Origin: an uncultured Gammaproteobacteria bacterium
GTDB taxonomy: Bacteria > Pseudomonadota > Gammaproteobacteria > DRJJ01
Reading direction: 5' to 3'
NCBI GenBank assembly: GCA_947258795.1
Contig: CAMYJU010000010.1
Coordinates: forward strand, 38,087-102,086
Length of the DNA: 64,000 nucleotides
How positions within the stretch are numbered: position 1 is the first letter of the stretch; every line of letters begins with the position of its first letter. Shown in pieces: positions 1 to 64,000 of this stretch. The position numbers and the translations under genes are program-made. A model generated the notes under the pieces. It was given only the letters and a program-made list of their open reading frames with translations. It did no database searches and was not told the DNA's origin.

Positions 1-1
1 G

Positions 2-2113
2 CAGATCATACGTACACCGCTGGAACTACAGCCTCCCGAGGGTTTCCGGATTACACACAGTCGCGAGGGCAAGGTGCATACAGCCGTTGCGGCCGACGCG
101 GCTGTCTGTCCTGCATGCCTGACCGAGGTGTTCGATCCACATAACCGTCGCTATCGTTACCCGTTCACCAACTGCACCCACTGTGGACCACGGCTTTCCA
201 TCATCAGGGCCATACCCTATGACCGGCGCAACACCAGCATGTCGGCCTTCCCGATGTGCCCGACCTGCCACACAGAATATGACGACCCGGCAGACCGGCG
301 CTTTCATGCACAACCCAATGCCTGTCCGGATTGTGGACCCGCAATCCGGATTGAAAACCACGATCACAGACGTGTCTATAGTGACCAGCATATCGATGAT
401 ATCGCACTGGCCGCAGACCTGATCCGCGACGGTCATATACTGGCCATCAAGGGTATAGGCGGATTTCACCTGGCCTGTGACGCCACCAACAATGATGTTG
501 TCAGCCGCCTGCGAAAACGCAAACAGCGCTACCACAAACCTTTTGCGTTGATGGCAAAAGATGTGGCGTTGATACGTCAGTATGCACAAGTCAGTGACAA
601 GGAGCAGGCGCTGCTGACAGATAAGGCCGCCCCAATCGTTTTACTGAACATGCTACTACAGGGTGGCCTTGCCGATGATGTTGCACCGGATCAGGACCAG
701 CTGGGTTTTATGTTGCCGTATACACCATTGCATGCATTACTGTTACAGGAACTTGATTTCCCGGTAGTGATGACATCGGGCAACCGTAGTGACGAGGCGC
801 AATGTATCAGTAATAAGCAGGCAAGAACGCAATTGGCTGGTATTACCGATTATTTCGTTTTTCACAATCGCGATATCCTTGATCGCGTTGACGATTCAGT
901 CGTACGTGTTGTTCACAAACAGCCGCAGATGCTACGTCGCGCCCGCGGTTATGCGCCATCGCCATTACAACTGCCCGAGGGCTTTGAACACACACCGGTC
1001 GTGCTGGCCATGGGCGCCGAGCTGAAAAACACTTTTTGTCTGGTCTGTGACGGCAAGGCCCTGTTATCACAGCACCAGGGCGACCTCGAGGATGCCTCGG
1101 TGTTCGATGACTATCGGCACAACATCAAACACTATCAGCAACTGTTTGACAGCCAACCGGAGATCATTGCGATAGACCGGCATCCGGACTATCTCTCTAC
1201 CAAACTCGGTATCGAGATCGCCTCGGAACAGCAACTGCAGCTGGTCGACGTACAGCATCACCACGCACATATTGCCGCCTGCATGGCCGAACATGGCATG
1301 CCGCTGTCGAGCGGGCCGGTACTGGGTATCGCACTGGACGGCCTCGGCTATGGTGATCATGGACAATTATGGGGTGGCGAGTTTTTGCTGGCCGACTATC
1401 ACGGCTATCAACGCCTGGCCTGCTTTCAGCCGGTGGCGCTGCCCGGCGGCAACAAGGCCATGTACGAACCCTGGCGCAATACCTTTGCCCACCTGAACCA
1501 TGCCCTGGGTTGGCAGGAGATCGAGCAACACTATCCACGACTGGAATTTACCCGCTTCATGCAACAGCAGCCAGTCGACAACTTACTCACCATGATCAAC
1601 AAGGGTATCAACAGTCCGACTGCCTCCTCTGCTGGTCGTCTGTTTGATGCTATGGCGGCACTGCTGGGCTTTTGTCGTGAGTCGGTCAGTTATGAAGGCC
1701 AGGCGGCGATGCGTCTGGAAGTGGCTGCCCGAAAGAACCTTGCCAATGCCAATAGCTATGATTTCGATATTGGACTTACCTCAACCAGGTCTATGCAGAT
1801 CATTAACTGGCAGCTGATGTGGCGGCAGATACTGGATGACATGGCCGCTGGTATCCAGGTGGATGTTATCGCGGGCTGCTTCCATAAAACCCTGGTGCAG
1901 GTGATCGTCGATATGATCAAACGGCTGCGCGCTGAACATGATTTTTCCTGTGTTGTCCTCAGCGGTGGCGTGATCCAAAATAAGTTGCTGTTAACACATC
2001 TACTCAACGACCTGGCCAAGCTGCCCGTTTCAGTATTAACACCTGAGCAGCTGCCCGCCAATGACGGTGGCATCGCGCTGGGCCAGGCAGTGATTGCGAT
2101 AGCACGCTCATAG
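2..2113 (+). CDS. hypF: HypF carbamoyltransferase, 5' truncated by window edge
   Basis: Maturation factor for NiFe hydrogenases. It uses carbamoyl phosphate and ATP to make the thiocarboxamide that HypE turns into the active-site cyanide ligands. The frame is open from base 2, so the gene starts left of the window; about 704 codons are visible and only the N-terminal acylphosphatase domain is largely missing. Visible in order: two paired CxxC zinc-finger motifs (CPAC, CTHC, CPTC, CPDC), a YrdC-like nucleotide-binding domain (KGIGGFHLACDA, then KRKQRYHKPFALM), and a Kae1-like C-terminal domain with VQHHHAHIAA, LDGLGYG and LSGGVIQNKLL. A GTG at 74 is internal, not the start. Other hyp and hydrogenase genes would be expected further left. 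Confidence 0.97.
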   Translation, partial: QIIRTPLELQPPEGFRITHSREGKVHTAVAADAAVCPACLTEVFDPHNRRYRYPFTNCTHCGPRLSIIRAIPYDRRNTSMSAFPMCPTCHTEYDDPADRRFHAQPNACPDCGPAIRIENHDHRRVYSDQHIDDIALAADLIRDGHILAIKGIGGFHLACDATNNDVVSRLRKRKQRYHKPFALMAKDVALIRQYAQVSDKEQALLTDKAAPIVLLNMLLQGGLADDVAPDQDQLGFMLPYTPLHALLLQELDFPVVMTSGNRSDEAQCISNKQARTQLAGITDYFVFHNRDILDRVDDSVVRVVHKQPQMLRRARGYAPSPLQLPEGFEHTPVVLAMGAELKNTFCLVCDGKALLSQHQGDLEDASVFDDYRHNIKHYQQLFDSQPEIIAIDRHPDYLSTKLGIEIASEQQLQLVDVQHHHAHIAACMAEHGMPLSSGPVLGIALDGLGYGDHGQLWGGEFLLADYHGYQRLACFQPVALPGGNKAMYEPWRNTFAHLNHALGWQEIEQHYPRLEFTRFMQQQPVDNLLTMINKGINSPTASSAGRLFDAMAALLGFCRESVSYEGQAAMRLEVAARKNLANANSYDFDIGLTSTRSMQIINWQLMWRQILDDMAAGIQVDVIAGCFHKTLVQVIVDMIKRLRAEHDFSCVVLSGGVIQNKLLLTHLLNDLAKLPVSVLTPEQLPANDGGIALGQAVIAIARS

Positions 2114-2291
2114 TCGGCTGTATACAAGATATTTGCGATATTCGCGGAGTATGCTAGTCTGTTGCCCAGTGCAGTAGGGTGCATCTGGGTCCGCGGAAAG
2201 GGGATGATCCCCACCTACTCTGAAATACACAATTTGATCCTTCTTTCTACCTGTATCGCGGCCAACGGGACTAAAAGAGAGGAGGATTTCC

Positions 2292-3383
2292 ATGAAATCT
2301 CTACCTGACAAGCCCGATCTCGAGTTTCTGAAAAAAGAAGCAAAATCCCTGCGCAACAGCCATCGGCAAGGCGATGTGTCCTGCTGTGAGATATTGCGAA
2401 AATATGATACGTCTTACCAGGCAAAATCAGACACGGAAATACTGACGAAAAAATTCTCGATCAATGATGCGCAACGCATTATCGCGCGTGAATATGGTTA
2501 CACCAGCTGGGCAATCTTAAAACGCTATATAGAGACCTTGGAATTTCCGGATTATCACCAGGTATCCGACAGGCGTGCCTACCATCGAACTATTACCGAC
2601 TCATATGATGAACGCAGCAAGAACTACGATAACAGTCAATGGCATCGCAAGGTTGCAATCAAAACCGTGGATTTATGTCCGCCTGAGTCCGGCGACCGGG
2701 TTCTGGACATTGCCACCGGCACCGGCACGATCGCATTTTATGCCGCCAAACTGGTCGGCCCCGGAGGACATGTCACCGGCATTGATATTTCCAAAGGCAT
2801 GCTGAATAAGTGCAGGGAAAAGGCTGAACAATTATCTTCTGACAAGCTTGAGTTTATATACGCAGATGCGGAGCACCTGGATTTTGCGCCAAACAGCTTT
2901 GACCGTATCTACTGCAGTTCGGCGTTTTTCTGGATGAGCCACCCGCTGGCTACCCTTCGCCACTGGTTCGAATTACTCAGCCCGGGTGGTTACGTGGGTT
3001 TTAACGCAACCCCGTCAACTTCTTTTTTCTGGGGACATGGTGCACGCAACGCACTGTCCAAACACGGAATCAAATATAACTGTAATATCCCGGCCGGTGA
3101 CCCCGACAATGCCAGGGAACTGCTGGAACTGGCCGGTTTTACCGGATTCCAGTTACATGAAGTTGAATATGGCTATTTTATGGCGCTTAAAGATGCCAAA
3201 GGGCCGGTACTGACACTGCAAAACTATGCACCGGGACAACACCCTCATCCCCTGGAGAACGTTCCGGAAGAAACCATGCGACTGGTACAAAAGGACTATG
3301 AGACAGAAATCGACAAGCGCGCCACCAATAAAGGGGTATGGCACGACATGACACAGTATTACATATATGGCAAAAAGCCCTGA
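2292..3383 (+). CDS. SAM-dependent methyltransferase with N-terminal ankyrin-cap-like helical region
   Basis: A 363-residue class I methyltransferase of the UbiE/Methyltransf_11 type. The SAM-binding motif I is VLDIATGTGTIAF near residue 140, followed by an acidic loop (TGIDISKGML) and the post-motif DAEHLDFAPNSFDRIYC. The first 90 residues are unlike a usual methyltransferase: LPDKPDLEFLKKEAKSL and INDAQRIIAREYGYTSW resemble the short helical region that often precedes ankyrin repeats in bacterial proteins. The start has a strong Shine-Dalgarno (GAGAGGAGG at 2278-2286). The substrate is unknown. It is a single gene, with no obvious operon partner apart from small membrane genes downstream. 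Confidence 0.8.
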   Translation: MKSLPDKPDLEFLKKEAKSLRNSHRQGDVSCCEILRKYDTSYQAKSDTEILTKKFSINDAQRIIAREYGYTSWAILKRYIETLEFPDYHQVSDRRAYHRTITDSYDERSKNYDNSQWHRKVAIKTVDLCPPESGDRVLDIATGTGTIAFYAAKLVGPGGHVTGIDISKGMLNKCREKAEQLSSDKLEFIYADAEHLDFAPNSFDRIYCSSAFFWMSHPLATLRHWFELLSPGGYVGFNATPSTSFFWGHGARNALSKHGIKYNCNIPAGDPDNARELLELAGFTGFQLHEVEYGYFMALKDAKGPVLTLQNYAPGQHPHPLENVPEETMRLVQKDYETEIDKRATNKGVWHDMTQYYIYGKKP

Positions 3384-3528
3384 GGCATGGCCAGGGTTAG
3401 ACTGAACAGTAAACTGTAGTAACGCACATTGGCCGGTGCAGTTGTATTATACTAAGCAAACGTTGGTATATATACCGACTGTACCGGCCATTTCGTGAGA
3501 ATACTGACTACTACATTAGGAATCATCC

Positions 3529-3702
3529 ATGCCTGAAGACATACCCAAGGCGGTTATTATCCTGTTATGGTTACTAACCGGTGTGATTATATTTGGTTGG
3601 CTGCTAATGGAATATGCCACGCTGGTTTCGATCATTTTTGCAGTCGTGTTTTTCGGCCTGCCTGTACTGGTCTATTCCAGACTGTCCAATAGAAGCGAAT
3701 AA
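3529..3702 (+). CDS. Small two-helix membrane protein (57 aa)
   Basis: A short ORF starting at ATG 3529 behind an AGGA-like ribosome site (TTAGGAATC) and ending at TAA 3700-3702. The product begins MPEDIPKAVIILLWLL and has two strongly hydrophobic stretches, about residues 8-27 and 31-49, then a short basic tail (YSRLSNRSE). It lies 25 bp upstream of the ion-channel-like gene and may be co-transcribed with it. No family is recognised. The coding call rests on the start signal, the clean hydrophobic pattern and the compact spacing. Confidence 0.55.
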   Translation: MPEDIPKAVIILLWLLTGVIIFGWLLMEYATLVSIIFAVVFFGLPVLVYSRLSNRSE

Positions 3703-3727
3703 CCTCTCACGCCCGGGATAAAGCGTC

Positions 3728-4153
3728 ATGCTTACGGTATTTCTGGTAAACAGCCTGATTATCGCAGTCGCGGTACTGATCCATTATGAGTTTCTGTTCC
3801 GCATTTCTGCGCTAATCCCGAAGATGCGTATCAAGCATCGCTTCAGGATCGTGATCGGTGTTTTCAGTGCGCTGATCGCGCACAACCTGGAGATATTGCT
3901 ATTTGCTGCTGCCTACTACCTGTTACCGGGATACGAAAACTGGGGATCTTTACAGGGTAGCTTTAACGGATCATTCACCGATTGCATTTATTTTTCCTAC
4001 ACAACATTCACGACACTGGGTGTGGGCGATATCACCCCGCATGGCCAGATCAGGCACCTGGTCGGGCTGGAATCACTGACCGGGCTGTTGTTGATTACCT
4101 GGACCGCTTCATTCCTGTTTTTTGAGATGCAACGGCACTGGAACAAGGCTTAG
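3728..4153 (+). CDS. Small ion-channel pore-domain membrane protein
   Basis: A 141-residue inner-membrane protein with about three hydrophobic segments (residues 1-20, 40-65, 108-133). Between the last two lies a pore-loop-like segment, YFSYTTFTTLGVGDITPHG, matching the ion channel (Ion_trans_2) pattern in which TVGYGD is the potassium selectivity filter. Here the filter reads TLGVGD, so the aromatic residue is replaced by valine. By family this would be a two-helix potassium-channel-like pore, with an extra helix at the N terminus. There is no regulatory RCK domain. Conduction and selectivity are not shown. The neighbours are two tiny membrane-protein genes. Confidence 0.75.
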   Translation: MLTVFLVNSLIIAVAVLIHYEFLFRISALIPKMRIKHRFRIVIGVFSALIAHNLEILLFAAAYYLLPGYENWGSLQGSFNGSFTDCIYFSYTTFTTLGVGDITPHGQIRHLVGLESLTGLLLITWTASFLFFEMQRHWNKA

Positions 4154-4234
4154 TACGACAAATCATACTAATGACCTGTACCGCCCATACAGATGTTATA
4201 ATTAAACAAATGACAGGTGCGGAAGGTAGCAGAT

Positions 4235-4528
4235 ATGGCAACTCATATTATGATTAACGGCAAGGAATACACCAATCCATTCGCGAAAGTCCTGCTTGCG
4301 ATTGCGTTTATTCTGGTTGCGGCGGTGATAACAGCCGTGATCGTGTTCGTGGTATTACCTCTGATCGGCATTGCTGTGACCCTGTCATTCGGCTTTGTCG
4401 CCATTTTTATGATCGCGTCGATAGCCGGTTTCACTGCACTGGTTTTTGCAACACTGGTATTCGGCTGGCTTTTCGGGCCCTCGGTTTTCCGTTTCGAGAT
4501 ACAACGACATCGTAAACCCAGGCCGTAG
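4235..4528 (+). CDS. Small hydrophobic membrane protein, unknown function (97 aa)
   Basis: ATG 4235 is preferred over the in-frame GTG at 4217 because GGAAGG at 4221-4226 is well placed for it. The product begins MATHIMINGKEY, has two or three long hydrophobic segments (about residues 16-45 and 47-80), and ends in a basic tail (FEIQRHRKPRP). No family is recognised. It closes a run of three small membrane genes that may form one transcription unit. The phrase EIQRH(R) also resembles the EMQRHW end of the upstream channel protein, which may be chance. Confidence 0.6.
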   Translation: MATHIMINGKEYTNPFAKVLLAIAFILVAAVITAVIVFVVLPLIGIAVTLSFGFVAIFMIASIAGFTALVFATLVFGWLFGPSVFRFEIQRHRKPRP

Positions 4529-4686
4529 ATGCAGGTGGAGTCCGGATTTTAGTATAGATAACAGCAAGTTAAGTGTCGGCATGTTTGCCAAGGCAGGCGC
4601 TTTGAATGTATACTACTGTACCATCTGTGATCTTCTGACACACACCCCCTCTTGATCTGACGCAATGTTGTCTTGAGATATAAATG

Positions 4687-4736
4687 CTTAAATATAATAC
4701 CGAATTCATATAATATGTTCCTCGATCAGGAACATA
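4687..4736 (+). promoter_or_regulatory. Putative promoter overlapping a 9-bp-arm palindrome
   Basis: CTTAAA (4687-4692) and TATAAT (4709-4714) are spaced by 16 bp and look like a sigma-70 promoter. Immediately over the expected transcription start lies a perfect inverted repeat, TATGTTCCT (4714-4722), CGATC, AGGAACATA (4728-4736). In DNA this would be an operator-like site; in RNA it would be a 5' hairpin just ahead of the ribosome site GAAGGG (4745-4750) of the gene at 4758. Which of the two applies cannot be told from sequence. Confidence 0.45.
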
Positions 4737-4757
4737 AATAACCAGAAGGGATACGGT

Positions 4758-5363
4758 ATGTCTATTTTTCATCTCAATCTTTTTAATTCTGCCGCTTCAT
4801 TCATAATCATGGGCATGTTCGTCGCACCGGTTTATGCCGATGACGTCGAGGATTCGGTCAAGGAAGCAATGGAGTATTACAAGAAAGGTGAATTCAAGGA
4901 GGCCGCTGACAACCTGAAATATGCAACCCAGCTGATCCAGCAAAAACGCGGTAACGACCTGGCCTCGATTTTACCCGGTCCCCTGAAAGGCTGGAAGGCA
5001 GAAGATGCCAGCTCACAGGCGGCAGAGGCCGCGATGTTTGGCGGTGGTATTGCCGCTGAACGAGAGTACCTGAAGGGTAAAAGCCGCGTAAGGATACAGG
5101 TACTGACCGACTCACCTATGATGCAAAGCATGATGATGATGTTTTCCAACCCGATGTTTGCAACAGCGGATGGCGGCAAGCTGGAGCGCATCGCCGGCCA
5201 GAAGGCCATCGTCAAACATGACAACAAAAGCGGTGATGGTGAAATCAGTATTGTCGTAGCCAACCGTTTCCTGGTACAGATCGAGGGCCAGGAAGTATCC
5301 AGGGATGACCTGAAGGCCTACGCCAAGGCGATTGATTACAAGAAGCTGAAGGCCATGCCCTGA
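4758..5363 (+). CDS. Secreted periplasmic protein, unknown function
   Basis: A 201-residue protein with a signal peptide (hydrophobic core about residues 12-24, likely cleavage after VYA before DDVED). The mature N terminus, VKEAMEYYKKGEFKEAADNLKYA, looks like a single TPR-type helical hairpin. The rest resembles an alpha/beta domain with GGGIAAEREYLKG and a methionine-rich stretch (MMQSMMMMFSNPMF). The ribosome site GAAGGG is 7 bases upstream. No named family is certain. The methionine run could bind copper or simply be hydrophobic packing; that is speculation. Confidence 0.75.
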   Translation: MSIFHLNLFNSAASFIIMGMFVAPVYADDVEDSVKEAMEYYKKGEFKEAADNLKYATQLIQQKRGNDLASILPGPLKGWKAEDASSQAAEAAMFGGGIAAEREYLKGKSRVRIQVLTDSPMMQSMMMMFSNPMFATADGGKLERIAGQKAIVKHDNKSGDGEISIVVANRFLVQIEGQEVSRDDLKAYAKAIDYKKLKAMP

Positions 5364-5392
5364 GCCGCGCTACCTGGTCAGGAAACCAGAGA

Positions 5393-5824
5393 TTGAATCA
5401 GCACACAATCTTTCTGCCGTTACTGGCACAGGTGTTGTTGACCATCATCGTCTGGTTCTGGATGTATAAAACCAGGATAGGCGAGATGATCAAACATAAA
5501 ATCAGCGCTCAGCAACTGGCCAGTACAAACGATGCCGCCAGGCTGCTGAAAAACGTGGCCCTCCCCTCAGAAAATCTCTGTAATCTGTTTGAGGTGCCGG
5601 TCCTGTTTTACGCAGCCATACTGACCCTGTATACAACCGGCATGGCCAATGAACTGTACCTGGTGCTGGCTTCAGGCTATGTTGTCCTGCGCTATATCCA
5701 CAGTTTTATCCATATCACCTACAATAATGTCTTGCACCGCTTTACAGCCTATGTCGTCAGCACATTACTGCTGTGGTCTGTATGGATCATGATTGGTATC
5801 GATATAATTCAGCACAGGCTATGA
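5393..5824 (+). CDS. MAPEG-family membrane protein
   Basis: A 143-residue, four-helix inner-membrane protein of the MAPEG family (membrane-associated eicosanoid/glutathione metabolism). The family pattern is seen in NLFEVPVLFYAA (about residues 63-74) and YVVLRYIHSFIHITYNNVLHR (about residues 96-116). Bacterial members are poorly characterised and their substrate is not known. The start is TTG at 5393, with AGGA about 9 bases upstream. Its stop overlaps the next start as ATGA (5821-5824), so it is translationally coupled to the cytochrome b561 gene. Confidence 0.85.
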   Translation: MNQHTIFLPLLAQVLLTIIVWFWMYKTRIGEMIKHKISAQQLASTNDAARLLKNVALPSENLCNLFEVPVLFYAAILTLYTTGMANELYLVLASGYVVLRYIHSFIHITYNNVLHRFTAYVVSTLLLWSVWIMIGIDIIQHRL

Positions 5825-6477
5825 ATAACGCGCAAACCGTAAAAGTATGGGACATCCTGGTTCGATTGTTTCACTGGTCTCTGGTCGTCTCTTTCATTAT
5901 TGCCTATTTCACCGATGATGAGGGAAATATCTGGCATATCTATTCCGGCTATACGGTACTCGGCCTGATCCTGTTCAGGGTGTTGTGGGGTTTGATCGGA
6001 ACACGTTATGCCCGCTTCAGTCACTTTGTCTATTCGCCTGCTACTGTATTCCGCTACCTCCGCTCACTACTCGGCCCGGAACCCAAACACTACACCGGCC
6101 ATAATCCGGCCGGCGGCTGGATGGTGATTGCGTTGTTAATCAGTTTGTTTGTGGTCACACTAAGCGGTCTGAAGGTCTACGCGATAGAGGAAGGCAAAGG
6201 GCCGTTTGCTGACAATCAACATGAAATCACCCTGATCGCCCGTGCGCATGCTGACGAAGATGAACTTGAAGCAGAGAAACATGAGCACGATGAATCCGAA
6301 GAGGAGTTCTGGGAGGAGATTCACGAAACATCGACCAATTTCACGCTTATTCTGATATTCCTGCATATTGCCGGAGTGATCGTCGCCAGCCGCCTTCATC
6401 ATGAGAACCTGGTCAAGGCGATGTTTACGGGCAGAAAGCAGAGGTCAGATAATAGATCACAGATTCCAGAAAAATAA
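5821..6477 (+). CDS. Cytochrome b561-type membrane protein with acidic/His-rich loop
   Basis: A 218-residue four-helix dihaem cytochrome b of the prokaryotic b561 (Ni-hydrogenase-cytochrome-b-like) type. Candidate haem ligands are in VRLFHWSL near residue 18, WHIYSGYTVLGL near 40, and FLHIAGVI near 183. Between helices 3 and 4 lies an unusually acidic, histidine-bearing insert (HADEDELEAEKHEHDESEEE, then EFWEEIHE). Its likely role is electron transfer between the quinone pool and periplasmic partners. The start overlaps the MAPEG stop (ATGA). An alternative ATG lies upstream at 5773 within the MAPEG gene, but family alignment favours MNNAQTVKVWD. Confidence 0.88.
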   Translation: MNNAQTVKVWDILVRLFHWSLVVSFIIAYFTDDEGNIWHIYSGYTVLGLILFRVLWGLIGTRYARFSHFVYSPATVFRYLRSLLGPEPKHYTGHNPAGGWMVIALLISLFVVTLSGLKVYAIEEGKGPFADNQHEITLIARAHADEDELEAEKHEHDESEEEFWEEIHETSTNFTLILIFLHIAGVIVASRLHHENLVKAMFTGRKQRSDNRSQIPEK

Positions 6478-6538
6478 ATTCTGATAGTCCATAAGGCACA
6501 CTAAACAAACAGACTAAGTGCAAATGCCCCTTGATATT

Positions 6539-6635
6539 GTCATTCCGGAAAGTCCGCAGCACTTGTCCGGAATCCATTGCTACTCTGTGGATTCCCGCTA
6601 CAGCCTGTCCTCGCGAAGGCGGGGACGGGAATGAC
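6539..6635. repeat. Dispersed palindromic repeat, GTCATTCC...GGAATGAC ends
   Basis: The element is bounded by GTCATTCC (6539-6546) and its complement GGAATGAC (6628-6635). Internally it carries short GC-rich palindromic pieces (ATTCCCGC, GGCGGGGACGGGAAT). Its first 41 bases recur at 52889-52929 with about seven mismatches, so this is a family of small intergenic repeats. It fills most of the 265-bp gap between the cytochrome b561 gene and lpxB. Confidence 0.7.
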
Positions 6636-6671
6636 TTAATCAGTTAATTCGTCTCATGTACTGTTATCATT

Positions 6672-6703
6672 GGTGCAATGCACGTTGTTTATTGCACCCT
6701 ACT
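6672..6703. repeat. Short hairpin repeat GGTGCAAT...ATTGCACC(CTAC)
   Basis: GGTGCAAT (6672-6679) pairs with ATTGCACC (6691-6698), followed by CTAC. The same arrangement, with the same trailing CCTAC, is found at 20565-20594, so it is a repeated intergenic element rather than a lone hairpin. It lies 40 bp before lpxB and could end upstream transcripts, although there is no T-run. Confidence 0.6.
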
Positions 6704-6742
6704 CGGTAAAATACCACCCTACCCTGTAATATTTAATACTCC

Positions 6743-7891
6743 ATGACTGACAAACAACACAGCATCATGATCGTAACCGGTGAGGCATCAGGCGATTTAC
6801 TCGCTGCCAGCGTGATTGACGCACTGAAGTCCGATCATCCGGATTATCATTATTGCGGCCTGGGTGGCGCTGCACTTGCGGCTACCGGCGCCGAAATGCT
6901 GGGCAATATCGAAGACCTGGCGGTGATGGGTATCTGGGAGGTACTGCTGAATTACCGCAAGATCAAGCGTGTGCTGAAATATCTCGAGGCGGAACTTGCG
7001 TCACGCAAACCCGACCTGCTGATCCTGGTCGATTATGTCGAATTCAATCTGAAGCTGGCCAGAACAGCGAAGCAGCTGGGCATCAAAGTACTGTTTTTTG
7101 TCAGCCCACAAGTCTGGGCCTGGCGCGCCGGTCGCGTTAAAAAAATCGGTGAATACATAGACATGATGGCTGTACTGTTCCCGTTCGAGGTAAGAATCTA
7201 CCAGCAAAACAATATACCGGTCAGTTATGTCGGTCATCCGATGATCGAACGGGTCAAACCGGTCTACAGTCCCGAACAGGCCCGGGATCAGTTTGGCCTG
7301 AGTGACAATCACCCGGTGATTGGCCTGTTTCCGGGCAGCCGTAAGTCCGAGATCAAATACAATCTGCCGGGTATGCTGGAATCCGCGATCGAGCTGAAAA
7401 AGCGCTACCCGGACGCGCAATTTCTGTTACCAGTTGCCAGCAACCTGGGCGATGAACCGATATGCAGCTATATGACCGGCAACGAACCGGACATCAGGAT
7501 GGTGTCAGGTTACCCCTACGACATCATACAGCTCAGTGACGTGATTCTGTCCGCCTCGGGCACAGCCAATCTCGAGATTGCCCTGCTCGGCAAACCGATG
7601 GTGGTCTATCATCGCATTGCCGCGCTGAGCTATTTTATTATCAGTCGCCTGGTCACGATCAACCTGTTCAGCCTGGTCAACATCATTGCCGAAAGGAAAA
7701 TAGTGAAAGAGCTGATTCAAAAGGACGCGACACCTCGCAATGCAATTACTGAAATCTGCAAAATACTCGACGATGGATCTTACCGGCAGACCATGGTCGA
7801 TGATCTGGCCGAGGTGAAACACCGAATGGGTAGCGGTGGCGCCGCCAATAATGTCGCGAAACTGGCCGGGCAATTACTGCAGCAGCCATAG
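6743..7891 (+). CDS. lpxB: Lipid-A-disaccharide synthase
   Basis: A peripheral inner-membrane glycosyltransferase (GT19) that joins UDP-diacylglucosamine and lipid X to form lipid A disaccharide. The 382 residues match the usual length. Family motifs are visible: GEASGDLLAA at the N terminus, VSPQVWAWR near 117, YVGHPMIERV, LFPGSRKSEI near 197, and SGTANLEIALLGKPMVVYH near 270. Unusually it stands alone: lpxD, fabZ, lpxA and rnhB, which normally surround it, are not here. Repeats precede it and a leader-like region follows it. Confidence 0.97.
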   Translation: MTDKQHSIMIVTGEASGDLLAASVIDALKSDHPDYHYCGLGGAALAATGAEMLGNIEDLAVMGIWEVLLNYRKIKRVLKYLEAELASRKPDLLILVDYVEFNLKLARTAKQLGIKVLFFVSPQVWAWRAGRVKKIGEYIDMMAVLFPFEVRIYQQNNIPVSYVGHPMIERVKPVYSPEQARDQFGLSDNHPVIGLFPGSRKSEIKYNLPGMLESAIELKKRYPDAQFLLPVASNLGDEPICSYMTGNEPDIRMVSGYPYDIIQLSDVILSASGTANLEIALLGKPMVVYHRIAALSYFIISRLVTINLFSLVNIIAERKIVKELIQKDATPRNAITEICKILDDGSYRQTMVDDLAEVKHRMGSGGAANNVAKLAGQLLQQP

Positions 7892-7948
7892 CCGAACATC
7901 GTTACTATCCATAAGGAGAATCGCTTTCTTACCCGATTTAATTTGTTG

Positions 7949-8143
7949 TTGACACGTCCATAATTTACTGTCATTGTCGGAACCATGTTTACAGCCAACA
8001 CCACATGCAAGTCCGTACACTTCCTACGTATGCCGCTGCGCATTACACGCTGGAACACTGTGGCCTGGGGGATGGAATAGTACTGTAAACCTGAACCGTT
8101 TAATCTAAAGGCCACAGATTCGAACAGAACTGTGGCCTTTTTT
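7949..8143 (+). ncRNA. Candidate attenuator leader or small RNA upstream of hydrolase gene
   Basis: A consensus -35 TTGACA (7949-7954) lies 17 bp before a weak extended -10 (TGT then CATTGT, 7969-7977). The region ends in a strong intrinsic terminator: AGGCCACAG (8109-8117), CTGTGGCCT (8130-8138), then a T-run. The same CTGTGGCCT also occurs at 8058-8066, so AGGCCACAG could pair upstream (antiterminator) or downstream (terminator). The terminator ends only 27 bases before the next start codon. A 31-codon ORF (ATG 7985 to TAG 8078-8080) runs across the upstream copy and could be a leader peptide, though it has a poor ribosome site. No known riboswitch class was recognised. Confidence 0.45.
8109..8143 (+). 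terminator. Intrinsic terminator in leader of the hydrolase gene
   Basis: A perfect 9-bp stem, AGGCCACAG with CTGTGGCCT and a 12-base loop, lengthened by flanking A/T pairs and followed by a run of six T. It lies between lpxB and the lipoprotein hydrolase, in the direction of both. Confidence 0.85.
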
Positions 8144-8170
8144 ATTGTCTGTATGAAAGGAGGCATTACC

Positions 8171-9040
8171 ATGAAAAGCAACACAACCCGAATATTACTG
8201 GCCGGCACCCTGTTCATCGCTGCGTTTGTTACCGGCTGTGCAGGCCTGATGCTGGGCAAGGCCGCCTACACCGGCTACGTAGAGTCTGCCGATGGTAGTA
8301 GAATTCACTATTCAGTTTCCGGCAAGGGTGATGTTGCACTGGTATTTGTCCATTGCTGGACCTGTAATGACAGTTTCTGGAATAAACAGGCCGGCTATTT
8401 CTCTGACCGATATCGCGTGGTAACACTGGACCTGGCCGGACATGGCAAGTCCGGCAGCACCCGCAAACGTTACACCATGGAGGCCTTTGGTCAGGATGTT
8501 ACCGCCGTGGTGAACAAGCTGGGTCTGGACAAAGTAGTACTTATCGGTCACTCAATGGGCGGCCCGGTTATTTTGAATGCCGCACAGGATCTCGGTGAAC
8601 GCGTTGTCGGTATCGTCGGTGTCGATACCTTCTATACGCCATTTGTTTACCCGAAAACAAAAGAACAGATCGATGCGTTTATAAAACCATTCAGGGATGA
8701 TTTTTCCAATGCCTCTACAGGCATGGTCAAATCCATGTTTCCACCGCAGGCTGACCCTGAGCTGATAAAGGACATGGTTGCTTACTTTGCCAAGTCTGAT
8801 CGTGAAGTCGGCCTGAGTGCCATGAATGAAATCTTTACCTGGAGCGCCATACATCGCTCAGCAGCACTGAACAGGTATGCTGATAAATTACGTAATATCA
8901 ACGCTGATCCTGAAACCAGAAATAATCCTGCGAATCCGGGTGTGGTGCTGATTTCGGGCGCCGGGCACTTTGTCGCACAGGAAAAACCTGATATGTTTAA
9001 TCAGGCCCTTATAAATATACTGGATGATTACGGACTATAA
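8171..9040 (+). CDS. Lipoprotein alpha/beta-hydrolase
   Basis: A 289-residue alpha/beta-hydrolase-fold protein with a lipoprotein signal (hydrophobic stretch then VTGC lipobox, Cys about residue 19). Visible elements are the oxyanion region VFVHCWTCNDSFW, the motif LDLAGHGKSG, the nucleophile elbow IGHSMGGPV (Ser about 122), and the catalytic histidine in SGAGHFVAQEKP near the end. The substrate is unknown. Start ATG 8171 is chosen because AAAGGAGG lies 7 bases upstream; ATGs at 8132 and 8153 fall in or near the terminator. Its expression may be set by the leader structure just upstream. Confidence 0.88.
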   Translation: MKSNTTRILLAGTLFIAAFVTGCAGLMLGKAAYTGYVESADGSRIHYSVSGKGDVALVFVHCWTCNDSFWNKQAGYFSDRYRVVTLDLAGHGKSGSTRKRYTMEAFGQDVTAVVNKLGLDKVVLIGHSMGGPVILNAAQDLGERVVGIVGVDTFYTPFVYPKTKEQIDAFIKPFRDDFSNASTGMVKSMFPPQADPELIKDMVAYFAKSDREVGLSAMNEIFTWSAIHRSAALNRYADKLRNINADPETRNNPANPGVVLISGAGHFVAQEKPDMFNQALINILDDYGL

Positions 9041-9049
9041 CCCAGACAC

Positions 9050-9074
9050 AGCCCTGCTCATCAGGAGCAGGGCT
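9050..9074 (+). terminator. Hairpin after the hydrolase gene
   Basis: AGCCCTGCTC (9050-9059) and GAGCAGGGCT (9065-9074) form a perfect 10-bp stem with a 5-base loop, 10 bp after the stop codon. There is no T-run after it on the plus strand, so termination is probable but not certain. The rest of the 327-bp gap to 9368 is AT-rich. A possible promoter is TTGTAA (9294-9299) with TATTAT (9316-9321), 16 bp apart. Nothing else was recognised there. Confidence 0.5.
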
Positions 9075-9367
9075 ATACTATATAAACGTGAACTCTTGTA
9101 AATTAGCTAAGAGGATAGACTAGAGTGATATGACAGAATAGTCATGAGCATGACTGCTCTCATCTATACTGAAATGAACATGTTAATTACAATAAATAAT
9201 ATTAGTTGCCATTTTAATAAACCAATATCAAGACATACATAATACTTTATGCCAGTCGCTTCAGTACTTGATTAAACATACCGATAGACTAACTTGTAAC
9301 TTGATAAATCAGCTATATTATCAGGCCATATCCCTTATTATTGCATGGTTAAACGAGGTATACACCT

Positions 9368-10210
9368 TTGATATATAGATACTTGCGCCTGACCATACTC
9401 TGTGCTCTTGCATCTTGTAGTATGACGAAAACAGTATTTGCGGAAGAGACCTATACGCTGGGCGTAGTACCTCAGTTTGATGCACGGCGTATCGTCAATA
9501 TCTGGCAGCCTATCCTAAATGAAATACATCAGAAAACCGGAATACGACTTGTACTGAAAACATCTCCCAGTATACCTGAATTTGAAAATCAGTTTAATGC
9601 TGGTGAGTTCGATTTTGCATACATGAACCCCTATCATGCGATCATAGCTAATAAAAATATAGGTTATAGTCCGATACTGCGAGATATTGGTCGCAGTCTT
9701 TATGGCATTATTGTTATAAGGAAAGACAGCTCTATACAGACCGTAAATGAACTAGACGGAAAAACCATCGCTTTTCCTGCACCGAATGCACTTGGTGCAG
9801 CATTAATACCTCGATCTGAATTCGCAAAAAAATATAATATTAAAATCCATGAACTGTACGTAAAAAGTCATGGTTCCGTGTATCTGAATGTTGCCTTGGG
9901 CAAGGCTGTTGCTGGCGGCGGCATCCAGAAAACCCTGTCACAACAGCCTGAATCTTTGCGATCTCAACTACGAATTCTGTATAAAACCTCAAAAGTACCA
10001 CCGCATCCAATAGCAGCACATCCTCGTCTAAACAAAATACTGATAGCCAGGATAAAGTCTGCTTTTCTGGAATTGGGGAAAAATGAGAAAGGCAGGCAGC
10101 TATTGAATAATATACCGATCAACAACATCGGTGAATCCAGTATTGATGATTATCAGGCACTAAGAAATATGGGGCTGAACGAATTTTATGTCGATGAGCA
10201 AGTCAAATGA
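9368..10210 (+). CDS. PhnD-like periplasmic substrate-binding protein, sensor partner
   Basis: A 280-residue binding protein of the phosphate/phosphite/phosphonate (PhnD-like, type 2 periplasmic) family. Seen: YTLGVVPQFDARRIVNIWQP at the mature N terminus, FDFAYMNPYHAI near residue 81, ELDGKTIAFPAPNALGAA near 135, and a C-terminal SIDDYQALR. The leader carries LASC (Cys 17), a possible lipobox, and also VFA before EE, a possible ordinary cleavage site. The start is TTG, with CGAGG about 10 bases upstream. No ABC permease or ATPase gene is present. Its stop overlaps the kinase start (ATGA), so it probably presents a ligand to that kinase rather than feeding a transporter. Confidence 0.85.
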   Translation: MIYRYLRLTILCALASCSMTKTVFAEETYTLGVVPQFDARRIVNIWQPILNEIHQKTGIRLVLKTSPSIPEFENQFNAGEFDFAYMNPYHAIIANKNIGYSPILRDIGRSLYGIIVIRKDSSIQTVNELDGKTIAFPAPNALGAALIPRSEFAKKYNIKIHELYVKSHGSVYLNVALGKAVAGGGIQKTLSQQPESLRSQLRILYKTSKVPPHPIAAHPRLNKILIARIKSAFLELGKNEKGRQLLNNIPINNIGESSIDDYQALRNMGLNEFYVDEQVK

Positions 10211-12678
10211 ATCTACATTTAAAATTATTTATTCCGGTCTTCCTGCTGCTGGTTGTTGTATCACTAACGACGCACTATTACTGGTTCTCTGATTATCTAG
10301 CTATTGAGACTGAAACACAAAAAGAACAAGAACACAGTTTTGTAGACTTTCTTGGTACAGCATTGACTGCAGACCTGCTGAACAATGACTTTGCAAAAAC
10401 AAATACAACACTGGACAGTGTACTTAATAAACGTGAACACTGGCATGCTATCACTCTATATGATAGTGACCGCAATAAAATCTACCCTCTGATACCAGCA
10501 GAACCTCCAAAAGATATCAAGCTAGATACACTGGAGCATGCCATCATATTTGATGGTAAACCTATCGCTCACCTAATTGCCTCGATCGACATCACCGCCT
10601 TAAGTGCAAACAGGATAGATCATATTAATTACCTCGAAAAACTATTATTATTTACGCTATTGTTGGCAGCAATATTATCGACAATGCTACAGGATCAATT
10701 GATCAGACGGCCTTTACGACGACTTGCCGCCTTTGCAAACGATATCGCACACGGTAAGTACGATTCTGCCATGGAATATCGATCACGCGACATTATCGGT
10801 AATCTTGTGATTGCATTCAACACTATGCGCAATCAGATAAAACAACGTGAAGCCGAATTGATCGAAAGCCAACAACGTAATGAGGCCGTAATTGAGAATG
10901 CAGTCGATGGAATTATATCTATTGGTGCGCGTGGTGAAATCATAAGCTTTAACCCTGCTGCAGAAAATATATTTGGGTACAAGCATAGCGAAGTGGCCGG
11001 TGAAAATGTAAAAAAACTTATGCCTCAACCATACAAAAGAGAACATGATGGCTATTTATATAATTACCTGACCACCGGTAAGAAAAAAATTATTGGTATC
11101 GGACGAGAGGTTAAAGGACTCCGGAAAGACGGTACTACATTTCCTCTAGAACTAGCTGTTAGTGAAATCAATCTTGCAGACAAACGCATGTTTATTGGTA
11201 TTACGCGAGACATAACCGAAAGAAAAAAAATCGAGAAGATGAAAACTGAATTTGTATCTACTGTTAGCCATGAACTTCGTACACCTTTAACCTCGATTCG
11301 TGGCGCCCTGGGGCTGGTTTTGGGCAAAAGTTCAGACAGTCTCTCTCCGAAGATACGCCGGATGCTGGAAACCGCCAATCGTAATAGTGAGCGACTCACC
11401 TTTCTTATCAATGATATTCTTGATCTTGAGAAACTTGAAGCCGGCAAGCTAGATTTCGTGCTTGAATACTTAAACCTGAAAGAACTGGTGAAAAGGGCCA
11501 TTGATGATAATGAGGGCTATGCACAATCACACAAAGTAGATCTGAATATGGTCTATGAGGCTGACACAAATACAACTGTGTATGTAGATAAACAACGACT
11601 GCTACAAGTATTCGCTAACCTGATATCGAATGCAATAAAATACTCTCCAGAAAACGAAAAAGTTGAAATATCAGTAAAGACAAAAAATGGATTTGTTCGT
11701 ATTTCCGTCATAGATAATGGCCCAGGCATTCCTGACGAGTTTCGCACTCGTATATTCGGTCGATTTGCACAAGCGGATAGTTCCGATACACGAGAAAAAG
11801 GTGGAACAGGCCTGGGACTGACAATAACCAAGGCTATTATAGATCAGCTTGGCGGTATCATTGACTATCATAGCGTACAGGGTCATGGCGCCGAGTTTTA
11901 TATTGAATTACCAATGGTTGAGGAATCAATAGAGAACTTTAGTGTAGATGAATCTCTGCCGAAAGTCCTGATCTGTGAGGACGACCCGGATGTCGCCTAT
12001 GTACTCGCCAATCTACTGGAGCATGAAGGGCTATCAGGCGATATTGCAGCCACTGCCGAAAATGCTTACGAGCTGTTAAAAAATAATCACTATAGCCTGC
12101 TATTACTTGATCTGGTCCTTCCTGACGCGAATGGTCTTGAATTGGTTAGAGAGTTACGTAAAAACGAAGACACCAGGGCATTACCAATTATTATCGTGTC
12201 TGGCAGAGCTAATGAAGGGCGCAAGGAATTTAATGGTGATGCCGTTACCGTTGCAAACTGGCTGCAAAAACCTATTGACCGTGACCGCTTGTCACAAGCT
12301 ATAGCAGATGCCATTAGCGACAGCAAACGGCCACGTATATTACATGTGGAAGATAGTCTTGATGTTATACAAGTCTCACGTGCGCTACTTGAAGAAGACT
12401 CTGATTTTGACTACGCTACCTCATTAGCCGAATCCAAACATAAACTTGCTAACAATCAATATGACTTGATTATTATCGATGTATCGCTACCAGACGGCTC
12501 AGGTCTCGATCTGCTTGAGTTGATAGATCCAGAATGTCCGGTTGTATTGTTTTCCGGCCAGGAAACAGATGCAGACATTAAAGAGCAGGTCGCCGCGACA
12601 TTAACCAAATCACGAACCACAAATAACGAACTAATACAAACCGTGAAACGCCTGCTTATTAAATCCAAACAAAAATAA
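10207..12678 (+). CDS. Hybrid sensor histidine kinase (TM-HAMP-PAS-HisKA-HATPase-REC-REC)
   Basis: An 823-residue membrane kinase. A helix at about 7-27, a periplasmic region of some 110 residues and a second helix at about 143-163 frame the likely contact site for the upstream binding protein. HAMP follows, then PAS (VIENAVDGIISIGARGEI near 228), the phospho-accepting histidine in VSHELRTPLTS (about 353), the N box NLISNAIKYSP, G boxes DNGPGIPD and GTGLGLTI, and two receivers. The first receiver has its aspartate in LLLLDLVLP (about 634) and the second in LIIIDVSLP. It should autophosphorylate and feed the receiver/Hpt proteins encoded next. Confidence 0.93.
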   Translation: MNLHLKLFIPVFLLLVVVSLTTHYYWFSDYLAIETETQKEQEHSFVDFLGTALTADLLNNDFAKTNTTLDSVLNKREHWHAITLYDSDRNKIYPLIPAEPPKDIKLDTLEHAIIFDGKPIAHLIASIDITALSANRIDHINYLEKLLLFTLLLAAILSTMLQDQLIRRPLRRLAAFANDIAHGKYDSAMEYRSRDIIGNLVIAFNTMRNQIKQREAELIESQQRNEAVIENAVDGIISIGARGEIISFNPAAENIFGYKHSEVAGENVKKLMPQPYKREHDGYLYNYLTTGKKKIIGIGREVKGLRKDGTTFPLELAVSEINLADKRMFIGITRDITERKKIEKMKTEFVSTVSHELRTPLTSIRGALGLVLGKSSDSLSPKIRRMLETANRNSERLTFLINDILDLEKLEAGKLDFVLEYLNLKELVKRAIDDNEGYAQSHKVDLNMVYEADTNTTVYVDKQRLLQVFANLISNAIKYSPENEKVEISVKTKNGFVRISVIDNGPGIPDEFRTRIFGRFAQADSSDTREKGGTGLGLTITKAIIDQLGGIIDYHSVQGHGAEFYIELPMVEESIENFSVDESLPKVLICEDDPDVAYVLANLLEHEGLSGDIAATAENAYELLKNNHYSLLLLDLVLPDANGLELVRELRKNEDTRALPIIIVSGRANEGRKEFNGDAVTVANWLQKPIDRDRLSQAIADAISDSKRPRILHVEDSLDVIQVSRALLEEDSDFDYATSLAESKHKLANNQYDLIIIDVSLPDGSGLDLLELIDPECPVVLFSGQETDADIKEQVAATLTKSRTTNNELIQTVKRLLIKSKQK

Positions 12679-12691
12679 AAGAGTGTACGCT

Positions 12692-13060
12692 ATGAAATTA
12701 CTTTATGTTGAAGATGAAGCAGATATACGAGAAATTGCAGAATTTGCTTTGGAAGATGAAGGTTTTGATATCGTTTTTTGTGACTCAGGTGAAATGGCGT
12801 TACAAAAAGCAGGTGATTTTAAACCTGACCTGGTTCTACTCGACGTGATGATGCCCGGTATGGATGGTCCGACCACCTTACGAGAGCTTAAATTACTACC
12901 CGAATTACAGACGACACCGGTGATCTTCCTGACAGCAAAAGTCCAACCCAATGAGATTCAGGATTTCATAGCGCTTGGTGCCATCGGTGTCATTCCAAAA
13001 CCCTTCGATCCTATGACTTTGGCTGACCAGGTACGTGAATTGCTCAAGAGCGATGCGTGA
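12692..13060 (+). CDS. Single-domain response regulator (REC only)
   Basis: A 122-residue CheY-like receiver. Acidic pocket VEDEAD near residue 6, phospho-acceptor aspartate in LVLLDVMMPGMDG (about 52), switch threonine in VIFLTAKV and conserved lysine in GVIPKPFDP. It has no output domain, so it probably acts as a phosphate shuttle or by protein contact. ATG 12692 is preferred to the in-frame GTG at 12683, because AAAGAG sits 8 bases before the ATG. Its stop codon overlaps the start of the next gene (TGATG), which indicates tight coupling. Confidence 0.9.
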   Translation: MKLLYVEDEADIREIAEFALEDEGFDIVFCDSGEMALQKAGDFKPDLVLLDVMMPGMDGPTTLRELKLLPELQTTPVIFLTAKVQPNEIQDFIALGAIGVIPKPFDPMTLADQVRELLKSDA

Positions 13061-14682
13061 TGGCTACAAACAAGCAAGAAAAATTACATAGACTACAGGA
13101 AAAGTATATCGACCAACTTCCTGATAAAGTCGAAAAGATTAACAAATCATGGCAATCAATACTTCAAGGCAATCTGGCTGAGCTGGAGCAACTACAGCTA
13201 CTTGTGCATACTCTGGCAGGCTCAGCAGGCACGTTCGGATTTCCGGCTATCAGCGACGATGCCAGAAGCATCGAAGAAACTCTAAGAACTTACGACAGCA
13301 ACATGCAGGTTTCTGAAGTCAAGGCATTAGTCACTAATGCATTGCAGCGAATTGGCAATCATGTTGAACTCGGCCCAGACAAACCACCATCAAAGCTTAA
13401 GAAAATCATTACTACACCTGAAATCAATACAACACAGCAGCTGATCTACGTGATAGAAGACGATGAATTACTTGCCAAGGAAATCTCTAGCCAGCTGTCA
13501 TATTACGATTATAATGTTAAAACTTTTACTGATTCTAACAGTGCCATTGAATCCACCAGGAAAAATGCACCTACCATAATGATTATCGATGTTCATTTGG
13601 AAGGCAGCATTATTTCAGGCCCGGAATTCGCATCACTATACAATGAAGTTTCAGATAAACATATACCATCAATCTTTATTTCTTCGCGCGATGACTGGCA
13701 GGCTCGTCTCTCAGCAGTAAAAGCTAACGGTTGTGCCTATCTGACAAAGCCGCTGGATTTTAATGAGCTACTGGAACGACTTGATAGACTGACCTATAGA
13801 CATGAACCTGAACCCTTAAAGGTTCTCATTGTTGACGATATGGTCGTATTGGCTCAACACTACGCGATTGTGTTAACAAATGCCGGCATGAATGTAAAGA
13901 TAGTGTCAGATGTCAATGAACTTCTCGATGTATTAAGTGACTTCCAGCCAGAGCTTATTCTTATGGATGTTTATATGCCACAATGTACAGGATTTGAAGC
14001 AGCAAAAGTTATACGCCAAAAAGATGAATTACTCAGCGTACCTATCGTTTTCCTGTCAACCGAGTCCGATCCTGTAAAACACTTATCAGCGATGAAAATT
14101 GGCGGTGACGATTTCCTGCAAAAGCCTATCAATGATGAACATTTGGTGACGGCGGTACGTACGCGCACTGAACGATTTCGCCACTTACGCAGCCTAATGC
14201 ATAATGACGGGCTAACCGGCTTGTTAAACCATGTCTCTATCAAATCCCAGCTAGAAATGGAAATTTTTCGTACTCGTCGCCAGCGAAAACCACTCAGCTT
14301 TGCCATGCTTGACATCGACCACTTCAAACAGGTGAATGATACCTATGGCCATCCCGCAGGTGACCGCGTGATAAAAAGCGTAGCTCGTATGCTGAGTAAA
14401 CGCATGCGTAAATCAGATCACATTGGTCGATATGGCGGCGAGGAATTTGCGATCATACTGCCAGAGACTGGTATAGAAAATGCCCGTTCAGTGCTTGATG
14501 ATCTTAGACAGAACTTCTCACAGATAGTACAGCAAAGCAATGAGAACCAGTTCAATTGCACATTTAGTGTAGGTGTAGCAGAAATCTCTCAGCATGACAC
14601 TGTCGACAGTCTTATCGAAGCCGCTGATACCGCGCTTTATGATGCCAAGCGTTCCGGCAGAGATTGCGTACGTACAAAATAA
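13060..14682 (+). CDS. Hpt-REC-REC-GGDEF response regulator / diguanylate cyclase
   Basis: A 540-residue cytoplasmic protein. The Hpt domain is at about 1-95, with the phospho-histidine in VHTLAGSAGTFGF. REC1 spans about 125-245 (YVIEDDE, IMIIDVHLEG, LTKPLDF) and REC2 about 250-365 (VLIVDDM, LILMDVYMPQ, FLQKPIN). The GGDEF domain follows, with MLDIDHFKQVNDTYGHPAGD and an intact RYGGEEF active site. An RxxD inhibitory site (RKSD) lies five residues before GGEEF. It should make cyclic di-GMP under phosphorelay and product-feedback control. GTG 13057 is an alternative start, one codon earlier. It ends the signalling operon. Confidence 0.93.
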   Translation: MATNKQEKLHRLQEKYIDQLPDKVEKINKSWQSILQGNLAELEQLQLLVHTLAGSAGTFGFPAISDDARSIEETLRTYDSNMQVSEVKALVTNALQRIGNHVELGPDKPPSKLKKIITTPEINTTQQLIYVIEDDELLAKEISSQLSYYDYNVKTFTDSNSAIESTRKNAPTIMIIDVHLEGSIISGPEFASLYNEVSDKHIPSIFISSRDDWQARLSAVKANGCAYLTKPLDFNELLERLDRLTYRHEPEPLKVLIVDDMVVLAQHYAIVLTNAGMNVKIVSDVNELLDVLSDFQPELILMDVYMPQCTGFEAAKVIRQKDELLSVPIVFLSTESDPVKHLSAMKIGGDDFLQKPINDEHLVTAVRTRTERFRHLRSLMHNDGLTGLLNHVSIKSQLEMEIFRTRRQRKPLSFAMLDIDHFKQVNDTYGHPAGDRVIKSVARMLSKRMRKSDHIGRYGGEEFAIILPETGIENARSVLDDLRQNFSQIVQQSNENQFNCTFSVGVAEISQHDTVDSLIEAADTALYDAKRSGRDCVRTK

Positions 14683-14883
14683 TCGACTCACCTCTGCATA
14701 TAACTGCCGTTAGCGCCAAATTCTGGCTCATTCCAGGTATACCTGGCGATATATCTATAAACTTTCATCGCCGCTATCTTGTAAACTGCTTATATTGAAA
14801 TCATAATACAATAATAATGCGCTTTTACTATTCAGTAAATTCACCAGCACCACTGTTCTTATCATTTCCAGTAGAGGTTTAAT

Positions 14884-15321
14884 ATGCTATCTTCTAAGTA
14901 TCTTATTGTCATACTATTCCTTCTAGCACTGACAGCCTGTGATGAATATGTTAGGCCGTCTTCAGGTGGTATTTCGACTCATAGCAGTCAAGGCCATTCC
15001 AGTGTTTATTTCACCGATAACGACCGCTACCTAATCAAGCAGTTTTACACCAACAAGAACATACGTCAGAAAAAGCGTTACAAGCCTATGCCGCCCGGCC
15101 TGGCCAAGAAAAAACACATGACCCCTGGCCATGCCAAGCAGCTTGAACGCAAGGGCCGCCTGCCGCCCGGACTGGAAAAACGCAAGCTCCACTATAATCT
15201 TGAACGCAGCCTGTCACGATTGCCGGATGATTTTGTACGCTTTACCGTTGGCAAGGATGTCGTACTGTTTAACGAACGAACACACGTTATCGCCGATATT
15301 GTTTACGATATCGTTCGCTAG
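14884..15321 (+). CDS. Small lipoprotein with CigR/RcnB-like repeats
   Basis: A 145-residue predicted lipoprotein (LALTAC lipobox, Cys about 19). The middle carries repeated basic, proline-glycine motifs (MPPGLAKKKHMTPGHAKQL, then RLPPGLEKRKL) followed by LPDDFVRFTVGKDVVLFN. This is the layout of the CigR/RcnB-like periplasmic proteins; their function is mostly unknown, although RcnB proper concerns nickel and cobalt homeostasis. AGAGG lies about 8 bases before the ATG. It ends 6 bp before aroE in the same direction. GC content rises again here relative to the signalling operon. Confidence 0.7.
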   Translation: MLSSKYLIVILFLLALTACDEYVRPSSGGISTHSSQGHSSVYFTDNDRYLIKQFYTNKNIRQKKRYKPMPPGLAKKKHMTPGHAKQLERKGRLPPGLEKRKLHYNLERSLSRLPDDFVRFTVGKDVVLFNERTHVIADIVYDIVR

Positions 15322-15327
15322 CTACCC

Positions 15328-16173
15328 ATGACGAAACAGCGTTACGCGGTTATCGGCAACCCGATAGCCCACAGCAAATCACCACGCATACACGGCCTGT
15401 TCGCCGAGCAAACCGGCGAGCCGGTCGTCTACGTGGCCTTACTTGCACCGTTGCATGATTTCGACGGTAGCGTCGATCGCTTTCGCGCGGATGGTGGTAT
15501 GGGTATGAATGTCACCGTACCGTTCAAACAGGATGCCTGGGCCTATGCCAACCAGCACAGCGAGCGCGCGAGGATAGCCGGAGCGGTAAACACCCTGATT
15601 TTCCAAGCCGATGGCAGCTGTCTCGGCGACAACACCGACGGTATCGGCCTGGTCAACGACCTGGTCAATAATCATGGACAAAAACTGGCCGGCGTGCGCA
15701 TATTGTTACTCGGTGCCGGCGGTGCCGTACGAGGGGTATTACAACCCCTGCTTGAAGCAGGCCCGGCGCAGTTGCTGATTGCGAACCGCACGGTAGAACG
15801 CGCCCTCGACCTGGCCGACGCGTTTTCATCATTCGGGCCGGTCAGCGGTTGCGGCCTGGATGAATTGCAGGAACTGGCAGGTGACAGCGGATTTGATCTG
15901 GTCATCAACGGCACATCGGCCAGCCTGCAAGGTGAATTGCCGCCGTTACCTGACAACCTGCTGGCAGACCATGCAACAGTGTACGACATGATGTACAGCG
16001 CCGAACCCACCGCGTTTGTGGCCTGGGGCAATGCGCATGGTGCCACCCTGTCCCTGGACGGACTGGGCATGCTCGTAGAACAGGCAGCCGAATCGTTTTA
16101 TTTATGGCGTGGACTACGCCCTGATACCAAACCGGTGATCGCCGCGCTGCGCAAGGAGCTTGCGTGCCAATAG
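15328..16173 (+). CDS. aroE: Shikimate 5-dehydrogenase
   Basis: Reduces 3-dehydroshikimate to shikimate with NADPH in aromatic amino acid synthesis; cytosolic. The 281 residues fit the family. Motifs: [18 protein letters not shown] (substrate binding, N terminus), [11 protein letters not shown] (catalytic lysine about 68), [10 protein letters not shown], the nucleotide-binding [13 protein letters not shown] near 130, and [11 protein letters not shown]. The C-terminal [14 protein letters not shown] is also typical. It starts 6 bp after the lipoprotein gene and converges on the gamma carbonic anhydrase gene with a 16-bp gap. Confidence 0.97.
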
Positions 16174-16189
16174 GCGACAGGCTTTCAGG

Positions 16190-16726
16190 TTACGATTTTT
16201 CAGCCAGGTAGCGATCCTTTAACCTGACATAGTGCTGCGCTGCATAATCCAGGTACGCCAGCTCGTCATCACTCAAAGGCCTGACCTTACGCACCGGGCT
16301 ACCCAGCCACAGATGGCCGCCCTGTAGCCGCTTGCCAGGCCCAACCAGGCTACCAGCACCGAGCAGGACCTTTTCTTCCAGTATCGCACCATCCATGACC
16401 ACTGCGCCCATACCGATAAGACAATGGTTACCTACCTGACAGCCATGCAAGATGACCTTATGGCCTACTGTCACCCCGTCACCAATCTCCAGTCCATACC
16501 CACCCGGCTCGTACCGACTGTCGTGCGTGACATGCAGCACGCTGCCATCCTGAATGTTGGTCTGACTACCAACACTGATCTTTTGCACGTCACCGCGTAT
16601 GGCCGTATGAGGCCATATTGATACGTCGTCAGCCAGTGTCACATCACCGATCACCACGGCCGTTTCATCGATCAACACGCGCTCGCCGGTTTTGGGATGT
16701 ATGCCATTAAAGGTTCTGATGCTCAT
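16190..16726 (-). CDS. Gamma-carbonic-anhydrase family protein (YrdA-like)
   Basis: A 178-residue left-handed beta-helix (hexapeptide) protein. Putative zinc-binding histidines are in VLHVTHDSRY, GVTVGHKVILHGCQVG and the preceding loop, the pattern of gamma carbonic anhydrase homologues. Many such proteins have weak or no measured anhydrase activity, so the enzyme role is by family only. The neighbour aroE is a common partner of this family in gammaproteobacteria. It is divergent from rsmJ, with 37 bp between the starts. Confidence 0.92.
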   Translation of the reverse strand: MSIRTFNGIHPKTGERVLIDETAVVIGDVTLADDVSIWPHTAIRGDVQKISVGSQTNIQDGSVLHVTHDSRYEPGGYGLEIGDGVTVGHKVILHGCQVGNHCLIGMGAVVMDGAILEEKVLLGAGSLVGPGKRLQGGHLWLGSPVRKVRPLSDDELAYLDYAAQHYVRLKDRYLAEKS

Positions 16727-16763
16727 GGGCTCACTCTTCGGGTAAACTGTTACGTTAATTATT

Positions 16764-17537
16764 ATGACTATAGGCGTTTATACATCATCCGCGGCATTGC
16801 AGGAAGCGGCGTCTGCACTGGCTCAACAGCTGGAGCTGCCGCCGGCAGATACCGATGCTGCGAGCATGCTGCTCGAACTGACGCCGGAAGATTATGCACC
16901 CGGCTTCCGCCTGTCCCTGCGCCTGACTGCCGCAGATGCTCCGGGGCCGGTTGCATGCGACTTTACCAGCGGACGCAATGCCCATCGGCGCCAGCACGGC
17001 GGCGGTCGTGGCCAGGCCATCGCCCGCGCGATCGGCATACAGAAAGATCATATCCCGCACGTACTTGATACCACCGCCGGTCTCGGTCGTGATGCCTATG
17101 TACTGGCGACACTGGGCTGCGAAGTCACCATGCTGGAGCGCTCTCCGATACTGGCTGCGCTGCTGGAAAATGGCCTGCAACGCGCACTGGATCAGTATCC
17201 CGATGACCCCGTTTTCGCACGCATACAACTGCTGCACGCCGATGCCTTTGACTACCTGGACATGCTGCATAAACCAAATCGATATGATGTCATCTATCTG
17301 GACCCGATGTACCCGCATCGCGACAAACACGTGCTGGTCAAAAAGGAAATGCAAGTCCTGCAACATTTACTCGGCAGCCATGACGATGCAGCCCGGATAC
17401 TGGCCGCCGCACTGTCCAAGGCAGGCCGGCGGGTGGTAGTTAAACGCCCGGTGTGGGCACCACCGCTGGACGGCCCGCCACCACGACACCAGATCAAGGG
17501 CAAGACTACGCGCTTTGATATCTACCCGACCTGTTAG
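16764..17537 (+). CDS. rsmJ: 16S rRNA (guanine-1516-N2) methyltransferase
   Basis: A SAM-dependent enzyme that methylates G1516 of 16S rRNA. The 257 residues and motifs fit RsmJ/YhiQ: ACDFTSGRNAHRRQHGGGRG, VLDTTAGLGRDAYVLATLG (SAM site), VTMLERSP, YDVIYLDPMYPHRDK (catalytic motif) and KRPVWAPPLDGPPP near the C terminus. The start is ATG 16764; no strong ribosome site is visible. Confidence 0.95.
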   Translation: MTIGVYTSSAALQEAASALAQQLELPPADTDAASMLLELTPEDYAPGFRLSLRLTAADAPGPVACDFTSGRNAHRRQHGGGRGQAIARAIGIQKDHIPHVLDTTAGLGRDAYVLATLGCEVTMLERSPILAALLENGLQRALDQYPDDPVFARIQLLHADAFDYLDMLHKPNRYDVIYLDPMYPHRDKHVLVKKEMQVLQHLLGSHDDAARILAAALSKAGRRVVVKRPVWAPPLDGPPPRHQIKGKTTRFDIYPTC

Positions 17538-17564
17538 GTTGGATCGAACCGGCTTTCCGTTTTT

Positions 17565-17831
17565 ATGTCCAAGCTAGACAAGAAGGCTGATATTCGGTAC
17601 TCCAGGATGCTCAACGTACTGCTCCACTCCACCACTCTGCCAATGCGTCTGCTGCGTATACTAATGCTGAGCGCCGCCGGATACGCATTACTGCACTTGT
17701 GGCTGGGGAATGCATCCGACCTGCCATGGCAGCAGTTTACCGGCATCGGCATCGTAGGCAGACACGCCGGAGCACAATTAAAGACCTGGCCGATACAGAT
17801 CGTCGCCTTCAATGATGTACTGGAGATGTAA
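17565..17831 (+). CDS. Possible small membrane protein (88 aa), doubtful
   Basis: An ORF 27 bp after rsmJ in the same direction. The product begins MSKLDKKADIRYSRML and has one hydrophobic segment (ILMLSAAGYALLHLWLG, about residues 32-48). No family is recognised and no good ribosome site precedes ATG 17565. The stop codon is the first base group of a long hairpin. A minus-strand ORF covers the same bases but looks like a shadow. The gene may be real, but it could be non-coding sequence. Confidence 0.35.
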   Translation: MSKLDKKADIRYSRMLNVLLHSTTLPMRLLRILMLSAAGYALLHLWLGNASDLPWQQFTGIGIVGRHAGAQLKTWPIQIVAFNDVLEM

Positions 17832-17901
17832 ACGCAAAACCGACGGACCGCTGAAAGGCAAGCACCTCGAACCGATGCCGGGCTTCGTCGGTTTTGCGTT
17901 T
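17830..17901. repeat. Long perfect inverted repeat with 16-bp arms
   Basis: AAACGCAAAACCGACG (17830-17845) is the exact complement of CGTCGGTTTTGCGTTT (17886-17901), with 40 bases between. There is no T-run after either arm, so it is not a plain terminator. Further palindromes follow: ATTCCCGC/GCGGGAAT (17950-17969) and ATCCCCGA/TCGGGGAT (17990-18013). The 220-bp gap before moaB therefore consists mainly of hairpins. Confidence 0.75.
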
Positions 17902-17949
17902 GCATGGCTGGCGTTCAGGCCGGATAGTGAGATTTGCCTTGAGTAAGCC

Positions 17950-18013
17950 ATTCCCGCGCAGGCGGGAATCCACGCTCACTATTATATCGATCCCCGACAA
18001 AACCTTCGGGGAT
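17950..18013. repeat. Two adjacent short palindromes of dispersed-repeat type
   Basis: ATTCCCGC (17950-17957) pairs with GCGGGAAT (17962-17969) around a 4-base loop; ATCCCCGA (17990-17997) pairs with TCGGGGAT (18006-18013). ATTCCCGC also appears in the 6539-6635 element, suggesting the same broad repeat class. It lies just past the end of moaB. Confidence 0.6.
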
Positions 18014-18052
18014 GACAACACGGCACTTCCTTATCAGCTTATGTCCCCTGTA

Positions 18053-18568
18053 CTACTTCTCCAACAACCGTGGTATTAACATCGCCAGGTTACAGGGCAT
18101 GGTGCGCAGGTCCAGTTGCTTGATGATTATCTTGTCCCAGGCAGTACGGCAGGCACCGGTCGAACCGGGCAGGCAAAAGATATAGGTACCGTTGGCGACA
18201 CCGGAAATCGCACGTGACTGGATGGTCGAGGTATCGATTTCCTCATAGGATAGTGCGCGGAACAATTCGCCGAAGCCCTCGATGGTCTTGTCGAGTAAAA
18301 CACTTACCGCCTCAGGTGTACCGTCGCGCCCGGTTACGCCAGTGCCACCGGTGCTGATTACCGCATCGATGTTCGCATCCGCGATCCATTCCGAGAGCGC
18401 CGCACGGATCTGGTAGATATTGTCCGGCACAATGCGTTTGTCCGCGAGCTTGTGGCCGGCCTGCTGCAGGCGTTCGCTTAAGGCGGCGCCGGATTTGTCG
18501 TCTGCCTCGGTACGACTGTCGGAGACAGTCAGCACAGCGATGTTTAGCGCCTTGAATTCGGTTGTCAT
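18053..18568 (-). CDS. moaB: Molybdenum cofactor biosynthesis protein B
   Basis: A 171-residue MogA/MoaB-family protein with the molybdopterin-binding motif VISTGGTGVTGRDGTPEAV near residue 75 and the C-terminal YIFCLPGSTGACRTAWDKII. The family adenylylates molybdopterin (MogA) or is thought to support that step (MoaB); length and lack of extensions favour MoaB. It stands alone, convergent with the small ORF and palindromes on its 3' side, and divergent from cmoA across a repeat-filled gap. Confidence 0.92.
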   Translation of the reverse strand: MTTEFKALNIAVLTVSDSRTEADDKSGAALSERLQQAGHKLADKRIVPDNIYQIRAALSEWIADANIDAVISTGGTGVTGRDGTPEAVSVLLDKTIEGFGELFRALSYEEIDTSTIQSRAISGVANGTYIFCLPGSTGACRTAWDKIIIKQLDLRTMPCNLAMLIPRLLEK

Positions 18569-18614
18569 TACATAACCCTCAACTCACAATATCGAGTTCT
18601 TGTTGAATATATAA

Positions 18615-18712
18615 CCCCCTCTCCCCCAGGGAGAGGGCCGGGGTGAGGGGGTCATAAGTTTAACGCCCTTACTTTTATCCCCTCATCCTAACCTTCTCCC
18701 TGAGGGAGAAGG
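18615..18712. repeat. Inverted pair of CCCTCTCCC...GGGTGAGGGG-type repeats
   Basis: Left unit 18615-18651 contains CTCTCCCCCAGGGAGAG followed by GGCCGGGGTGAGGGG. Right unit 18679-18712 is the same type on the opposite strand (complement: CCTTCTCCCTCAGGGAGAAG then GTTAGGATGAGGGG). Each unit is itself palindromic (CCTCTCCC/GGGAGAGG). This is a widespread kind of intergenic repeat in proteobacteria. It lies between the divergent moaB and cmoA genes. Confidence 0.75.
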
Positions 18713-18828
18713 AATTACATTGTTTCTGTTGCCAGTGTAATCCTCAGTATCAGATTTAAGGAACCAGAACCCTTAATCAAAAGTGTGATAGTTCCATTAT
18801 ACACATGCACTTAAGCTACAATAGCGCC

Positions 18829-19578
18829 ATGAAAAAGCAACGCCCCGACCAGCGCCGCCAGGACCGGCTCTATGCCGGCAACGATCAGGCCCCCGGTGAT
18901 TTTGTCTTCGACCAGGCCGTGGCGCAGGTATTCGATGACATGATCCAGCGTTCGGTACCCGGTTATGCGCAGACGGTGGCGATGACCGGGCTGCTGGCCG
19001 GACATTTCGCCCGACCCGACAGCAATGCCTACGACCTGGGATGTTCGTCGGGCGCAGTTAGCCGTGCGATACGCCAGTTTGTCAAACAGTCCGGCTTTAC
19101 CATCATAGCCGTCGATAATTCCGAGGCGATGCTGGAACACTGTGCCGACCTGAAGGCTGATCAGGGTGCTCAGGCGCCTGTAGAACTGATCTGTGCGGAT
19201 ATACGCGATATCACTATCAGCAATGCCGCGCTGGTGTGCCTGAACTTCACCTTGCAGTTCATTCCGCAAGTGGAACGCGATCAGCTAATCCATCAAATTT
19301 ACCAGGGTATGAACGTCGGCGGCGCGTTAATTCTGTCCGAAAAGATCGCGTTTGCCGACACAGCACAGCAGGAGCTGTTCACCAGCCTGCACCTGGACTA
19401 CAAACGCGCGCATGGTTACAGCGAACTGGAAATCAGCCAAAAACGCACGGCACTGGAAAACGTACTGGTTCCGGAAACCCTGGCTGCCCATCGGCAGCGC
19501 CTGCAGCAAGCCGGGTTTGCACAGGTCATGACCTGGCACCAGAGTCTTAACTTTGCATCACTGCTTGCGATCAAATGA
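18829..19578 (+). CDS. cmoA: Carboxy-SAM synthase
   Basis: Makes carboxy-S-adenosylmethionine from SAM and prephenate for tRNA wobble-uridine modification (cmo5U34). About 249 residues; family signatures FVFDQAVAQVFDDMIQRSVPGY, YDLGCSSGAVSRAIR (SAM site), IIAVDNSEAMLEHC, CLNFTLQFIP and GYSELEISQKRTALENVL. ATG 18829 gives MKKQRPDQ and fits family length; ATG 18805 would add eight residues. TACAAT at 18817-18822 may be a -10 very close to the start. The stop overlaps the cmoB start (ATGA). Confidence 0.96.
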   Translation: MKKQRPDQRRQDRLYAGNDQAPGDFVFDQAVAQVFDDMIQRSVPGYAQTVAMTGLLAGHFARPDSNAYDLGCSSGAVSRAIRQFVKQSGFTIIAVDNSEAMLEHCADLKADQGAQAPVELICADIRDITISNAALVCLNFTLQFIPQVERDQLIHQIYQGMNVGGALILSEKIAFADTAQQELFTSLHLDYKRAHGYSELEISQKRTALENVLVPETLAAHRQRLQQAGFAQVMTWHQSLNFASLLAIK

Positions 19579-20546
19579 ACATCTATCAAAACCTGTCTGC
19601 ATACCTGGCTGAACCTGAATTTGCGTCGCTTGCCAGCGAGCTGCCGGCGATACTGGATGAACATTTCACCAACAGTCGTCATGGTGATTATGCGCGCTGG
19701 CAAAAGGCACTTGGGCAGCTACCGTCCGTCATCCCTTCGACAATAAATCTTGCCAATGACCGCATACAAATAGGGAGCGACGAGGACCTGAATGCACAGC
19801 AGCATCAGGCACTGGAACAGACACTGCGTGAGTTTCACCCCTGGCGCAAGGGACCCTTCGAACTGTTCGGTCTGCATATCGATACCGAATGGCGCTCGGA
19901 CTGGAAGTGGGCGCGCCTCGCAAACGAAATTAGCTCTTTACAGGGTAAACGCGTACTGGACATCGGCAGTAGTAACGGCTACTACGGCCTGCGCATGATC
20001 GGTGCCGGTGCCGGGATGGTACTCGGTATCGATCCGACCATGGTGTATGTAATGCAACACTTAGCGCTGATGCGCTACCTGCCTGACATCCCGCTATGGG
20101 TCTTACCATTACGGCTGGAACAACTGCCTGCCACAGCTGCTGCGTTCGATACGGTGTTTTCCATGGGTGTGCTGTATCACCTTCGTGACCCGATCGGTCA
20201 CCTGGATGATATGCGCAAGCGCCTGCGAACCGGTGGCGAGCTGGTGCTCGAAACCCTGGTGGTGGAAGGCGATGAGCATACCGTGCTGGTGCCCGAGGGA
20301 CGCTACGCACGTATGCGTAACGTCTGGTTTTTACCGAGCACCGCGATGCTGACGTGCTGGTTGCAACGTTGCGGGTTTAACCAGGTAGGTGTGGTGGATG
20401 TATCGGACACTACGGTCGATGAACAACACAGCACCGACTGGATGCGGTTTGAATCGCTGGCCGCCTGTCTGGATGAAAACGATCCCTCGCTGACGGTTGA
20501 AGGTTATCCGGCGCCAAAGCGGGCGGTGATTACGGCGCAAGTGTAG
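19575..20546 (+). CDS. cmoB: tRNA U34 carboxymethyltransferase
   Basis: Transfers the carboxymethyl group from carboxy-SAM to 5-hydroxyuridine at tRNA position 34. The 323 residues match. Motifs: FHPWRKGPFELFGLHIDTEWRSDWKW (the KGPF/EWRSDWKW family signature), VLDIGSSNGYYGLRMIGAG (SAM site), GIDPTMVYVMQHLALMRYLP and FSMGVLYHLRDPIGHL. It is translationally coupled to cmoA through ATGA, as in many gammaproteobacteria. A GGTGCAAT/ATTGCACC hairpin repeat follows before the convergent thrB. Confidence 0.97.
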   Translation: MNIYQNLSAYLAEPEFASLASELPAILDEHFTNSRHGDYARWQKALGQLPSVIPSTINLANDRIQIGSDEDLNAQQHQALEQTLREFHPWRKGPFELFGLHIDTEWRSDWKWARLANEISSLQGKRVLDIGSSNGYYGLRMIGAGAGMVLGIDPTMVYVMQHLALMRYLPDIPLWVLPLRLEQLPATAAAFDTVFSMGVLYHLRDPIGHLDDMRKRLRTGGELVLETLVVEGDEHTVLVPEGRYARMRNVWFLPSTAMLTCWLQRCGFNQVGVVDVSDTTVDEQHSTDWMRFESLAACLDENDPSLTVEGYPAPKRAVITAQV

Positions 20547-20564
20547 TACTTGCAACCGTTTAAT

Positions 20565-20594
20565 GGTGCAATGCGCTCCACTTATTGCACCCTA
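20565..20594. repeat. Second copy of GGTGCAAT...ATTGCACC hairpin repeat
   Basis: GGTGCAAT (20565-20572) and ATTGCACC (20584-20591) flank GCGCTCCACTT and are followed by CTAC, as in the copy at 6672-6703. It lies between the convergent cmoB and thrB ends and may act as a bidirectional stop. Confidence 0.6.
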
Positions 20595-20652
20595 CATTTC
20601 TGTACTTCTATTCATTATGGCTGGGAGAGTGTCTGGCATCGTGAATCTTTGG

Positions 20653-21603
20653 CTAGACCCACAACCCATGCATGGCGTCGTGCTCACTGGCGCGCTGGGT
20701 CAGGATGCGTTTGAACACATCCGGGTCCTTGGTATGGGTCATCTCCCCCGGGCGCGGGAAGTGCATGTCGTACAGACGTGATAGCCAGAAACGCAACGCC
20801 GCGGCGCGTAACATCACCGGCCAGGCACCGCGTTCGATTGCGGTCAGTGGTCGTTGCTGATGATAGGCCTCGAGCAGGCTCATCACACGATGCTCGTCCA
20901 GGCTGCCGTCAGCCAGGGTACACCAGTCATTCGCGATCACGGCCAGATCGTACAGCAACACATCGTTACAGGCGTAATAGAAATCGATAATACCGGTCAG
21001 CTTTTCGCCGACAAACAGCGCATTGTCGCGGAACAGGTCGGCATGGATCACGCCACGCGGCAGGTCACTGTGTCGAAAGCGCGACTGGAATTCCAGCTCA
21101 TCGTGCAATAATAGTTTATCTTCTTCACCCAGTTTGCTGTCCAGCGCTTTTGCCGTAACCCGCCACCAGTGCGGTCCGCGCTCGTTGTCGCGATGTATGG
21201 TGAACTCCGGGCTAACCGCGTGCATGCGACCTATATTCTCACCCAGTGCCGCAACATGTGCCTGGTTCGGGTGCTCGACCATTTTGCCGTCCAATCTTTG
21301 CACCAGCGCGGCCGGTTTGTGTTTCAGTGATTGCAGGTAGTGGCCATCGCGGTCCGGCAACGGGTGCGCCGACGGCACTTCATGCTCGGCCAGGTAGGCC
21401 ATCAGATCGAGAAAGTATGGCAGCTCTTCGGCACTCAACGCCTCGAACAGGGTCAGTACAAAATGCCCGTTCCCGGTGTTGACGAAATAATTGGTGTTTT
21501 CTATCCCGGCGCTGATGCCCTGGTAATCGACCAGCTCGCCCTGGTCATAGCGTTGCAGGAACGCTGACAGTTCCTCATGGCTGATGGTGGTATAAACAGA
21601 CAT
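20653..21603 (-). CDS. thrB: Homoserine kinase (aminoglycoside-phosphotransferase-fold type)
   Basis: Phosphorylates homoserine in threonine synthesis. This is the Pseudomonas-type ThrB with an APH/choline kinase fold, not the GHMP type. The 316 residues show ISAGIENTNYFVNT near the N terminus, the Brenner-type catalytic motif GVIHADLFRDN near 196, the metal-binding GIIDFYYAC, and LPYFLDLMAYLAEHEVP. It is followed on the same strand upstream by the DUF2782 gene, an arrangement common next to polA in gammaproteobacteria. Confidence 0.95.
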   Translation of the reverse strand: MSVYTTISHEELSAFLQRYDQGELVDYQGISAGIENTNYFVNTGNGHFVLTLFEALSAEELPYFLDLMAYLAEHEVPSAHPLPDRDGHYLQSLKHKPAALVQRLDGKMVEHPNQAHVAALGENIGRMHAVSPEFTIHRDNERGPHWWRVTAKALDSKLGEEDKLLLHDELEFQSRFRHSDLPRGVIHADLFRDNALFVGEKLTGIIDFYYACNDVLLYDLAVIANDWCTLADGSLDEHRVMSLLEAYHQQRPLTAIERGAWPVMLRAAALRFWLSRLYDMHFPRPGEMTHTKDPDVFKRILTQRASEHDAMHGLWV

Positions 21604-21675
21604 AGTCGATACAGGTCTTTCGCGCTGGTATTTGCAACCGGAAAACCGCAGCTTACACGCGCTGCGCCGGTCCGG

Positions 21676-22005
21676 TTACCATTCAAACAGTTTCCAGTAG
21701 GTCGGTGAATCATCCAGCGGATAGCGTTGCGGTCCACTGCCATCCTCCGGGTACAGGATATAGTAAGGCTTGCCGGTTTTCGGGAAGATACGGACCATGT
21801 ACAGACGCCCGCTGATACGGTATTCCTCGACCACCCGGTCTTCACCACGCTTGATGGTGACGTCCGGCTGGATCTGCTCGGCCGGCTCCTGACCATCATC
21901 ACGGACGATCGGAGGGGGTGGCGGCGCAGTGGCTTCGGCCGGCTTATCCTCGGCCTGGCCCAGCACGGGTAGTATTGCGAACAATAGTGCCAGTAGACGT
22001 AACAT
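21676..22005 (-). CDS. DUF2782 periplasmic protein
   Basis: A 109-residue secreted protein with a signal peptide (likely cleavage after GQA before EDKP), a proline-rich linker (APPPPPIVRDDG) and the DUF2782 core (RVVEEYRISGRLYMVRIFPKTG, PYYILYPEDGSGP). The function is unknown. By position between thrB and polA it matches the conserved gammaproteobacterial context, and it may share a promoter with thrB. It is divergent from polA, with 125 bp between the starts. Confidence 0.9.
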   Translation of the reverse strand: MLRLLALLFAILPVLGQAEDKPAEATAPPPPPIVRDDGQEPAEQIQPDVTIKRGEDRVVEEYRISGRLYMVRIFPKTGKPYYILYPEDGSGPQRYPLDDSPTYWKLFEW

Positions 22006-22130
22006 GCTGTTCTCCGGATCAGGGTCTGTCTATATAGATTATCACGGATGGCGCAGTCACTGCATGTCCTGGGCAGAATATGTCCAAACGCTGTTTCCAA
22101 TACCCCGTCGTTCTCGCATAATAGCCGGTT

Positions 22131-24842
22131 ATGAAAACCGACAAATCGAAACCGCTGGTGCTGGTGGACGGCTCTTCCTATTTGTACCGTGCCTTCCATG
22201 CAATGCCTGAACTCATGAATTCCAAAAAACAGCATACTGGCGCTATTTATGGCGTCGTGAATATGCTGCGACGCCTGCTCAAAGACTTCGACACCGACCA
22301 GGTCGCCGTGGTATTCGACGCCAAGGGCAAGACCTTCCGCGACGACCTGTACCCGGAGTACAAGGCCAATCGTCCACCGATGCCGGACGAGCTGCGCAGC
22401 CAGATTAAGCCCTTGCACGAGCTGGTACAGGCGATGGGCTTCCCGCTACTGGAGGTAAGTGGCGTCGAGGCCGACGATGTGATCGGCACCCTGGCCACGC
22501 GCGCCGCGCAGGACGGCCAGGCGGTGGTGATCTCGACCGGCGACAAGGACATGGCACAACTGGTCAATGAGCATGTCACACTGATCAATACCATGACCGA
22601 GGTGGCCATGGACCACGATGGCGTCACGGAAAAATTTGGCGTGCCACCGGATCGCATTATCGACTACCTGGCCCTGATCGGCGACAAGGTCGACAACGTG
22701 CCCGGGGTACCGAAATGCGGCCCGAAAACCGCGGTCAAATGGCTGACTGAATACGGCAGCCTGGATGAGGTTATGGCGCATGCCGACCAGATTGGCGGCA
22801 AGGTCGGTGAGTACCTGCGCGATTCACTCAAGCAGTTACCGCTGTCGCAGGACCTGGTCACCATACGCCGCAGCCTGGATCTCGAGCAGGATTACCACCA
22901 ACTGGTCATGCAGCCACCCGACCAGGACGCGCTGCTAAAGCTGTTTAAACAACTGGAGTTCAAGACCTGGCTGGCCGAGGTGCTCGATGACAGCGGGCAA
23001 TCCACCGGCGGCAGCGCCACAAGCCCTCAGGCCACAGACTACCAGACCATTACCACCAAAACCGAACTGAATAGGTGGATCAAGCAACTGCGCCAGGCCG
23101 AGCTGTTTGCGTTTGATACCGAGACCACCAGCCTGGACTATATGCAGGCCGAGCTGGTCGGGGTGTCGTTCTGCCATGAGCCCGGCAGTGCTGCCTATGT
23201 TCCCTGTGCCCACGACTATCCCGGCGCACCGAAGCAGATCAGCCGCGATGAACTATTAAAGGCGTTGAAACCGTTGCTGGAGGACCCGGACTGCACCAAG
23301 GTCGGCCAGCATATGAAATACGACATGAATGTGCTCGCACGTTATGACATCGACCTGCAGGGTGTCGCCTACGACACCATGCTCGAGTCCTATGTGCTCG
23401 ACAGTACCGCGACCCGCCATGACATGGATTCGCTGTCGCTGAAGTATCTCGGCCACAAGACCATCAAGTACGAGGACGTAGCCGGCAAGGGTGCCAAACA
23501 GCTCACCTTTAACCAGGTCGATCTGGAAACCGCCGGCCCGTATGCCAGCGAGGACGCCGATATCACGCTGCGCCTGCATCAGCAGCTGTGGCCCAGACTG
23601 ACCGACCAGCCGTCACTGAAAGACGTATTCGAAAATATCGAGATCCCGCTGATACCGGTACTATCCCGGATCGAGCGTAATGGCGTGTTGGTGGATGCAA
23701 AAATGCTGGCCAAACAGAGCAGGGAACTGGCCAGCACGATGCTGGTGATCGAGAAGCAGGCCTATGACCTGGCCGGCGGTGAGTTCAACCTGTCGTCACC
23801 GAAACAGATCCAGAAGATCCTGTTCGAGGATCAGGGCCTGCCGGTACTGAAAAAGACCCCGAAGGGCGCGCCATCGACGGCCGAAGAGGTGATGCAGGAA
23901 CTGGCGCTGGACTATGAGCTGCCGGAACTGATCCTGAAATACCGCTCGATGAGTAAACTCAAGTCGACCTATACCGACAAGCTACCCGAACAGATCGACC
24001 CGGACACCGGGCGCGTGCATACCTCTTACCACCAGGCCGTGGCTGCAACCGGACGCCTGTCGTCAACCGATCCAAACCTGCAGAACATCCCGGTACGCAG
24101 CCAGGAAGGCCGGCGTATCCGCCAGGCCTTTATCGCGCCGAGCGGGTCGATCGTAGTGGCCGCCGACTATTCGCAAATCGAGCTGCGCATCATGGCGCAC
24201 CTGTCCGGTGACGAAGGTCTGCTGAAGGCATTTGCCGAAGGCAAGGACGTGCACCGCGCGACCGCAGCCGAGGTGTTCGGCCTGCATGCCAGTGAGGTCA
24301 GCGACGACCAGCGCCGCTCGGCCAAGGCGATCAACTTTGGCCTGATCTATGGCATGTCCGCGTTTGGCCTCGCGCGTCAGCTCGGTATTACGCGCGGCGA
24401 GGCGCAACAGTATGTCGACCTGTATTTTGAACGCTACCCGGGCGTCAAACAGTACATGGAACAGACCCGCGAGCAGGCACGCGAACAGGGTTATGTCGAA
24501 ACCGTGTTCGGGCGGCGCCTGTACCTGCCCGAGATCAATTCGCGTAACGGCCAGCGCCGGCAGTATGCGGAACGCACCGCGATCAATGCGCCGATGCAGG
24601 GCACCGCGGCCGACATCATCAAGCGCGCAATGATCGATGTCGACGACTGGCTACAGGGTGCTGCCGGCAAATACACGCGTATGATCATGCAGGTGCATGA
24701 TGAGCTGGTGTTCGAGGTCGACAAGCAGCAGGTCGACAAGGCCAGCATGGAGATACGCAAGCGCATGCAGCGTGCCGCCGAGCTGGATGTGCCGCTGGTG
24801 GTCGATATCGGCACCGGCAAGAACTGGGAGGCAGCGCATTAG
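22131..24842 (+). CDS. polA: DNA polymerase I
   Basis: A 903-residue repair and Okazaki-fragment polymerase with all three activities. The 5'-3' exonuclease spans about 1-290 (LVDGSSYLYRAFHA, VEADDVIGTLA, GDKVDNVPGVP). The 3'-5' exonuclease, about 315-510, keeps its catalytic residues (FDTETTSLDYM, KYDMNVL). The polymerase domain, about 530-903, has DPNLQNIPVRS, AADYSQIELRIMAHLS, RRSAKAINFGLIYGMS and QVHDELVFEV. The gap that follows, before engB, carries a candidate small RNA, as in enterobacteria and pseudomonads. Confidence 0.98.
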   Translation: MKTDKSKPLVLVDGSSYLYRAFHAMPELMNSKKQHTGAIYGVVNMLRRLLKDFDTDQVAVVFDAKGKTFRDDLYPEYKANRPPMPDELRSQIKPLHELVQAMGFPLLEVSGVEADDVIGTLATRAAQDGQAVVISTGDKDMAQLVNEHVTLINTMTEVAMDHDGVTEKFGVPPDRIIDYLALIGDKVDNVPGVPKCGPKTAVKWLTEYGSLDEVMAHADQIGGKVGEYLRDSLKQLPLSQDLVTIRRSLDLEQDYHQLVMQPPDQDALLKLFKQLEFKTWLAEVLDDSGQSTGGSATSPQATDYQTITTKTELNRWIKQLRQAELFAFDTETTSLDYMQAELVGVSFCHEPGSAAYVPCAHDYPGAPKQISRDELLKALKPLLEDPDCTKVGQHMKYDMNVLARYDIDLQGVAYDTMLESYVLDSTATRHDMDSLSLKYLGHKTIKYEDVAGKGAKQLTFNQVDLETAGPYASEDADITLRLHQQLWPRLTDQPSLKDVFENIEIPLIPVLSRIERNGVLVDAKMLAKQSRELASTMLVIEKQAYDLAGGEFNLSSPKQIQKILFEDQGLPVLKKTPKGAPSTAEEVMQELALDYELPELILKYRSMSKLKSTYTDKLPEQIDPDTGRVHTSYHQAVAATGRLSSTDPNLQNIPVRSQEGRRIRQAFIAPSGSIVVAADYSQIELRIMAHLSGDEGLLKAFAEGKDVHRATAAEVFGLHASEVSDDQRRSAKAINFGLIYGMSAFGLARQLGITRGEAQQYVDLYFERYPGVKQYMEQTREQAREQGYVETVFGRRLYLPEINSRNGQRRQYAERTAINAPMQGTAADIIKRAMIDVDDWLQGAAGKYTRMIMQVHDELVFEVDKQQVDKASMEIRKRMQRAAELDVPLVVDIGTGKNWEAAH

Positions 24843-24990
24843 CATCTTAGCTGCTATCTATATGTGATTGCTTCGTCATACGTCCAGATCCTGTTCGAGG
24901 TACATCATGGATACCCCAACCGCCTTACTGGCGATTCTGGGCAATATATGAGTGAAATAGTCAAATATTGTAAAGAATTGTTACGCCACA

Positions 24991-25018
24991 TTGTTTGCTT
25001 GAAAACAACAGCTACAAT
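24991..25018 (+). promoter_or_regulatory. Possible promoter for the polA-engB intergenic RNA
   Basis: TTGTTT (24991-24996) and TACAAT (25013-25018) are 16 bp apart, giving a predicted transcription start near 25025. The region is AT-rich compared with polA. Other, weaker pairs exist downstream, so the start is uncertain. Confidence 0.4.
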
Positions 25019-25024
25019 TTTCTC

Positions 25025-25212
25025 TTATGCAGACCGGTTATTGATGGTAATGCATTGTGTGAACTATCACCGTCATGACGTGTCTGATGTGTTAGATGCC
25101 TAAACAGGCATTCGATCTGCTCCTCCTCCCTGAGCAGATCCAACATTTAGGCTTCCCCAAAGCCTTAATGCGATTTAACCCTGGCCCACCCCCAATACGG
25201 CCAGGGTTTTTT
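25025..25212 (+). ncRNA. Candidate Spot 42/ErsA-position small RNA with C-rich hairpin loops
   Basis: The intergenic region between polA and engB holds the small RNA Spot 42 in enterobacteria and vibrios, and ErsA in Pseudomonas. Here no convincing ORF is present, but three ordered hairpins are. GATCTGCTC/GAGCAGATC (25114-25122, 25132-25140) encloses the loop CTCCTCCCT. AGGCTT/AAGCCT (25149-25154, 25160-25165) has loop CCCCA. A terminator, CCCTGGCC/GGCCAGGG (25179-25186, 25199-25206), is followed by T6. The CUCCUCCCU loop is complementary to Shine-Dalgarno sequences. The 5' end is a guess from a putative promoter; primary sequence does not obviously match Spot 42. Confidence 0.6.
25179..25212 (+). 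terminator. Intrinsic terminator of the polA-engB RNA
   Basis: CCCTGGCC (25179-25186) and GGCCAGGG (25199-25206), loop of 12, followed directly by six T. It is oriented with polA and convergent on engB, ending 34 bp before the engB stop. Confidence 0.9.
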
Positions 25213-25245
25213 ATTGCCCGCTTATAACCTTATCGTCTGTATAGT

Positions 25246-25872
25246 TTAAGCCTGGTCCCGGTCTTCCAGTTCCAGCCATTTGGCCATCTGTATCTGTCCC
25301 TGCTCGACGCCGGTCTTTTTCAGCGCTGAAAACAGTTGTACCGTGACCTGGTCGAAGCCCTCTTCCTTCAGCAGCTTCCTGACCTGGTGCAGGCTGGTGT
25401 TGGCCGGGCCGCGCTTGAGCTTGTCTGCTTTGGTCAGCAGGATGTGTACCGGCAACCCGACATGCTGACTCCAGTCCAGCATCTGCCAGTCAAATTCGGT
25501 TAACGGATGGCGCACGTCCATGACCAGAATCAGCCCGGCCAGGCATTCTCTGTTTTGTAAATAATCAGACAAGTGTTGCTGCCATTGACGCTTCATTGCC
25601 TCCGGCACCTTGGCGTAGCCATAACCGGGCAGATCGACCAGCCGATGCCGGTCATCGAGCCGGAAAAACACGATTTCACGGGTGCGGCCCGGGGTCTTGC
25701 TGGTACGCGCCAGGCTTTTGCGCCCGGTCAACGTATTGATCGCGCTGGATTTTCCGGCATTGGAACGTCCGGCGAATGCGATTTCCACACCATCAGGTGG
25801 TGGACAATGACGTAAATCCGGACTGGCGAGTATAAACTCGGCCTGCTGGTATATGCTCTGCAAACGGCTCAT
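25246..25872 (-). CDS. engB: Ribosome biogenesis GTPase EngB/YihA
   Basis: A 208-residue essential GTPase of large-subunit assembly. G motifs: [16 protein letters not shown] (P-loop), [11 protein letters not shown] (switch I), [14 protein letters not shown] (G3 with the EngB-specific GYGYA) and LLTKADKL (G4). It lies opposite polA with the RNA terminator between them, and is divergent from the cytochrome c4 gene. This order (polA, engB, cytochrome c4) is conserved in many gammaproteobacteria. Confidence 0.97.
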
Positions 25873-26050
25873 TCGCGAAATACTATCCTAAGTAATTGAT
25901 TTTATATAGACAGAGCGGCTGAAACTTGATTGATTAGCAACCTGCTGGTATAAAGGTGCGCCTTGAAACACCGCAGTTCGTGCGCCCACATGAGCCGCGG
26001 TGACCAAATCCCGATCATCCTATCGCTCTGGGCACAGGAGTTTACCCGAA

Positions 26051-26659
26051 ATGAACAAGTTGTTTGCAATTATCGCAGCCACAGCGGCCTTGAACCTGGT
26101 AACCACCGTCCATGCCGCCGGCAATGCCGACGCCGGTAAGCAGAAGGCCGCTGTATGCGCCGCCTGTCACGGTGCCGATGGCAACAGCCCGACTGACGGT
26201 TTTCCGAAACTGGCCGGACAGCATGAGTCCTATCTGCTGAAACAGCTGCAGGACTACAAGGCTGGTACGCGCAAGGACCCGATCATGGCTGGACAGGTTG
26301 CCGCACTGAGCGATCAGGACATGGCTGATCTGTCCGCCTATTTTGCAGCACAGGCAGTCAGCGTGGGGGCCGCGGACAAGAAACTGATCCCGGCCGGTAA
26401 CGACCTGTACCGTGGCGGCAACCCGGCCAACAAGGTATCCGCCTGCATCGGTTGTCATGGCCCGGCCGGCAAGGGTAATCCGGCGGCGAAGTTCCCGTCA
26501 CTGGGTGGCCAGCACGCTGCCTATATCGCCAAGCAGCTCAAGGCCTTCCGCGATGGCAGCCGCAGCAATGACGCCGGCAAGATGATGCGCAACATCGCCG
26601 CAGGCATGACCGATGCCGAAATCGAGGCGGTTTCTTCGGTTTCATCCGGCCTGAACTAA
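26051..26659 (+). CDS. Dihaem cytochrome c4
   Basis: A 202-residue periplasmic electron carrier. The signal peptide ends about VHA before AGNADAG. Two CxxCH haem sites, CAACHG (about residue 36) and CIGCHG (about 136), sit in duplicated domains, each with a downstream methionine ligand candidate (PIMAGQV; GKMMRNI). Cytochrome c4 passes electrons to terminal oxidases. ATG 26051 is chosen because AGGAG lies some 10 bases upstream and the signal peptide begins there; the frame is open to 26000. A strong terminator follows. Confidence 0.95.
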   Translation: MNKLFAIIAATAALNLVTTVHAAGNADAGKQKAAVCAACHGADGNSPTDGFPKLAGQHESYLLKQLQDYKAGTRKDPIMAGQVAALSDQDMADLSAYFAAQAVSVGAADKKLIPAGNDLYRGGNPANKVSACIGCHGPAGKGNPAAKFPSLGGQHAAYIAKQLKAFRDGSRSNDAGKMMRNIAAGMTDAEIEAVSSVSSGLN

Positions 26660-26684
26660 GCCAGTTACAGACGGTAAAATCGAT

Positions 26685-26720
26685 AAGGCCCTGCAAGGTT
26701 TTGCCTTGCAGGGCCTTTTT
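26685..26720. terminator. Bidirectional intrinsic terminator
   Basis: AAGGCCCTGCAAGG (26685-26698) pairs with CCTTGCAGGGCCTT (26704-26717), with a 5-base loop, and is followed by T's on the plus strand. It lies between the cytochrome c4 gene and the convergent unknown gene at 26735. Confidence 0.93.
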
Positions 26721-26734
26721 ATTTGCTCGTGTGA

Positions 26735-27397
26735 CTATTGCAGGGTGTGGTCCATCACGCCGACGCGTTCCTGGTAGAGCTGCCGTTGCGCCTCGTCCAG
26801 GTCCAGTTCATCGAGTAGCTCATCAGCCAGCTGCTGCAGTTCCTGACGTTGCTGCTGATCGAACAGGGTCATAATCGTACCCAGCGTGGCGGTATCTTCG
26901 CTAAGCAGGGTCGCGACCAGCTCATCCTCGCCGACCGGACTGTCACTGCGCAGCAGGTCCGCGACCAGTGCGTACTCCAGCAGGTTCAGGTGGATTTCAC
27001 GTGCGGCCTGCTCCCGAGCCAGTTCCTCCATCGCCTGCGGGTCATTGCCGGCCGCCGCCCGTATCGCGGCCATGATCACATCGTTCAGCTTGTTTAATGC
27101 CTGTTTTTCACTGCTATGGTCACCACCAAGACTGGCGCACAGGGTATACAGCTCATCGATGCGTGACTTGTGATCGAGGATGACTTCAGTTTCTTCCCTG
27201 GCAGTCAGCTCGACCATATCCTTGAGCAATTGTTGAAACGATTCCTGAAAACGCTGTGCGTCATCTTCATCCTGCTTGCGCGCCAGGTACAACGCGTCTT
27301 CCTGCAGCCCGGCTGCATCAATGGTAAACAGGGGGTTGTTAAAACGGCGCTGAAAATGTCGCTCGAAGCAACCGGGGTTGTCCATAAAACGGGGCAT
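26735..27397 (-). CDS. Unknown acidic, helical protein (220 aa)
   Basis: A 220-residue protein rich in glutamine, glutamate, aspartate and leucine (LFDQQQRQELQQLADELLDEL near the C terminus; DALYLARKQDEDDAQRFQES near the N terminus). It looks almost wholly alpha-helical, with coiled-coil tendency. There is no signal peptide or membrane segment, so it is probably cytosolic. No family is recognised. It lies 76 bp downstream of a second unknown gene on the same strand, and the two may be one unit. Confidence 0.75.
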   Translation of the reverse strand: MPRFMDNPGCFERHFQRRFNNPLFTIDAAGLQEDALYLARKQDEDDAQRFQESFQQLLKDMVELTAREETEVILDHKSRIDELYTLCASLGGDHSSEKQALNKLNDVIMAAIRAAAGNDPQAMEELAREQAAREIHLNLLEYALVADLLRSDSPVGEDELVATLLSEDTATLGTIMTLFDQQQRQELQQLADELLDELDLDEAQRQLYQERVGVMDHTLQ

Positions 27398-27473
27398 GGC
27401 TATTTAATGAATAGTTCAGGTAGCCGCATTATACTATGCGGATACGATGCCGGCATCAGCGAATGATCGCCGG

Positions 27474-27794
27474 TCATCCCATGCTGTCGTCCAGACGAAT
27501 TTCAGTGGTAGGTGGCAGCAACAGGTTGACGGTATGGGTATGGTTGTAGCCGTAGAACTCTTTCAGGTATTTGTAGATATCGTATTCGACCAGTGAGCTA
27601 TCCTCGTTCAGCCGGTCGATCACCTGCCGGGCGCGATCGCAGGCGTTCTCATTTTTCATTTCCATAGTGAACAGACGACCCTCGAGCCTGAAACCTTCTT
27701 CAAGCATCTCTTCACGAATACGCCTCCACAGATGCCGGCAAACCTCCTCCGGATTGGAGTCATAATCGAGATTGATCACTATGGCAAAACGCAT
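27474..27794 (-). CDS. Unknown small protein (106 aa)
   Basis: Begins MRFAIVINLDYDSNPEEVC and continues with a helix (RHLWRRIREEMLEEGFRLEGR), an ENACDRARQVIDRL segment and a C-terminal TVNLLLPPTTEIRLDD. It suggests a compact alpha/beta fold. No signal sequence and no family recognised. ATG 27794 has AGGAG-like bases (CAGGAGAAA on the coding strand) close upstream, which supports the start. The 288-bp gap to srkA is AT-rich and shows no further feature. Confidence 0.7.
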   Translation of the reverse strand: MRFAIVINLDYDSNPEEVCRHLWRRIREEMLEEGFRLEGRLFTMEMKNENACDRARQVIDRLNEDSSLVEYDIYKYLKEFYGYNHTHTVNLLLPPTTEIRLDDSMG

Positions 27795-28082
27795 GTTTTC
27801 TCCTGTATGTGAATCGGCTCGTGCTCGTTACTATAGAAAAAAGTACAATTCCTAAATATTCATATTATTTTTGGGATTATATTCTCCATTGCCTATGCTG
27901 CGTCCATCTGGCCATACTGGCCACTTACTCTCCTCTCAAAACAAGGAGATGCATTAATATATATGTAACATGTTTTCCCCAAAACTGCGAGATCAAGGCC
28001 AATTTTATGATGAACTGGCCTGTTTTCCAGACGAATAACACACCCGTCCGTTTATAATAACCTTACAACAATTCTAGTATAT

Positions 28083-29093
28083 TTAATAGAGCCTTATCGG
28101 TGCCTCGCGCATCTCTGCCAATTGTTCGCGCAGGGCCAGTATCTGGTCTTCCCAGTAGCGCGTGGTATTAAACCATGGAAAATTGAGTGGAAAGGCCGGA
28201 TCCTGCCAGCGTCGCGCCAGCCAGGTGTTGTAATGCAACATGCGCAGGCTGCGCAGCGCCTCGACCAGGTGTAACTCGACCGGATCAAAGTCATAGAACT
28301 GCTGATAGCCTTCCATATAGTCGGCCAGCTGGATCTGCCTTTCCTGGCGTTCGCCGGACAGCAGCATCCACAGATCCTGTACCGCCGGACCCATGACCGT
28401 ATCGTCGAGGTCGACAAAATGCGGCCCCTCATCCGTCCACAACAGGTTACCGGGATGGCAGTCACCATGAATACGGATGGACTGTATCTGTGGCAGGCTG
28501 TCCCAGGTCGACTGCACCTGTGCCAGTACGTCTGCAATCAGGGTTGACCAGGCCGTTTGCAACTCGGTCGGGATGAAGTCATGCTCATCGAGCCATTGCA
28601 CCGACTCATGACCGAGACGCTGCGGTGTCAGGCTCAGTCGATGCTGGAAACGGTCGCACGCGCCGAAAGCATGGATACGACCGATAAAGCGCCCAATCCA
28701 GACGCGCGTTTCCGGGTCTTCCAGGTTCGGGCCACGACCACCACGGCGTGGAAAAACCGCGAAGCGAAAACCCTGGTAACGAAACAGGCTGTTGCCGGAA
28801 GCGTCAGTCAGCGGTGCCACTACCGGGATTTCCTGCGCGGCCAGCTCGTGACTGAAGCGGTGTTCTTCCAGTATCGCGTCATCGCTCCAGCGTTGTGGCC
28901 GGTAGAACTTGACCACCAGTGGCGCTGCCGACTCCTGCCCGACCTGGTAGACGCGGTTTTCATAGCTGTTAAGTGCCAGCATGGTGCCGTCACAGCTAAA
29001 GCCGGCAGAATCGACAGCATCCAGGATTACGCCCGGTTCGAGCCTGTCGTACGGGTGGGCGTCGAATTCGCCTGTGTCAGGGGTATTAACCAT
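28083..29093 (-). CDS. srkA: Stress response Ser/Thr kinase SrkA (YihE)
   Basis: A 336-residue APH/RdoA-fold protein kinase linked in E. coli to envelope stress and protection from programmed death. Motifs: LALNSYENRVYQVG (nucleotide loop), LVVKFYRPQRWSDDAI with the ATP-binding lysine, the catalytic HGDCHPGNLLW (about 206-216), and FVDLDDTVMGP (metal-binding aspartate). Length is close to the E. coli protein. It is divergent from prlC. In many relatives it neighbours a dsbA gene, which is not present here. Confidence 0.95.
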   Translation of the reverse strand: MVNTPDTGEFDAHPYDRLEPGVILDAVDSAGFSCDGTMLALNSYENRVYQVGQESAAPLVVKFYRPQRWSDDAILEEHRFSHELAAQEIPVVAPLTDASGNSLFRYQGFRFAVFPRRGGRGPNLEDPETRVWIGRFIGRIHAFGACDRFQHRLSLTPQRLGHESVQWLDEHDFIPTELQTAWSTLIADVLAQVQSTWDSLPQIQSIRIHGDCHPGNLLWTDEGPHFVDLDDTVMGPAVQDLWMLLSGERQERQIQLADYMEGYQQFYDFDPVELHLVEALRSLRMLHYNTWLARRWQDPAFPLNFPWFNTTRYWEDQILALREQLAEMREAPIRLY

Positions 29094-29204
29094 ATGATTA
29101 ACGTGTCTTTAAAAAAACCTGCCCCCAGTCTACCAAAATATATACGCCTGTCCGGCATCTTGGGTAAGATATAGCGCTACCCTATTGGAGAGATGAGCAC
29201 AGCC

Positions 29205-31244
29205 ATGAGCAACCCGTTACTCGATATGCAGGAACTGCCTGCCTTTTCCAGGATTACATCCGCTGACATCGAACCGGCGATTAATCGCTTACTGTCTGAT
29301 AACCTCGAGCAGGTCGACAGCCTGCTGGCTGACGATCGCAGCTATAGCTGGGACGGCCTGGTCGCACCACTGGAAGACATGGAAGAAAAACTCAGCCGTA
29401 GCTGGTCGCCGGTATCACACCTGAACTCAGTGATGAACTCCGAGGAGCTGCGTGCGGCCTATAACGCCTGTCTGCCCAGACTTAGTGACTATGCAACCGC
29501 AATGGGGCAGAACGAAAAACTGTACCACGCATTTGAACAAATCGCGAACGGTGCGGAATATGAAACCCTGAATCCGGCACAGAAAAAGGTGATCGACAAT
29601 GCGCTACGTGATTTTCGCCTGTCCGGCGTGCACCTGCAGGCACAGGCCAAGGAACGCTATCGCGACATCATGCAGGCACTGTCAAAGCTGACCACGCGCT
29701 TTGAAGAAAACATCCTTGACGCGACCCACGCCTGGGATTGCCATATCGAGGACCCGCATCGACTGGCCGGTGTACCGGACACCGCGCTGGCGCTCGCTGC
29801 CCAGCAGGCACAACAGAAGGAACTGGATGGCTGGCTGTTTACGCTGGACTTTCCGTCCTATTTTCCGGTAATCAGCTATGCGGATGATCGCGAACTGCGC
29901 CGGGAGATGTATACCGCCTATGTCACACGTGCGTCCGACGAAGGACCGAACGCGGACAAATGGGACAACGGCGAAATCATGGAACAGATACTTTCATTAC
30001 GTCACGAGCTAGCGCAGTTGCTCGGCTTTGACAACTACGCCGACCGCTCACTGGCGACCAAGATGGCGCCGGACAGTGATGCGGTGATCGGTTTTTTACG
30101 TGAATTGGCGCAACATGCACTGCCGCGAGCGCAACGGGAACTGACCGACCTGCGCGAGTTTGCCCGCGACGAATACGGCATGGACGAGCTGGAGGCCTGG
30201 GACATCACCTACTATGCCGAAAAACTACGCCAGGCCCGTTATGACCTGTCACAGGAGCAGTTAAAGCCCTGGTTCCCGGACCAGCAAGTTGTGAACGGCA
30301 TGTTCGCGGTGGTCAAACGCCTGTACGGACTGGAGATCAAACAAATCGAGGATGTCGATACCTGGCACGAGGATGTAGGTTTCTATGAAATCAAGGATGA
30401 ACAGGGTCAGCTGCGTGGACAGTTTTACCTGGACCTGTACGCGCGTGAACACAAACGCGGCGGTGCATGGATGGATGAATGCATCAGCCGTAAACGTGAT
30501 CATAATGGTGTGCAAATACCGGTCGCCTACCTGACCTGTAACTTCACACCACCGGTCGGTGACGACCCGGCGCTGTTGACCCATAACGAGGTCGAAACCC
30601 TGTTTCATGAGTTTGGTCACGGTCTGCATCACATGCTGACCCAGGTCGATTATGTCAGCGTGTCCGGCATCAGCGGCGTGGCCTGGGACGCGGTAGAGCT
30701 GCCCAGCCAGTTTATGGAAAACTGGTGCTGGGAGCGCGAGGCACTGGATCTGTTTGCGCGTCATTACCAGACCGGTGAGACCTTGCCGGAAGAACTCTAC
30801 CAGCGCATGCTGGCCGCACGAAATTTCCAGTCGGCGATGCAGACGGTCAGACAGATCGAGTTCGCGCTGTTCGATTTTCGTATCCACCGTGAATACGACC
30901 CAGCCAAAGGTGGTCGAGTGTTTGAAGTCCTGGAACAGGTACGCGATGAAGTCGCGGTGATCATGCCACCGACATTCAATCGCTTCCCGCACAGTTTCTC
31001 GCATATCTTTGCCGGTGGTTACGCGGCAGGCTATTACAGCTATAAATGGGCCGAGGTTCTTTCCGCCGACGCCTTTTCCGCGTTTGAAGAAACAGGTATA
31101 TTTGATCGGGAAACAGGAAAGCGCTTCCTGAATGCGATACTGGAACAGGGTGGTTCACGCGAACCGATGGAACTGTTTGTCGAATTTCGTGGTCGTGAAC
31201 CCACTATCGATGCGCTGTTACGCCACAGCGGACTGGCCGCATAA
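29205..31244 (+). CDS. prlC: Oligopeptidase A (M3 zinc metallopeptidase)
   Basis: A cytosolic peptidase that degrades peptides, including cleaved signal peptides. The zinc site HEFGHGLHH lies near residue 470, with the downstream glutamate in AVELPSQFMENWCWE. The N terminus MSNPLLDMQELPAFS and the C-terminal SHIFAGGYAAGYYSYKWAEVL match PrlC. ATG 29205 gives 679 residues and aligns with the E. coli start (MTNPLL). ATG 29193 would add MSTA and sits very close to GGAGAG, so either start is possible. The downstream SH3 gene follows at 33 bp. Confidence 0.96.
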   Translation: MSNPLLDMQELPAFSRITSADIEPAINRLLSDNLEQVDSLLADDRSYSWDGLVAPLEDMEEKLSRSWSPVSHLNSVMNSEELRAAYNACLPRLSDYATAMGQNEKLYHAFEQIANGAEYETLNPAQKKVIDNALRDFRLSGVHLQAQAKERYRDIMQALSKLTTRFEENILDATHAWDCHIEDPHRLAGVPDTALALAAQQAQQKELDGWLFTLDFPSYFPVISYADDRELRREMYTAYVTRASDEGPNADKWDNGEIMEQILSLRHELAQLLGFDNYADRSLATKMAPDSDAVIGFLRELAQHALPRAQRELTDLREFARDEYGMDELEAWDITYYAEKLRQARYDLSQEQLKPWFPDQQVVNGMFAVVKRLYGLEIKQIEDVDTWHEDVGFYEIKDEQGQLRGQFYLDLYAREHKRGGAWMDECISRKRDHNGVQIPVAYLTCNFTPPVGDDPALLTHNEVETLFHEFGHGLHHMLTQVDYVSVSGISGVAWDAVELPSQFMENWCWEREALDLFARHYQTGETLPEELYQRMLAARNFQSAMQTVRQIEFALFDFRIHREYDPAKGGRVFEVLEQVRDEVAVIMPPTFNRFPHSFSHIFAGGYAAGYYSYKWAEVLSADAFSAFEETGIFDRETGKRFLNAILEQGGSREPMELFVEFRGREPTIDALLRHSGLAA

Positions 31245-31277
31245 AAGACCCTGCATAACAGACATATGGAGAATTTC

Positions 31278-31994
31278 ATGGATAGAGCTGCGTGCCGCAT
31301 TGCCAGCCTGCTTGTATTCATGCTGGCCGCACTAACAGCATCCTTTGCCAGCGCAGACGACATGTATGTTACCGACCAGTTACTGGTCGGTATTTATCCT
31401 GATCGCAGTCTGGCCGGTTCGCCGGTCAAATTACTGAAAAGCGGCACCAAACTTGAAATCGTGCAACGCGACGGCCAAGTGGTCGAGGTCAAGACCGGCG
31501 ATAACAAACAGGGCTGGCTCAAGGCCAGCTACCTGACCCTGGAACCTCCGGCCCTGGCGCAGCTGGCAAAAAGCAAAAAAAAGGTTGAGGATCTGAACAC
31601 GCGTATCAAGCGCCTGTGGACCAAAACCGCCAACGCCGAAAACAGCCTGAAAAAATCCGAGGCGGAAAACCTGAAACTGCAACAGCAACTGGATCAGTTG
31701 ACCTCGCAATCGGCCTCTGGCAAAAGTCACACCGACACCCTGAACCAGCAACTGAATCAGTTGCGTGAAGAACGCGATGGCCTGACCAGCCAGCTGGAGC
31801 AGATCAGCGGTGAGCGCGACAGCCTGGCCAACAGCAACGCGGAACTGGAGTCAGAACTGGAATCGGTACAGGGTGGTGAGCGCTGGAAATGGTACGCGAT
31901 TGCGTTCACGGTGACTTTTGTTATCGGACTGATCGCCGGTATTGCCCTACTGGACAAGATCCATCGTAGTCGTCACGGCGGTTTCCGTATCTGA
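31278..31994 (+). CDS. SH3-domain signal-transduction-type membrane protein (TIGR04211/YgiM-like)
   Basis: About 238 residues: signal peptide (likely cleavage ASA before DDMYV), a bacterial SH3 domain (about 30-95: YVTDQLLVGIYPDRSL, GWLKASYL), a long coiled coil rich in Q, L and E (about 100-200) and a C-terminal membrane helix (WYAIAFTVTFVIGLIAGIALL) with a short basic tail. This is the YgiM layout: the SH3 domain is periplasmic and the protein is anchored at its C terminus. ATG 31278 is preferred to 31266 because GGAG is 6 bases upstream of it. It converges on the reductase gene with a 23-bp gap. Confidence 0.9.
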   Translation: MDRAACRIASLLVFMLAALTASFASADDMYVTDQLLVGIYPDRSLAGSPVKLLKSGTKLEIVQRDGQVVEVKTGDNKQGWLKASYLTLEPPALAQLAKSKKKVEDLNTRIKRLWTKTANAENSLKKSEAENLKLQQQLDQLTSQSASGKSHTDTLNQQLNQLREERDGLTSQLEQISGERDSLANSNAELESELESVQGGERWKWYAIAFTVTFVIGLIAGIALLDKIHRSRHGGFRI

Positions 31995-32017
31995 ACGACT
32001 GAACCGCAACAGCCAGC

Positions 32018-32773
32018 TTACTCTTCCAGGCCCATCCCGGGATGGCTGTTGAATTCGAACGCGTCCGAATACAGGTAGTCCATGGTCAGGCCGTGTTCGA
32101 GAAACAGATCGCGCCCGCTATCGATCATTTTCGGTGGACCACTCATATAGACATCGGAGTTTTTTATATCCGGGTAGTGTTGCAGTACCACCTCGTGTAC
32201 ATAGCCAGTCTCGCCCTGCCAGTCCGGACCGGGCTCAGACAATACCGGGGTGTACTGGAAGTTCGCATGCTGCTGCATCCATTCCCGTGGCTGGTCGTCC
32301 AGGTACAGATCCTGGTGTTTACGTACACCCCAGAACAGGTGCATCGGCCGGGTGACGCCGATATGAAATGCGTGCTCGAGTATGCCTTTCAGTGGCGCAA
32401 AACCGGTACCACCGCCCATCAGGATAATCGGCCGGGTTGAATTCTCACGCAGATAGAAGGTGCCCAGTGGCCCCTCCAGTTGCAATTCGGTGTTCAGTGG
32501 CATGTCGTGGAACAGGTAATCGGTGTATTCACCCCCGGTGACATGCCGGATATGCAACTCAATATGGTCGGATTCATGCGGCGCGTTCGCGATCGAGAAA
32601 CTGCGATGCTGATTGTCATCGGTAATGATGTCGATGTACTGGCCGGCCAGAAATTCCAGCTTCAGGTCTTCCGGTAATTTCAGGCAAAGGCGCATGATGT
32701 CGTCGGTGATCTTCTGCATATGCGCGACTTTGACAGTAAACCGACGGGATTGTGGAGTTAGAACAGCTTGCAC
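32018..32773 (-). CDS. NAD(P)H-flavin/ferredoxin-type reductase lacking the 2Fe-2S domain
   Basis: An FAD/NAD oxidoreductase of the ferredoxin-NADP reductase superfamily. FAD motif RSFSIANAP (about 55-63), NAD-binding LMGGGTGFAPLKGILEHA (about 115-132), and the C-terminal VYMSGPPKMIDSG. It resembles the CDP-6-deoxy-glucoseen-reductase-like proteins found beside ubiD. These normally begin with a 2Fe-2S ferredoxin domain, absent here: only some 130 bp separate it from parA and no CxxxxCxxC is seen in any frame. GTG 32773 has AGAGG 7 bases upstream; TTG 32800 is the alternative. It may supply reduced flavin, as Fre does. Confidence 0.85.
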   Translation of the reverse strand: MQAVLTPQSRRFTVKVAHMQKITDDIMRLCLKLPEDLKLEFLAGQYIDIITDDNQHRSFSIANAPHESDHIELHIRHVTGGEYTDYLFHDMPLNTELQLEGPLGTFYLRENSTRPIILMGGGTGFAPLKGILEHAFHIGVTRPMHLFWGVRKHQDLYLDDQPREWMQQHANFQYTPVLSEPGPDWQGETGYVHEVVLQHYPDIKNSDVYMSGPPKMIDSGRDLFLEHGLTMDYLYSDAFEFNSHPGMGLEE

Positions 32774-32928
32774 ACTTGCGCCTCTTAGAATGCTTGCCAA
32801 CCGGCAAGGGCCTGTTTTACCTGTAACTATATGCCACTGACAGGGACATACAAAAAAGGACGTGTATTCTCACTCAATCGGGTCCAGATATAAACCCATA
32901 GACAGTAAGGTCTTTTGTCCGGATCGGA

Positions 32929-33573
32929 TTAGTCGGATGGCATACTGCGTTTGCTACGCAGCCATTTGATCAGTGGCTCCCATTGTTCCAGGTCGTCATA
33001 GACCAATGACGGGGCCAGTTCGAAGATGCCGCGTCCACGCTCGGCGGCTCGGATATAATTCTGGGTATCGCGCAGGGTCGCAATCACCGGGATTTTCAGG
33101 CGCTTCAGGAATTTCTCCAGATCATGATAGACCAGGGTGTGTTCACGTACCCGGTTCGCGATCACACCGAGTTTGGTCTGTTTGCGCGAGACCTTGCCGA
33201 CCAGCAGCAGTTCATGCACAAAGTGCGCGGTCGCGCGCATGTCCATCGGTGACGGCAGCACCGGTATCAAAATGGTCTGGGCACGACGCACCAGTGCGGT
33301 CAGCTCCTTGCCGTACACCGCTGCCGGGGCGTCCAGGATCACGACATCGGTATCGCGCGGTGGACGCGCGGGTTCTTTAAAGGCCGGGATGCCGATGATT
33401 TCCGGCAGATCCGGGTCACGTGCCTTGAGCCACTCGGTACTGGAGCCTTGCGGATCGAAGTCCTCGAGCACGACCCTGGCCTCTTCTTCCCAGGCGTAGT
33501 AGCTGGCCAGGTTGGTGGCGATGGTGCTCTTGCCACAACCGCCCTTGGAGTTAAGCACCAGGATAGTACGCAT
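32929..33573 (-). CDS. ParA-family ATPase (MinD/ParA type)
   Basis: A 214-residue P-loop ATPase with the deviant Walker A KGGCGKST (about residues 10-17), DFDPQGSS (A'), VVILDAPAAV (Walker B region) and PSPMDMRATAHFV. No ParB gene and no parS-like repeats are seen nearby, so chromosome partitioning is unlikely; small orphan ParA proteins often position other cell structures. The protein sits between ubiD and the flavin reductase, which are usually neighbours. A dispersed repeat lies between parA and ubiD. Confidence 0.9.
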   Translation of the reverse strand: MRTILVLNSKGGCGKSTIATNLASYYAWEEEARVVLEDFDPQGSSTEWLKARDPDLPEIIGIPAFKEPARPPRDTDVVILDAPAAVYGKELTALVRRAQTILIPVLPSPMDMRATAHFVHELLLVGKVSRKQTKLGVIANRVREHTLVYHDLEKFLKRLKIPVIATLRDTQNYIRAAERGRGIFELAPSLVYDDLEQWEPLIKWLRSKRSMPSD

Positions 33574-33719
33574 TATTATTCTCCATTATTGCAGCGACCG
33601 GTTGCCCCAGCCCAAGCACAACATCAGAAACTACTTGATACTGCTTAGAAAATAACCGAAACGCCGATTTCGATCAATGACCTGGGTTGGGTTTTCCAAT
33701 TGAAATGCAAAATATTTCT

Positions 33720-33813
33720 GTCGTTGCGAGCCGCGATAGCGGCGCGGCAATCTCACAGCATGGCTGCCAACTTTCTGAGATTGCTTCATCGTTAACGCGA
33801 TTCGCAATGACGA
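33720..33813. repeat. GTC(A/G)TTGCGAG...CGCAATGAC dispersed repeat
   Basis: Starts GTCGTTGCGAG and ends TTCGCAATGACG, with internal GCAATCTCACAG and CTGAGATTGC also in inverted order. The same family recurs at 35404-35488. It is a common kind of small inverted repeat in many bacterial genomes. It ends at the last codons of ubiD. Confidence 0.75.
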
Positions 33814-33816
33814 TAA

Positions 33817-35304
33817 TTATAAATTGTTCTTCCCCTGCCCAAATATCCCCAACGACTCCCATATCTCGTCAACATGGCGCACTGTGTCATCATTCATGCG
33901 GATCGGGCGACCCCACTCGCGCCGGGTCTCGCCGGGCCACTTGTTGGTTGCGTCCATACCCATCTTGCCACCGATGCCGGATTCGGGTGAGGCGAAATCA
34001 AGGTAGTCGATCGGGGTGTTCTCGACCAGCAAGGTGTCGCGTGCCGGGTCCATGCGCGTGGTCATCGCCCAGATCACGTCCTTCCAGTCGCGTACGTTGA
34101 TGTCGTCATCGACCACGATCACGAACTTGGTGTACATGAACTGACGCAAGAACGACCACACACCGAACATCACGCGTTTGGCATGGCCAGCGTACTGCTT
34201 GCGCATGCTGACCACAGCCATACGATACGAGCAGCCCTCTGGCGGCAGGTAGAAATCGACAATCTCCGGAAACTGCTTTTGCAGCAGCGGTACAAACACC
34301 TCGTTCAGGGCCACTCCGAGTACCGCCGGCTCATCCGGCGGGCGGCCGGTATAGGTGCTGTGATAGATCGGCTGGTCGCGATGGGTGATACGCTCGATGG
34401 TAAACACCGGGAAGCTTTCGACTTCGTTATAATAGCCGGTGTGGTCGCCAAACGGCCCTTCCTCGGCGATGTCATCCGGATGGATCACGCCTTCGAGCAC
34501 GATCTCGCTGTTGGCCGGTACCTGCAGGTCGGAACCTATACACTTGACCACCTCGGTCTTGCCACCGCGCAGCAGGCCGGCGAACGCGTATTCCGACAGC
34601 GTGTCCGGCACCGGTGTGACCGCACCCAGTATGGTGGCCGGGTCCGCACCCAGCGCGACTGCGACCGGGAACGGCTCGCCCGGATGTTTCTGCATCCAGT
34701 CGCGATAATCCAGTGCACCACCACGATGGGCCAGCCAGCGCATGATCACGCGGTTGTGCCCGATCACCTGCTGGCGATAAATACCAAGATTCTGGCGTTC
34801 CTTGTACGGCCCACGCGTGACCACCAGCGCCCAGGTAATCAGTGGCGCAACATCTCCGGGCCAGCAGGTCTGGATCGGCAAACGAGACAGGTCGACCTCG
34901 TCTCCCTCGATTACGTTTTGCTGACAGACTGCCTGCTTTACCTTTTTTGGCGCCATGTTCAGCACCTGCTTGAACACCGGCAGTTTTTCCAGTGCGTCCC
35001 TGATGCCTTTCGGTGGTTCGGGTTCTTTCAGGCTGGCCAGGGTCTTGCCGACCTCACGCAACGCGCTGACACTCTGTTCACCCATACCGAACGCGACACG
35101 CTCCGGTGTGCCAAACAGATTACCGAGTACCGGGATGTCGTGACCGACCGGGTTTTCGAACAACAGTGCCGGACCTGCCGCCTTCAGCGTCCGGTCACAG
35201 ATCTCGGTCATTTCCAGGCAGGGGCTAACCGGGGCCTGGATACGTATAATTTCGCCGCGATTTTCGAGCTGGTCGATAAAGTCGCGCAGGTCTTTATATT
35301 TCAT
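33817..35304 (-). CDS. ubiD: 3-octaprenyl-4-hydroxybenzoate decarboxylase (prenylated-FMN enzyme)
   Basis: Decarboxylates the prenylated hydroxybenzoate in ubiquinone synthesis using the cofactor made by UbiX. 495 residues from the start [18 protein letters not shown], which matches the E. coli N terminus; the frame is open 22 codons further, to 35370. Motifs: [47 protein letters not shown] and [15 protein letters not shown]. Inverted repeats lie on both sides of the gene. ubiE and ubiJ are in this window but far away, so the pathway genes are scattered. Confidence 0.97.
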
Positions 35305-35403
35305 AGTGTAGGTATCTGGGTTAATCGTTTTGTTTTGGTTGCGTTTTCCCCGGATTCTTCTGCGCTTCATCCGGGCTACATTCTAGGGAGCCTCTGATTA
35401 ATT

Positions 35404-35488
35404 AGTCATTGCGAGGAACGAAGTGACGAAGCTATCTGTAACGTCATGATCTAATTTGTGAGATTGTCGCGCTTCGCTTGCAATGACT
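35404..35488. repeat. GTCATTGCGAGGAACGAAG...TTGCAATGACT dispersed repeat
   Basis: Opens with AGTCATTGCGAGGAACGAAG and closes with GCGCTTCGCTTGCAATGACT, giving long imperfect inverted termini. It shares GTCATTGCGAG with the copy at 33720-33813. It fills part of the 239-bp gap between ubiD and hemY. Confidence 0.8.
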
Positions 35489-35543
35489 CGAACTTTTGTA
35501 TTAATAAGAGGTTCCTTAAAGCAGGGTTTCTCAAATAAACGTG

Positions 35544-36833
35544 TCAGGCATCACGCGCATAATCCAGTGGCGCCTGCTGGTTTTCGGAACCGGATTCGGC
35601 ATCCGCTTCGTTCATGTTATCCAGATCGTCCGGGAACTGGAACGCCGGGCTGTTGACCGCCAGCAGTACACCCTCGCGAAAACAGTTGCGCGCCGCGTCC
35701 TGGTCGCCGAGGTGTTCGAGCAGAATGCCCAGTTCCTTGTAGGTCTCTGCACGCGGTAACAGGCTGATACTGGTTTCAAGATAGATGCGCGCCTTGCCCC
35801 ACTGGCGGTTGCGCAGACTCAAACGTCCGAGGCTGAGTTGTAATATTGGATCACGCCCGTGTTCACGTGTCCAGGACTCGGCGATCTCCAGCTGACGTTC
35901 GGGATCACTGCCGGGCAACAGCCCAAACAGATGCACCAGGCCTTCACTCCAGTGTTGTTGCAGGGCGCGTGCGACCAGGGTCATGGCCTCATCACCAGCG
36001 TCGAACTGCGTCAACTGACGCCCATATTCCAGTAACAGGGTTTCATTAACCTGCAGTTTTTCCGGCACCGATTCCCAGACCTGCTTCAGCACCCCGGCAT
36101 CCTCGCTCCTGGACGCCTGCTGGATCTGTTGTTGAATTACGTCTATCTGCTTGTGTTCGAACTCGGCACTGTTCAGTAACTGGTGTTTGTGCAATAACGG
36201 CAACAGGTCGCGCAAACGGGTCCAGTCATGCAGTTGTTCGTAAAGACTTGAAATCAGTTTGAGTAGATATGGATTGTTGTTATCACGGTCCCTGAGCAAC
36301 TCAAGCGTTGCCAGCGCCTGTTCGCGCTGGCCACTATCGATTTGCAGTTCGGCCTGCGCCAGTTCGACGGCCGTGGCGCTGGACGCGGCCTGCTCATGGG
36401 CAAGATGTAAATAACGGTCACGGCGTTCCAGCGAACCCTGGTGCTGTGACGCCCTGGCCGCACCCAGGTAATTTAGTAACGGCGTTTCGCTGTGACGGAC
36501 ATAACGCAACAAGCGTTTTTCGGCACTGTGCCAGTTCCCCTGTGCCAGTTCGGTCAGACCGGTAAACAGCCCTTCGCGCGCCTGCTGGCTCTGGCGCTGC
36601 TGCTGCCACTGGTACAGGCGTTCGGGCAACCACCAGATACTCCCTAGCGTGCGCGTGATCAGATAGACAGCATACACAACCAGCAGTACTGCCAGTACGA
36701 ACAGCGACAGCGTGGTTTCCAGTGTGTAGTCGGCGTATGACAACAATACGTAACCCGGATCTTTCATAACCACCAGCGCAACACTGGCCGAAGCGACCAG
36801 GACCAGGACCAGTAGGAGTAGGAGGCGCATCAT
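35544..36833 (-). CDS. hemY: HemY protein (TPR, haem biosynthesis operon)
   Basis: A 429-residue inner-membrane protein with two N-terminal helices (about 2-22 and 40-60) followed by TPR-type helices (LTELAQGNWHSAEKRLLRY, LNYLGAARASQHQG, GKARIYLETSISLLPRAETYKELGILLEHLGDQ). It is the proteobacterial HemY, whose biochemical role is unsettled, and is distinct from protoporphyrinogen oxidase HemY of Gram-positives. Its start overlaps the hemX stop (ATGA at 36833-36830), so it is the last gene of hemC-hemD-hemX-hemY. The C terminus has an acidic tail. Confidence 0.95.
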   Translation of the reverse strand: MMRLLLLLVLVLVASASVALVVMKDPGYVLLSYADYTLETTLSLFVLAVLLVVYAVYLITRTLGSIWWLPERLYQWQQQRQSQQAREGLFTGLTELAQGNWHSAEKRLLRYVRHSETPLLNYLGAARASQHQGSLERRDRYLHLAHEQAASSATAVELAQAELQIDSGQREQALATLELLRDRDNNNPYLLKLISSLYEQLHDWTRLRDLLPLLHKHQLLNSAEFEHKQIDVIQQQIQQASRSEDAGVLKQVWESVPEKLQVNETLLLEYGRQLTQFDAGDEAMTLVARALQQHWSEGLVHLFGLLPGSDPERQLEIAESWTREHGRDPILQLSLGRLSLRNRQWGKARIYLETSISLLPRAETYKELGILLEHLGDQDAARNCFREGVLLAVNSPAFQFPDDLDNMNEADAESGSENQQAPLDYARDA

Positions 36834-37990
36834 GGTCTGGCATCCGTCTGGCCAGTCGATCTGATCGCGCTGGACAACGCCGTGATACTGGTTTGCAGAT
36901 CAGGCATGGCAGATGATGGTTCGGGCAGGCTGTTCAGCCAGTCACGCATCGCGATGACATCGGCGTGACCCTCATCAAACCACTGTCGCAGCCAGCTCAA
37001 CACACGCGCGCGCGCGACATTCTGTGCCGCGCCGGTCTCACGCATCAATTGCACCTGTAGTCCGTCCAGACGCAGGCGCAATACATCGCGCAGCATTTGC
37101 TCGCGTTCTGCACTCATCAACGGCTGTATCGGCTCGTCACGTTGACGTAGTACCACAAGTTGTTTCAGCTCCTGCCAGACCGCCTGCACGGCCGAGCGCC
37201 AGCCAGTGTACTCGGGGTGTTCCGGTTCGGGAGCCGGTTCGGCCAGGTTATGTGGATGCTGTATTGCAGCTACGCGTAACGGCAGCTTGTTCGCCGAATC
37301 GATCAGGCTGGCCAGTTGCTGTACCAGCGCCAGGTTGTTCTGCCGGGGCAGTTGTTGCAGTTGACGGATATCGTTGGCGAGCTGCTCGCGTACACCTGCC
37401 AGTTCATTGCCCTGTTCCTGGACCTTTTCCAGCGCCCATTGCATGGCCAGCAATGCGTCACCGGGGTCGCGGCGAACTTGTAACTGTGCCTGGGCCATGC
37501 GCACCAGCATCATCGCCTGATGCAGTACCAGTGCACGATCATCCAGCTGCGGTGCCTGTTGCTGCGCCATCACCAGCTCCTGGATTGCCTGGAGACTGCG
37601 TTGCAACTCGTCGTTCGCATTCATTGCCTGGCGCTGCTGCTGGTCACTTGCGCTCAGGCTGGCCTGCAGGTTCTGGCCATATTGTTCAGCACGTTGCAGA
37701 CGCTGGCCCAATTGCTGCTGCTCCAGCCACAACACGACGATGCCGGCCGCGAACAGCACAAACATCGCCAACACCGTAATCAGCCAGCCGGCCCTGCCAC
37801 GAGACGCAGCGCCTGGCGTAGCGGTTCCCTGCACGGCCTGTGCTGATCCAGTCTCAGCCTCACCGGTTTCGGCCAGATCAGCCGGACTGTTGTCGGCCTG
37901 GACCTGTTCGTTCTCCTCAGGCGTAACGGCCTCATCCGGCTGCTGCCCAGGCTGGTGTTCCGGCTTACTGCTTTGATCGCTGCTCATCAA
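36830..37990 (-). CDS. hemX: HemX membrane protein
   Basis: A 386-residue protein with an acidic, disordered N terminus (about 1-60), one membrane helix (WLITVLAMFVLFAAGIVVLW, about 69-88), then a glutamine-rich coiled coil and the HemX core (YTGWRSAVQAVWQELKQLVVLR, REQMLRDVLRLRLDGLQVQLMRE). It is annotated in many genomes as a uroporphyrinogen-III methyltransferase, but lacks the CysG SAM-binding fold; its real function is unclear. Nineteen bp separate it from hemD. Confidence 0.95.
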   Translation of the reverse strand: MMSSDQSSKPEHQPGQQPDEAVTPEENEQVQADNSPADLAETGEAETGSAQAVQGTATPGAASRGRAGWLITVLAMFVLFAAGIVVLWLEQQQLGQRLQRAEQYGQNLQASLSASDQQQRQAMNANDELQRSLQAIQELVMAQQQAPQLDDRALVLHQAMMLVRMAQAQLQVRRDPGDALLAMQWALEKVQEQGNELAGVREQLANDIRQLQQLPRQNNLALVQQLASLIDSANKLPLRVAAIQHPHNLAEPAPEPEHPEYTGWRSAVQAVWQELKQLVVLRQRDEPIQPLMSAEREQMLRDVLRLRLDGLQVQLMRETGAAQNVARARVLSWLRQWFDEGHADVIAMRDWLNSLPEPSSAMPDLQTSITALSSAIRSTGQTDARP

Positions 37991-38009
37991 TCACTCCCTG
38001 GTGAGAACT

Positions 38010-38816
38010 TCAGGTACCCTGTTTCCATTGTACTAGAGTTTTGAACATGGCTTCATCCGTGGCGTTGTCCGCGACCAGGATGTTCCCGGCCAGGCCCAGT
38101 TTCAGCGCCTGTTCCCTGATACGCTGGCTGGCGACGATCAGGTCGGTCCTGGTCAACCACTGTCGACCCAGCTTGCCGACCAGCTCATACAGATTGTGCA
38201 TGGCCTCGACCGAGGTCAGCATAATCACCTGGATCTCGTCACGAGCCCAGCGTTGCAGCAGCTCGCCGGTATCGGCATCCGGTTTGACGCGCCGGTAGAC
38301 CTCGGCATAGTCGACCACGGCGCCGCGCTCTCGCAGCACCCTGGCCAGGTGCTCGCGCCCACCCTCGCCGCGGAAGATCAGGATGTGCTGGCCGGCCACA
38401 TCGGCAAACGCGGGCAAAGCCAGCAAGGCCTCGCTATCGAAGCGCTCATTCGGGTAATCCGACACCTCGACCCCGAGGTGGTGCAACTCCCTGGCCGAGG
38501 CACGGCCGATTGCGGTGACACGCAGCCCGTCCGGCAGGCCACCGCGCTTGTGGATATGGCTCATCGCATAGCGTACCGCGTTGGCACTGATAAATATCGC
38601 GACCTGATAGTCCGCCAGCCTGTCCAGGTAGTGATCCAGCTGCTTGGTGTCAGACGGGTCGCTGATCTCGAGCACCGGAAAACGGATTGCCTCGCCACCT
38701 GCCTGTTTGATCAATTCGCATAGCGGTGCGGCCTGATGCGACGGGCGCGTAACCAGTATGCCACTACCCCGCAAGGGCGCGCTGGCCGGGCTGCTGCTGT
38801 GTTCACTGCTGCGCAT
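38010..38816 (-). CDS. hemD: Uroporphyrinogen-III synthase
   Basis: Cyclises hydroxymethylbilane with inversion of ring D. About 268 residues from ATG 38816, which overlaps the hemC end by 14 bp; the frame stays open to 38906, inside hemC. Seen: [17 protein letters not shown] at the N terminus, [52 protein letters not shown] and [15 protein letters not shown]. These match HemD despite the low conservation of the family. Confidence 0.94.
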
Positions 38817-39735
38817 ACACCTCACGCAATATTTCACCGGCACCGCGTTCGAGCAGGTCGTCGGCCAGTACGGTTCCGAGTTCGGCGGCGTCTTCCGGCC
38901 GGCCACTGATTACGGCGTTAATGATTTCGCTGCCATCCGGTTTGCCGACCAGTCCGCGCAACACCAGCACACCCTGCTCGATAATGGCATGACCGCCGAT
39001 CGGCACCTGGCAACCACCTTCCAGGCGACTATTCATTGCGCGTTCGGCCTCGACGCACCATGCCGTTTCGGTATCATGCAGCGGCGCCAGTAATTCATGG
39101 ATTTCGCTATCGTCCGCGCGACACTCGATACCGATGGTGCCCTGGCCAATCGCCGGTAATGACACAGTGGCCGGCATAGCCTCGCGGATACGGTCAGCCA
39201 TGTCCAGACGGATCAGACCGGCACAGGCGAGGATGATCGCGTCATACTGGCCATCATCCAGTTTCGCCAGCCGGGTGTTGACGTTACCGCGCAAATCACT
39301 GATTTTCAGGTCCGGCCGGGATTCCGCCAGCTGGCAACGCCGACGCAGACTGGAGGTACCAACGTGACTGCCTTCGGGCAGATCGTCGAGGCGCGTGTAG
39401 CTATTCGATACAAACGCGTCATGCGGGTTTTCGCGCGCCAACACGGTAGTGATCTGCAAGCCGTCCGGCAGGATCACCGGCACGTCCTTCATCGAGTGCA
39501 CGGCGATATCACTGTCGCCGCGCAACATGCTTTGTTCAAGCTCTTTCACAAACAGGCCCTTGCCGCCGATTTTGGCCAACGGCGCGTCGAGTATACGGTC
39601 GCCCTGGGTGGTAAAGGTCTCCAGTTCCACCTGCAAACCCGGGTGCAGCTGTTGTAGTCGCGCACGCACATGTTCGGCCTGCCACAGTGCCAGCTGGCTT
39701 TTGCGGGTTGCTATACGAATACTACGGCTTGTCAT
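38803..39735 (-). CDS. hemC: Porphobilinogen deaminase (hydroxymethylbilane synthase)
   Basis: Joins four porphobilinogens into hydroxymethylbilane. The 310 residues match the family. Motifs: [66 protein letters not shown], and the dipyrromethane cofactor cysteine in [13 protein letters not shown] (about 243). First gene of the haem operon. In Pseudomonas-like genomes algR directly precedes hemC; here a thioredoxin-like gene on the opposite strand sits between them. Confidence 0.98.
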
Positions 39736-39933
39736 ACCTGTCTCCAGAACTCTTATTAGACGTGCATGCTACGGACTTGCGCCGGTACTGGCAAACCCTT
39801 GATGATTCCCCTCGAGATGTGCAAAAAATGTCCAGATGTGGGATGATTCACAGCCTTAATTATTGTATGTGAAACTTTTCCTGCATCGGCCGATCATATT
39901 AACAACACATAACTAAAGCCCTAAACTTTGCAT

Positions 39934-40512
39934 ATGTTTTTTTCTAAATATAAACAGATAGTTATCGCAGTACTGGCATTTTTCACCGGACTGGCAGGCA
40001 GCCCGGCACTGGCGCAGCCGGATGTCAGCGGTGCGCGTGACATGTTTTCCAATCAGCAGCTGGCCAGTAGCAAGCAGATTCCTGTAATGATCATGTTTTC
40101 AGCCGAAGACTGTGCCTACTGCGATATCCTGGAGAATGAAATACTGCGCCCGATGCTGATCAGCGGCGACTATGGCGACAAGGTGCTCATACGCAAGTTT
40201 ATGGTCGATGATGAGGGTAAAATACGCGATTTTGATGGTAAAATGATCGATACGTACGATTTCGTCTATCGTTACAATGTGTTTGTGACACCCACACTGG
40301 TGTTTGTGGACCCCGAGGGACAGGAACTGGCCGAGCGCATAATCGGCGTCAACACCCTGGAGCTGTTTGGTGGCCGCGTCGATGACGCGATCCTGGACTC
40401 GCTGAACAGCATACGCAACGTCAACCTGGGTAAGCTGGAGCTGCATAGCCGCCCCAACCCGACTAACCCTGCCGCAACAGCTTCCTTAAGTCGGGAACGT
40501 GCCGCCGACTGA
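39934..40512 (+). CDS. Periplasmic thioredoxin-fold protein with CAYC motif
   Basis: A 192-residue secreted protein: signal peptide (likely cleavage after ALA before QPDVSG), then a thioredoxin-like domain with the redox motif CAYC in MFSAEDCAYCDILE and the cis-proline context VFVTPTLVFVDPEG. This layout suits a DsbE/SoxW-like reductase or a SoxW/TlpA relative, but the exact partner is unknown. ATG 39934 is chosen; TTG 39928 is in frame and no strong ribosome site exists for either. Its last 50 bp overlap the end of algR on the other strand. It is divergent from hemC. Confidence 0.85.
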   Translation: MFFSKYKQIVIAVLAFFTGLAGSPALAQPDVSGARDMFSNQQLASSKQIPVMIMFSAEDCAYCDILENEILRPMLISGDYGDKVLIRKFMVDDEGKIRDFDGKMIDTYDFVYRYNVFVTPTLVFVDPEGQELAERIIGVNTLELFGGRVDDAILDSLNSIRNVNLGKLELHSRPNPTNPAATASLSRERAAD

Positions 40513-41200
40513 CCTCCAGTTGCCGATCACTGTCTTTCAGTAACACCACCACCTGCCCGCTCTTATGCTTGTCGATACCGGCCAGTTGTGAAAGCGCAAT
40601 CAGCGCATTGCGGTGGATACGCACGAAACTGTCCTCGAATTCCTGTTCCAGTGCCTTGAGTGAATCTTCCAGCAACACCTCGCCGTCACGCAAACAGGCG
40701 GTTACGTATTTCTGCTCAGCCAGGAAATACAGCACCTCGTCAACCGGCACCAGTTGCAGTCGACCACCCTGCCTGACACACAGGTGACTGCGCGCCGCAT
40801 GACTGCTGGCCTGCTCCTGGACGCTGACCAGTTGCGCGCGGTTCAGCCGCGGCAGATGGTGCAGCGCCTCCTGCAGACGTGACTGGCGGATCGGCTTGAC
40901 CAGATAACCGGCCGCATGCGCCTCGAATGCCGACAACGCATGCTGATCGTAGGCGGTTACAAATATTACCGCCGGCGGCTGTTCGCAACGCGCCAGGTGC
41001 CGCGCCGCTTCCAGTCCATCCATGACCGGCATGCGAATATCCATCAGCACCACATCAGGCTCTTTGGTTTCACAGGCCTGCAGCGCCTCACGCCCGTTGC
41101 TGGCCTCGCCGCAGATTTCCACATCATCGATCTGACCCAGCAGGTCACGCAGACGCTCGCGCGCCAGTGGCTCGTCATCCACAATCAGGATCTTCATCAT
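40463..41200 (-). CDS. algR: LytTR-family response regulator (AlgR-like)
   Basis: A 245-residue DNA-binding regulator. Receiver at about 1-115 (ILIVDDEPLARERL, phospho-aspartate in VVLMDIRMPVMDGLEAA, VTAYDQHAL, GYLVKPIR) and LytTR domain at about 140-240 (VDEVLYFLAEQKYVTACL, FVRIHRNALIAL, VVLLKDSDRQLEVSRRHV). The family binds direct repeats upstream of its targets; in Pseudomonas AlgR controls alginate and motility. The start overlaps the kinase stop (ATGA). The symbol is given by homology plus the algZ/hemC/argH context. The 3' end overlaps the thioredoxin gene. Confidence 0.9.
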   Translation of the reverse strand: MMKILIVDDEPLARERLRDLLGQIDDVEICGEASNGREALQACETKEPDVVLMDIRMPVMDGLEAARHLARCEQPPAVIFVTAYDQHALSAFEAHAAGYLVKPIRQSRLQEALHHLPRLNRAQLVSVQEQASSHAARSHLCVRQGGRLQLVPVDEVLYFLAEQKYVTACLRDGEVLLEDSLKALEQEFEDSFVRIHRNALIALSQLAGIDKHKSGQVVVLLKDSDRQLEVSRRHVPDLRKLLRQG

Positions 41201-42270
41201 GTCGGCCTGTCTGCCTGTGGTATCAGCAGTTCGATGTGGCAAACGCCCTGATCCAGGCGCATGTTCAGACTGGCATCCTTGCCGTATACCAGTTGCAGGC
41301 GCTCGCGTATATTGGCGATAGCCATCTGGTTGCCGCGGTGCCGGGATGCCGAAGCTTGCACCGGCAGCGGGTTTTCCACGGTCAGCTTCAGATTCGCATC
41401 CTGCCACTCACCCCTGACCTTGATCAATCCGCCATGCTCCAGTCCCTCGATACCATGGTATACCGCATTCTCCAACAAGGGTTGCAGGCTCAATGCCGGC
41501 AACGCCATGTTCATGTCGATCTGGTCACTCCAGCTCCAGTCCACCTTCAGGCGATCACCGAGTCGCAGGGCCTCGATATCCAGGTAGTGTTTGGCCAGCT
41601 GTATCTCCTGTTGCAGGCTGCGCATGCTGCGGTTGTCGTTCAGGCTTACACGCAACAGGTCAGACAGGTCCTCCAGTGCCGACTCGGCCTTGTCCGGCTG
41701 CTTGCGCAACAATGCCGCAATCGAGTTCAGACTGTTGAACAGGAAATGAGGATGCATGCGCGCCAGCAATGCCTGTACCCGGGCCTCGGCATTGGTCTCG
41801 ATGTGCTGGCGTTGTTGATGTTGCAGGTACAACAGCCGTAACAGCGCCGCACTGACTATCGCGCTGATGGTCATATCCCTGCCGATCACGGCCAGTGACG
41901 GTACCGACAACACGATACCGCTGCGCATCCAGTAATCCAGCATCGAGATCAGCACACTGAACAGCAGTGTGACCAGCAGCACCATCACATAGCTCAGCAG
42001 GCCGGCACGTAAAGGCGTAAAACCAGCCAGCCACGGCCGCAGCTTGCATAGCAACAGGGCGCTGCACAAGGTGATCAATTGCACCATCAGCGACAGGGTG
42101 CCCAGTTGATCCCAGTAAAACGGCGGACCATTGGCCAGCACCAGCAGGAAGGCAAACAGTTCGGCACTAAGCACCAGCAGGAATACTGTGCGTGCATTAC
42201 AAAAATCGGGCAAAAAGCTGTTGCCGCTGTCCGGCTGCGCCTGCAGACCATACCGCTTTGCTTCTGACAT
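41197..42270 (-). CDS. algZ: LytS/AlgZ-type sensor histidine kinase
   Basis: A 357-residue membrane kinase with about four to six hydrophobic helices in residues 20-150 and a His_kinase domain (LLARMHPHFLFNSLNSIAAL with the phospho-histidine in MHPHFL, LSDLLRVSL, LQPLLENAVYHGIEGL) and a degenerate C-terminal ATPase box (NIRERLQLVYG). It is the cognate partner of the LytTR regulator immediately downstream. ATG 42270 (MSEAKRYG) is chosen because AGG lies a few bases upstream; ATG 42297 and 42288 are in-frame alternatives. It is divergent from argH. Confidence 0.88.
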   Translation of the reverse strand: MSEAKRYGLQAQPDSGNSFLPDFCNARTVFLLVLSAELFAFLLVLANGPPFYWDQLGTLSLMVQLITLCSALLLCKLRPWLAGFTPLRAGLLSYVMVLLVTLLFSVLISMLDYWMRSGIVLSVPSLAVIGRDMTISAIVSAALLRLLYLQHQQRQHIETNAEARVQALLARMHPHFLFNSLNSIAALLRKQPDKAESALEDLSDLLRVSLNDNRSMRSLQQEIQLAKHYLDIEALRLGDRLKVDWSWSDQIDMNMALPALSLQPLLENAVYHGIEGLEHGGLIKVRGEWQDANLKLTVENPLPVQASASRHRGNQMAIANIRERLQLVYGKDASLNMRLDQGVCHIELLIPQADRPT

Positions 42271-42383
42271 GTGCCTGATTATAGCCATGAACACCAAGCC
42301 GTGTCTTTAACAAGACAGTAACCGGGAAGCCGATTGCAGTAGCTGTTATACTGCCAGCCAGATCCACTGCAAGTAATAAAAAC

Positions 42384-43772
42384 ATGTCTGACAGCAATCA
42401 ACACAAACCCTGGCAGGGTCGTTTCAGTGAAGCAACCGATGCCTTTGTCGAGCAGTTCACCGCGTCGATCGGATTCGACCAGCGCCTGTATGCCCAGGAT
42501 ATCCGCGGTTCGATCGCGCATGCGCGCATGTTGGCGCACACCGGCATCCTGACCACACATGAGTCCGAAAGCATCATCGAGGGACTGCAGCAACTGCAGC
42601 GGGATATCGAGGACGACAAGATCGACTGGTCGGTGTCGCTGGAAGATATCCATATGAATATCGAATCGCTGCTGACCGGGCGCATTGGTGAGGCCGGCAA
42701 AAAGCTGCATACCGGCCGTTCGCGTAACGACCAGGTCGCCACCGATATCCGCCTGTACTTGCGTGACCAGATCGACAATATCAGTGCACAGCTCAAACGC
42801 TTGATGCAGGGCCTGCTGGACCTGGCCGAACTCGAGGCCTGCACCATCATGCCCGGCTTCACCCATTTGCAGGTCGCACAACCGATAACCTTTGGCCACC
42901 ACATGATGGCCTGGTTCGAGATGCTGCAGCGCGACTACGGACGGCTGGCCGACTGTCGCAAGCGTATGAACCAGATGCCGCTGGGCGCTGCCGCGCTGGC
43001 CGGGACCAGTTACCCGATCGATCGGCAGTTCAGCGCTGATGCGCTGGGCTTTGACAAACCCTGCGAAAACTCGCTGGACGCAGTCAGCGATCGCGATTTT
43101 GCGATCGAGTTCAGCAGCGCCGCGGCCCTGATCATGACCCACCTGTCGCGGTTTGCCGAAGAGCTGGTGTTATGGACCTCGGCGCAGTTCGATTTCATCG
43201 AGTTGCCGGACCGCTTCTGCACCGGCTCATCGATCATGCCGCAAAAGAAAAACCCGGACGTACCGGAGCTGGTGCGCGGCAAGAGCGGCCGTGTCTATGG
43301 CAACCTGTTCAGCCTGCTAACCCTGATGAAGGGCCAGGCCCTGGCCTATAACAAGGACAACCAGGAAGACAAGGAGCCGCTGTTCGACAACGTTGACACC
43401 GTGCATGACAGCCTGATGGCCTTTGCCGACATGGTCCCGGCGATCCGCACACGCCCGGACAATATGCGCGCGGCAGCGTTACAGGGCTTTGCCACCGCGA
43501 CCGACCTGGCGGACTACCTGGTGCGCAAGGGGCTGCCGTTCCGCGATGCGCATGAGGTCGTTGGCCGCGCCGTAAAACTGGGCGTCGACAGCGGGCGTGA
43601 CCTGTCTGAAATGCATCTGTCAGAATTGCAATCGTTCCATTCATCGATCGAACAGGACGTATTCGATGTACTGACCCTGGAAGGCTCGGTCAACGCGCGC
43701 AATCATATCGGTGGCACCGCACCGGAGCAGGTGCGGGCCGCGGTCACCCGCGCCAGGCAAAACCTTTCGTAA
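42384..43772 (+). CDS. argH: Argininosuccinate lyase
   Basis: Cleaves argininosuccinate to arginine and fumarate; cytosolic, homotetrameric. The 462 residues fit the family. Signature [19 protein letters not shown] (about 275-293), plus [28 protein letters not shown] and [15 protein letters not shown] -10-like TATACT occurs at about 42347-42352 in the divergent gap with algZ. The neighbouring algZ and hem genes form a conserved block in gammaproteobacteria. It converges on the GGDEF/EAL gene with only 16 bp between the stops. Confidence 0.98.
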
Positions 43773-43788
43773 CACCAGAGCAAAAGCC

Positions 43789-46548
43789 TTAACCTGCCTC
43801 CGGCCTGGCCTGGGTATTGATACCCGGCTCTTCTGTCAGCTGGTTGTAATCAAACAGCCCGATCACCGGTTTGCCGACGTAATAGCCCTGCGCGTTATCT
43901 ACGCCAAGACTGCGGATCATATCCAGGCATTCCTGCGTTTCGACGAATTCCGCCACCGTGGTCATTTTCAGGCCACGCGCGACGTCGATCAGCGCCTTGA
44001 CAAACAGCTGGTCGTCTTCGTTGTTGTTGATGTCGCGTATAAACGCGCCATCGATCTTCAGGATATCGGCATGTAGTTGCTTCAGGTAGGAAAACGATGA
44101 AAAGCCGACGCCGAAATCATCCAATGCCAGCCGGCAACCCAGTTGCTGGATCCGACGCGCAAATGCGATCGCGCGGCCCAGGTCGTGGATCGCTGCGCTC
44201 TCGGTGATTTCAAAAACCACCTGGCGACGGTTAAAGCGCGCGTCCGCCAGCTCTTCCTCGATCAGTGCCAGCATGTCCGGATCACCGACACTGCGACCGG
44301 ACAGATTGATCGAAAAGCTGACCTGCGGATTGCTGGCGTATTCTTTTTTCATCGCGCGCAGCGCCTTGCGTACAATCACCCGATCGATACGACTGATCAG
44401 CCCGAACTCTTCGGCCAGCGGGATGAACTGGCCGGGCGGGAAGATCTGTCCGTCTTCGGAACGTAAACGCACCAGTACTTCATAACGCGAAATCAGGCGG
44501 TTGCGGGTCGATACGATGGGCTGGTAGGCCAGTATCAGGCGATCATGCTCAAGCGCATCGAGCATGCGATCCTTCCAAGCCAGTTGACTACCGATGGTCT
44601 TTTTCGTCATCGCACGCTCGTCATACAGATGCAGGCGATCGCGGCCAGTCTGCTTGGCTTCGTACATCGCGCTGTCGGCCTTGGCCAGCAACTCAATCGG
44701 CGCTTCGCCGTGCACCGGATACAGCGCCATGCCGATACTGACCGTGGTGTTCAGCACCTTACCACCATAGGTCGGCTTGAGACTGTTGATACCCTTCATC
44801 AACTCCAGGCCACGCCCCATGGCCTGCTCTTCGGTCACGCCGAGTAACGCGATACTGAACTCGTCGCCGCCAAGCCGCGCGATCAGGTCGGTACTGCGTG
44901 CCACACGCCGCAGGTAACCGGACACCTGGATGATGACCTCGTCACCCGCTGCATGACCGGCCGTATCATTCACCAGCTTGAAATGATCCAGATCGATCAA
45001 CAGCACCGCACCAGTGGTGCCGTTTCTGAGCGCCAGATTGATTTCGCGCTCCAGGTCTTCGAGGTAACGGCGCCGGTTGGACAGGCCGGACAGATGGTCA
45101 AAATTGGCCAGACGCAACAAATGGTCTTCATCGTTCTTGATCTTGGTGACATCGCGCGCGGTGCCGCGATAACCCTGGAACCGGTTGCCCTTGTAGAATG
45201 GCACGGCGTTGATCAGGATGCAGTAACGAATGTCGTCTGCCGAGTTGACCCAGATTTCGACATCACGGAACGGCTCGTGAAACTGCTTGTCCCTGACCAG
45301 TCCGGAAAACACGGCCAGGGACTCGTTGCTCAGGATCTTATCCAGGCGTTTGCCAATCAGCTGCTCAGGGTGATAACCGAGTACGTCTTTGACGCTCATC
45401 GACATATAGGTGACATTGCCGTCCGAATCGGTTTCCCATAACCAGTCTGACGAACTTTCGGCAAAGTCGTGAAAGCGCTGCTTGGATGTGGCTTCTTCCT
45501 GCTGTAACTGTTCCAGCCGGCGCTGCATTTCATTCAGGGACCTGGACAACACACCGATTTCATCGCGGCTGTTGATACTAATTTTGGTGTGGTAATCACC
45601 ATGCTGAATGGCCCGGGTTGCCTCGAGTAATTGCTTGATCGGCACGGCCAGCCAGCGGCGGCTGATCGCGATCCCGGCCAGCACCACTACCAGCAGGATC
45701 AACAGTGCCAGCCAGGCCGCGACCCTGGCCAGCTCGATGAAGGGCTGCCAGAGCCGGTCTGCCGCCATTGCCACGACCAGCCTGGCAACGACCTGGCCAC
45801 CCGGGTAGTGATGGATCGGGTACATCCTGCCGATGTGGGTTTTACCCTCGACCGGGAAGCTGAGTTGTCGTTCCGGGTCCGCCTTGCCCTGCAGGCTGCC
45901 CAACTCAGGCTGGTTAGCGAAATTGCTGCCAATCACCGACTCACCATTGATCAGTATCACACCGGTACCCATCAAGCGTGCCAGTGACTCGATACTGGCG
46001 TCATCGATTTTCTCGGCCAGTAGCAGCAAACCGGCATGCTCGCCATTCAGGCCGGTTATCGGCAGCACGTCGATACGCAGGAAGGTTTCGGCCACAAACG
46101 CAAAACCGGCAGCCGGTGAGCGCGTCTGTCCCGCGCGGGCGACCAACTGGCTGATACTGTCGCTGCTGATCACCTGTGGCGTAGCCAGTCTGTCATGACG
46201 CGCATACACGGCCCGGGTAACCGGCTCGGTCTGCAGATAGAGAACCACCAGCTCCATTTTATTGCGGTAGCCTGTCCTGTTGACCAGCTGTTGCACCTTT
46301 TCCTTCTTTGTATCCAGGCGCAACCCCTGCGACGGCAACTGCTCGACGAGCTCCTGCGCCTTGCGGCGTAAATGCAGCTCAGCCTGCTTCTGATGTTCCT
46401 CAAAGACGTCGCGCGCATGCAGGATGCGCATATCCAGTTCCTGGTCCAGGTAATCGTCGAGCAGAATATAGACTACCGCCGACACACCAGCCAGCACTGC
46501 GAAGACCAGTGTAATCACGAACAGGGTGTTTTTTTGTTCAATTCTCAT
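43789..46548 (-). CDS. Membrane GGDEF/EAL protein with periplasmic CHASE4-like, HAMP and PAS domains
   Basis: A 919-residue bifunctional c-di-GMP protein. Helix 1 is at about 9-30; the periplasmic region of about 240 residues is CHASE4-like (tentative); helix 2 is at about 270-290. HAMP, PAS (FAESSSDWLWETDSDGNVTYM), GGDEF with intact RLGGDEF, and EAL follow. The EAL catalytic set looks complete: EVLVRL (E), NLSGRS, ITESA, LDDFGVGFSS, LKIDGAF, AEFVET and NAQGYYVGKP. Both synthesis and breakdown are thus possible. It has no regulator partner nearby; it faces argH tail to tail. Confidence 0.93.
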   Translation of the reverse strand: MRIEQKNTLFVITLVFAVLAGVSAVVYILLDDYLDQELDMRILHARDVFEEHQKQAELHLRRKAQELVEQLPSQGLRLDTKKEKVQQLVNRTGYRNKMELVVLYLQTEPVTRAVYARHDRLATPQVISSDSISQLVARAGQTRSPAAGFAFVAETFLRIDVLPITGLNGEHAGLLLLAEKIDDASIESLARLMGTGVILINGESVIGSNFANQPELGSLQGKADPERQLSFPVEGKTHIGRMYPIHHYPGGQVVARLVVAMAADRLWQPFIELARVAAWLALLILLVVVLAGIAISRRWLAVPIKQLLEATRAIQHGDYHTKISINSRDEIGVLSRSLNEMQRRLEQLQQEEATSKQRFHDFAESSSDWLWETDSDGNVTYMSMSVKDVLGYHPEQLIGKRLDKILSNESLAVFSGLVRDKQFHEPFRDVEIWVNSADDIRYCILINAVPFYKGNRFQGYRGTARDVTKIKNDEDHLLRLANFDHLSGLSNRRRYLEDLEREINLALRNGTTGAVLLIDLDHFKLVNDTAGHAAGDEVIIQVSGYLRRVARSTDLIARLGGDEFSIALLGVTEEQAMGRGLELMKGINSLKPTYGGKVLNTTVSIGMALYPVHGEAPIELLAKADSAMYEAKQTGRDRLHLYDERAMTKKTIGSQLAWKDRMLDALEHDRLILAYQPIVSTRNRLISRYEVLVRLRSEDGQIFPPGQFIPLAEEFGLISRIDRVIVRKALRAMKKEYASNPQVSFSINLSGRSVGDPDMLALIEEELADARFNRRQVVFEITESAAIHDLGRAIAFARRIQQLGCRLALDDFGVGFSSFSYLKQLHADILKIDGAFIRDINNNEDDQLFVKALIDVARGLKMTTVAEFVETQECLDMIRSLGVDNAQGYYVGKPVIGLFDYNQLTEEPGINTQARPEAG

Positions 46549-46754
46549 TCTGACTTATCGTGAACCACATCCGGGTTTATACCAACGTCCGGCCGTAGGC
46601 CTGGTACCAAGTGCCAATCTCCAGGTTAGCGGCAGTAGACGCCTGTTACACCAAACTATAAGGCGTATCTTTTACCATAGTTAACAAATGGCTTTTTGCC
46701 AGCGCTGTTCTCTGATTTAATCGGCCGTACCCGTACTATTTGAAGGACAACACG

Positions 46755-47123
46755 ATGAACAAGCAGGCTCTTGAACCCTTACGCGAGCGTCTTGCCGCTT
46801 TTGCCGCCAATCGTGACTGGGACCAGTTTCATAGCCCTAAAAACCTAAGTATGGCACTTATTGCCGAGGCTGCAGAGCTGGTTGAGCACTTCCAGTGGCG
46901 CAGTGAACAGCAGAGCGCGGAACTGGACACCACCACCCATGACGCGGTGGCGCTGGAGCTGGCGGATATCTTCATTTATCTGATCCGTATCGCTGATAAA
47001 CTGGATGTGAATCTGATTGAGACCGCTGAGCGCAAGATTGCGATCAACGAGTCGCGCTACCCGGTCGACAAGGTCAAGGGTTCTGCGCGCCGTGCATCGG
47101 AATACGAAACCGGTCAGGATTGA
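46755..47123 (+). CDS. MazG-like nucleotide pyrophosphohydrolase
   Basis: A 122-residue all-helical NTP pyrophosphohydrolase (MazG/dCTPase-like). Metal-binding EAAELVEHFQW (about 34-44) and ELADIFIYLIRIADKL (about 71-86) carry the ExxE and ExxD motifs. Such enzymes hydrolyse non-canonical or excess (d)NTPs. ATG 46755 is chosen because GAAGGA lies 7 bases upstream. The divergent partner is the GGDEF/EAL gene, with a 206-bp gap in which only AT-rich spacer is seen. Confidence 0.9.
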   Translation: MNKQALEPLRERLAAFAANRDWDQFHSPKNLSMALIAEAAELVEHFQWRSEQQSAELDTTTHDAVALELADIFIYLIRIADKLDVNLIETAERKIAINESRYPVDKVKGSARRASEYETGQD

Positions 47124-47274
47124 CTAAATAGGTGTCAATAACCCGTCATATTCTGTTCGTTTTACTAATAACAAGGTTAAAGTATTGAAACAGATAGTCG
47201 CTAACTCATCTAGAACCGATTGAGTGGCTACACAGAGCCGGGTTACCGGCCTCACAACAGGGAGCAATACCTGC

Positions 47275-48075
47275 ATGAGCGAGAATGTGAAGGAAATACT
47301 GGACCAACTGAGTCTGACCGACCTGCTGTCCGATTGCCCGCTGGCGGTACTGGTCGAGCATCAGGGCCAGGCCATCTGGGCGAACAGCGGCTTTCTGACC
47401 ATGCTTGGCATGGATCAGCTCGACAGCGAGGACGCACGCGTCGGTGCACTGATGAGGGCCAGGGAGTCGATCGAGCTGAGTAATGAACAGGGACAATCCA
47501 GCTTCCTATCGCACCAGGTCCAGCCTGGCAAGGACGACAGCGCAGCGGTGATGCACTACTTCGCTGACCAGACCGCACTGTACACCATGCAACAACAGGT
47601 CGATGCACTGCAAACAGAAGTTGAACAGTCACGCCTGAAAGACCCGATCACCGGCCTGCTGACCCGTCGTGCGATGCTACTGAGCCTGGAACCACAGGTG
47701 TCCCGTTCACGCCGCTATAACAACAGCCTGTCAGTCGCCCAGATGACCGTGGAATTCGAACCGGGCACGGATAACTCTTCAGTTGGTATGAAAATCAGCC
47801 AGTTACTGAAAGACCAGTTACGCTGGGCCGACCTGATCGGGTTGTTCGAGGAAAATAATTTTGTCATGGTACTGCCCGAAACACGACTCGAGGATGCCGA
47901 AAAATTGGCCGGAAAACTATGTGAGCGGCTGTCGGACATTGCCGGTGTCACGGCCTCGCACCTGGGTATTACCGAGTGGCGCAAGGGCGATAACGCGGCC
48001 TCACTGCTGCAACGCTCGCATGAGGCGATGGAAAAGGCCAGTAGCGATCAGGCCAGCTGTGCAATTGCCAGCTAG
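47275..48075 (+). CDS. PAS plus degenerate GGDEF-domain protein
   Basis: A 266-residue soluble protein. A PAS-like N terminus (LLSDCPLAVLVEHQGQAIWANSGFL) is followed by a short coil and a GGDEF-fold domain (LKDPITGLLTRRAMLLSLEPQVSRSRRYNNSLSV). The active-site motif is lost: at the expected place it reads LIGLFEENNFVMVLP, so cyclase activity is unlikely; it may bind nucleotide or act as a scaffold. ATG 47275 is chosen because GGGAG lies about 10 bases upstream. It precedes cyaA in the same direction across a 235-bp gap with no clear feature. Confidence 0.82.
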   Translation: MSENVKEILDQLSLTDLLSDCPLAVLVEHQGQAIWANSGFLTMLGMDQLDSEDARVGALMRARESIELSNEQGQSSFLSHQVQPGKDDSAAVMHYFADQTALYTMQQQVDALQTEVEQSRLKDPITGLLTRRAMLLSLEPQVSRSRRYNNSLSVAQMTVEFEPGTDNSSVGMKISQLLKDQLRWADLIGLFEENNFVMVLPETRLEDAEKLAGKLCERLSDIAGVTASHLGITEWRKGDNAASLLQRSHEAMEKASSDQASCAIAS

Positions 48076-48310
48076 GATCCGAAAGCCGCCTTTCTTTATA
48101 AAAAAATCATTTATATAGAATGTTCGCTGATGGCCGATATAAGGGGAGACTCTAATCTATTCGTGGACTCGTATCTTGCATCTGAACAGTCCAGCTTCTG
48201 CGTTGCGAATCTTCGCAATCGCAAGCTACTACGGGCGATTCGTTCCTTGAATCAGAACAGTTTAGGTCACAATCTACGTCGTCCAGAATATATCAGAGGC
48301 TCCCAGGGTC

Positions 48311-51154
48311 ATGAGCGAAGCCAAAAAAATAACTGACACTGAAATACCACACCTGGCCGATCTGCGCCAGATCAAGCGCCGTTTCATGGCGCTGAACACT
48401 GAACGCCTGAAACTGATACGCAATGCGCTCAAGGACCATCAACGACTGTTTGTCGAGGTCCTGCCGCTGCTGTTCCATGTCAATCACCCGGCCCTGCCTG
48501 GTTATGTGTCCGACAAGACCCCGATCGGGGTGGCCGACTACAATCCTGGCAAACGCTGTCTGTCAGAAGTGCGCACCCTGTCGCGCGAGTTCAAGTACAA
48601 GCGTCGCGCGATGCGCGTCTACCATATCCAGTCGCTGTACCTGATGGGCAGCACGGGTACGGTCGCCTATTCCCGCAAAAGCGATTTCGATATCTGGGTG
48701 TGCTACAACCCGGAGCTGGACCAGCAGGAACTGGACGAGCTCGACCAGCGCTGCAAGCAGATCGCAAAATGGGCCAAATCGATCGGCCTGGAAACCAATT
48801 TTTTCCTGCTCACGGCCGAATCCATACGCCGTGGCCGCATCGAAACCATGTCCGAGGAGTCCAGCGGCACCGCGCAATACATGCTGCTTAAGGAGGAGTT
48901 TTACCGCACCGCCGTGCTGCTGGGCGGCCGCTACCCGGTCTGGTGGCTGGTACCACCGGATCGTGAGTATGACTACTACAAGTACATCCAGATGCTGTAC
49001 GATCAGGACCTGGTCTATCAGTACGAGGTCATGGATTTCGGTGACCTGGCCTTTATCCCGGCCGGGGAATTCTTCGGCGCCACCCTGTGGCATCTGAACA
49101 AGGCCATCCATTCGCCCTACAAGTCGGTGTTGAAGCTGCTGCTGATGGAGGCCTACGCAAACGAATACCCGCATACCGATATGCTCGCGACGCGCTTCAA
49201 ACGCGCGGTTTACGAGGGTGAAACCCAGATCGACAAAATGGACCCGTATGTGCTGATTATGCAAAAGGTCGATGAGTTTCTGAAATCCGAAAACGACCCG
49301 GAACGACTCGACCTGGCACGGCGCTGTTTTTATTTCAAGGTCAATGAAAAAATGAGCGTGCGCCGCACCCGTAACATCTCGCGTCGCTACGAGGTCATGG
49401 ATGAACTGCTCAAATGCTGGGACTGGGAACACGATTACCTGCTGGTACTGGACTCGCGTCGCACCTGGAAAATTCACCGCGTGATGGACGAGGCCAAGCT
49501 GATTACCAATGAGCTGATGCGCAGCTATCACAAGCTGTCAGAGTTTGCGCGCAAGCATTCAGATCAACCTGACATCATGCAGAACGACCTGAACCTGCTT
49601 GGCAGAAAACTGTATGTCGCGTTTGAACGCAAGGCCGGCAAGGTAGACCTGATCAATCCCGGTATTTCTATCGACCTGTCCGAGGACAAGTTGTCATTTG
49701 TGCAGACGGAAACCGATGGCGTCAGGTCCTGGGCACTGTATCGAAACGATATATCCGAAGCGCTGTCAGTCAAGGTGCAGCCGCTCAAGCGCAAGCATAA
49801 CCTGATAGAGTTACTGGTCTGGTGCCATTTCAACAAACTGGTCAGTTCCCAGTCACTGCTGACCATCCACCGGCATGACCAGACCGAATCCAACCGTGAG
49901 GCACTGGCGATACTGGATGCCCTGGACCGGCTGTTCCCGGATGGCCAGACCGGCGAGGTCATGATCCAGGATGTCAACCAGCCGCCGACCATACACACCG
50001 CGCTACTGTATATGAACGAAGGCGTTGATCCGCTGGAAAACTATTCCAGGCAGGGCATACATTTGACCAGCAACCGTTCGGACTCGTTATGTTATGGCGG
50101 CTTCTGGAAAAACCTGGCGGTGAACTGCGACCTGGTCATACTGAACAGCTGGGGTGAGGTGATGACCTTCCACTACGAGGGCGATACCGCCGTACTGGAT
50201 TGCCTGTCTGACTATTTTGCCTGGATCCCGGTGTCCAGTCGCCAGCTTCCCGCAAAGCTGCATGTACGCAGCTTCTCAACGGCGCGCGGGACATCGATCG
50301 CATCACGTATACAGGAGCTGTATAACAACCTGTATCATGTCTATTACAAGAATATCATCATCAGCAATCCGCGCTATGTGATGCGGCTTGGCTATGATTA
50401 CTATCTGGGTCAGGTAGAAAACGATGTGCCCCGCTTCCAGCATATCGGTACCGAAGCCAACTTGCTCGCAACACTGGGACAAAGCCAGGAAACCTTCAGC
50501 AATATCGTATTCGATAATTACACACACAAGGACTTTCCGATCGGCCCGCTGTTCCGTTATAACCAGCCGGACACCATCCAGGTGATGTACCAGGTCAATC
50601 ACCTGGATGTAAGACTGTATATCTTTGACGAAATGGGTTCACTGTTCTATCAGGACCTGCCGTTCCACAAAGAAGAGTCGCTGATGAGCCAGCTACAGCG
50701 TTTTCTGAACTCGACCATAAACCGGCGCACGGCTCGACTGAACCAGCCGGAAAACAACTTACTTGCGAATGAAATCGAGTTCTTGCATATCCATACCAAC
50801 CAGAATGGCAAGCTGGTTGCCAAACATAAAACACCTGACCAGGCTTACCAGCAGGATTATCTTGGTATTCAGGTTATCGCCGACCACCTGGGCGAACACA
50901 ACAAGGACATCACCCTGTATTGCGACAACCAGGAATTCTCGTATATGGAATTTGGTGAGAAGCTCTATACAGAAGTCGCGCGCTATGTTTTGTCCAGACG
51001 TAGAAACGGGCAGCGTTATCCGATCTACATTACCGACATGGACCTGACGCAATCCGTTCGCAATCAGGATAACAGTGGCATGCAAACCGTGCACTACCTG
51101 AACTATAAGAAGCTGATCGAGCAACGCCTGAATATTGCACTGGACGCACTGTAA
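48311..51154 (+). CDS. cyaA: Class I adenylate cyclase
   Basis: Makes cyclic AMP from ATP; cytosolic, membrane-associated in enterobacteria. The 947 residues cover the catalytic N-terminal half (YLMGSTGTVAYSRKSDFDIWVC with the DxD metal site, FGDLAFIPAGEFFGATLWHL, SPYKSVLKLLLMEAYANEYP) and the regulatory C-terminal half. Start ATG 48311 has AGGG/GAGG-type bases (GAGGCTCCCAGGGTC) close upstream. The regulatory partner Crp is not encoded here. It converges on the DUF302 gene with a 42-bp gap. Confidence 0.97.
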   Translation: MSEAKKITDTEIPHLADLRQIKRRFMALNTERLKLIRNALKDHQRLFVEVLPLLFHVNHPALPGYVSDKTPIGVADYNPGKRCLSEVRTLSREFKYKRRAMRVYHIQSLYLMGSTGTVAYSRKSDFDIWVCYNPELDQQELDELDQRCKQIAKWAKSIGLETNFFLLTAESIRRGRIETMSEESSGTAQYMLLKEEFYRTAVLLGGRYPVWWLVPPDREYDYYKYIQMLYDQDLVYQYEVMDFGDLAFIPAGEFFGATLWHLNKAIHSPYKSVLKLLLMEAYANEYPHTDMLATRFKRAVYEGETQIDKMDPYVLIMQKVDEFLKSENDPERLDLARRCFYFKVNEKMSVRRTRNISRRYEVMDELLKCWDWEHDYLLVLDSRRTWKIHRVMDEAKLITNELMRSYHKLSEFARKHSDQPDIMQNDLNLLGRKLYVAFERKAGKVDLINPGISIDLSEDKLSFVQTETDGVRSWALYRNDISEALSVKVQPLKRKHNLIELLVWCHFNKLVSSQSLLTIHRHDQTESNREALAILDALDRLFPDGQTGEVMIQDVNQPPTIHTALLYMNEGVDPLENYSRQGIHLTSNRSDSLCYGGFWKNLAVNCDLVILNSWGEVMTFHYEGDTAVLDCLSDYFAWIPVSSRQLPAKLHVRSFSTARGTSIASRIQELYNNLYHVYYKNIIISNPRYVMRLGYDYYLGQVENDVPRFQHIGTEANLLATLGQSQETFSNIVFDNYTHKDFPIGPLFRYNQPDTIQVMYQVNHLDVRLYIFDEMGSLFYQDLPFHKEESLMSQLQRFLNSTINRRTARLNQPENNLLANEIEFLHIHTNQNGKLVAKHKTPDQAYQQDYLGIQVIADHLGEHNKDITLYCDNQEFSYMEFGEKLYTEVARYVLSRRRNGQRYPIYITDMDLTQSVRNQDNSGMQTVHYLNYKKLIEQRLNIALDAL

Positions 51155-51196
51155 CCCGGCTACCTGTACCTGTTGGTACGGGCAGCCAGTCATACT

Positions 51197-51655
51197 TTAT
51201 TCCGCTTTTCTGACGTCTTCCATAATCGATTTGAGATCGTTCTCCCAACGCATGAACTGGGTGCGCAGTTCCGGTGCCGGGAACAGCTCGGACAGAGAAC
51301 GCGGGTGCAATGCCACCAGCAGGGTGTTGTCCTCTTCGGCAAAGATCACCACCTGTAACGGCAGGTAGGCGTACAGGCCCGGTTCCTTTTTCGTCATCTG
51401 GTCGACCTCGTTTTTCTTCGCAAAGAATACCAGGCGGTATTTGTCGGTCTTGTAACCGGAGCCGGTCAGGCCGATATCCACGCGTTGCACGCGCGTGATC
51501 TGGTAGCCATGCGCCAGTATCGACTCCTGCAGCGCGGACATCGCTTCCGGAAAATACAGTTTCGACCTGGCCATCATCAGCCCTTCGGCTGACGCCGGCA
51601 TCATCATGGTCAACTGCGACGCTATCAACAGAATGGCAGCAAATAGCTTTTTCAT
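51197..51655 (-). CDS. Secreted DUF302-domain protein
   Basis: A 152-residue periplasmic protein: signal peptide (cleavage likely after ASA before EGLMM) and a DUF302 domain (FPEAMSALQESILAHGYQITRVQRVDIGL, VVIFAEEDNTLLVALHPRSLSELFPAPEL). DUF302 proteins occur widely in sulfur- and copper-related loci, but their function is not established. The start overlaps the stop of the upstream cytochrome c/DUF302 gene (ATGA at 51655-51652), so the two are co-translated and probably work together. Confidence 0.88.
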   Translation of the reverse strand: MKKLFAAILLIASQLTMMMPASAEGLMMARSKLYFPEAMSALQESILAHGYQITRVQRVDIGLTGSGYKTDKYRLVFFAKKNEVDQMTKKEPGLYAYLPLQVVIFAEEDNTLLVALHPRSLSELFPAPELRTQFMRWENDLKSIMEDVRKAE

Positions 51656-52689
51656 AGCGTCACCTCTTCCAGAATGGCTTCATAGGTCGCGCGCATCTGC
51701 TGACAAATGCGATCCAGCTCCTCGTTATTGAAGCTTTCACTGATCGCCTCGGGATTCATCGCAAACACACTAACCTTGTCGCCCTCCTTAACCAGCGTCA
51801 GTCGACAGGGCAGGAACAGGCCGATACGCGGATCGAGCGCCAGCGCCTTGTTCAGCAGCGCAAAATTACAGAAATACACGATCACCTTGTCCGGACTCTC
51901 GGAACCTTCCTTGACCATACCCTGCTCGAACTTCTGCACCCGGATCAGCTTGAAGTTAGCCGCTATCACCGCCTCCTTGACCGACTCCAGCACATCATTA
52001 ATCGAGCCCTCCGCTTCGGAAACGATGAACGGTGCCATCGCCTCGCCTGCTTCTGGTTTGGCATGTTTTTTCTTCAGTGTGCGCACAAATGCGACCATGT
52101 CACTGATCTGCTGTTCGGACAGGCCCTGTTCCAGGTATGAAGGCATCGGCGTACCCTTACGACCATAGGCCAGCGCCTGCCACAGCATCTGGTCGGTAGA
52201 CGCGTCCTGGAACGCGGCGTTACTGAGCGAGGTTGCGATAATTGCCGCATCGCGCGGGCGTGAGAAGGTCACACCGGTACCCTTGCCGCCTTCACCCCTG
52301 GCGCCATGACAGGCAGCACAGTGTTGCTGGTACAGCTTGGCACCGCGTTTTAGATCGCCCTGGATAGCTTTCGGGACTTTTACCGGTTTGGCCGGCTCGG
52401 ATACAAAGCCACGTATGGTCTTGATCAGGGCCGCCAGCTGCGCATCGCTCAGATACGGAAAGGCCGGCATCACCCGACCCGGACGACCATTACGAATGCT
52501 CTTAATCAGGAACTCGTCGCTGGCATCACGCTGAAAATCCGGCAGCGACAGCGGTACACCGACACCGCCCTGGCCATTCTTGCCATGGCAGGCCTCACAC
52601 ATGTCCTGGTAGAGCAGGTCGCCATTCGGCACCGCGAGCACAGGGGCTGCAAATCCCAGCAATACTAGAGAGATAAGTATTTGTTTCAT
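51652..52689 (-). CDS. Dihaem cytochrome c fused to a DUF302 domain
   Basis: A 345-residue secreted protein: signal peptide (hydrophobic to APVLA before VPNGD), two c-type haem domains with CEACHG (about residue 30) and CAACHG (about 110), and a C-terminal DUF302 domain (NDVLESVKEAVIAANFKLIRVQKFEQGM and NKALALDPRIGLFLPCRLTLVKEG). Electron transfer to an unknown partner is the likely role. ATG 52689 begins MKQILISLVLLG, a clean signal peptide; ATG 52707 would add six residues. It is first of a two-gene unit whose second gene is DUF302 only. Confidence 0.9.
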   Translation of the reverse strand: MKQILISLVLLGFAAPVLAVPNGDLLYQDMCEACHGKNGQGGVGVPLSLPDFQRDASDEFLIKSIRNGRPGRVMPAFPYLSDAQLAALIKTIRGFVSEPAKPVKVPKAIQGDLKRGAKLYQQHCAACHGARGEGGKGTGVTFSRPRDAAIIATSLSNAAFQDASTDQMLWQALAYGRKGTPMPSYLEQGLSEQQISDMVAFVRTLKKKHAKPEAGEAMAPFIVSEAEGSINDVLESVKEAVIAANFKLIRVQKFEQGMVKEGSESPDKVIVYFCNFALLNKALALDPRIGLFLPCRLTLVKEGDKVSVFAMNPEAISESFNNEELDRICQQMRATYEAILEEVTL

Positions 52690-52888
52690 ATTAAATATCG
52701 CATTCATATAAGTATTTTAGCAAATTCTAAATATATTGCTATGATTTGGGTCAAAATTTATCCACAGCTTATGCTTTTTTCAGTACAGGGTGGTTATGTG
52801 CCTAGTTTATCGACCGGACTGGTAATTGCTTCACTGATTATCAGTAAGCATAAAAAATCGCTGTCATTATGAGCTGCCCTGGGCAGTT

Positions 52889-52929
52889 GTCATTGCGGAA
52901 AGTGCGCAGCACCTGTGCGAAATCCATCG
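52889..52929. repeat. Partial copy of the GTCATTCC-type dispersed repeat
   Basis: 41 bases starting GTCATTGCGGAAAG that match 6539-6579 with about seven differences. The counterpart terminus is not obvious, so it may be a half-element. It lies in the 301-bp gap between the cytochrome c/DUF302 gene and tag. The remainder of the gap is AT-rich near the cytochrome end and has no clear ORF. Confidence 0.6.
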
Positions 52930-52990
52930 GCGGGTCTGGGCAAGCATGAGTACCCTATCCACCGTCCCGGTGGCTCAGGGCAACTCCATT

Positions 52991-53602
52991 TTATTGTCCC
53001 GGGCGTTTGAATTTCTTGCGTGCCTGATCCACTTTCTTTCTATACACGCACTTCTCGACATGATCGTTGATCAGACCCATGGCCTGCATGAATGCGTATA
53101 CCGTGGTTGGTCCAACAAATTTCCAGCCCAGCTTTTTCAGATCCTTAGACAAGATAGTGGATTCCGCTGAAATAGATACGGTTTGCGGTTTGGCCAATTG
53201 CCTGGGGTCGGGCTCGTAGCGCCAGAAAAACGCAGCCAGTGAGCCCTCCTGTTTGACCAGGTCCTGGGCCCGTTTGGCATTATTGATGACTGCTTCAATT
53301 TTGCCTCGATGTCGAACGATACCTTCGTCCTTGAGCAGACGATTGACGTCACGTTGTGTGAAACGGGCTATTTTGTTGAAATCGAAATGATAAAAGGCAA
53401 TACGAAAGTTTTCGCGCTTGGCCAGAATAGTACGCCAGCTCAGCCCGGACTGAAAACCTTCCAGGCATATTTTTTCAAACAGGCGCTGATCATCATTGAC
53501 CGGGTAACCCCATTCTTTATCGTGATAGTCAAAAAACTCCGGCGCGGCACTACACCAATCGCAACGTGATTTACCATCAGCGCCTTTTACTGTTTTGCTC
53601 AT
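52991..53602 (-). CDS. tag: DNA-3-methyladenine glycosylase I
   Basis: Removes 3-methyladenine from alkylated DNA. The 203 residues match Tag: RCDWCSAAPEFFDYHDKEWGYP (zinc-binding cysteines and the aromatic pocket), ICLEGFQSGLSWRTILAKRENFR with the catalytic-pocket glutamate, GIVRHRGKIEAVINNAKRA, and the zinc-binding NDHVEKCVYRK at the C terminus. It precedes a thioesterase gene on the same strand, 36 bp apart, with no evident functional link. Confidence 0.97.
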   Translation of the reverse strand: MSKTVKGADGKSRCDWCSAAPEFFDYHDKEWGYPVNDDQRLFEKICLEGFQSGLSWRTILAKRENFRIAFYHFDFNKIARFTQRDVNRLLKDEGIVRHRGKIEAVINNAKRAQDLVKQEGSLAAFFWRYEPDPRQLAKPQTVSISAESTILSKDLKKLGWKFVGPTTVYAFMQAMGLINDHVEKCVYRKKVDQARKKFKRPGQ

Positions 53603-53638
53603 ACTTCCTCCATGTTATCGGACAGTAAAGTAGATTTA

Positions 53639-54178
53639 CTATTTGTCCTGTTGTTTACCTTGTGTTTTTTTCATTTCAATCAGTTTTTGCCAATACTCGA
53701 CATGGTCAGGTTTGGCTGGAGCCTCTATCTCTTCATCGACCAGCGTCAGAATATCACTCATCGGAAGCGTTTTGTTACGATGCACAAAAACTCCTCTCAC
53801 CTGTAGAGTTGCACACAGTTTACCAACCGCAAAGAACCTGTGTTCTGTGTACCAGTATTTTTCATCCCAATGAGTAAAGCGAGTTTTTATCTCAAACCGC
53901 TGGAAGGGTTTTATCGGCCTGAAATAACTGATCTCCTGCGCCTGTGCCACTGGCAGCCACTTTCGCTCGATCAAATCAAACAAGGTCCCGACCTGTCCAA
54001 GATAGTAAATCCGGCACAAATCACAAAATGCGAAATAGCGTGCATTGGTTAAATGAAAATTGATATCACAGTCATACGGCCAGGCCCGGAACCACAGGCT
54101 GCTCTCATCCAGCAGACCGATCTTTTTTGCAAAGTTACTTTTAAACAGGATAAGTAGCAATCTGAAATATAAATTCAT
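53639..54178 (-). CDS. THEM6/4HBT-type thioesterase-fold protein
   Basis: A 179-residue hot-dog-fold protein. FRAWPYDCDINFHLTNARYFAFCDLCR (about 30-56) is the typical THEM6/4-hydroxybenzoyl-CoA thioesterase-like helix with an aspartate and asparagine. EISYFRPIKPFQRFEIKTRFTHWDEKYWYTEHRFF continues the fold. The N terminus is hydrophobic (MNLYFRLLLILF) and may attach it to the membrane. The substrate is not known. It shares the strand with tag and may be transcribed with it. Confidence 0.85.
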   Translation of the reverse strand: MNLYFRLLLILFKSNFAKKIGLLDESSLWFRAWPYDCDINFHLTNARYFAFCDLCRIYYLGQVGTLFDLIERKWLPVAQAQEISYFRPIKPFQRFEIKTRFTHWDEKYWYTEHRFFAVGKLCATLQVRGVFVHRNKTLPMSDILTLVDEEIEAPAKPDHVEYWQKLIEMKKTQGKQQDK

Positions 54179-54360
54179 CGTAAATCCATTTATCCAATAA
54201 ACAGGGGCAGTGAAAATTATACTCTAATATTTGAAACGAGTTCTCTGACACGGGTTATTCTTATGGTATAAATACTAAAAAAAGTATAAGCGTCGGTAAC
54301 ACACGGTAATACGGATGTTTCTCATAATCACCGAACCCTTTTATTTTTTTGAAGGAATTT

Positions 54361-54732
54361 ATGGTGTTAGATATCAGTAACGAGTTTATCAATCCCCGCA
54401 GGCTAAGCCAGTCTGTATTACAAATCTGCGAGATTCTGGGCATGTACCAGGCCGAACTGGCACGGATCCTGCGCCTGCAATGCAGGGACATTGGAAGATT
54501 GTCCTCCGGCAAGGCTGTGTTGGAGAAAGGAACAGAAAGCTGGCAACAAGCAGAGTTCTTTCTGGAATTTTACCGATTATTGTACTTATTCCATGATGGA
54601 AACGAAGTTGCCATGTGTAACTGGCTCCGCAAAGATAACCCTGAACTGGGCGGGGCACCGCTACTCCAGATGGTGGATGAGTTACGAGTCAGTGATGTGA
54701 TCAGCTACCTAAAAGATGCGGTACAGACCTGA
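54361..54732 (+). CDS. HTH plus DUF2384-like (MbcA/ParS/Xre antitoxin-type) protein
   Basis: About 123 residues. A helix-turn-helix-like N terminus (LQICEILGMYQAELARILRLQCRDIGRL) is followed by a C terminus of DUF2384 type (FHDGNEVAMCNWLRKDNPELGGAPLLQMVDELRVSDVISYL). These domains occur in Xre/ParS/MbcA antitoxins of RES and MbcT toxins, but no toxin gene is beside it, so it is an orphan or a regulator. ATG 54361 follows GAAGGA by only 4 bases; GTG 54364 or TTG 54349 are alternatives. It is AT-rich and flanked by repeated TTCTCTGAC motifs. Confidence 0.7.
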   Translation: MVLDISNEFINPRRLSQSVLQICEILGMYQAELARILRLQCRDIGRLSSGKAVLEKGTESWQQAEFFLEFYRLLYLFHDGNEVAMCNWLRKDNPELGGAPLLQMVDELRVSDVISYLKDAVQT

Positions 54733-54745
54733 CACAAAAATAAAT

Positions 54746-54807
54746 AAAACCGGGTCAGAGAATACATTTCTAATATTAGAGAATATTGTTCTCTGACCCG
54801 GTTTTTT
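54746..54807. terminator. 17-bp-arm palindrome acting as terminator, REP-like sequence
   Basis: AAAACCGGGTCAGAGAA (54746-54762) and TTCTCTGACCCGGTTTT (54789-54805) are perfect complements, and T's follow. It would end the antitoxin-like transcript. GGGTCAGAGAA/TTCTCTGACCC resembles the motifs that surround REP-type (Y1 transposase) elements. A near copy, TTCTCTGACaCGGG, lies at 54241-54254, on the other side of the gene. Confidence 0.8.
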
Positions 54808-54908
54808 CACAATGAACCTTTTCAAGGTTTTATGGTTTACCGCGCGGCTATTGAGGCTCGCAATTGCCTTGAACCGCTGGAATAGCAGCTAAGGTCTCTA
54901 TGCGGCTA

Positions 54909-54923
54909 AACCTCGAAGAGGTT
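54909..54923. repeat. Small hairpin beyond the esterase gene
   Basis: AACCTC (54909-54914) and GAGGTT (54918-54923) pair around GAA. With an ACAACA/TGTTGT pair at about 54936-54950 it lies just past the stop of the esterase gene and may end that minus-strand operon. There is no clear T-run. Confidence 0.4.
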
Positions 54924-54952
54924 CTATGAGACTACAACAGCATGTTGTAATT

Positions 54953-55645
54953 TCAGGCCATGTTAGTTGCAAGCAGCCTACTCAACCACTGATCAATATC
55001 CTGCAGCTCATCCAGGCAGACGGCATGCTCCATTGGGTAGGTATGCCAGTCGATCTGGTTTCCAAGTTGCTGAAGTTTGTCGCGGGCTTCCTCACCAAGG
55101 TTCATGTGTACGACGGGGTCGCAGTCGCCGTGGGCCTGGAAAATTTTCAGGCGTTGCAGTTCTGACTGTCTTGCCTGCAAATTATTGGCTAGCGGCAGGT
55201 AGGTTGAAAGCGCCAATACGCCGGCCAGCGATGTGTCGTGGGTTAACGCGGTATACAAGGCCAGTGCGCCGCCCTGGGAGAAGCCGGCCAGTATAATGTT
55301 TTCCGGTTCGATGCCACGTTGTTGCTCGCGAGTGATCAGTTGACGTATGGATTCTGCAGCTTGCGGGATGCCCTGTTCATCCTCTGGCGAATCCAGGTCC
55401 AGGCCGTAGATGTCATACCAGGAACGCATGGCCATACCGCCATTGATAGTGACGGGTTGTACCGGGGCATGCGGGAAGATGTAGCGGATCGCGGTGCCGT
55501 TGACCCGGACCATTTCAGGGACGATATCGGCGAAGTCATAGCCGTCAGCGCCGAGGCCGTGTAGCCAGATGATACTGTAGTGTACCGATGGACCGGTGCT
55601 GGTTTCGATACATTGTAAAAGTGTATCGTCCTGCTGTTCAGCCAT
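54953..55645 (-). CDS. Phospholipase/carboxylesterase-family hydrolase
   Basis: A 230-residue alpha/beta-hydrolase (carboxylesterase 2 family). IIWLHGLGADGYDF is the oxyanion region, GFSQGGALALYTAL carries the nucleophile serine (about 117), and aspartate and histidine are in HGDCDPVVHMNLG and YPMEHAVCLDEL. These esterases act on short acyl esters or lysophospholipids; the natural substrate is unknown. ATG 55645 overlaps the ubiJ stop by 8 bp, so it is coupled to ubiJ. In related genomes ubiB sits here instead. Confidence 0.93.
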   Translation of the reverse strand: MAEQQDDTLLQCIETSTGPSVHYSIIWLHGLGADGYDFADIVPEMVRVNGTAIRYIFPHAPVQPVTINGGMAMRSWYDIYGLDLDSPEDEQGIPQAAESIRQLITREQQRGIEPENIILAGFSQGGALALYTALTHDTSLAGVLALSTYLPLANNLQARQSELQRLKIFQAHGDCDPVVHMNLGEEARDKLQQLGNQIDWHTYPMEHAVCLDELQDIDQWLSRLLATNMA

Positions 55646-56273
55646 GCGGGTGATGTTCGCCGTGATGCTGACTGCGTTGCAGAATATCGATATGCGCGGC
55701 CAGCCGTTCGACATCATCGCGCAGTTTGTCCACGTCGCGGACAAATTCCTGCAGTTCGAGCGTGGCCGGGCTCCAGCGCACTTCTTCTTTCAGGTACTCG
55801 CCCATATCGCGCGCCAGTACACTGCCGGTTTCGCTGAACCAGTCGGTTGCAGCCTTGAACACGCGTCCGGTACTGTGCGCCAGTACGTCGCCGATATAGG
55901 GCGCCATCAAGGCCTCCCAATCCAGGTTCAGGCCGTCAAGAAAATGTTTCAATTGTTGGCCGAGTTCGTGATCGCCCCGCATTTCGATATCACCGCGCAA
56001 CATGCTGTCGACACTGTCGCCACCCATACCGACGTGCATCCATGACGCGACACCGCCGATCAGCCAGGCATCCGGCTCGTCTTCCATTTGCGGTAATACC
56101 GAGATACCGCCGGCTGACGGCAACAGGTAGATCTTCAGGTTGATGCCGGTGATATGCAGGCCGATGACCTTGCCGGCCATAGCGGCCAGTTGGTCGCGGC
56201 TGACCGGATCGCTTGCCAGCACCCGGTTGATCGAGGTTTCCAGAGTGGCGCTGAGCAGGCTGGGTAGTTGCAT
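55638..56273 (-). CDS. ubiJ: Ubiquinone biosynthesis accessory protein UbiJ (SCP2 domain)
   Basis: A 211-residue lipid-binding protein that helps assemble the ubiquinone enzyme complex. N-terminal SCP2-like domain (VIGLHITGINLKIYLLPSAG, GGVASWMHVGMGGDSV, LRGDIEMRGDHELGQQLKHFL) and a C-terminal helical/coiled-coil region (ELQEFVRDVDKLRDDVERLAAHIDILQ) ending in a histidine-rich tail. ATG 56273 (MQLPSLL) is the family start; an upstream ATG at 56330 adds residues without homology. It sits 19 bp after ubiE, as in E. coli. Confidence 0.94.
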   Translation of the reverse strand: MQLPSLLSATLETSINRVLASDPVSRDQLAAMAGKVIGLHITGINLKIYLLPSAGGISVLPQMEDEPDAWLIGGVASWMHVGMGGDSVDSMLRGDIEMRGDHELGQQLKHFLDGLNLDWEALMAPYIGDVLAHSTGRVFKAATDWFSETGSVLARDMGEYLKEEVRWSPATLELQEFVRDVDKLRDDVERLAAHIDILQRSQHHGEHHPHG

Positions 56274-56292
56274 AAACTTATCTATATTAAGA

Positions 56293-57054
56293 TTAAAATT
56301 TAAACGCTCGGTGCAGTGCGACAATACCACCGGTCAGGTTATACACATCACAGTGATCGAAACCGGCCTCCAGCACCATGTGCTTCAGGGTGTCCTGGTC
56401 CGGGTGCATGCGTATCGATTCGGCCAGGTAGCGATAGCTTTGTTCGTCGTTGGCGATCCACTTGCCCAGCTTCGGCAGCAGGCTGAACGAATAAAAATCG
56501 TAGAGCTTGCCCAGACCCGGCACCACCGGTTTGGAGAACTCCAGTACCAGTAAACGGCCGGACGGTTTCAGGATACGATACATCTCGCGCAGCGCGGCAT
56601 TCTTGTCGGTCACGTTGCGCAGACCAAACGCGATGGTAATGCAGTCGAAGTGGTTGTCGGGGAACGGCAATGCCTCGGCATTCGCCTGTACGTATTCGAG
56701 GTTGCCGGCCAGGCCTTCGTCGATCAGCCGGCTGCGACCTTCCATTAGCATGGAGTCATTGATATCGGACAACACTACCTGGCCACTGTCACCGACCTGG
56801 CGTGCGAAGCGGCTGGCCAGATCACCGGTACCACCGGCCAGGTCCAGCACGCGCTGACCGATACTGACCGCGGCCAGCTCGATCGTGAAACGCTTCCAGA
56901 TACGATGTACGCCGCCCGACATCACATCGTTCATCAGATCGTATTTCGACGCCACCGAATGAAACACATCGGCGACGCGCTCCTGTTTATCGGCCCAGTC
57001 TACCGTTTCGTAACCGAAATGGGTGGTATCACGATCTTTGTGTTCTTCCTGCAT
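56293..57054 (-). CDS. ubiE: Ubiquinone/menaquinone C-methyltransferase
   Basis: Methylates the quinone precursor ring using SAM. The 253 residues match: [36 protein letters not shown] at the N terminus, [17 protein letters not shown] (SAM site), and [43 protein letters not shown]. It precedes ubiJ and follows the DUF971 gene with 8 bp between; together they form the usual ubi block, although ubiB is absent from this window. Confidence 0.98.
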
Positions 57055-57062
57055 AATGCTCG

Positions 57063-57431
57063 TCAGTCGGCGTTGGCATCGTAGCTGTGGCCGGCCTGCT
57101 CCAGTCGTTTCAGATAGTTGGCCCAGTTGCCGTCCCTGTCCCTGCCCAGTCGGTACAGCGTATCCCAGGAATAGATGCCGGTATTATGACCATCATCAAA
57201 GTGCAGGCAGATCGCATAGTTACCGATCGGTTCGATGCGCTCGATGCGCACAGCCTGCTTGTTCAACTGCAACACTTCCTCGCCCGGCCCGTGGCCCTGT
57301 ACCTCGGCAGATGGTGAGAAGCAGCGCAGGTACTCGGCACTGAGCGAGAACTTCTCGCCGTCGTCGAAGGTCAGGTCCATGCTGCGTGACTTCTGGTGAT
57401 AGTTGATTTCGGTTGGTCTCGGTCCACTCAT
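57063..57431 (-). CDS. DUF971 domain protein
   Basis: A 122-residue protein with the DUF971 (gamma-butyrobetaine-hydroxylase-like N-terminal) domain: [52 protein letters not shown]. The function is not established; members are often near iron-sulfur or Mrp genes, and in gammaproteobacteria between hslU and ubiE as here. ATG 57431 (MSGPRPTEI) is the homologous start; ATG 57482 is further upstream. Confidence 0.9.
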
Positions 57432-57524
57432 GGTTTTGGTCTCATGTTCCCCGGTAAGCCACACCCGGCCGCAGCCGGTCATACATGCCTACACTGTTAA
57501 TATGTATCAGCAACTAGCTGACTG

Positions 57525-58862
57525 TCAAAGAATATAGCGGCTCAGGTCTTCGTTTCCGGCCAGGTCGGCCAGGTGTTCGTCGACATAAGCGGCATCGATC
57601 GCGATGCTCTGACCGGACTTGTCCGAGGCCTCGAACGAGATCACCTCGAGCAGGCGCTCCATCACGGTATGCAGCCGTCGTGCACCGATGTTCTCGGTGC
57701 GCTCGTTGACCTCCCAGGCCAGTTGCGCGATGCGAGCGACGCCGTCTTCAGTGAAATCCAGGGCCAGGCCCTCGGTCTGCATCAACGCGGTGTACTGTTC
57801 GGTCAGCGATGCGTCCGGCTCGGTCAGGATGCGCACGAAGTCGTCCACACCCAGCGCGTCCAGCTCGACACGGATTGGCAAACGCCCCTGCAGTTCCGGG
57901 ATCAGGTCTGACGGCCTGGTCAGGTGGAACGCGCCAGATGCGATGAAAAGGATATGATCTGTATGAATCATGCCGTATTTTGTAGTGATCGTGCAGCCTT
58001 CTACCAGAGGCAACAGGTCACGCTGTACGCCCTCGCGGGACACGTCCGGGCCGCCATACTCGGAGCGAGACGCGACCTTGTCGATCTCGTCGATAAACAC
58101 GATGCCGTTCTGCTCGACATTCTGCATCGCCGCGTGTTTCAGGTCGTCCTCGTTGACCAGTTTGGCAGCCTCTTCGTCGGCCATGACTTTGAGCGCCTCT
58201 TTGACCTTGAGCTTGCGGCTGCTGGTGCGTTGGCCGCCCATGTTCTGGAACAGGCCCTGCAACTGGTTGGTCATGTCCTCCATACCCGGCGGCGCCATGA
58301 TCTCGACCCCGATCGAGGTGGACACGTCGATCTCGATCTCGCGCTCGTCAAGCTCGCCCTCGCGCAGTTTTTTGCGCAGTTTCTGGCGCGTGCCGTCCTC
58401 CTCATCCTGCTCGTCGTCCATACCGAAACCACCGCTGGGGGCGGGTAGCAACACATCCAGCACACGCTCTTCGGCCGCGTCCTCGGCCTTGTGGCGCACC
58501 TTCTCGATCTCGCGCTCACGTACCATCTTGATCGACATATCGGCAAGATCGCGGATGATCGACTCAACATCGCGGCCGACATAGCCAACTTCGGTGAATT
58601 TGGTCGCCTCGACCTTGATAAATGGCGCGTCCGACAGGCGCGCCAGACGACGCGCGATTTCGGTCTTGCCGACCCCGGTCGGGCCGATCATCAGGATATT
58701 TTTCGGCGTGATCTCGGTACGCAGCTGGTCATCCAGCTGCATGCGACGCCAGCGGTTGCGTAATGCAATCGCGACCGAACGTTTGGCGCTGGCCTGGCCA
58801 ACGATGTGTTTGTCCAGCTCCTGGACGATCTCTCTGGGGGTCATCGGGGTCATTAAAGACAT
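57525..58862 (-). CDS. hslU: HslU ATPase subunit of the HslVU protease
   Basis: An AAA+ unfoldase feeding substrates into HslV. About 445 residues; [34 protein letters not shown], Walker [16 protein letters not shown], Walker [13 protein letters not shown], the sensor region SRYEYGG-like ([16 protein letters not shown]), and the C-terminal NEDLSRYIL that docks in HslV. The I-domain contains an acidic segment (DDEQDEEDG). ATG 58862 is chosen; 58853 is an alternative and neither has a strong ribosome site. It lies 21 bp after hslV. Confidence 0.98.
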
Positions 58863-58883
58863 GTTTCTGAACGGAAACGCCAA

Positions 58884-59426
58884 TCAGGCGTATTCCAGCT
58901 CCTCTATGGTCAGGTTGCGGTTGGTGTAGATACAGATATCGGCCGCAATATTCAGGCTGTTTTCAACGACTTCGCGGGCCTCGAGCTCGGTGTTCTCGAC
59001 CAGCGCGCGGGCAGCGGCCTGGGCATACGAGCCACCGGAACCGATCGCCATCAGGCTGTTTTCCGGCTCGATCACATCGCCATTACCGGAGATGATCAAC
59101 GAGCTGCTATGGTCGGCCACGGCCAACAGGGCCTCCAGGCGGCGCAAGGCGCGCTCGGTACGCCAGTCCTTGGCCAGCTCCACGGCCGCACGGGTCAGGT
59201 TGCCGTTATGCTTTTCGAGCTTGCCCTCAAAGCGCTCGAACAGCGTAAACGCATCCGCGGTACCACCGGCAAAACCAGCCAGCACCTTGTCGTGATACAG
59301 GCGGCGCACCTTGCGCGCATTGCCCTTCATCACCGTATCGCCGAGGCTGACCTGACCGTCACCACCGATCACAACCTTGTTGTTCCGGCGTACGGACAGA
59401 ATAGTAGTACCACGATATTGTTCCAA
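58884..59426 (-). CDS. hslV: HslV protease subunit
   Basis: Threonine protease of the HslVU complex. The 180 residues begin with a short propeptide MEQYRG, then the catalytic N terminus [61 protein letters not shown] is also typical. The start codon is TTG (59424-59426 on the complement), with AGGAG 7 bases upstream. Heat-shock-type control is usual for this operon, but no clear sigma-32 promoter was found. The xerC remnant and the chemoreceptor gene lie upstream. Confidence 0.97.
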
Positions 59427-59640
59427 GACCTGCTCCTGATCTGCAAAGGACGGCTATTGTACACCATCGTCAGGACGAGTTGTCCCTACGAGTTATAGCT
59501 GACATTGGTTATATCCTGTTTGTATATGGCACCAGATGATCGAAATTCAATGGTTGATTAATTTCAAAGGCTCCATCGCCAGCTATCCAGCCTGTCGCAG
59601 GACGACACATTCACAGTCTCTGCTGCGAATTAACGACCGA

Positions 59641-59735
59641 TTATTTCGTCTTCGCGCGCAGATGCGCCTTGTCATACACCTGCGCCAGTTACTGGAAATC
59701 CAGGTGCGTGCCAATCCGGGTAGCGCTAATCCGGC
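59641..59735 (-). pseudogene. Decayed copy of the xerC 3' end
   Basis: The 95 bases align with 61592-61687, the last 96 bases of xerC, at roughly three-quarters identity with one gap. On the minus strand it reads THLDFQ, a stop codon, LAQVYDKAHLRAKTK and a stop, against THLDFQHLAQVYDKAHPRAKKK in XerC. A histidine codon is therefore replaced by a stop and there is no upstream gene. It is a partial duplication, in the same orientation as xerC and on the opposite side of the chemoreceptor gene. Confidence 0.85.
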
Positions 59736-59967
59736 TTGAGGCCACCTGGTATACCCAATAATACGGGTGTTCAGGTTATCTGGTGGCGGAACTATTCATC
59801 AGCTAACTACATGAAAAAATTTGTTTTTTGAATGAACCCCAAAATTTCTCTTATACCCTAGCAATTGATTTAAATATTTATGTGAATTGGTCGATATTTC
59901 GATAACAACAAGATCAATAACACATTTTTACACAACACATTGTAAATGCAGTAATGGAAAGATAACT

Positions 59968-61557
59968 ATGAAGATTAATATGCCTGTCAGCAACCAAGAA
60001 CGAGACTATGCCGACGACACCAATATTCTCTCGACCACGGACCTTAAGGGTGCGATCACCTATTATAACGATGATTTTCTGGAGATCAGCGGATTTGAGC
60101 CGGAAGAGCTGAGCCACAAAAACCACAACGTCGTCCGTCATCCTGAAATGCCGCCGGCTGCATTCGAGGATCTCTGGCAAACGGTCAAGACCGGCAAGTC
60201 CTGGATGGGTATTGTAAAAAATCGTTGTAAAAACGGCAATCACTACTGGGTCGATGCCTATGTCACACCAATCAGACATGATGGTCAGGTCATTGAATAT
60301 CAGTCGGTTCGACAAAAACCGGCGCGTGAACATGTAAAACGTGCGGAAAAAATCTACCAGCAGTTACTCGACGGTAAGTCGCCGAAGGCAATCCGCCCGT
60401 CCAGAATCAATACCACATCAAAGCTGATTGGCACCACGATTGCGTCATTATTGGCAAGCACCTCGCTCGTATCACTGGCCATGGATGTCAGTCTGACTGC
60501 TGGTATTGCGATGTTTGCTACCGGGGCGGTTTTTACTTCCCTGGCTGCATTTTTATGCTTGCGCCCACTCAGGCAGGCAATCAGCAAGGCGCGCGGTATC
60601 ACAGACAATCCCATTGCCCGGTATATCTATACCGGCCGCCGTGATGATGTCGGCTCATTATTACTGGCGATGAAGTCGCTCGGATCCGAAACAGGCGGGG
60701 TTGCCGGGCGTATCTCAGACGACTCGAAAAAACTCTCTGCAAGCGCTGACCATCTGTCAGAGGTCATCGAGAACACAAACGTTGGCGTCCAGCAACAGTA
60801 TTCCGAAACCGACCAGCTCGCGACCGCGATTAATGAAATGACAGCCAGTATTCACGAGATCTCCAGTAATGCACAGCTCACTGCCGATTCAGCCCAAGAG
60901 GCCATGACAGATTCAGAGCATGGCAGGCAGGTTGTCGGCACCGCATCCGGTTCTATCGATATGCTGGCCGAGGAGGTCAAACGTGCATCCGAGGCCATCG
61001 AAAAAGTCGAAGCGAATAGCAAGGAAATCAACACCATTGTCGATGTGATACGAGACATCTCCGAGCAAACCAATCTGCTTGCCCTTAACGCCGCCATCGA
61101 GGCGGCCAGGGCTGGCGAGCAGGGTCGCGGCTTTGCGGTGGTAGCAGACGAGGTCAGAACGCTGGCCGGTCGAACGAACACCGCCACCGACGAGATCCAG
61201 CAGATGATCGAGAAACTTCAGTCTGGTACAGGTGAGGCCGTCCAGGTCATGTCGATGAGCAGTGAGCACGCCGCCAGGAGCGTTGAACAGGCGGCATCGG
61301 CCGCCAGTTCACTCGATAGCATTGCCAGTGCTGTCGAAAAAATCAACGACATGAGCATCACCATCGCCGCGGCTGTGGAAGAGCAGAGTGCTGTCGCGGA
61401 AGAGATCAACCGCGGCATTACCTCTATCAGGGATTCCGCCGAAATCACCATGCAGGGTTCACAGGAAACCGAACAGGCCAGCGTCACAATGTCTAAGCTT
61501 GCGTCTGGCCTCAATAACCTGGCTGACGAATTCTGGACCAGGAAAAATGCGTGTTAA
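59968..61557 (+). CDS. Aer-like PAS-containing chemoreceptor
   Basis: A 529-residue methyl-accepting chemotaxis-type protein. The N-terminal PAS domain resembles the FAD-binding PAS of Aer ([68 protein letters not shown]). One or two membrane helices follow (about 160-200), then the signalling domain with the hairpin tip [42 protein letters not shown]. It likely senses redox or oxygen, as Aer does. ATG 59968 (GGAAAG upstream) is preferred over the frame opening at 59887. It lies opposite in strand to both neighbours and is bordered by two xerC 3' ends. Confidence 0.93.
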
Positions 61558-61591
61558 CGGGTACGCCGCTATGCGCTAGTGCACCAGCGGC

Positions 61592-62497
61592 TTATTTTTT
61601 CTTCGCACGCGGATGCGCCTTGTCATACACCTGGGCGAGGTGCTGAAAATCCAGATGAGTATAGACCTGGGTGGTGCTGATGTCGGCATGGCCTAGCAGT
61701 TCCTGCACCGCGCGCAGGTCACCGCTGGACTCGAGCAGGTGGGTCGCGAAACTGTGACGCAACTTGTGTGGATGCAGGTTGCTGTCCAGTCCCTGCTTGC
61801 GGCCCTGGTGACGCAGGCGCTGCTGCACGCTGCGCGCAGCCAGGCGCGTACCACGGTTACTGACGAACAGCGCCTGCTCATCATCGCTCCTGAGTAACTG
61901 TGCGCGCACGGCCAGCCAGCGAGACAGGGCCTCGTGGGCGAGACGGCCGATTGGCAGGATGCGGGTCTTCGCGCCCTTACCGGTGACCGTGACCATATCT
62001 TCTGCCAGATTGACGTGTTGCAGGTTCAGCCCGACCAGTTCGGCCAGGCGCAGACCGGAGGAGTAAAACAGCTCCATTATCGCCTGGTCACGCATCGCGA
62101 CCGGGCTTGCATCATCATCGCTAAGCAGGCGATTGACCTGGTCGACATCCAGCACCGCTGGTAACTTGCGGGGGCTTTTCGGGGCGCGCAGGCCGCGGCC
62201 GGGGTTATGTGTAATGTGTTTTTCACGCACCAGGAATTGCAGAAAACTGCGCACCGCGGACAGGTGGCGTTGCACGCTACGACCACCCAGACCCTTACGG
62301 TGTAACTGGCTGGCCCACTGGCGCAGATGCTGGCTGTCCAGTGCAGACCAGTCGCCTAGTTCCTGTCCATGTACATAAACCAGCAGGGCCTGCAGGTCAC
62401 GACAGTAGTTCAACAGCGTATGGGGTGAATAGCGACGCTCGTACTTCAGTGAATCCAGAAAACGCTCAATCCATGATTCAAGCGTTTTGTCGGTCAC
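61592..62497 (-). CDS. xerC: Tyrosine recombinase XerC
   Basis: Resolves chromosome dimers at dif with XerD. The start is GTG 62497 (MTDKTLESWIERFLDSL), giving 301 residues, close to the E. coli length; the frame upstream is open into the DUF484 gene. Catalytic residues are visible: SGLRLAELVGL (R), GKGAKTRILP (K), HPHKLRHSFATHLL (HxxR), and LGHADISTTQVYTHLD (H and the nucleophile Y). It lies 5 bp after the DUF484 stop. Its 3' end is duplicated beyond the chemoreceptor gene. Confidence 0.97.
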   Translation of the reverse strand: MTDKTLESWIERFLDSLKYERRYSPHTLLNYCRDLQALLVYVHGQELGDWSALDSQHLRQWASQLHRKGLGGRSVQRHLSAVRSFLQFLVREKHITHNPGRGLRAPKSPRKLPAVLDVDQVNRLLSDDDASPVAMRDQAIMELFYSSGLRLAELVGLNLQHVNLAEDMVTVTGKGAKTRILPIGRLAHEALSRWLAVRAQLLRSDDEQALFVSNRGTRLAARSVQQRLRHQGRKQGLDSNLHPHKLRHSFATHLLESSGDLRAVQELLGHADISTTQVYTHLDFQHLAQVYDKAHPRAKKK

Positions 62498-62502
62498 AGG
62501 TT

Positions 62503-63207
62503 TCAGGCCAGATGGCAACGTAGCACGGTACTGATCAGTGCACCCATCTGTTTCAGGAACACCGTGCCCATGCCTGGATGAAAGCGGTTCGGGTCGTGAC
62601 TGCCTACCGCGAGCATACCCAGTTCCGCGTGACGGCCCAGTGGGATCAGCACCGCCGACTTGATGTCGCCGGCGCGCTCGGCAAACAGGTATTGCAATTG
62701 CTCCCGTTTCAGGCGGCCACATAACGGCCGGTAGGTCTGAAGCAGGTTCGCAAACAGTTCCTCGACCTGTTCATCGCGCGGTCTGCCACTGCAATGTTCC
62801 AGGTCAGCCGGGATCTTGTCGCTGTTATCAAACAGGTTCAGCATGACTTCATCGGCATTGAAATCATCGCGCATGCGCTCATAGATCAGTGCAACCACCT
62901 CTTCAGTGCCGGTGGTTTCCATCAGCGTCAGCGCCAGGCGCATAACACGTTCGGACAACCGGTCGTTGACACGCGCGACATTGACCAGTTCACGCAGCTT
63001 CAGTTTTAGCTGCCCATTCTGTTCGCGCAGGGTACGTACCTGGTATTCGATCAGGGAAATCGCAGCGCCGGTATGATGCCTGATCTTCATGTGATTCAGC
63101 AGGTCGGAGTGGTCCTGGAAATAATCCGGGTTGGCCAGCAGAAAATCCTCGACCTGCTGTGCGCTGATCTCATCTTCATTGAAATCAGGTTTTTCCTGTG
63201 TGCTCAT
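62503..63207 (-). CDS. DUF484 family protein (GAF-like)
   Basis: A 234-residue protein of unknown function, always near xerC and dapF in gammaproteobacteria. It shows an N-terminal helix (EISAQQVEDFLLANPDYFQDHSDLL) and a GAF-like C-terminal domain (AGDIKSAVLIPLGRHAELGMLAVGSHDPNRFHPGMGTVFLKQMG). The start overlaps the dapF stop (ATGA at 63207-63204). It comes just before xerC in the same operon. Confidence 0.95.
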   Translation of the reverse strand: MSTQEKPDFNEDEISAQQVEDFLLANPDYFQDHSDLLNHMKIRHHTGAAISLIEYQVRTLREQNGQLKLKLRELVNVARVNDRLSERVMRLALTLMETTGTEEVVALIYERMRDDFNADEVMLNLFDNSDKIPADLEHCSGRPRDEQVEELFANLLQTYRPLCGRLKREQLQYLFAERAGDIKSAVLIPLGRHAELGMLAVGSHDPNRFHPGMGTVFLKQMGALISTVLRCHLA

Positions 63208-64000
63208 ATGTCGATACGCCCCTCAAATACGGCTGCAGCCGGTCCGGTCATCATCACTGGATCGCCTTCACCCGTCCAGCTTATCACAAGTTTGCCGCCA
63301 GGCAGACCCACTGTCACCTGTTGATCGAGCCAACCTCGCAATTGCCCTGCCACCACGGCCGCGCAGGCGCCACTGCCGCAGGCCAGAGTCTCGCCGGCGC
63401 CGCGTTCGTAGACACGTAAGTTGATGTTTTTTCGGTCCAGTAGCTGCATAAAACCGGCATTGACGCGATTTGGAAAACGCTCATGCTGTTCGATTAGCGG
63501 CCCCAGTCCCGGCACGTCGGCGCTGTCGATATCGTCCACGCGGACCAGCGCATGCGGATTACCCATCGACACCACCATGATCTCGAGTTTCTGCCCGGCC
63601 AGCTTTAAAGGGTAGCCTGCCTCGCGTCGTTGTGCGACAAACGGTATCGCATCAGGCTCCAGCTGCGGAACGCCCATGTTCACGCATACCTGGTCATCCT
63701 CCTGCAACTGCAGGCTGAGCAGGCCGCTGGTGGTTTCGACTACCACCGGGTTGGCCGTGGTCATGCCTCGGTCGGTGACAAAGCGAGCGAAACAGCGCGC
63801 ACCGTTACCACACTGCTCGACCTCACCGCCATCGGCGTTGAAGATACGGTAGCGAAACTGCGCATCAGGGTGCTGGCTGGTCTCGACCAGCAGGATCTGG
63901 TCGCAACCGATACCGAAATGGCGATCGGCCAGCAGGCGCATATGCTCCCGGTCCAGATCCACAGTCTGGTTGATCGCATCGATCATGATGAAATCATTTC
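63204..64000 (-). CDS. dapF: Diaminopimelate epimerase, 5' end cut by window edge
   Basis: Interconverts LL- and meso-diaminopimelate for lysine and peptidoglycan. The reading frame continues to the end of the window (NDFIMIDAINQ), so the first residues, likely 12 to 15, lie beyond it. Both catalytic cysteines are visible: CGNGARCFARF (about residue 72 counted from the visible end) and LACGSGACAAVV. Also typical are VSMGNPHALVRVDDID and VNAGFMQLLD. It is the first gene of the dapF-DUF484-xerC unit. Confidence 0.97.
   Translation of the reverse strand, partial: NDFIMIDAINQTVDLDREHMRLLADRHFGIGCDQILLVETSQHPDAQFRYRIFNADGGEVEQCGNGARCFARFVTDRGMTTANPVVVETTSGLLSLQLQEDDQVCVNMGVPQLEPDAIPFVAQRREAGYPLKLAGQKLEIMVVSMGNPHALVRVDDIDSADVPGLGPLIEQHERFPNRVNAGFMQLLDRKNINLRVYERGAGETLACGSGACAAVVAGQLRGWLDQQVTVGLPGGKLVISWTGEGDPVMMTGPAAAVFEGRIDI

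Follow-up and report, generated by a model that had tools for sequence, protein, structure and literature searches.

A predicted sigma-E-type small RNA with C-rich hairpin loops between polA and engB in an uncultured gammaproteobacterium, and its apparent kinship with ErsA, sX13, and anti-hemB

Judged from its sequence, fold, and conservation, the spacer between polA and engB in an uncultured gammaproteobacterium encodes a real small RNA gene. We analyzed a stretch of 64,000 nucleotides (hereafter the window), in which the + strand of this 403-bp spacer holds, at 25094–25212, a compact gene for an RNA with four hairpins. We consider it likely that the product is a trans-acting sRNA of about 119 nt, made from a sigma-E-type promoter, whose C-rich loops mask ribosome-binding sites (RBSs), and that it belongs to a polA-engB family including ErsA, sX13, and anti-hemB. 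The sequence-only reading of this DNA had already placed an sRNA gene at the site, and the folding energy (z −6.9), the conservation, and model matches lying mostly at the same locus bear it out. The features, in window coordinates, are the following:

22131–24842, + strand: polA, upstream neighbor and anchor gene (Pfam DNA_pol_A and exonuclease domains).
25061–25087, + strand: sigma-E/AlgU-type promoter motif, with −35 GAACTA (25061–25066), a 16-nt spacer, and −10 TCTGA (25083–25087); position and spacing conserved.
25094–25212, + strand: small RNA gene, predicted transcript of about 119 nt (covariance model R1, 102 bits, the window being one of its eight training sequences; MFE z −6.9).
25095–25112, + strand: H1, hairpin GATGCCT/AGGCATT (fold; kept in the sister genome; outside the modeled pairs).
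25114–25140, + strand: H2, 9-bp hairpin with loop CUCCUCCCU at 25123–25131 (fold; loop able to pair with the Shine-Dalgarno-type GGGAGGAG; covariation).
25144–25170, + strand: H3, hairpin with loop CCCCA at 25155–25159 (fold; seven of seven modeled pairs covary).
25177–25212, + strand: H4, intrinsic terminator with a C-rich loop, stem-loop 25177–25208 and then a T/U run to 25212 (fold; eight of nine modeled pairs covary).
25246–25872, − strand: engB/yihA, convergent downstream neighbor and anchor gene (Pfam MMR_HSR1; many gammaproteobacteria have EngB relatives at this locus).

At the structural level, none of 200 dinucleotide shuffles folded with an energy as low as that of the RNA. The 9-bp hairpin with loop CTCCTCCCT at 25123–25131, the second hairpin with loop CCCCA, and the intrinsic terminator were all located where the sequence-only reading had put them. 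Its hairpin count was too low: the RNA has three hairpins plus the terminator, and H1 had been missed. A scan for consensus promoters and terminators reported neither a promoter nor a terminator of the RNA element; it missed the terminator because the 12-nt loop exceeds its rule. The region had also been described as lacking a convincing open reading frame. A 43-codon frame does cross the RNA from 25096, and coding is unlikely because the sister genome has a stop at codon 3.

At the level of conservation, a sister genome of the same genus keeps the RNA at 84% DNA identity, and in the alignment of the two genomes most of the spacer is much less well preserved than the RNA and the 35 bases that precede it. 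Spacers beside EngB relatives, gathered regardless of the RNA, repeatedly show the same hairpin order and CCUCCC loops. From eight polA-engB spacer sequences, the window's own included, we built the covariance model R1, whose E-values are rough. RNAalifold on a plain MAFFT alignment recovered the terminator only, so the R1 structure was written by hand. The model matched 175 of 369 genomes of the class and 133 of 272 genera (gammaproteobacteria), and gave a match in about 77 of the first 156 families listed, nearly all of them sampled with one genome. Hairpin conservation among relatives, set beforehand as a test of the sRNA, was thus strongly passed. In the window's own genome there is exactly one match, the spacer RNA, and a phylum-wide search returned only weak matches outside the class (21–28 bits).

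Among the 38 checkable R1 matches, 28 lie less than 1 kb downstream of the 3′ end of engB, nearly all on the opposite strand, and for 29 of the 30 best, polA, engB, or both are no more than 1.5 kb away, locus L129 being the one with neither. This simple locus picture does not hold for about half of the class genomes, nor for 10 of the 38 checked matches. Beyond engB in the window lies a cytochrome c4-like gene (26000–26659), which is also found beside the sRNA in L120, L128, and L137, although polA or engB has lost its adjacency there.

For covariation, we used an alignment of 62 members (A4), fitted to the model structure and for that reason favoring covariation counts. Compensatory, two-sided changes were present in 24 of the 25 model pairs, all modeled H2 pairs covaried, and the covariation score was 0.51; shuffles gave 0.19, and slid structures did not exceed 0.14. 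Since the alignment had been fitted to the model, we added an alignment-free check, in which z was below −3 in 48 of 49 members. Across 49 members, the C-rich motif was unpaired with a mean probability of 0.99, compared with 0.73 in shuffles. In the H2 loop, seven of the eight common columns are 88–100% identical, with CCUCCC nearly invariant, and the commonest form of the H3 loop among members is UUCCCCAA. Because the H2 loop columns hardly change while the stems vary, selection appears to preserve the sequence of the loop and, for the stems, their being there at all.

Several families carry tandem or multiple copies of the sRNA, with up to four close together. There are four matches each in G171:C33 and G278:C8, three each in G022, G169, G276, G128, and G241, and further multi-copy loci at L016, L106, L132, L136, and L141. 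This suggests dosage or divergence among copies.

At the promoter level, GAACTA-N16-TCTGA has the form typical of sigma-E/AlgU-type promoters, and the sister genome keeps it as GAACTT-N16-TCTGA. Searching up to 60 nt upstream of R1 matches for [GA]AAC[TC][TA]-N16-TC, we found it before 47 of the 62 matches tested (29 of the 39 collected by way of engB and 18 of 23 others from the class) versus 0.35% of 11,002 control windows, and spacers of any length other than 16 nt gave at most five matches. The window's genome has genes for Hfq and for an RpoE that scores clearly above its cut-off (313.7 vs. 236 bits). Genome-wide, the strict pattern GAACTW-N16-TCTRA is no commoner than in a reversed control (four sites vs. 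five), so the motif by itself proves nothing, and the case lies in its conservation and position. The scan used showed no sigma-E-type motif upstream of rpoE. We predict transcription of the RNA from its own sigma-E-type promoter; given the conserved motif at 25061–25087, the RNA probably starts near 25092–25095, a few bases past the −10.

Farther upstream, about 65–100 bp before the ECF-type promoter, the block TTGTAAAGAATTGTTACGCCACATTG at 24960–24996 is well kept in the sister genome and could be an activator site. Sequence resembling TTTACAAT occurs in the upstream regions of several relatives.

At the functional level, we propose that envelope stress would act through the RpoE/AlgU-type promoter, and that the sRNA would then be made from the polA-engB spacer. 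Its C-rich loops, above all CUCCUCCCU of H2, would be held single-stranded and would pair with G-rich (GGGAGG) RBSs. Such pairing would block the translation of a set of mRNAs, with a porin-like outer-membrane protein as a likely target. That the C-rich loops are complementary to Shine-Dalgarno sequences had been pointed out in the sequence-only reading, and it is so: the H2 loop complements GGGAGGAG, a Shine-Dalgarno sequence in extended form. This complementarity is expected anyway, because GGGAGGAG is a plain strong Shine-Dalgarno sequence.

Targets were sought in the window's own genome by exact patterns only. The pattern GGGAGGAG-N3-10-ATG occurs at two sites (control, 0), one before a DUF520 (YajQ) gene and the other before the gene of a 470-aa protein (G000:C35 near 3420, locus L167). 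We read the latter as a secreted, porin-like protein of the outer membrane; it has no match in Pfam, NCBIfam, or PDB. Its homologue in the sister genome (L198) is only 48% identical at the protein level, and the leader of about 31 nt, including GGGAGGAG, is almost unchanged, a conservation that exceeds what a Shine-Dalgarno sequence alone needs. The looser GGGAGG-N4-11-ATG has 93 sites vs. 38 in the control, and therefore the loop alone cannot define targets. Most likely, the RNA is a sigma-E-induced repressor of mRNAs with G-rich RBSs, perhaps with the porin-like protein among its targets.

Regarding named RNAs, cut-off tests assign the window's RNA to no Rfam family: a search of the whole window at the gathering threshold found none. 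Sub-threshold scores fall exactly on the RNA element: anti-hemB is the best (43.0 of 49.5 bits, E 9.8e-09), and ar14 (38.6 of 58.8 bits), sX13 (25.9 of 50), and ErsA (23 of 50) also score. Across the 369 genomes, the ErsA model passes its cut-off in one and the sX13 model in three, with several weaker matches at R1 positions. R1 gives 30–31 bits on the ErsA- and sX13-model loci, and the R1 members L020, L120, and L127 exceed the anti-hemB cut-off. The ErsA-model locus L150 has polA upstream and GAACTT-N17-TC before the RNA. Some R1 members have polA nearby and not engB (L125, L127, L137), others engB and not polA (L120, L128), as though an ancestral polA-sRNA-engB block had come apart. On the grounds of the cross-model scores at the same positions, the polA neighborhood, the motif at the ErsA locus, and the broken-up block, ErsA, sX13, anti-hemB, and the window's RNA appear to share descent.

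Other readings of the locus have to be weighed against this one, beginning with the origin of the transcript. The sequence-only reading had proposed a sigma-70-like promoter at about 25000–25020 and a start near 25025. Read directly, the window does hold a reasonable −35/−10 pair (TTGTTT-N16-TACAAT, about 24991–25018), from which a transcript 25025–25212 would follow. However, the aligned bases are altered and partly deleted in the sister genome, and for this lack of conservation we rejected the site as probably not used; it is also absent from the output of the consensus scan, and the conserved ECF-type motif lies nearer the RNA and points to the later start. We regard a sigma-70 origin as very unlikely. 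The RNA might instead derive from polA, by processing of its 3′ UTR or by read-through, or be a mere composite terminator, and not an sRNA with a promoter of its own. 3′ UTR-derived sRNAs are common, and this RNA follows polA in the same orientation and is closed by an intrinsic terminator. Yet it starts about 250 nt past polA and has its own promoter motif, conserved at a fixed spacing; the members L120, L128, and L129 lie away from polA and retain the sigma-E-type motif; and the hairpins before H4, with their near-invariant loops, are unneeded for termination. We give a polA-derived product hardly any credence.

Two further alternatives concern action and ancestry. The RNA could work by another route than RBS blocking, for instance as a sponge that sequesters another RNA or a protein with affinity for C-rich loops: H2, H3, and H4 would offer several similar binding units, and the close copies in some genomes, up to four, would fit titration. 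The characterized sX13, however, uses C-rich loops to act on mRNAs by way of G-rich motifs (PMC3771888), and direct reading of the sequence reveals no GGA loop motifs of the CsrA-sponge type, so we hold this route to be quite improbable and keep RBS masking as the proposed action. As for ancestry, the polA neighborhood and the C-rich loops could reflect convergence on anti-Shine-Dalgarno loops and a strong terminator, with no common descent with ErsA, sX13, and anti-hemB. The Rfam models of the named families do stay below cut-off here, the ErsA and sX13 loci reach only about 30 bits with R1, and sRNAs with C-rich loops are known in distant bacteria too (PMC3771888). Nevertheless, place, orientation, hairpin order, loop motifs, and promoter spacing are common to many families, intermediate loci match several named models at an identical position, and the polA-only and engB-only lineages are expected from the break-up of a block. 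We find convergence unlikely and favor shared descent.

Beyond shared descent, we put forward tentatively, with a confidence falling a little short of even, a wider scenario. The ancestor of much of the Gammaproteobacteria –in the GTDB sense, including Burkholderiales– would have carried, between polA and engB, a single sigma-E-controlled sRNA whose ancestral job was the shutdown of outer-membrane protein synthesis through masking of G-rich RBSs. ErsA, sX13, and anti-hemB would be renamed descendants of this sRNA, and Spot 42 a strongly diverged or replacing occupant of the site.

In 2013, the authors of the sX13 study raised the question of whether similarly acting sRNAs are encoded at the polA locus in other bacteria too (PMC3771888). 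As to this, an sRNA is present in about half of the sampled gammaproteobacterial genomes, and from its sequence it would act in a like manner; the sigma-E-type promoter motif at a fixed spacing is an unexpected shared feature. Moreover, an RNA family mostly missed by Rfam and present in many uncultured lineages gains a concrete candidate role. The polA-engB family appears to join three sRNAs studied separately: ErsA, sX13, and anti-hemB. The literature searched, which included few subscription papers, nowhere mentions sX13 and ErsA together, and their link appears new to it.

Among known systems, Spot 42 (spf) of Enterobacteria is placed and oriented alike: in E. coli K-12 it lies between polA and yihA/engB. 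The sequence-only reading had noted that the window's RNA does not resemble it and had proposed Rfam searches for Spot 42 and ErsA. When run, these gave the sub-threshold ErsA score reported above and, for E values up to 10, no Spot 42 match in the stretch of the window searched; homology to Spot 42 was rejected, as the E. coli spf locus gets no more than 8.3 bits from R1. The alphaproteobacterial alpha-r14 (RF02344) and CcsR1 (RF02791) also have hairpins with CUCCUCCC loops; both stay below cut-off, ar14 having scored in the window and CcsR1 in the relative L132. Anti-hemB, or Burkholderia RNA 7 (RF02837), is represented by B. cenocepacia ncS04, an expressed 105-nt RNA (PMC5688073). It has the same H2 loop, CUCCUCCCUGAGC, but its model stays below cut-off here, and the window's RNA neighbors polA and engB, not hemB.

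The sX13 RNA of Xanthomonadaceae (RF02232) is likewise structured, downstream of polA, and equipped with C-rich loops. It is about 115 nt long, and its C-rich loops repress, independently of Hfq, mRNAs that carry G-rich motifs close to where translation starts (PMC3771888). R1 finds the sX13-model loci at 31 bits, with polA upstream. It differs in that its loops carry 4C/5C motifs and that the window's RNA reaches only 25.9 of the 50 bits required by its model; the exact GAACTT-N16-TC promoter was not found at the sX13-model loci.

Finally, ErsA of Pseudomonas (Pseudomon-1 RNA, RF01719) strictly depends on sigma-22, represses the porin gene oprD, and is under envelope stress control (PMC7565897). 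The window's RNA differs from it in scoring 23 of the 50 bits required and in its CCUCCC H2 loop, which is absent from the ErsA-model locus L150, where engB was not found within 1.5 kb. Both are genes downstream of polA on the same strand (polA end 24842), both have C-rich stretches in loops, and both have an ECF (sigma-22/AlgU) promoter type, predicted for the window's RNA from the conserved motif GAACTA-N16-TCTGA. The suggestion that the RNA is a lineage-specific counterpart thus stands in part: its location and promoter type make it a counterpart of ErsA, but an element shared by about half of the class genomes sampled is not lineage-specific. By its R1 score (102 bits, as a training sequence), its place, and its ECF promoter motif, the window's RNA falls within the polA-engB family of RNAs with C-rich loops.
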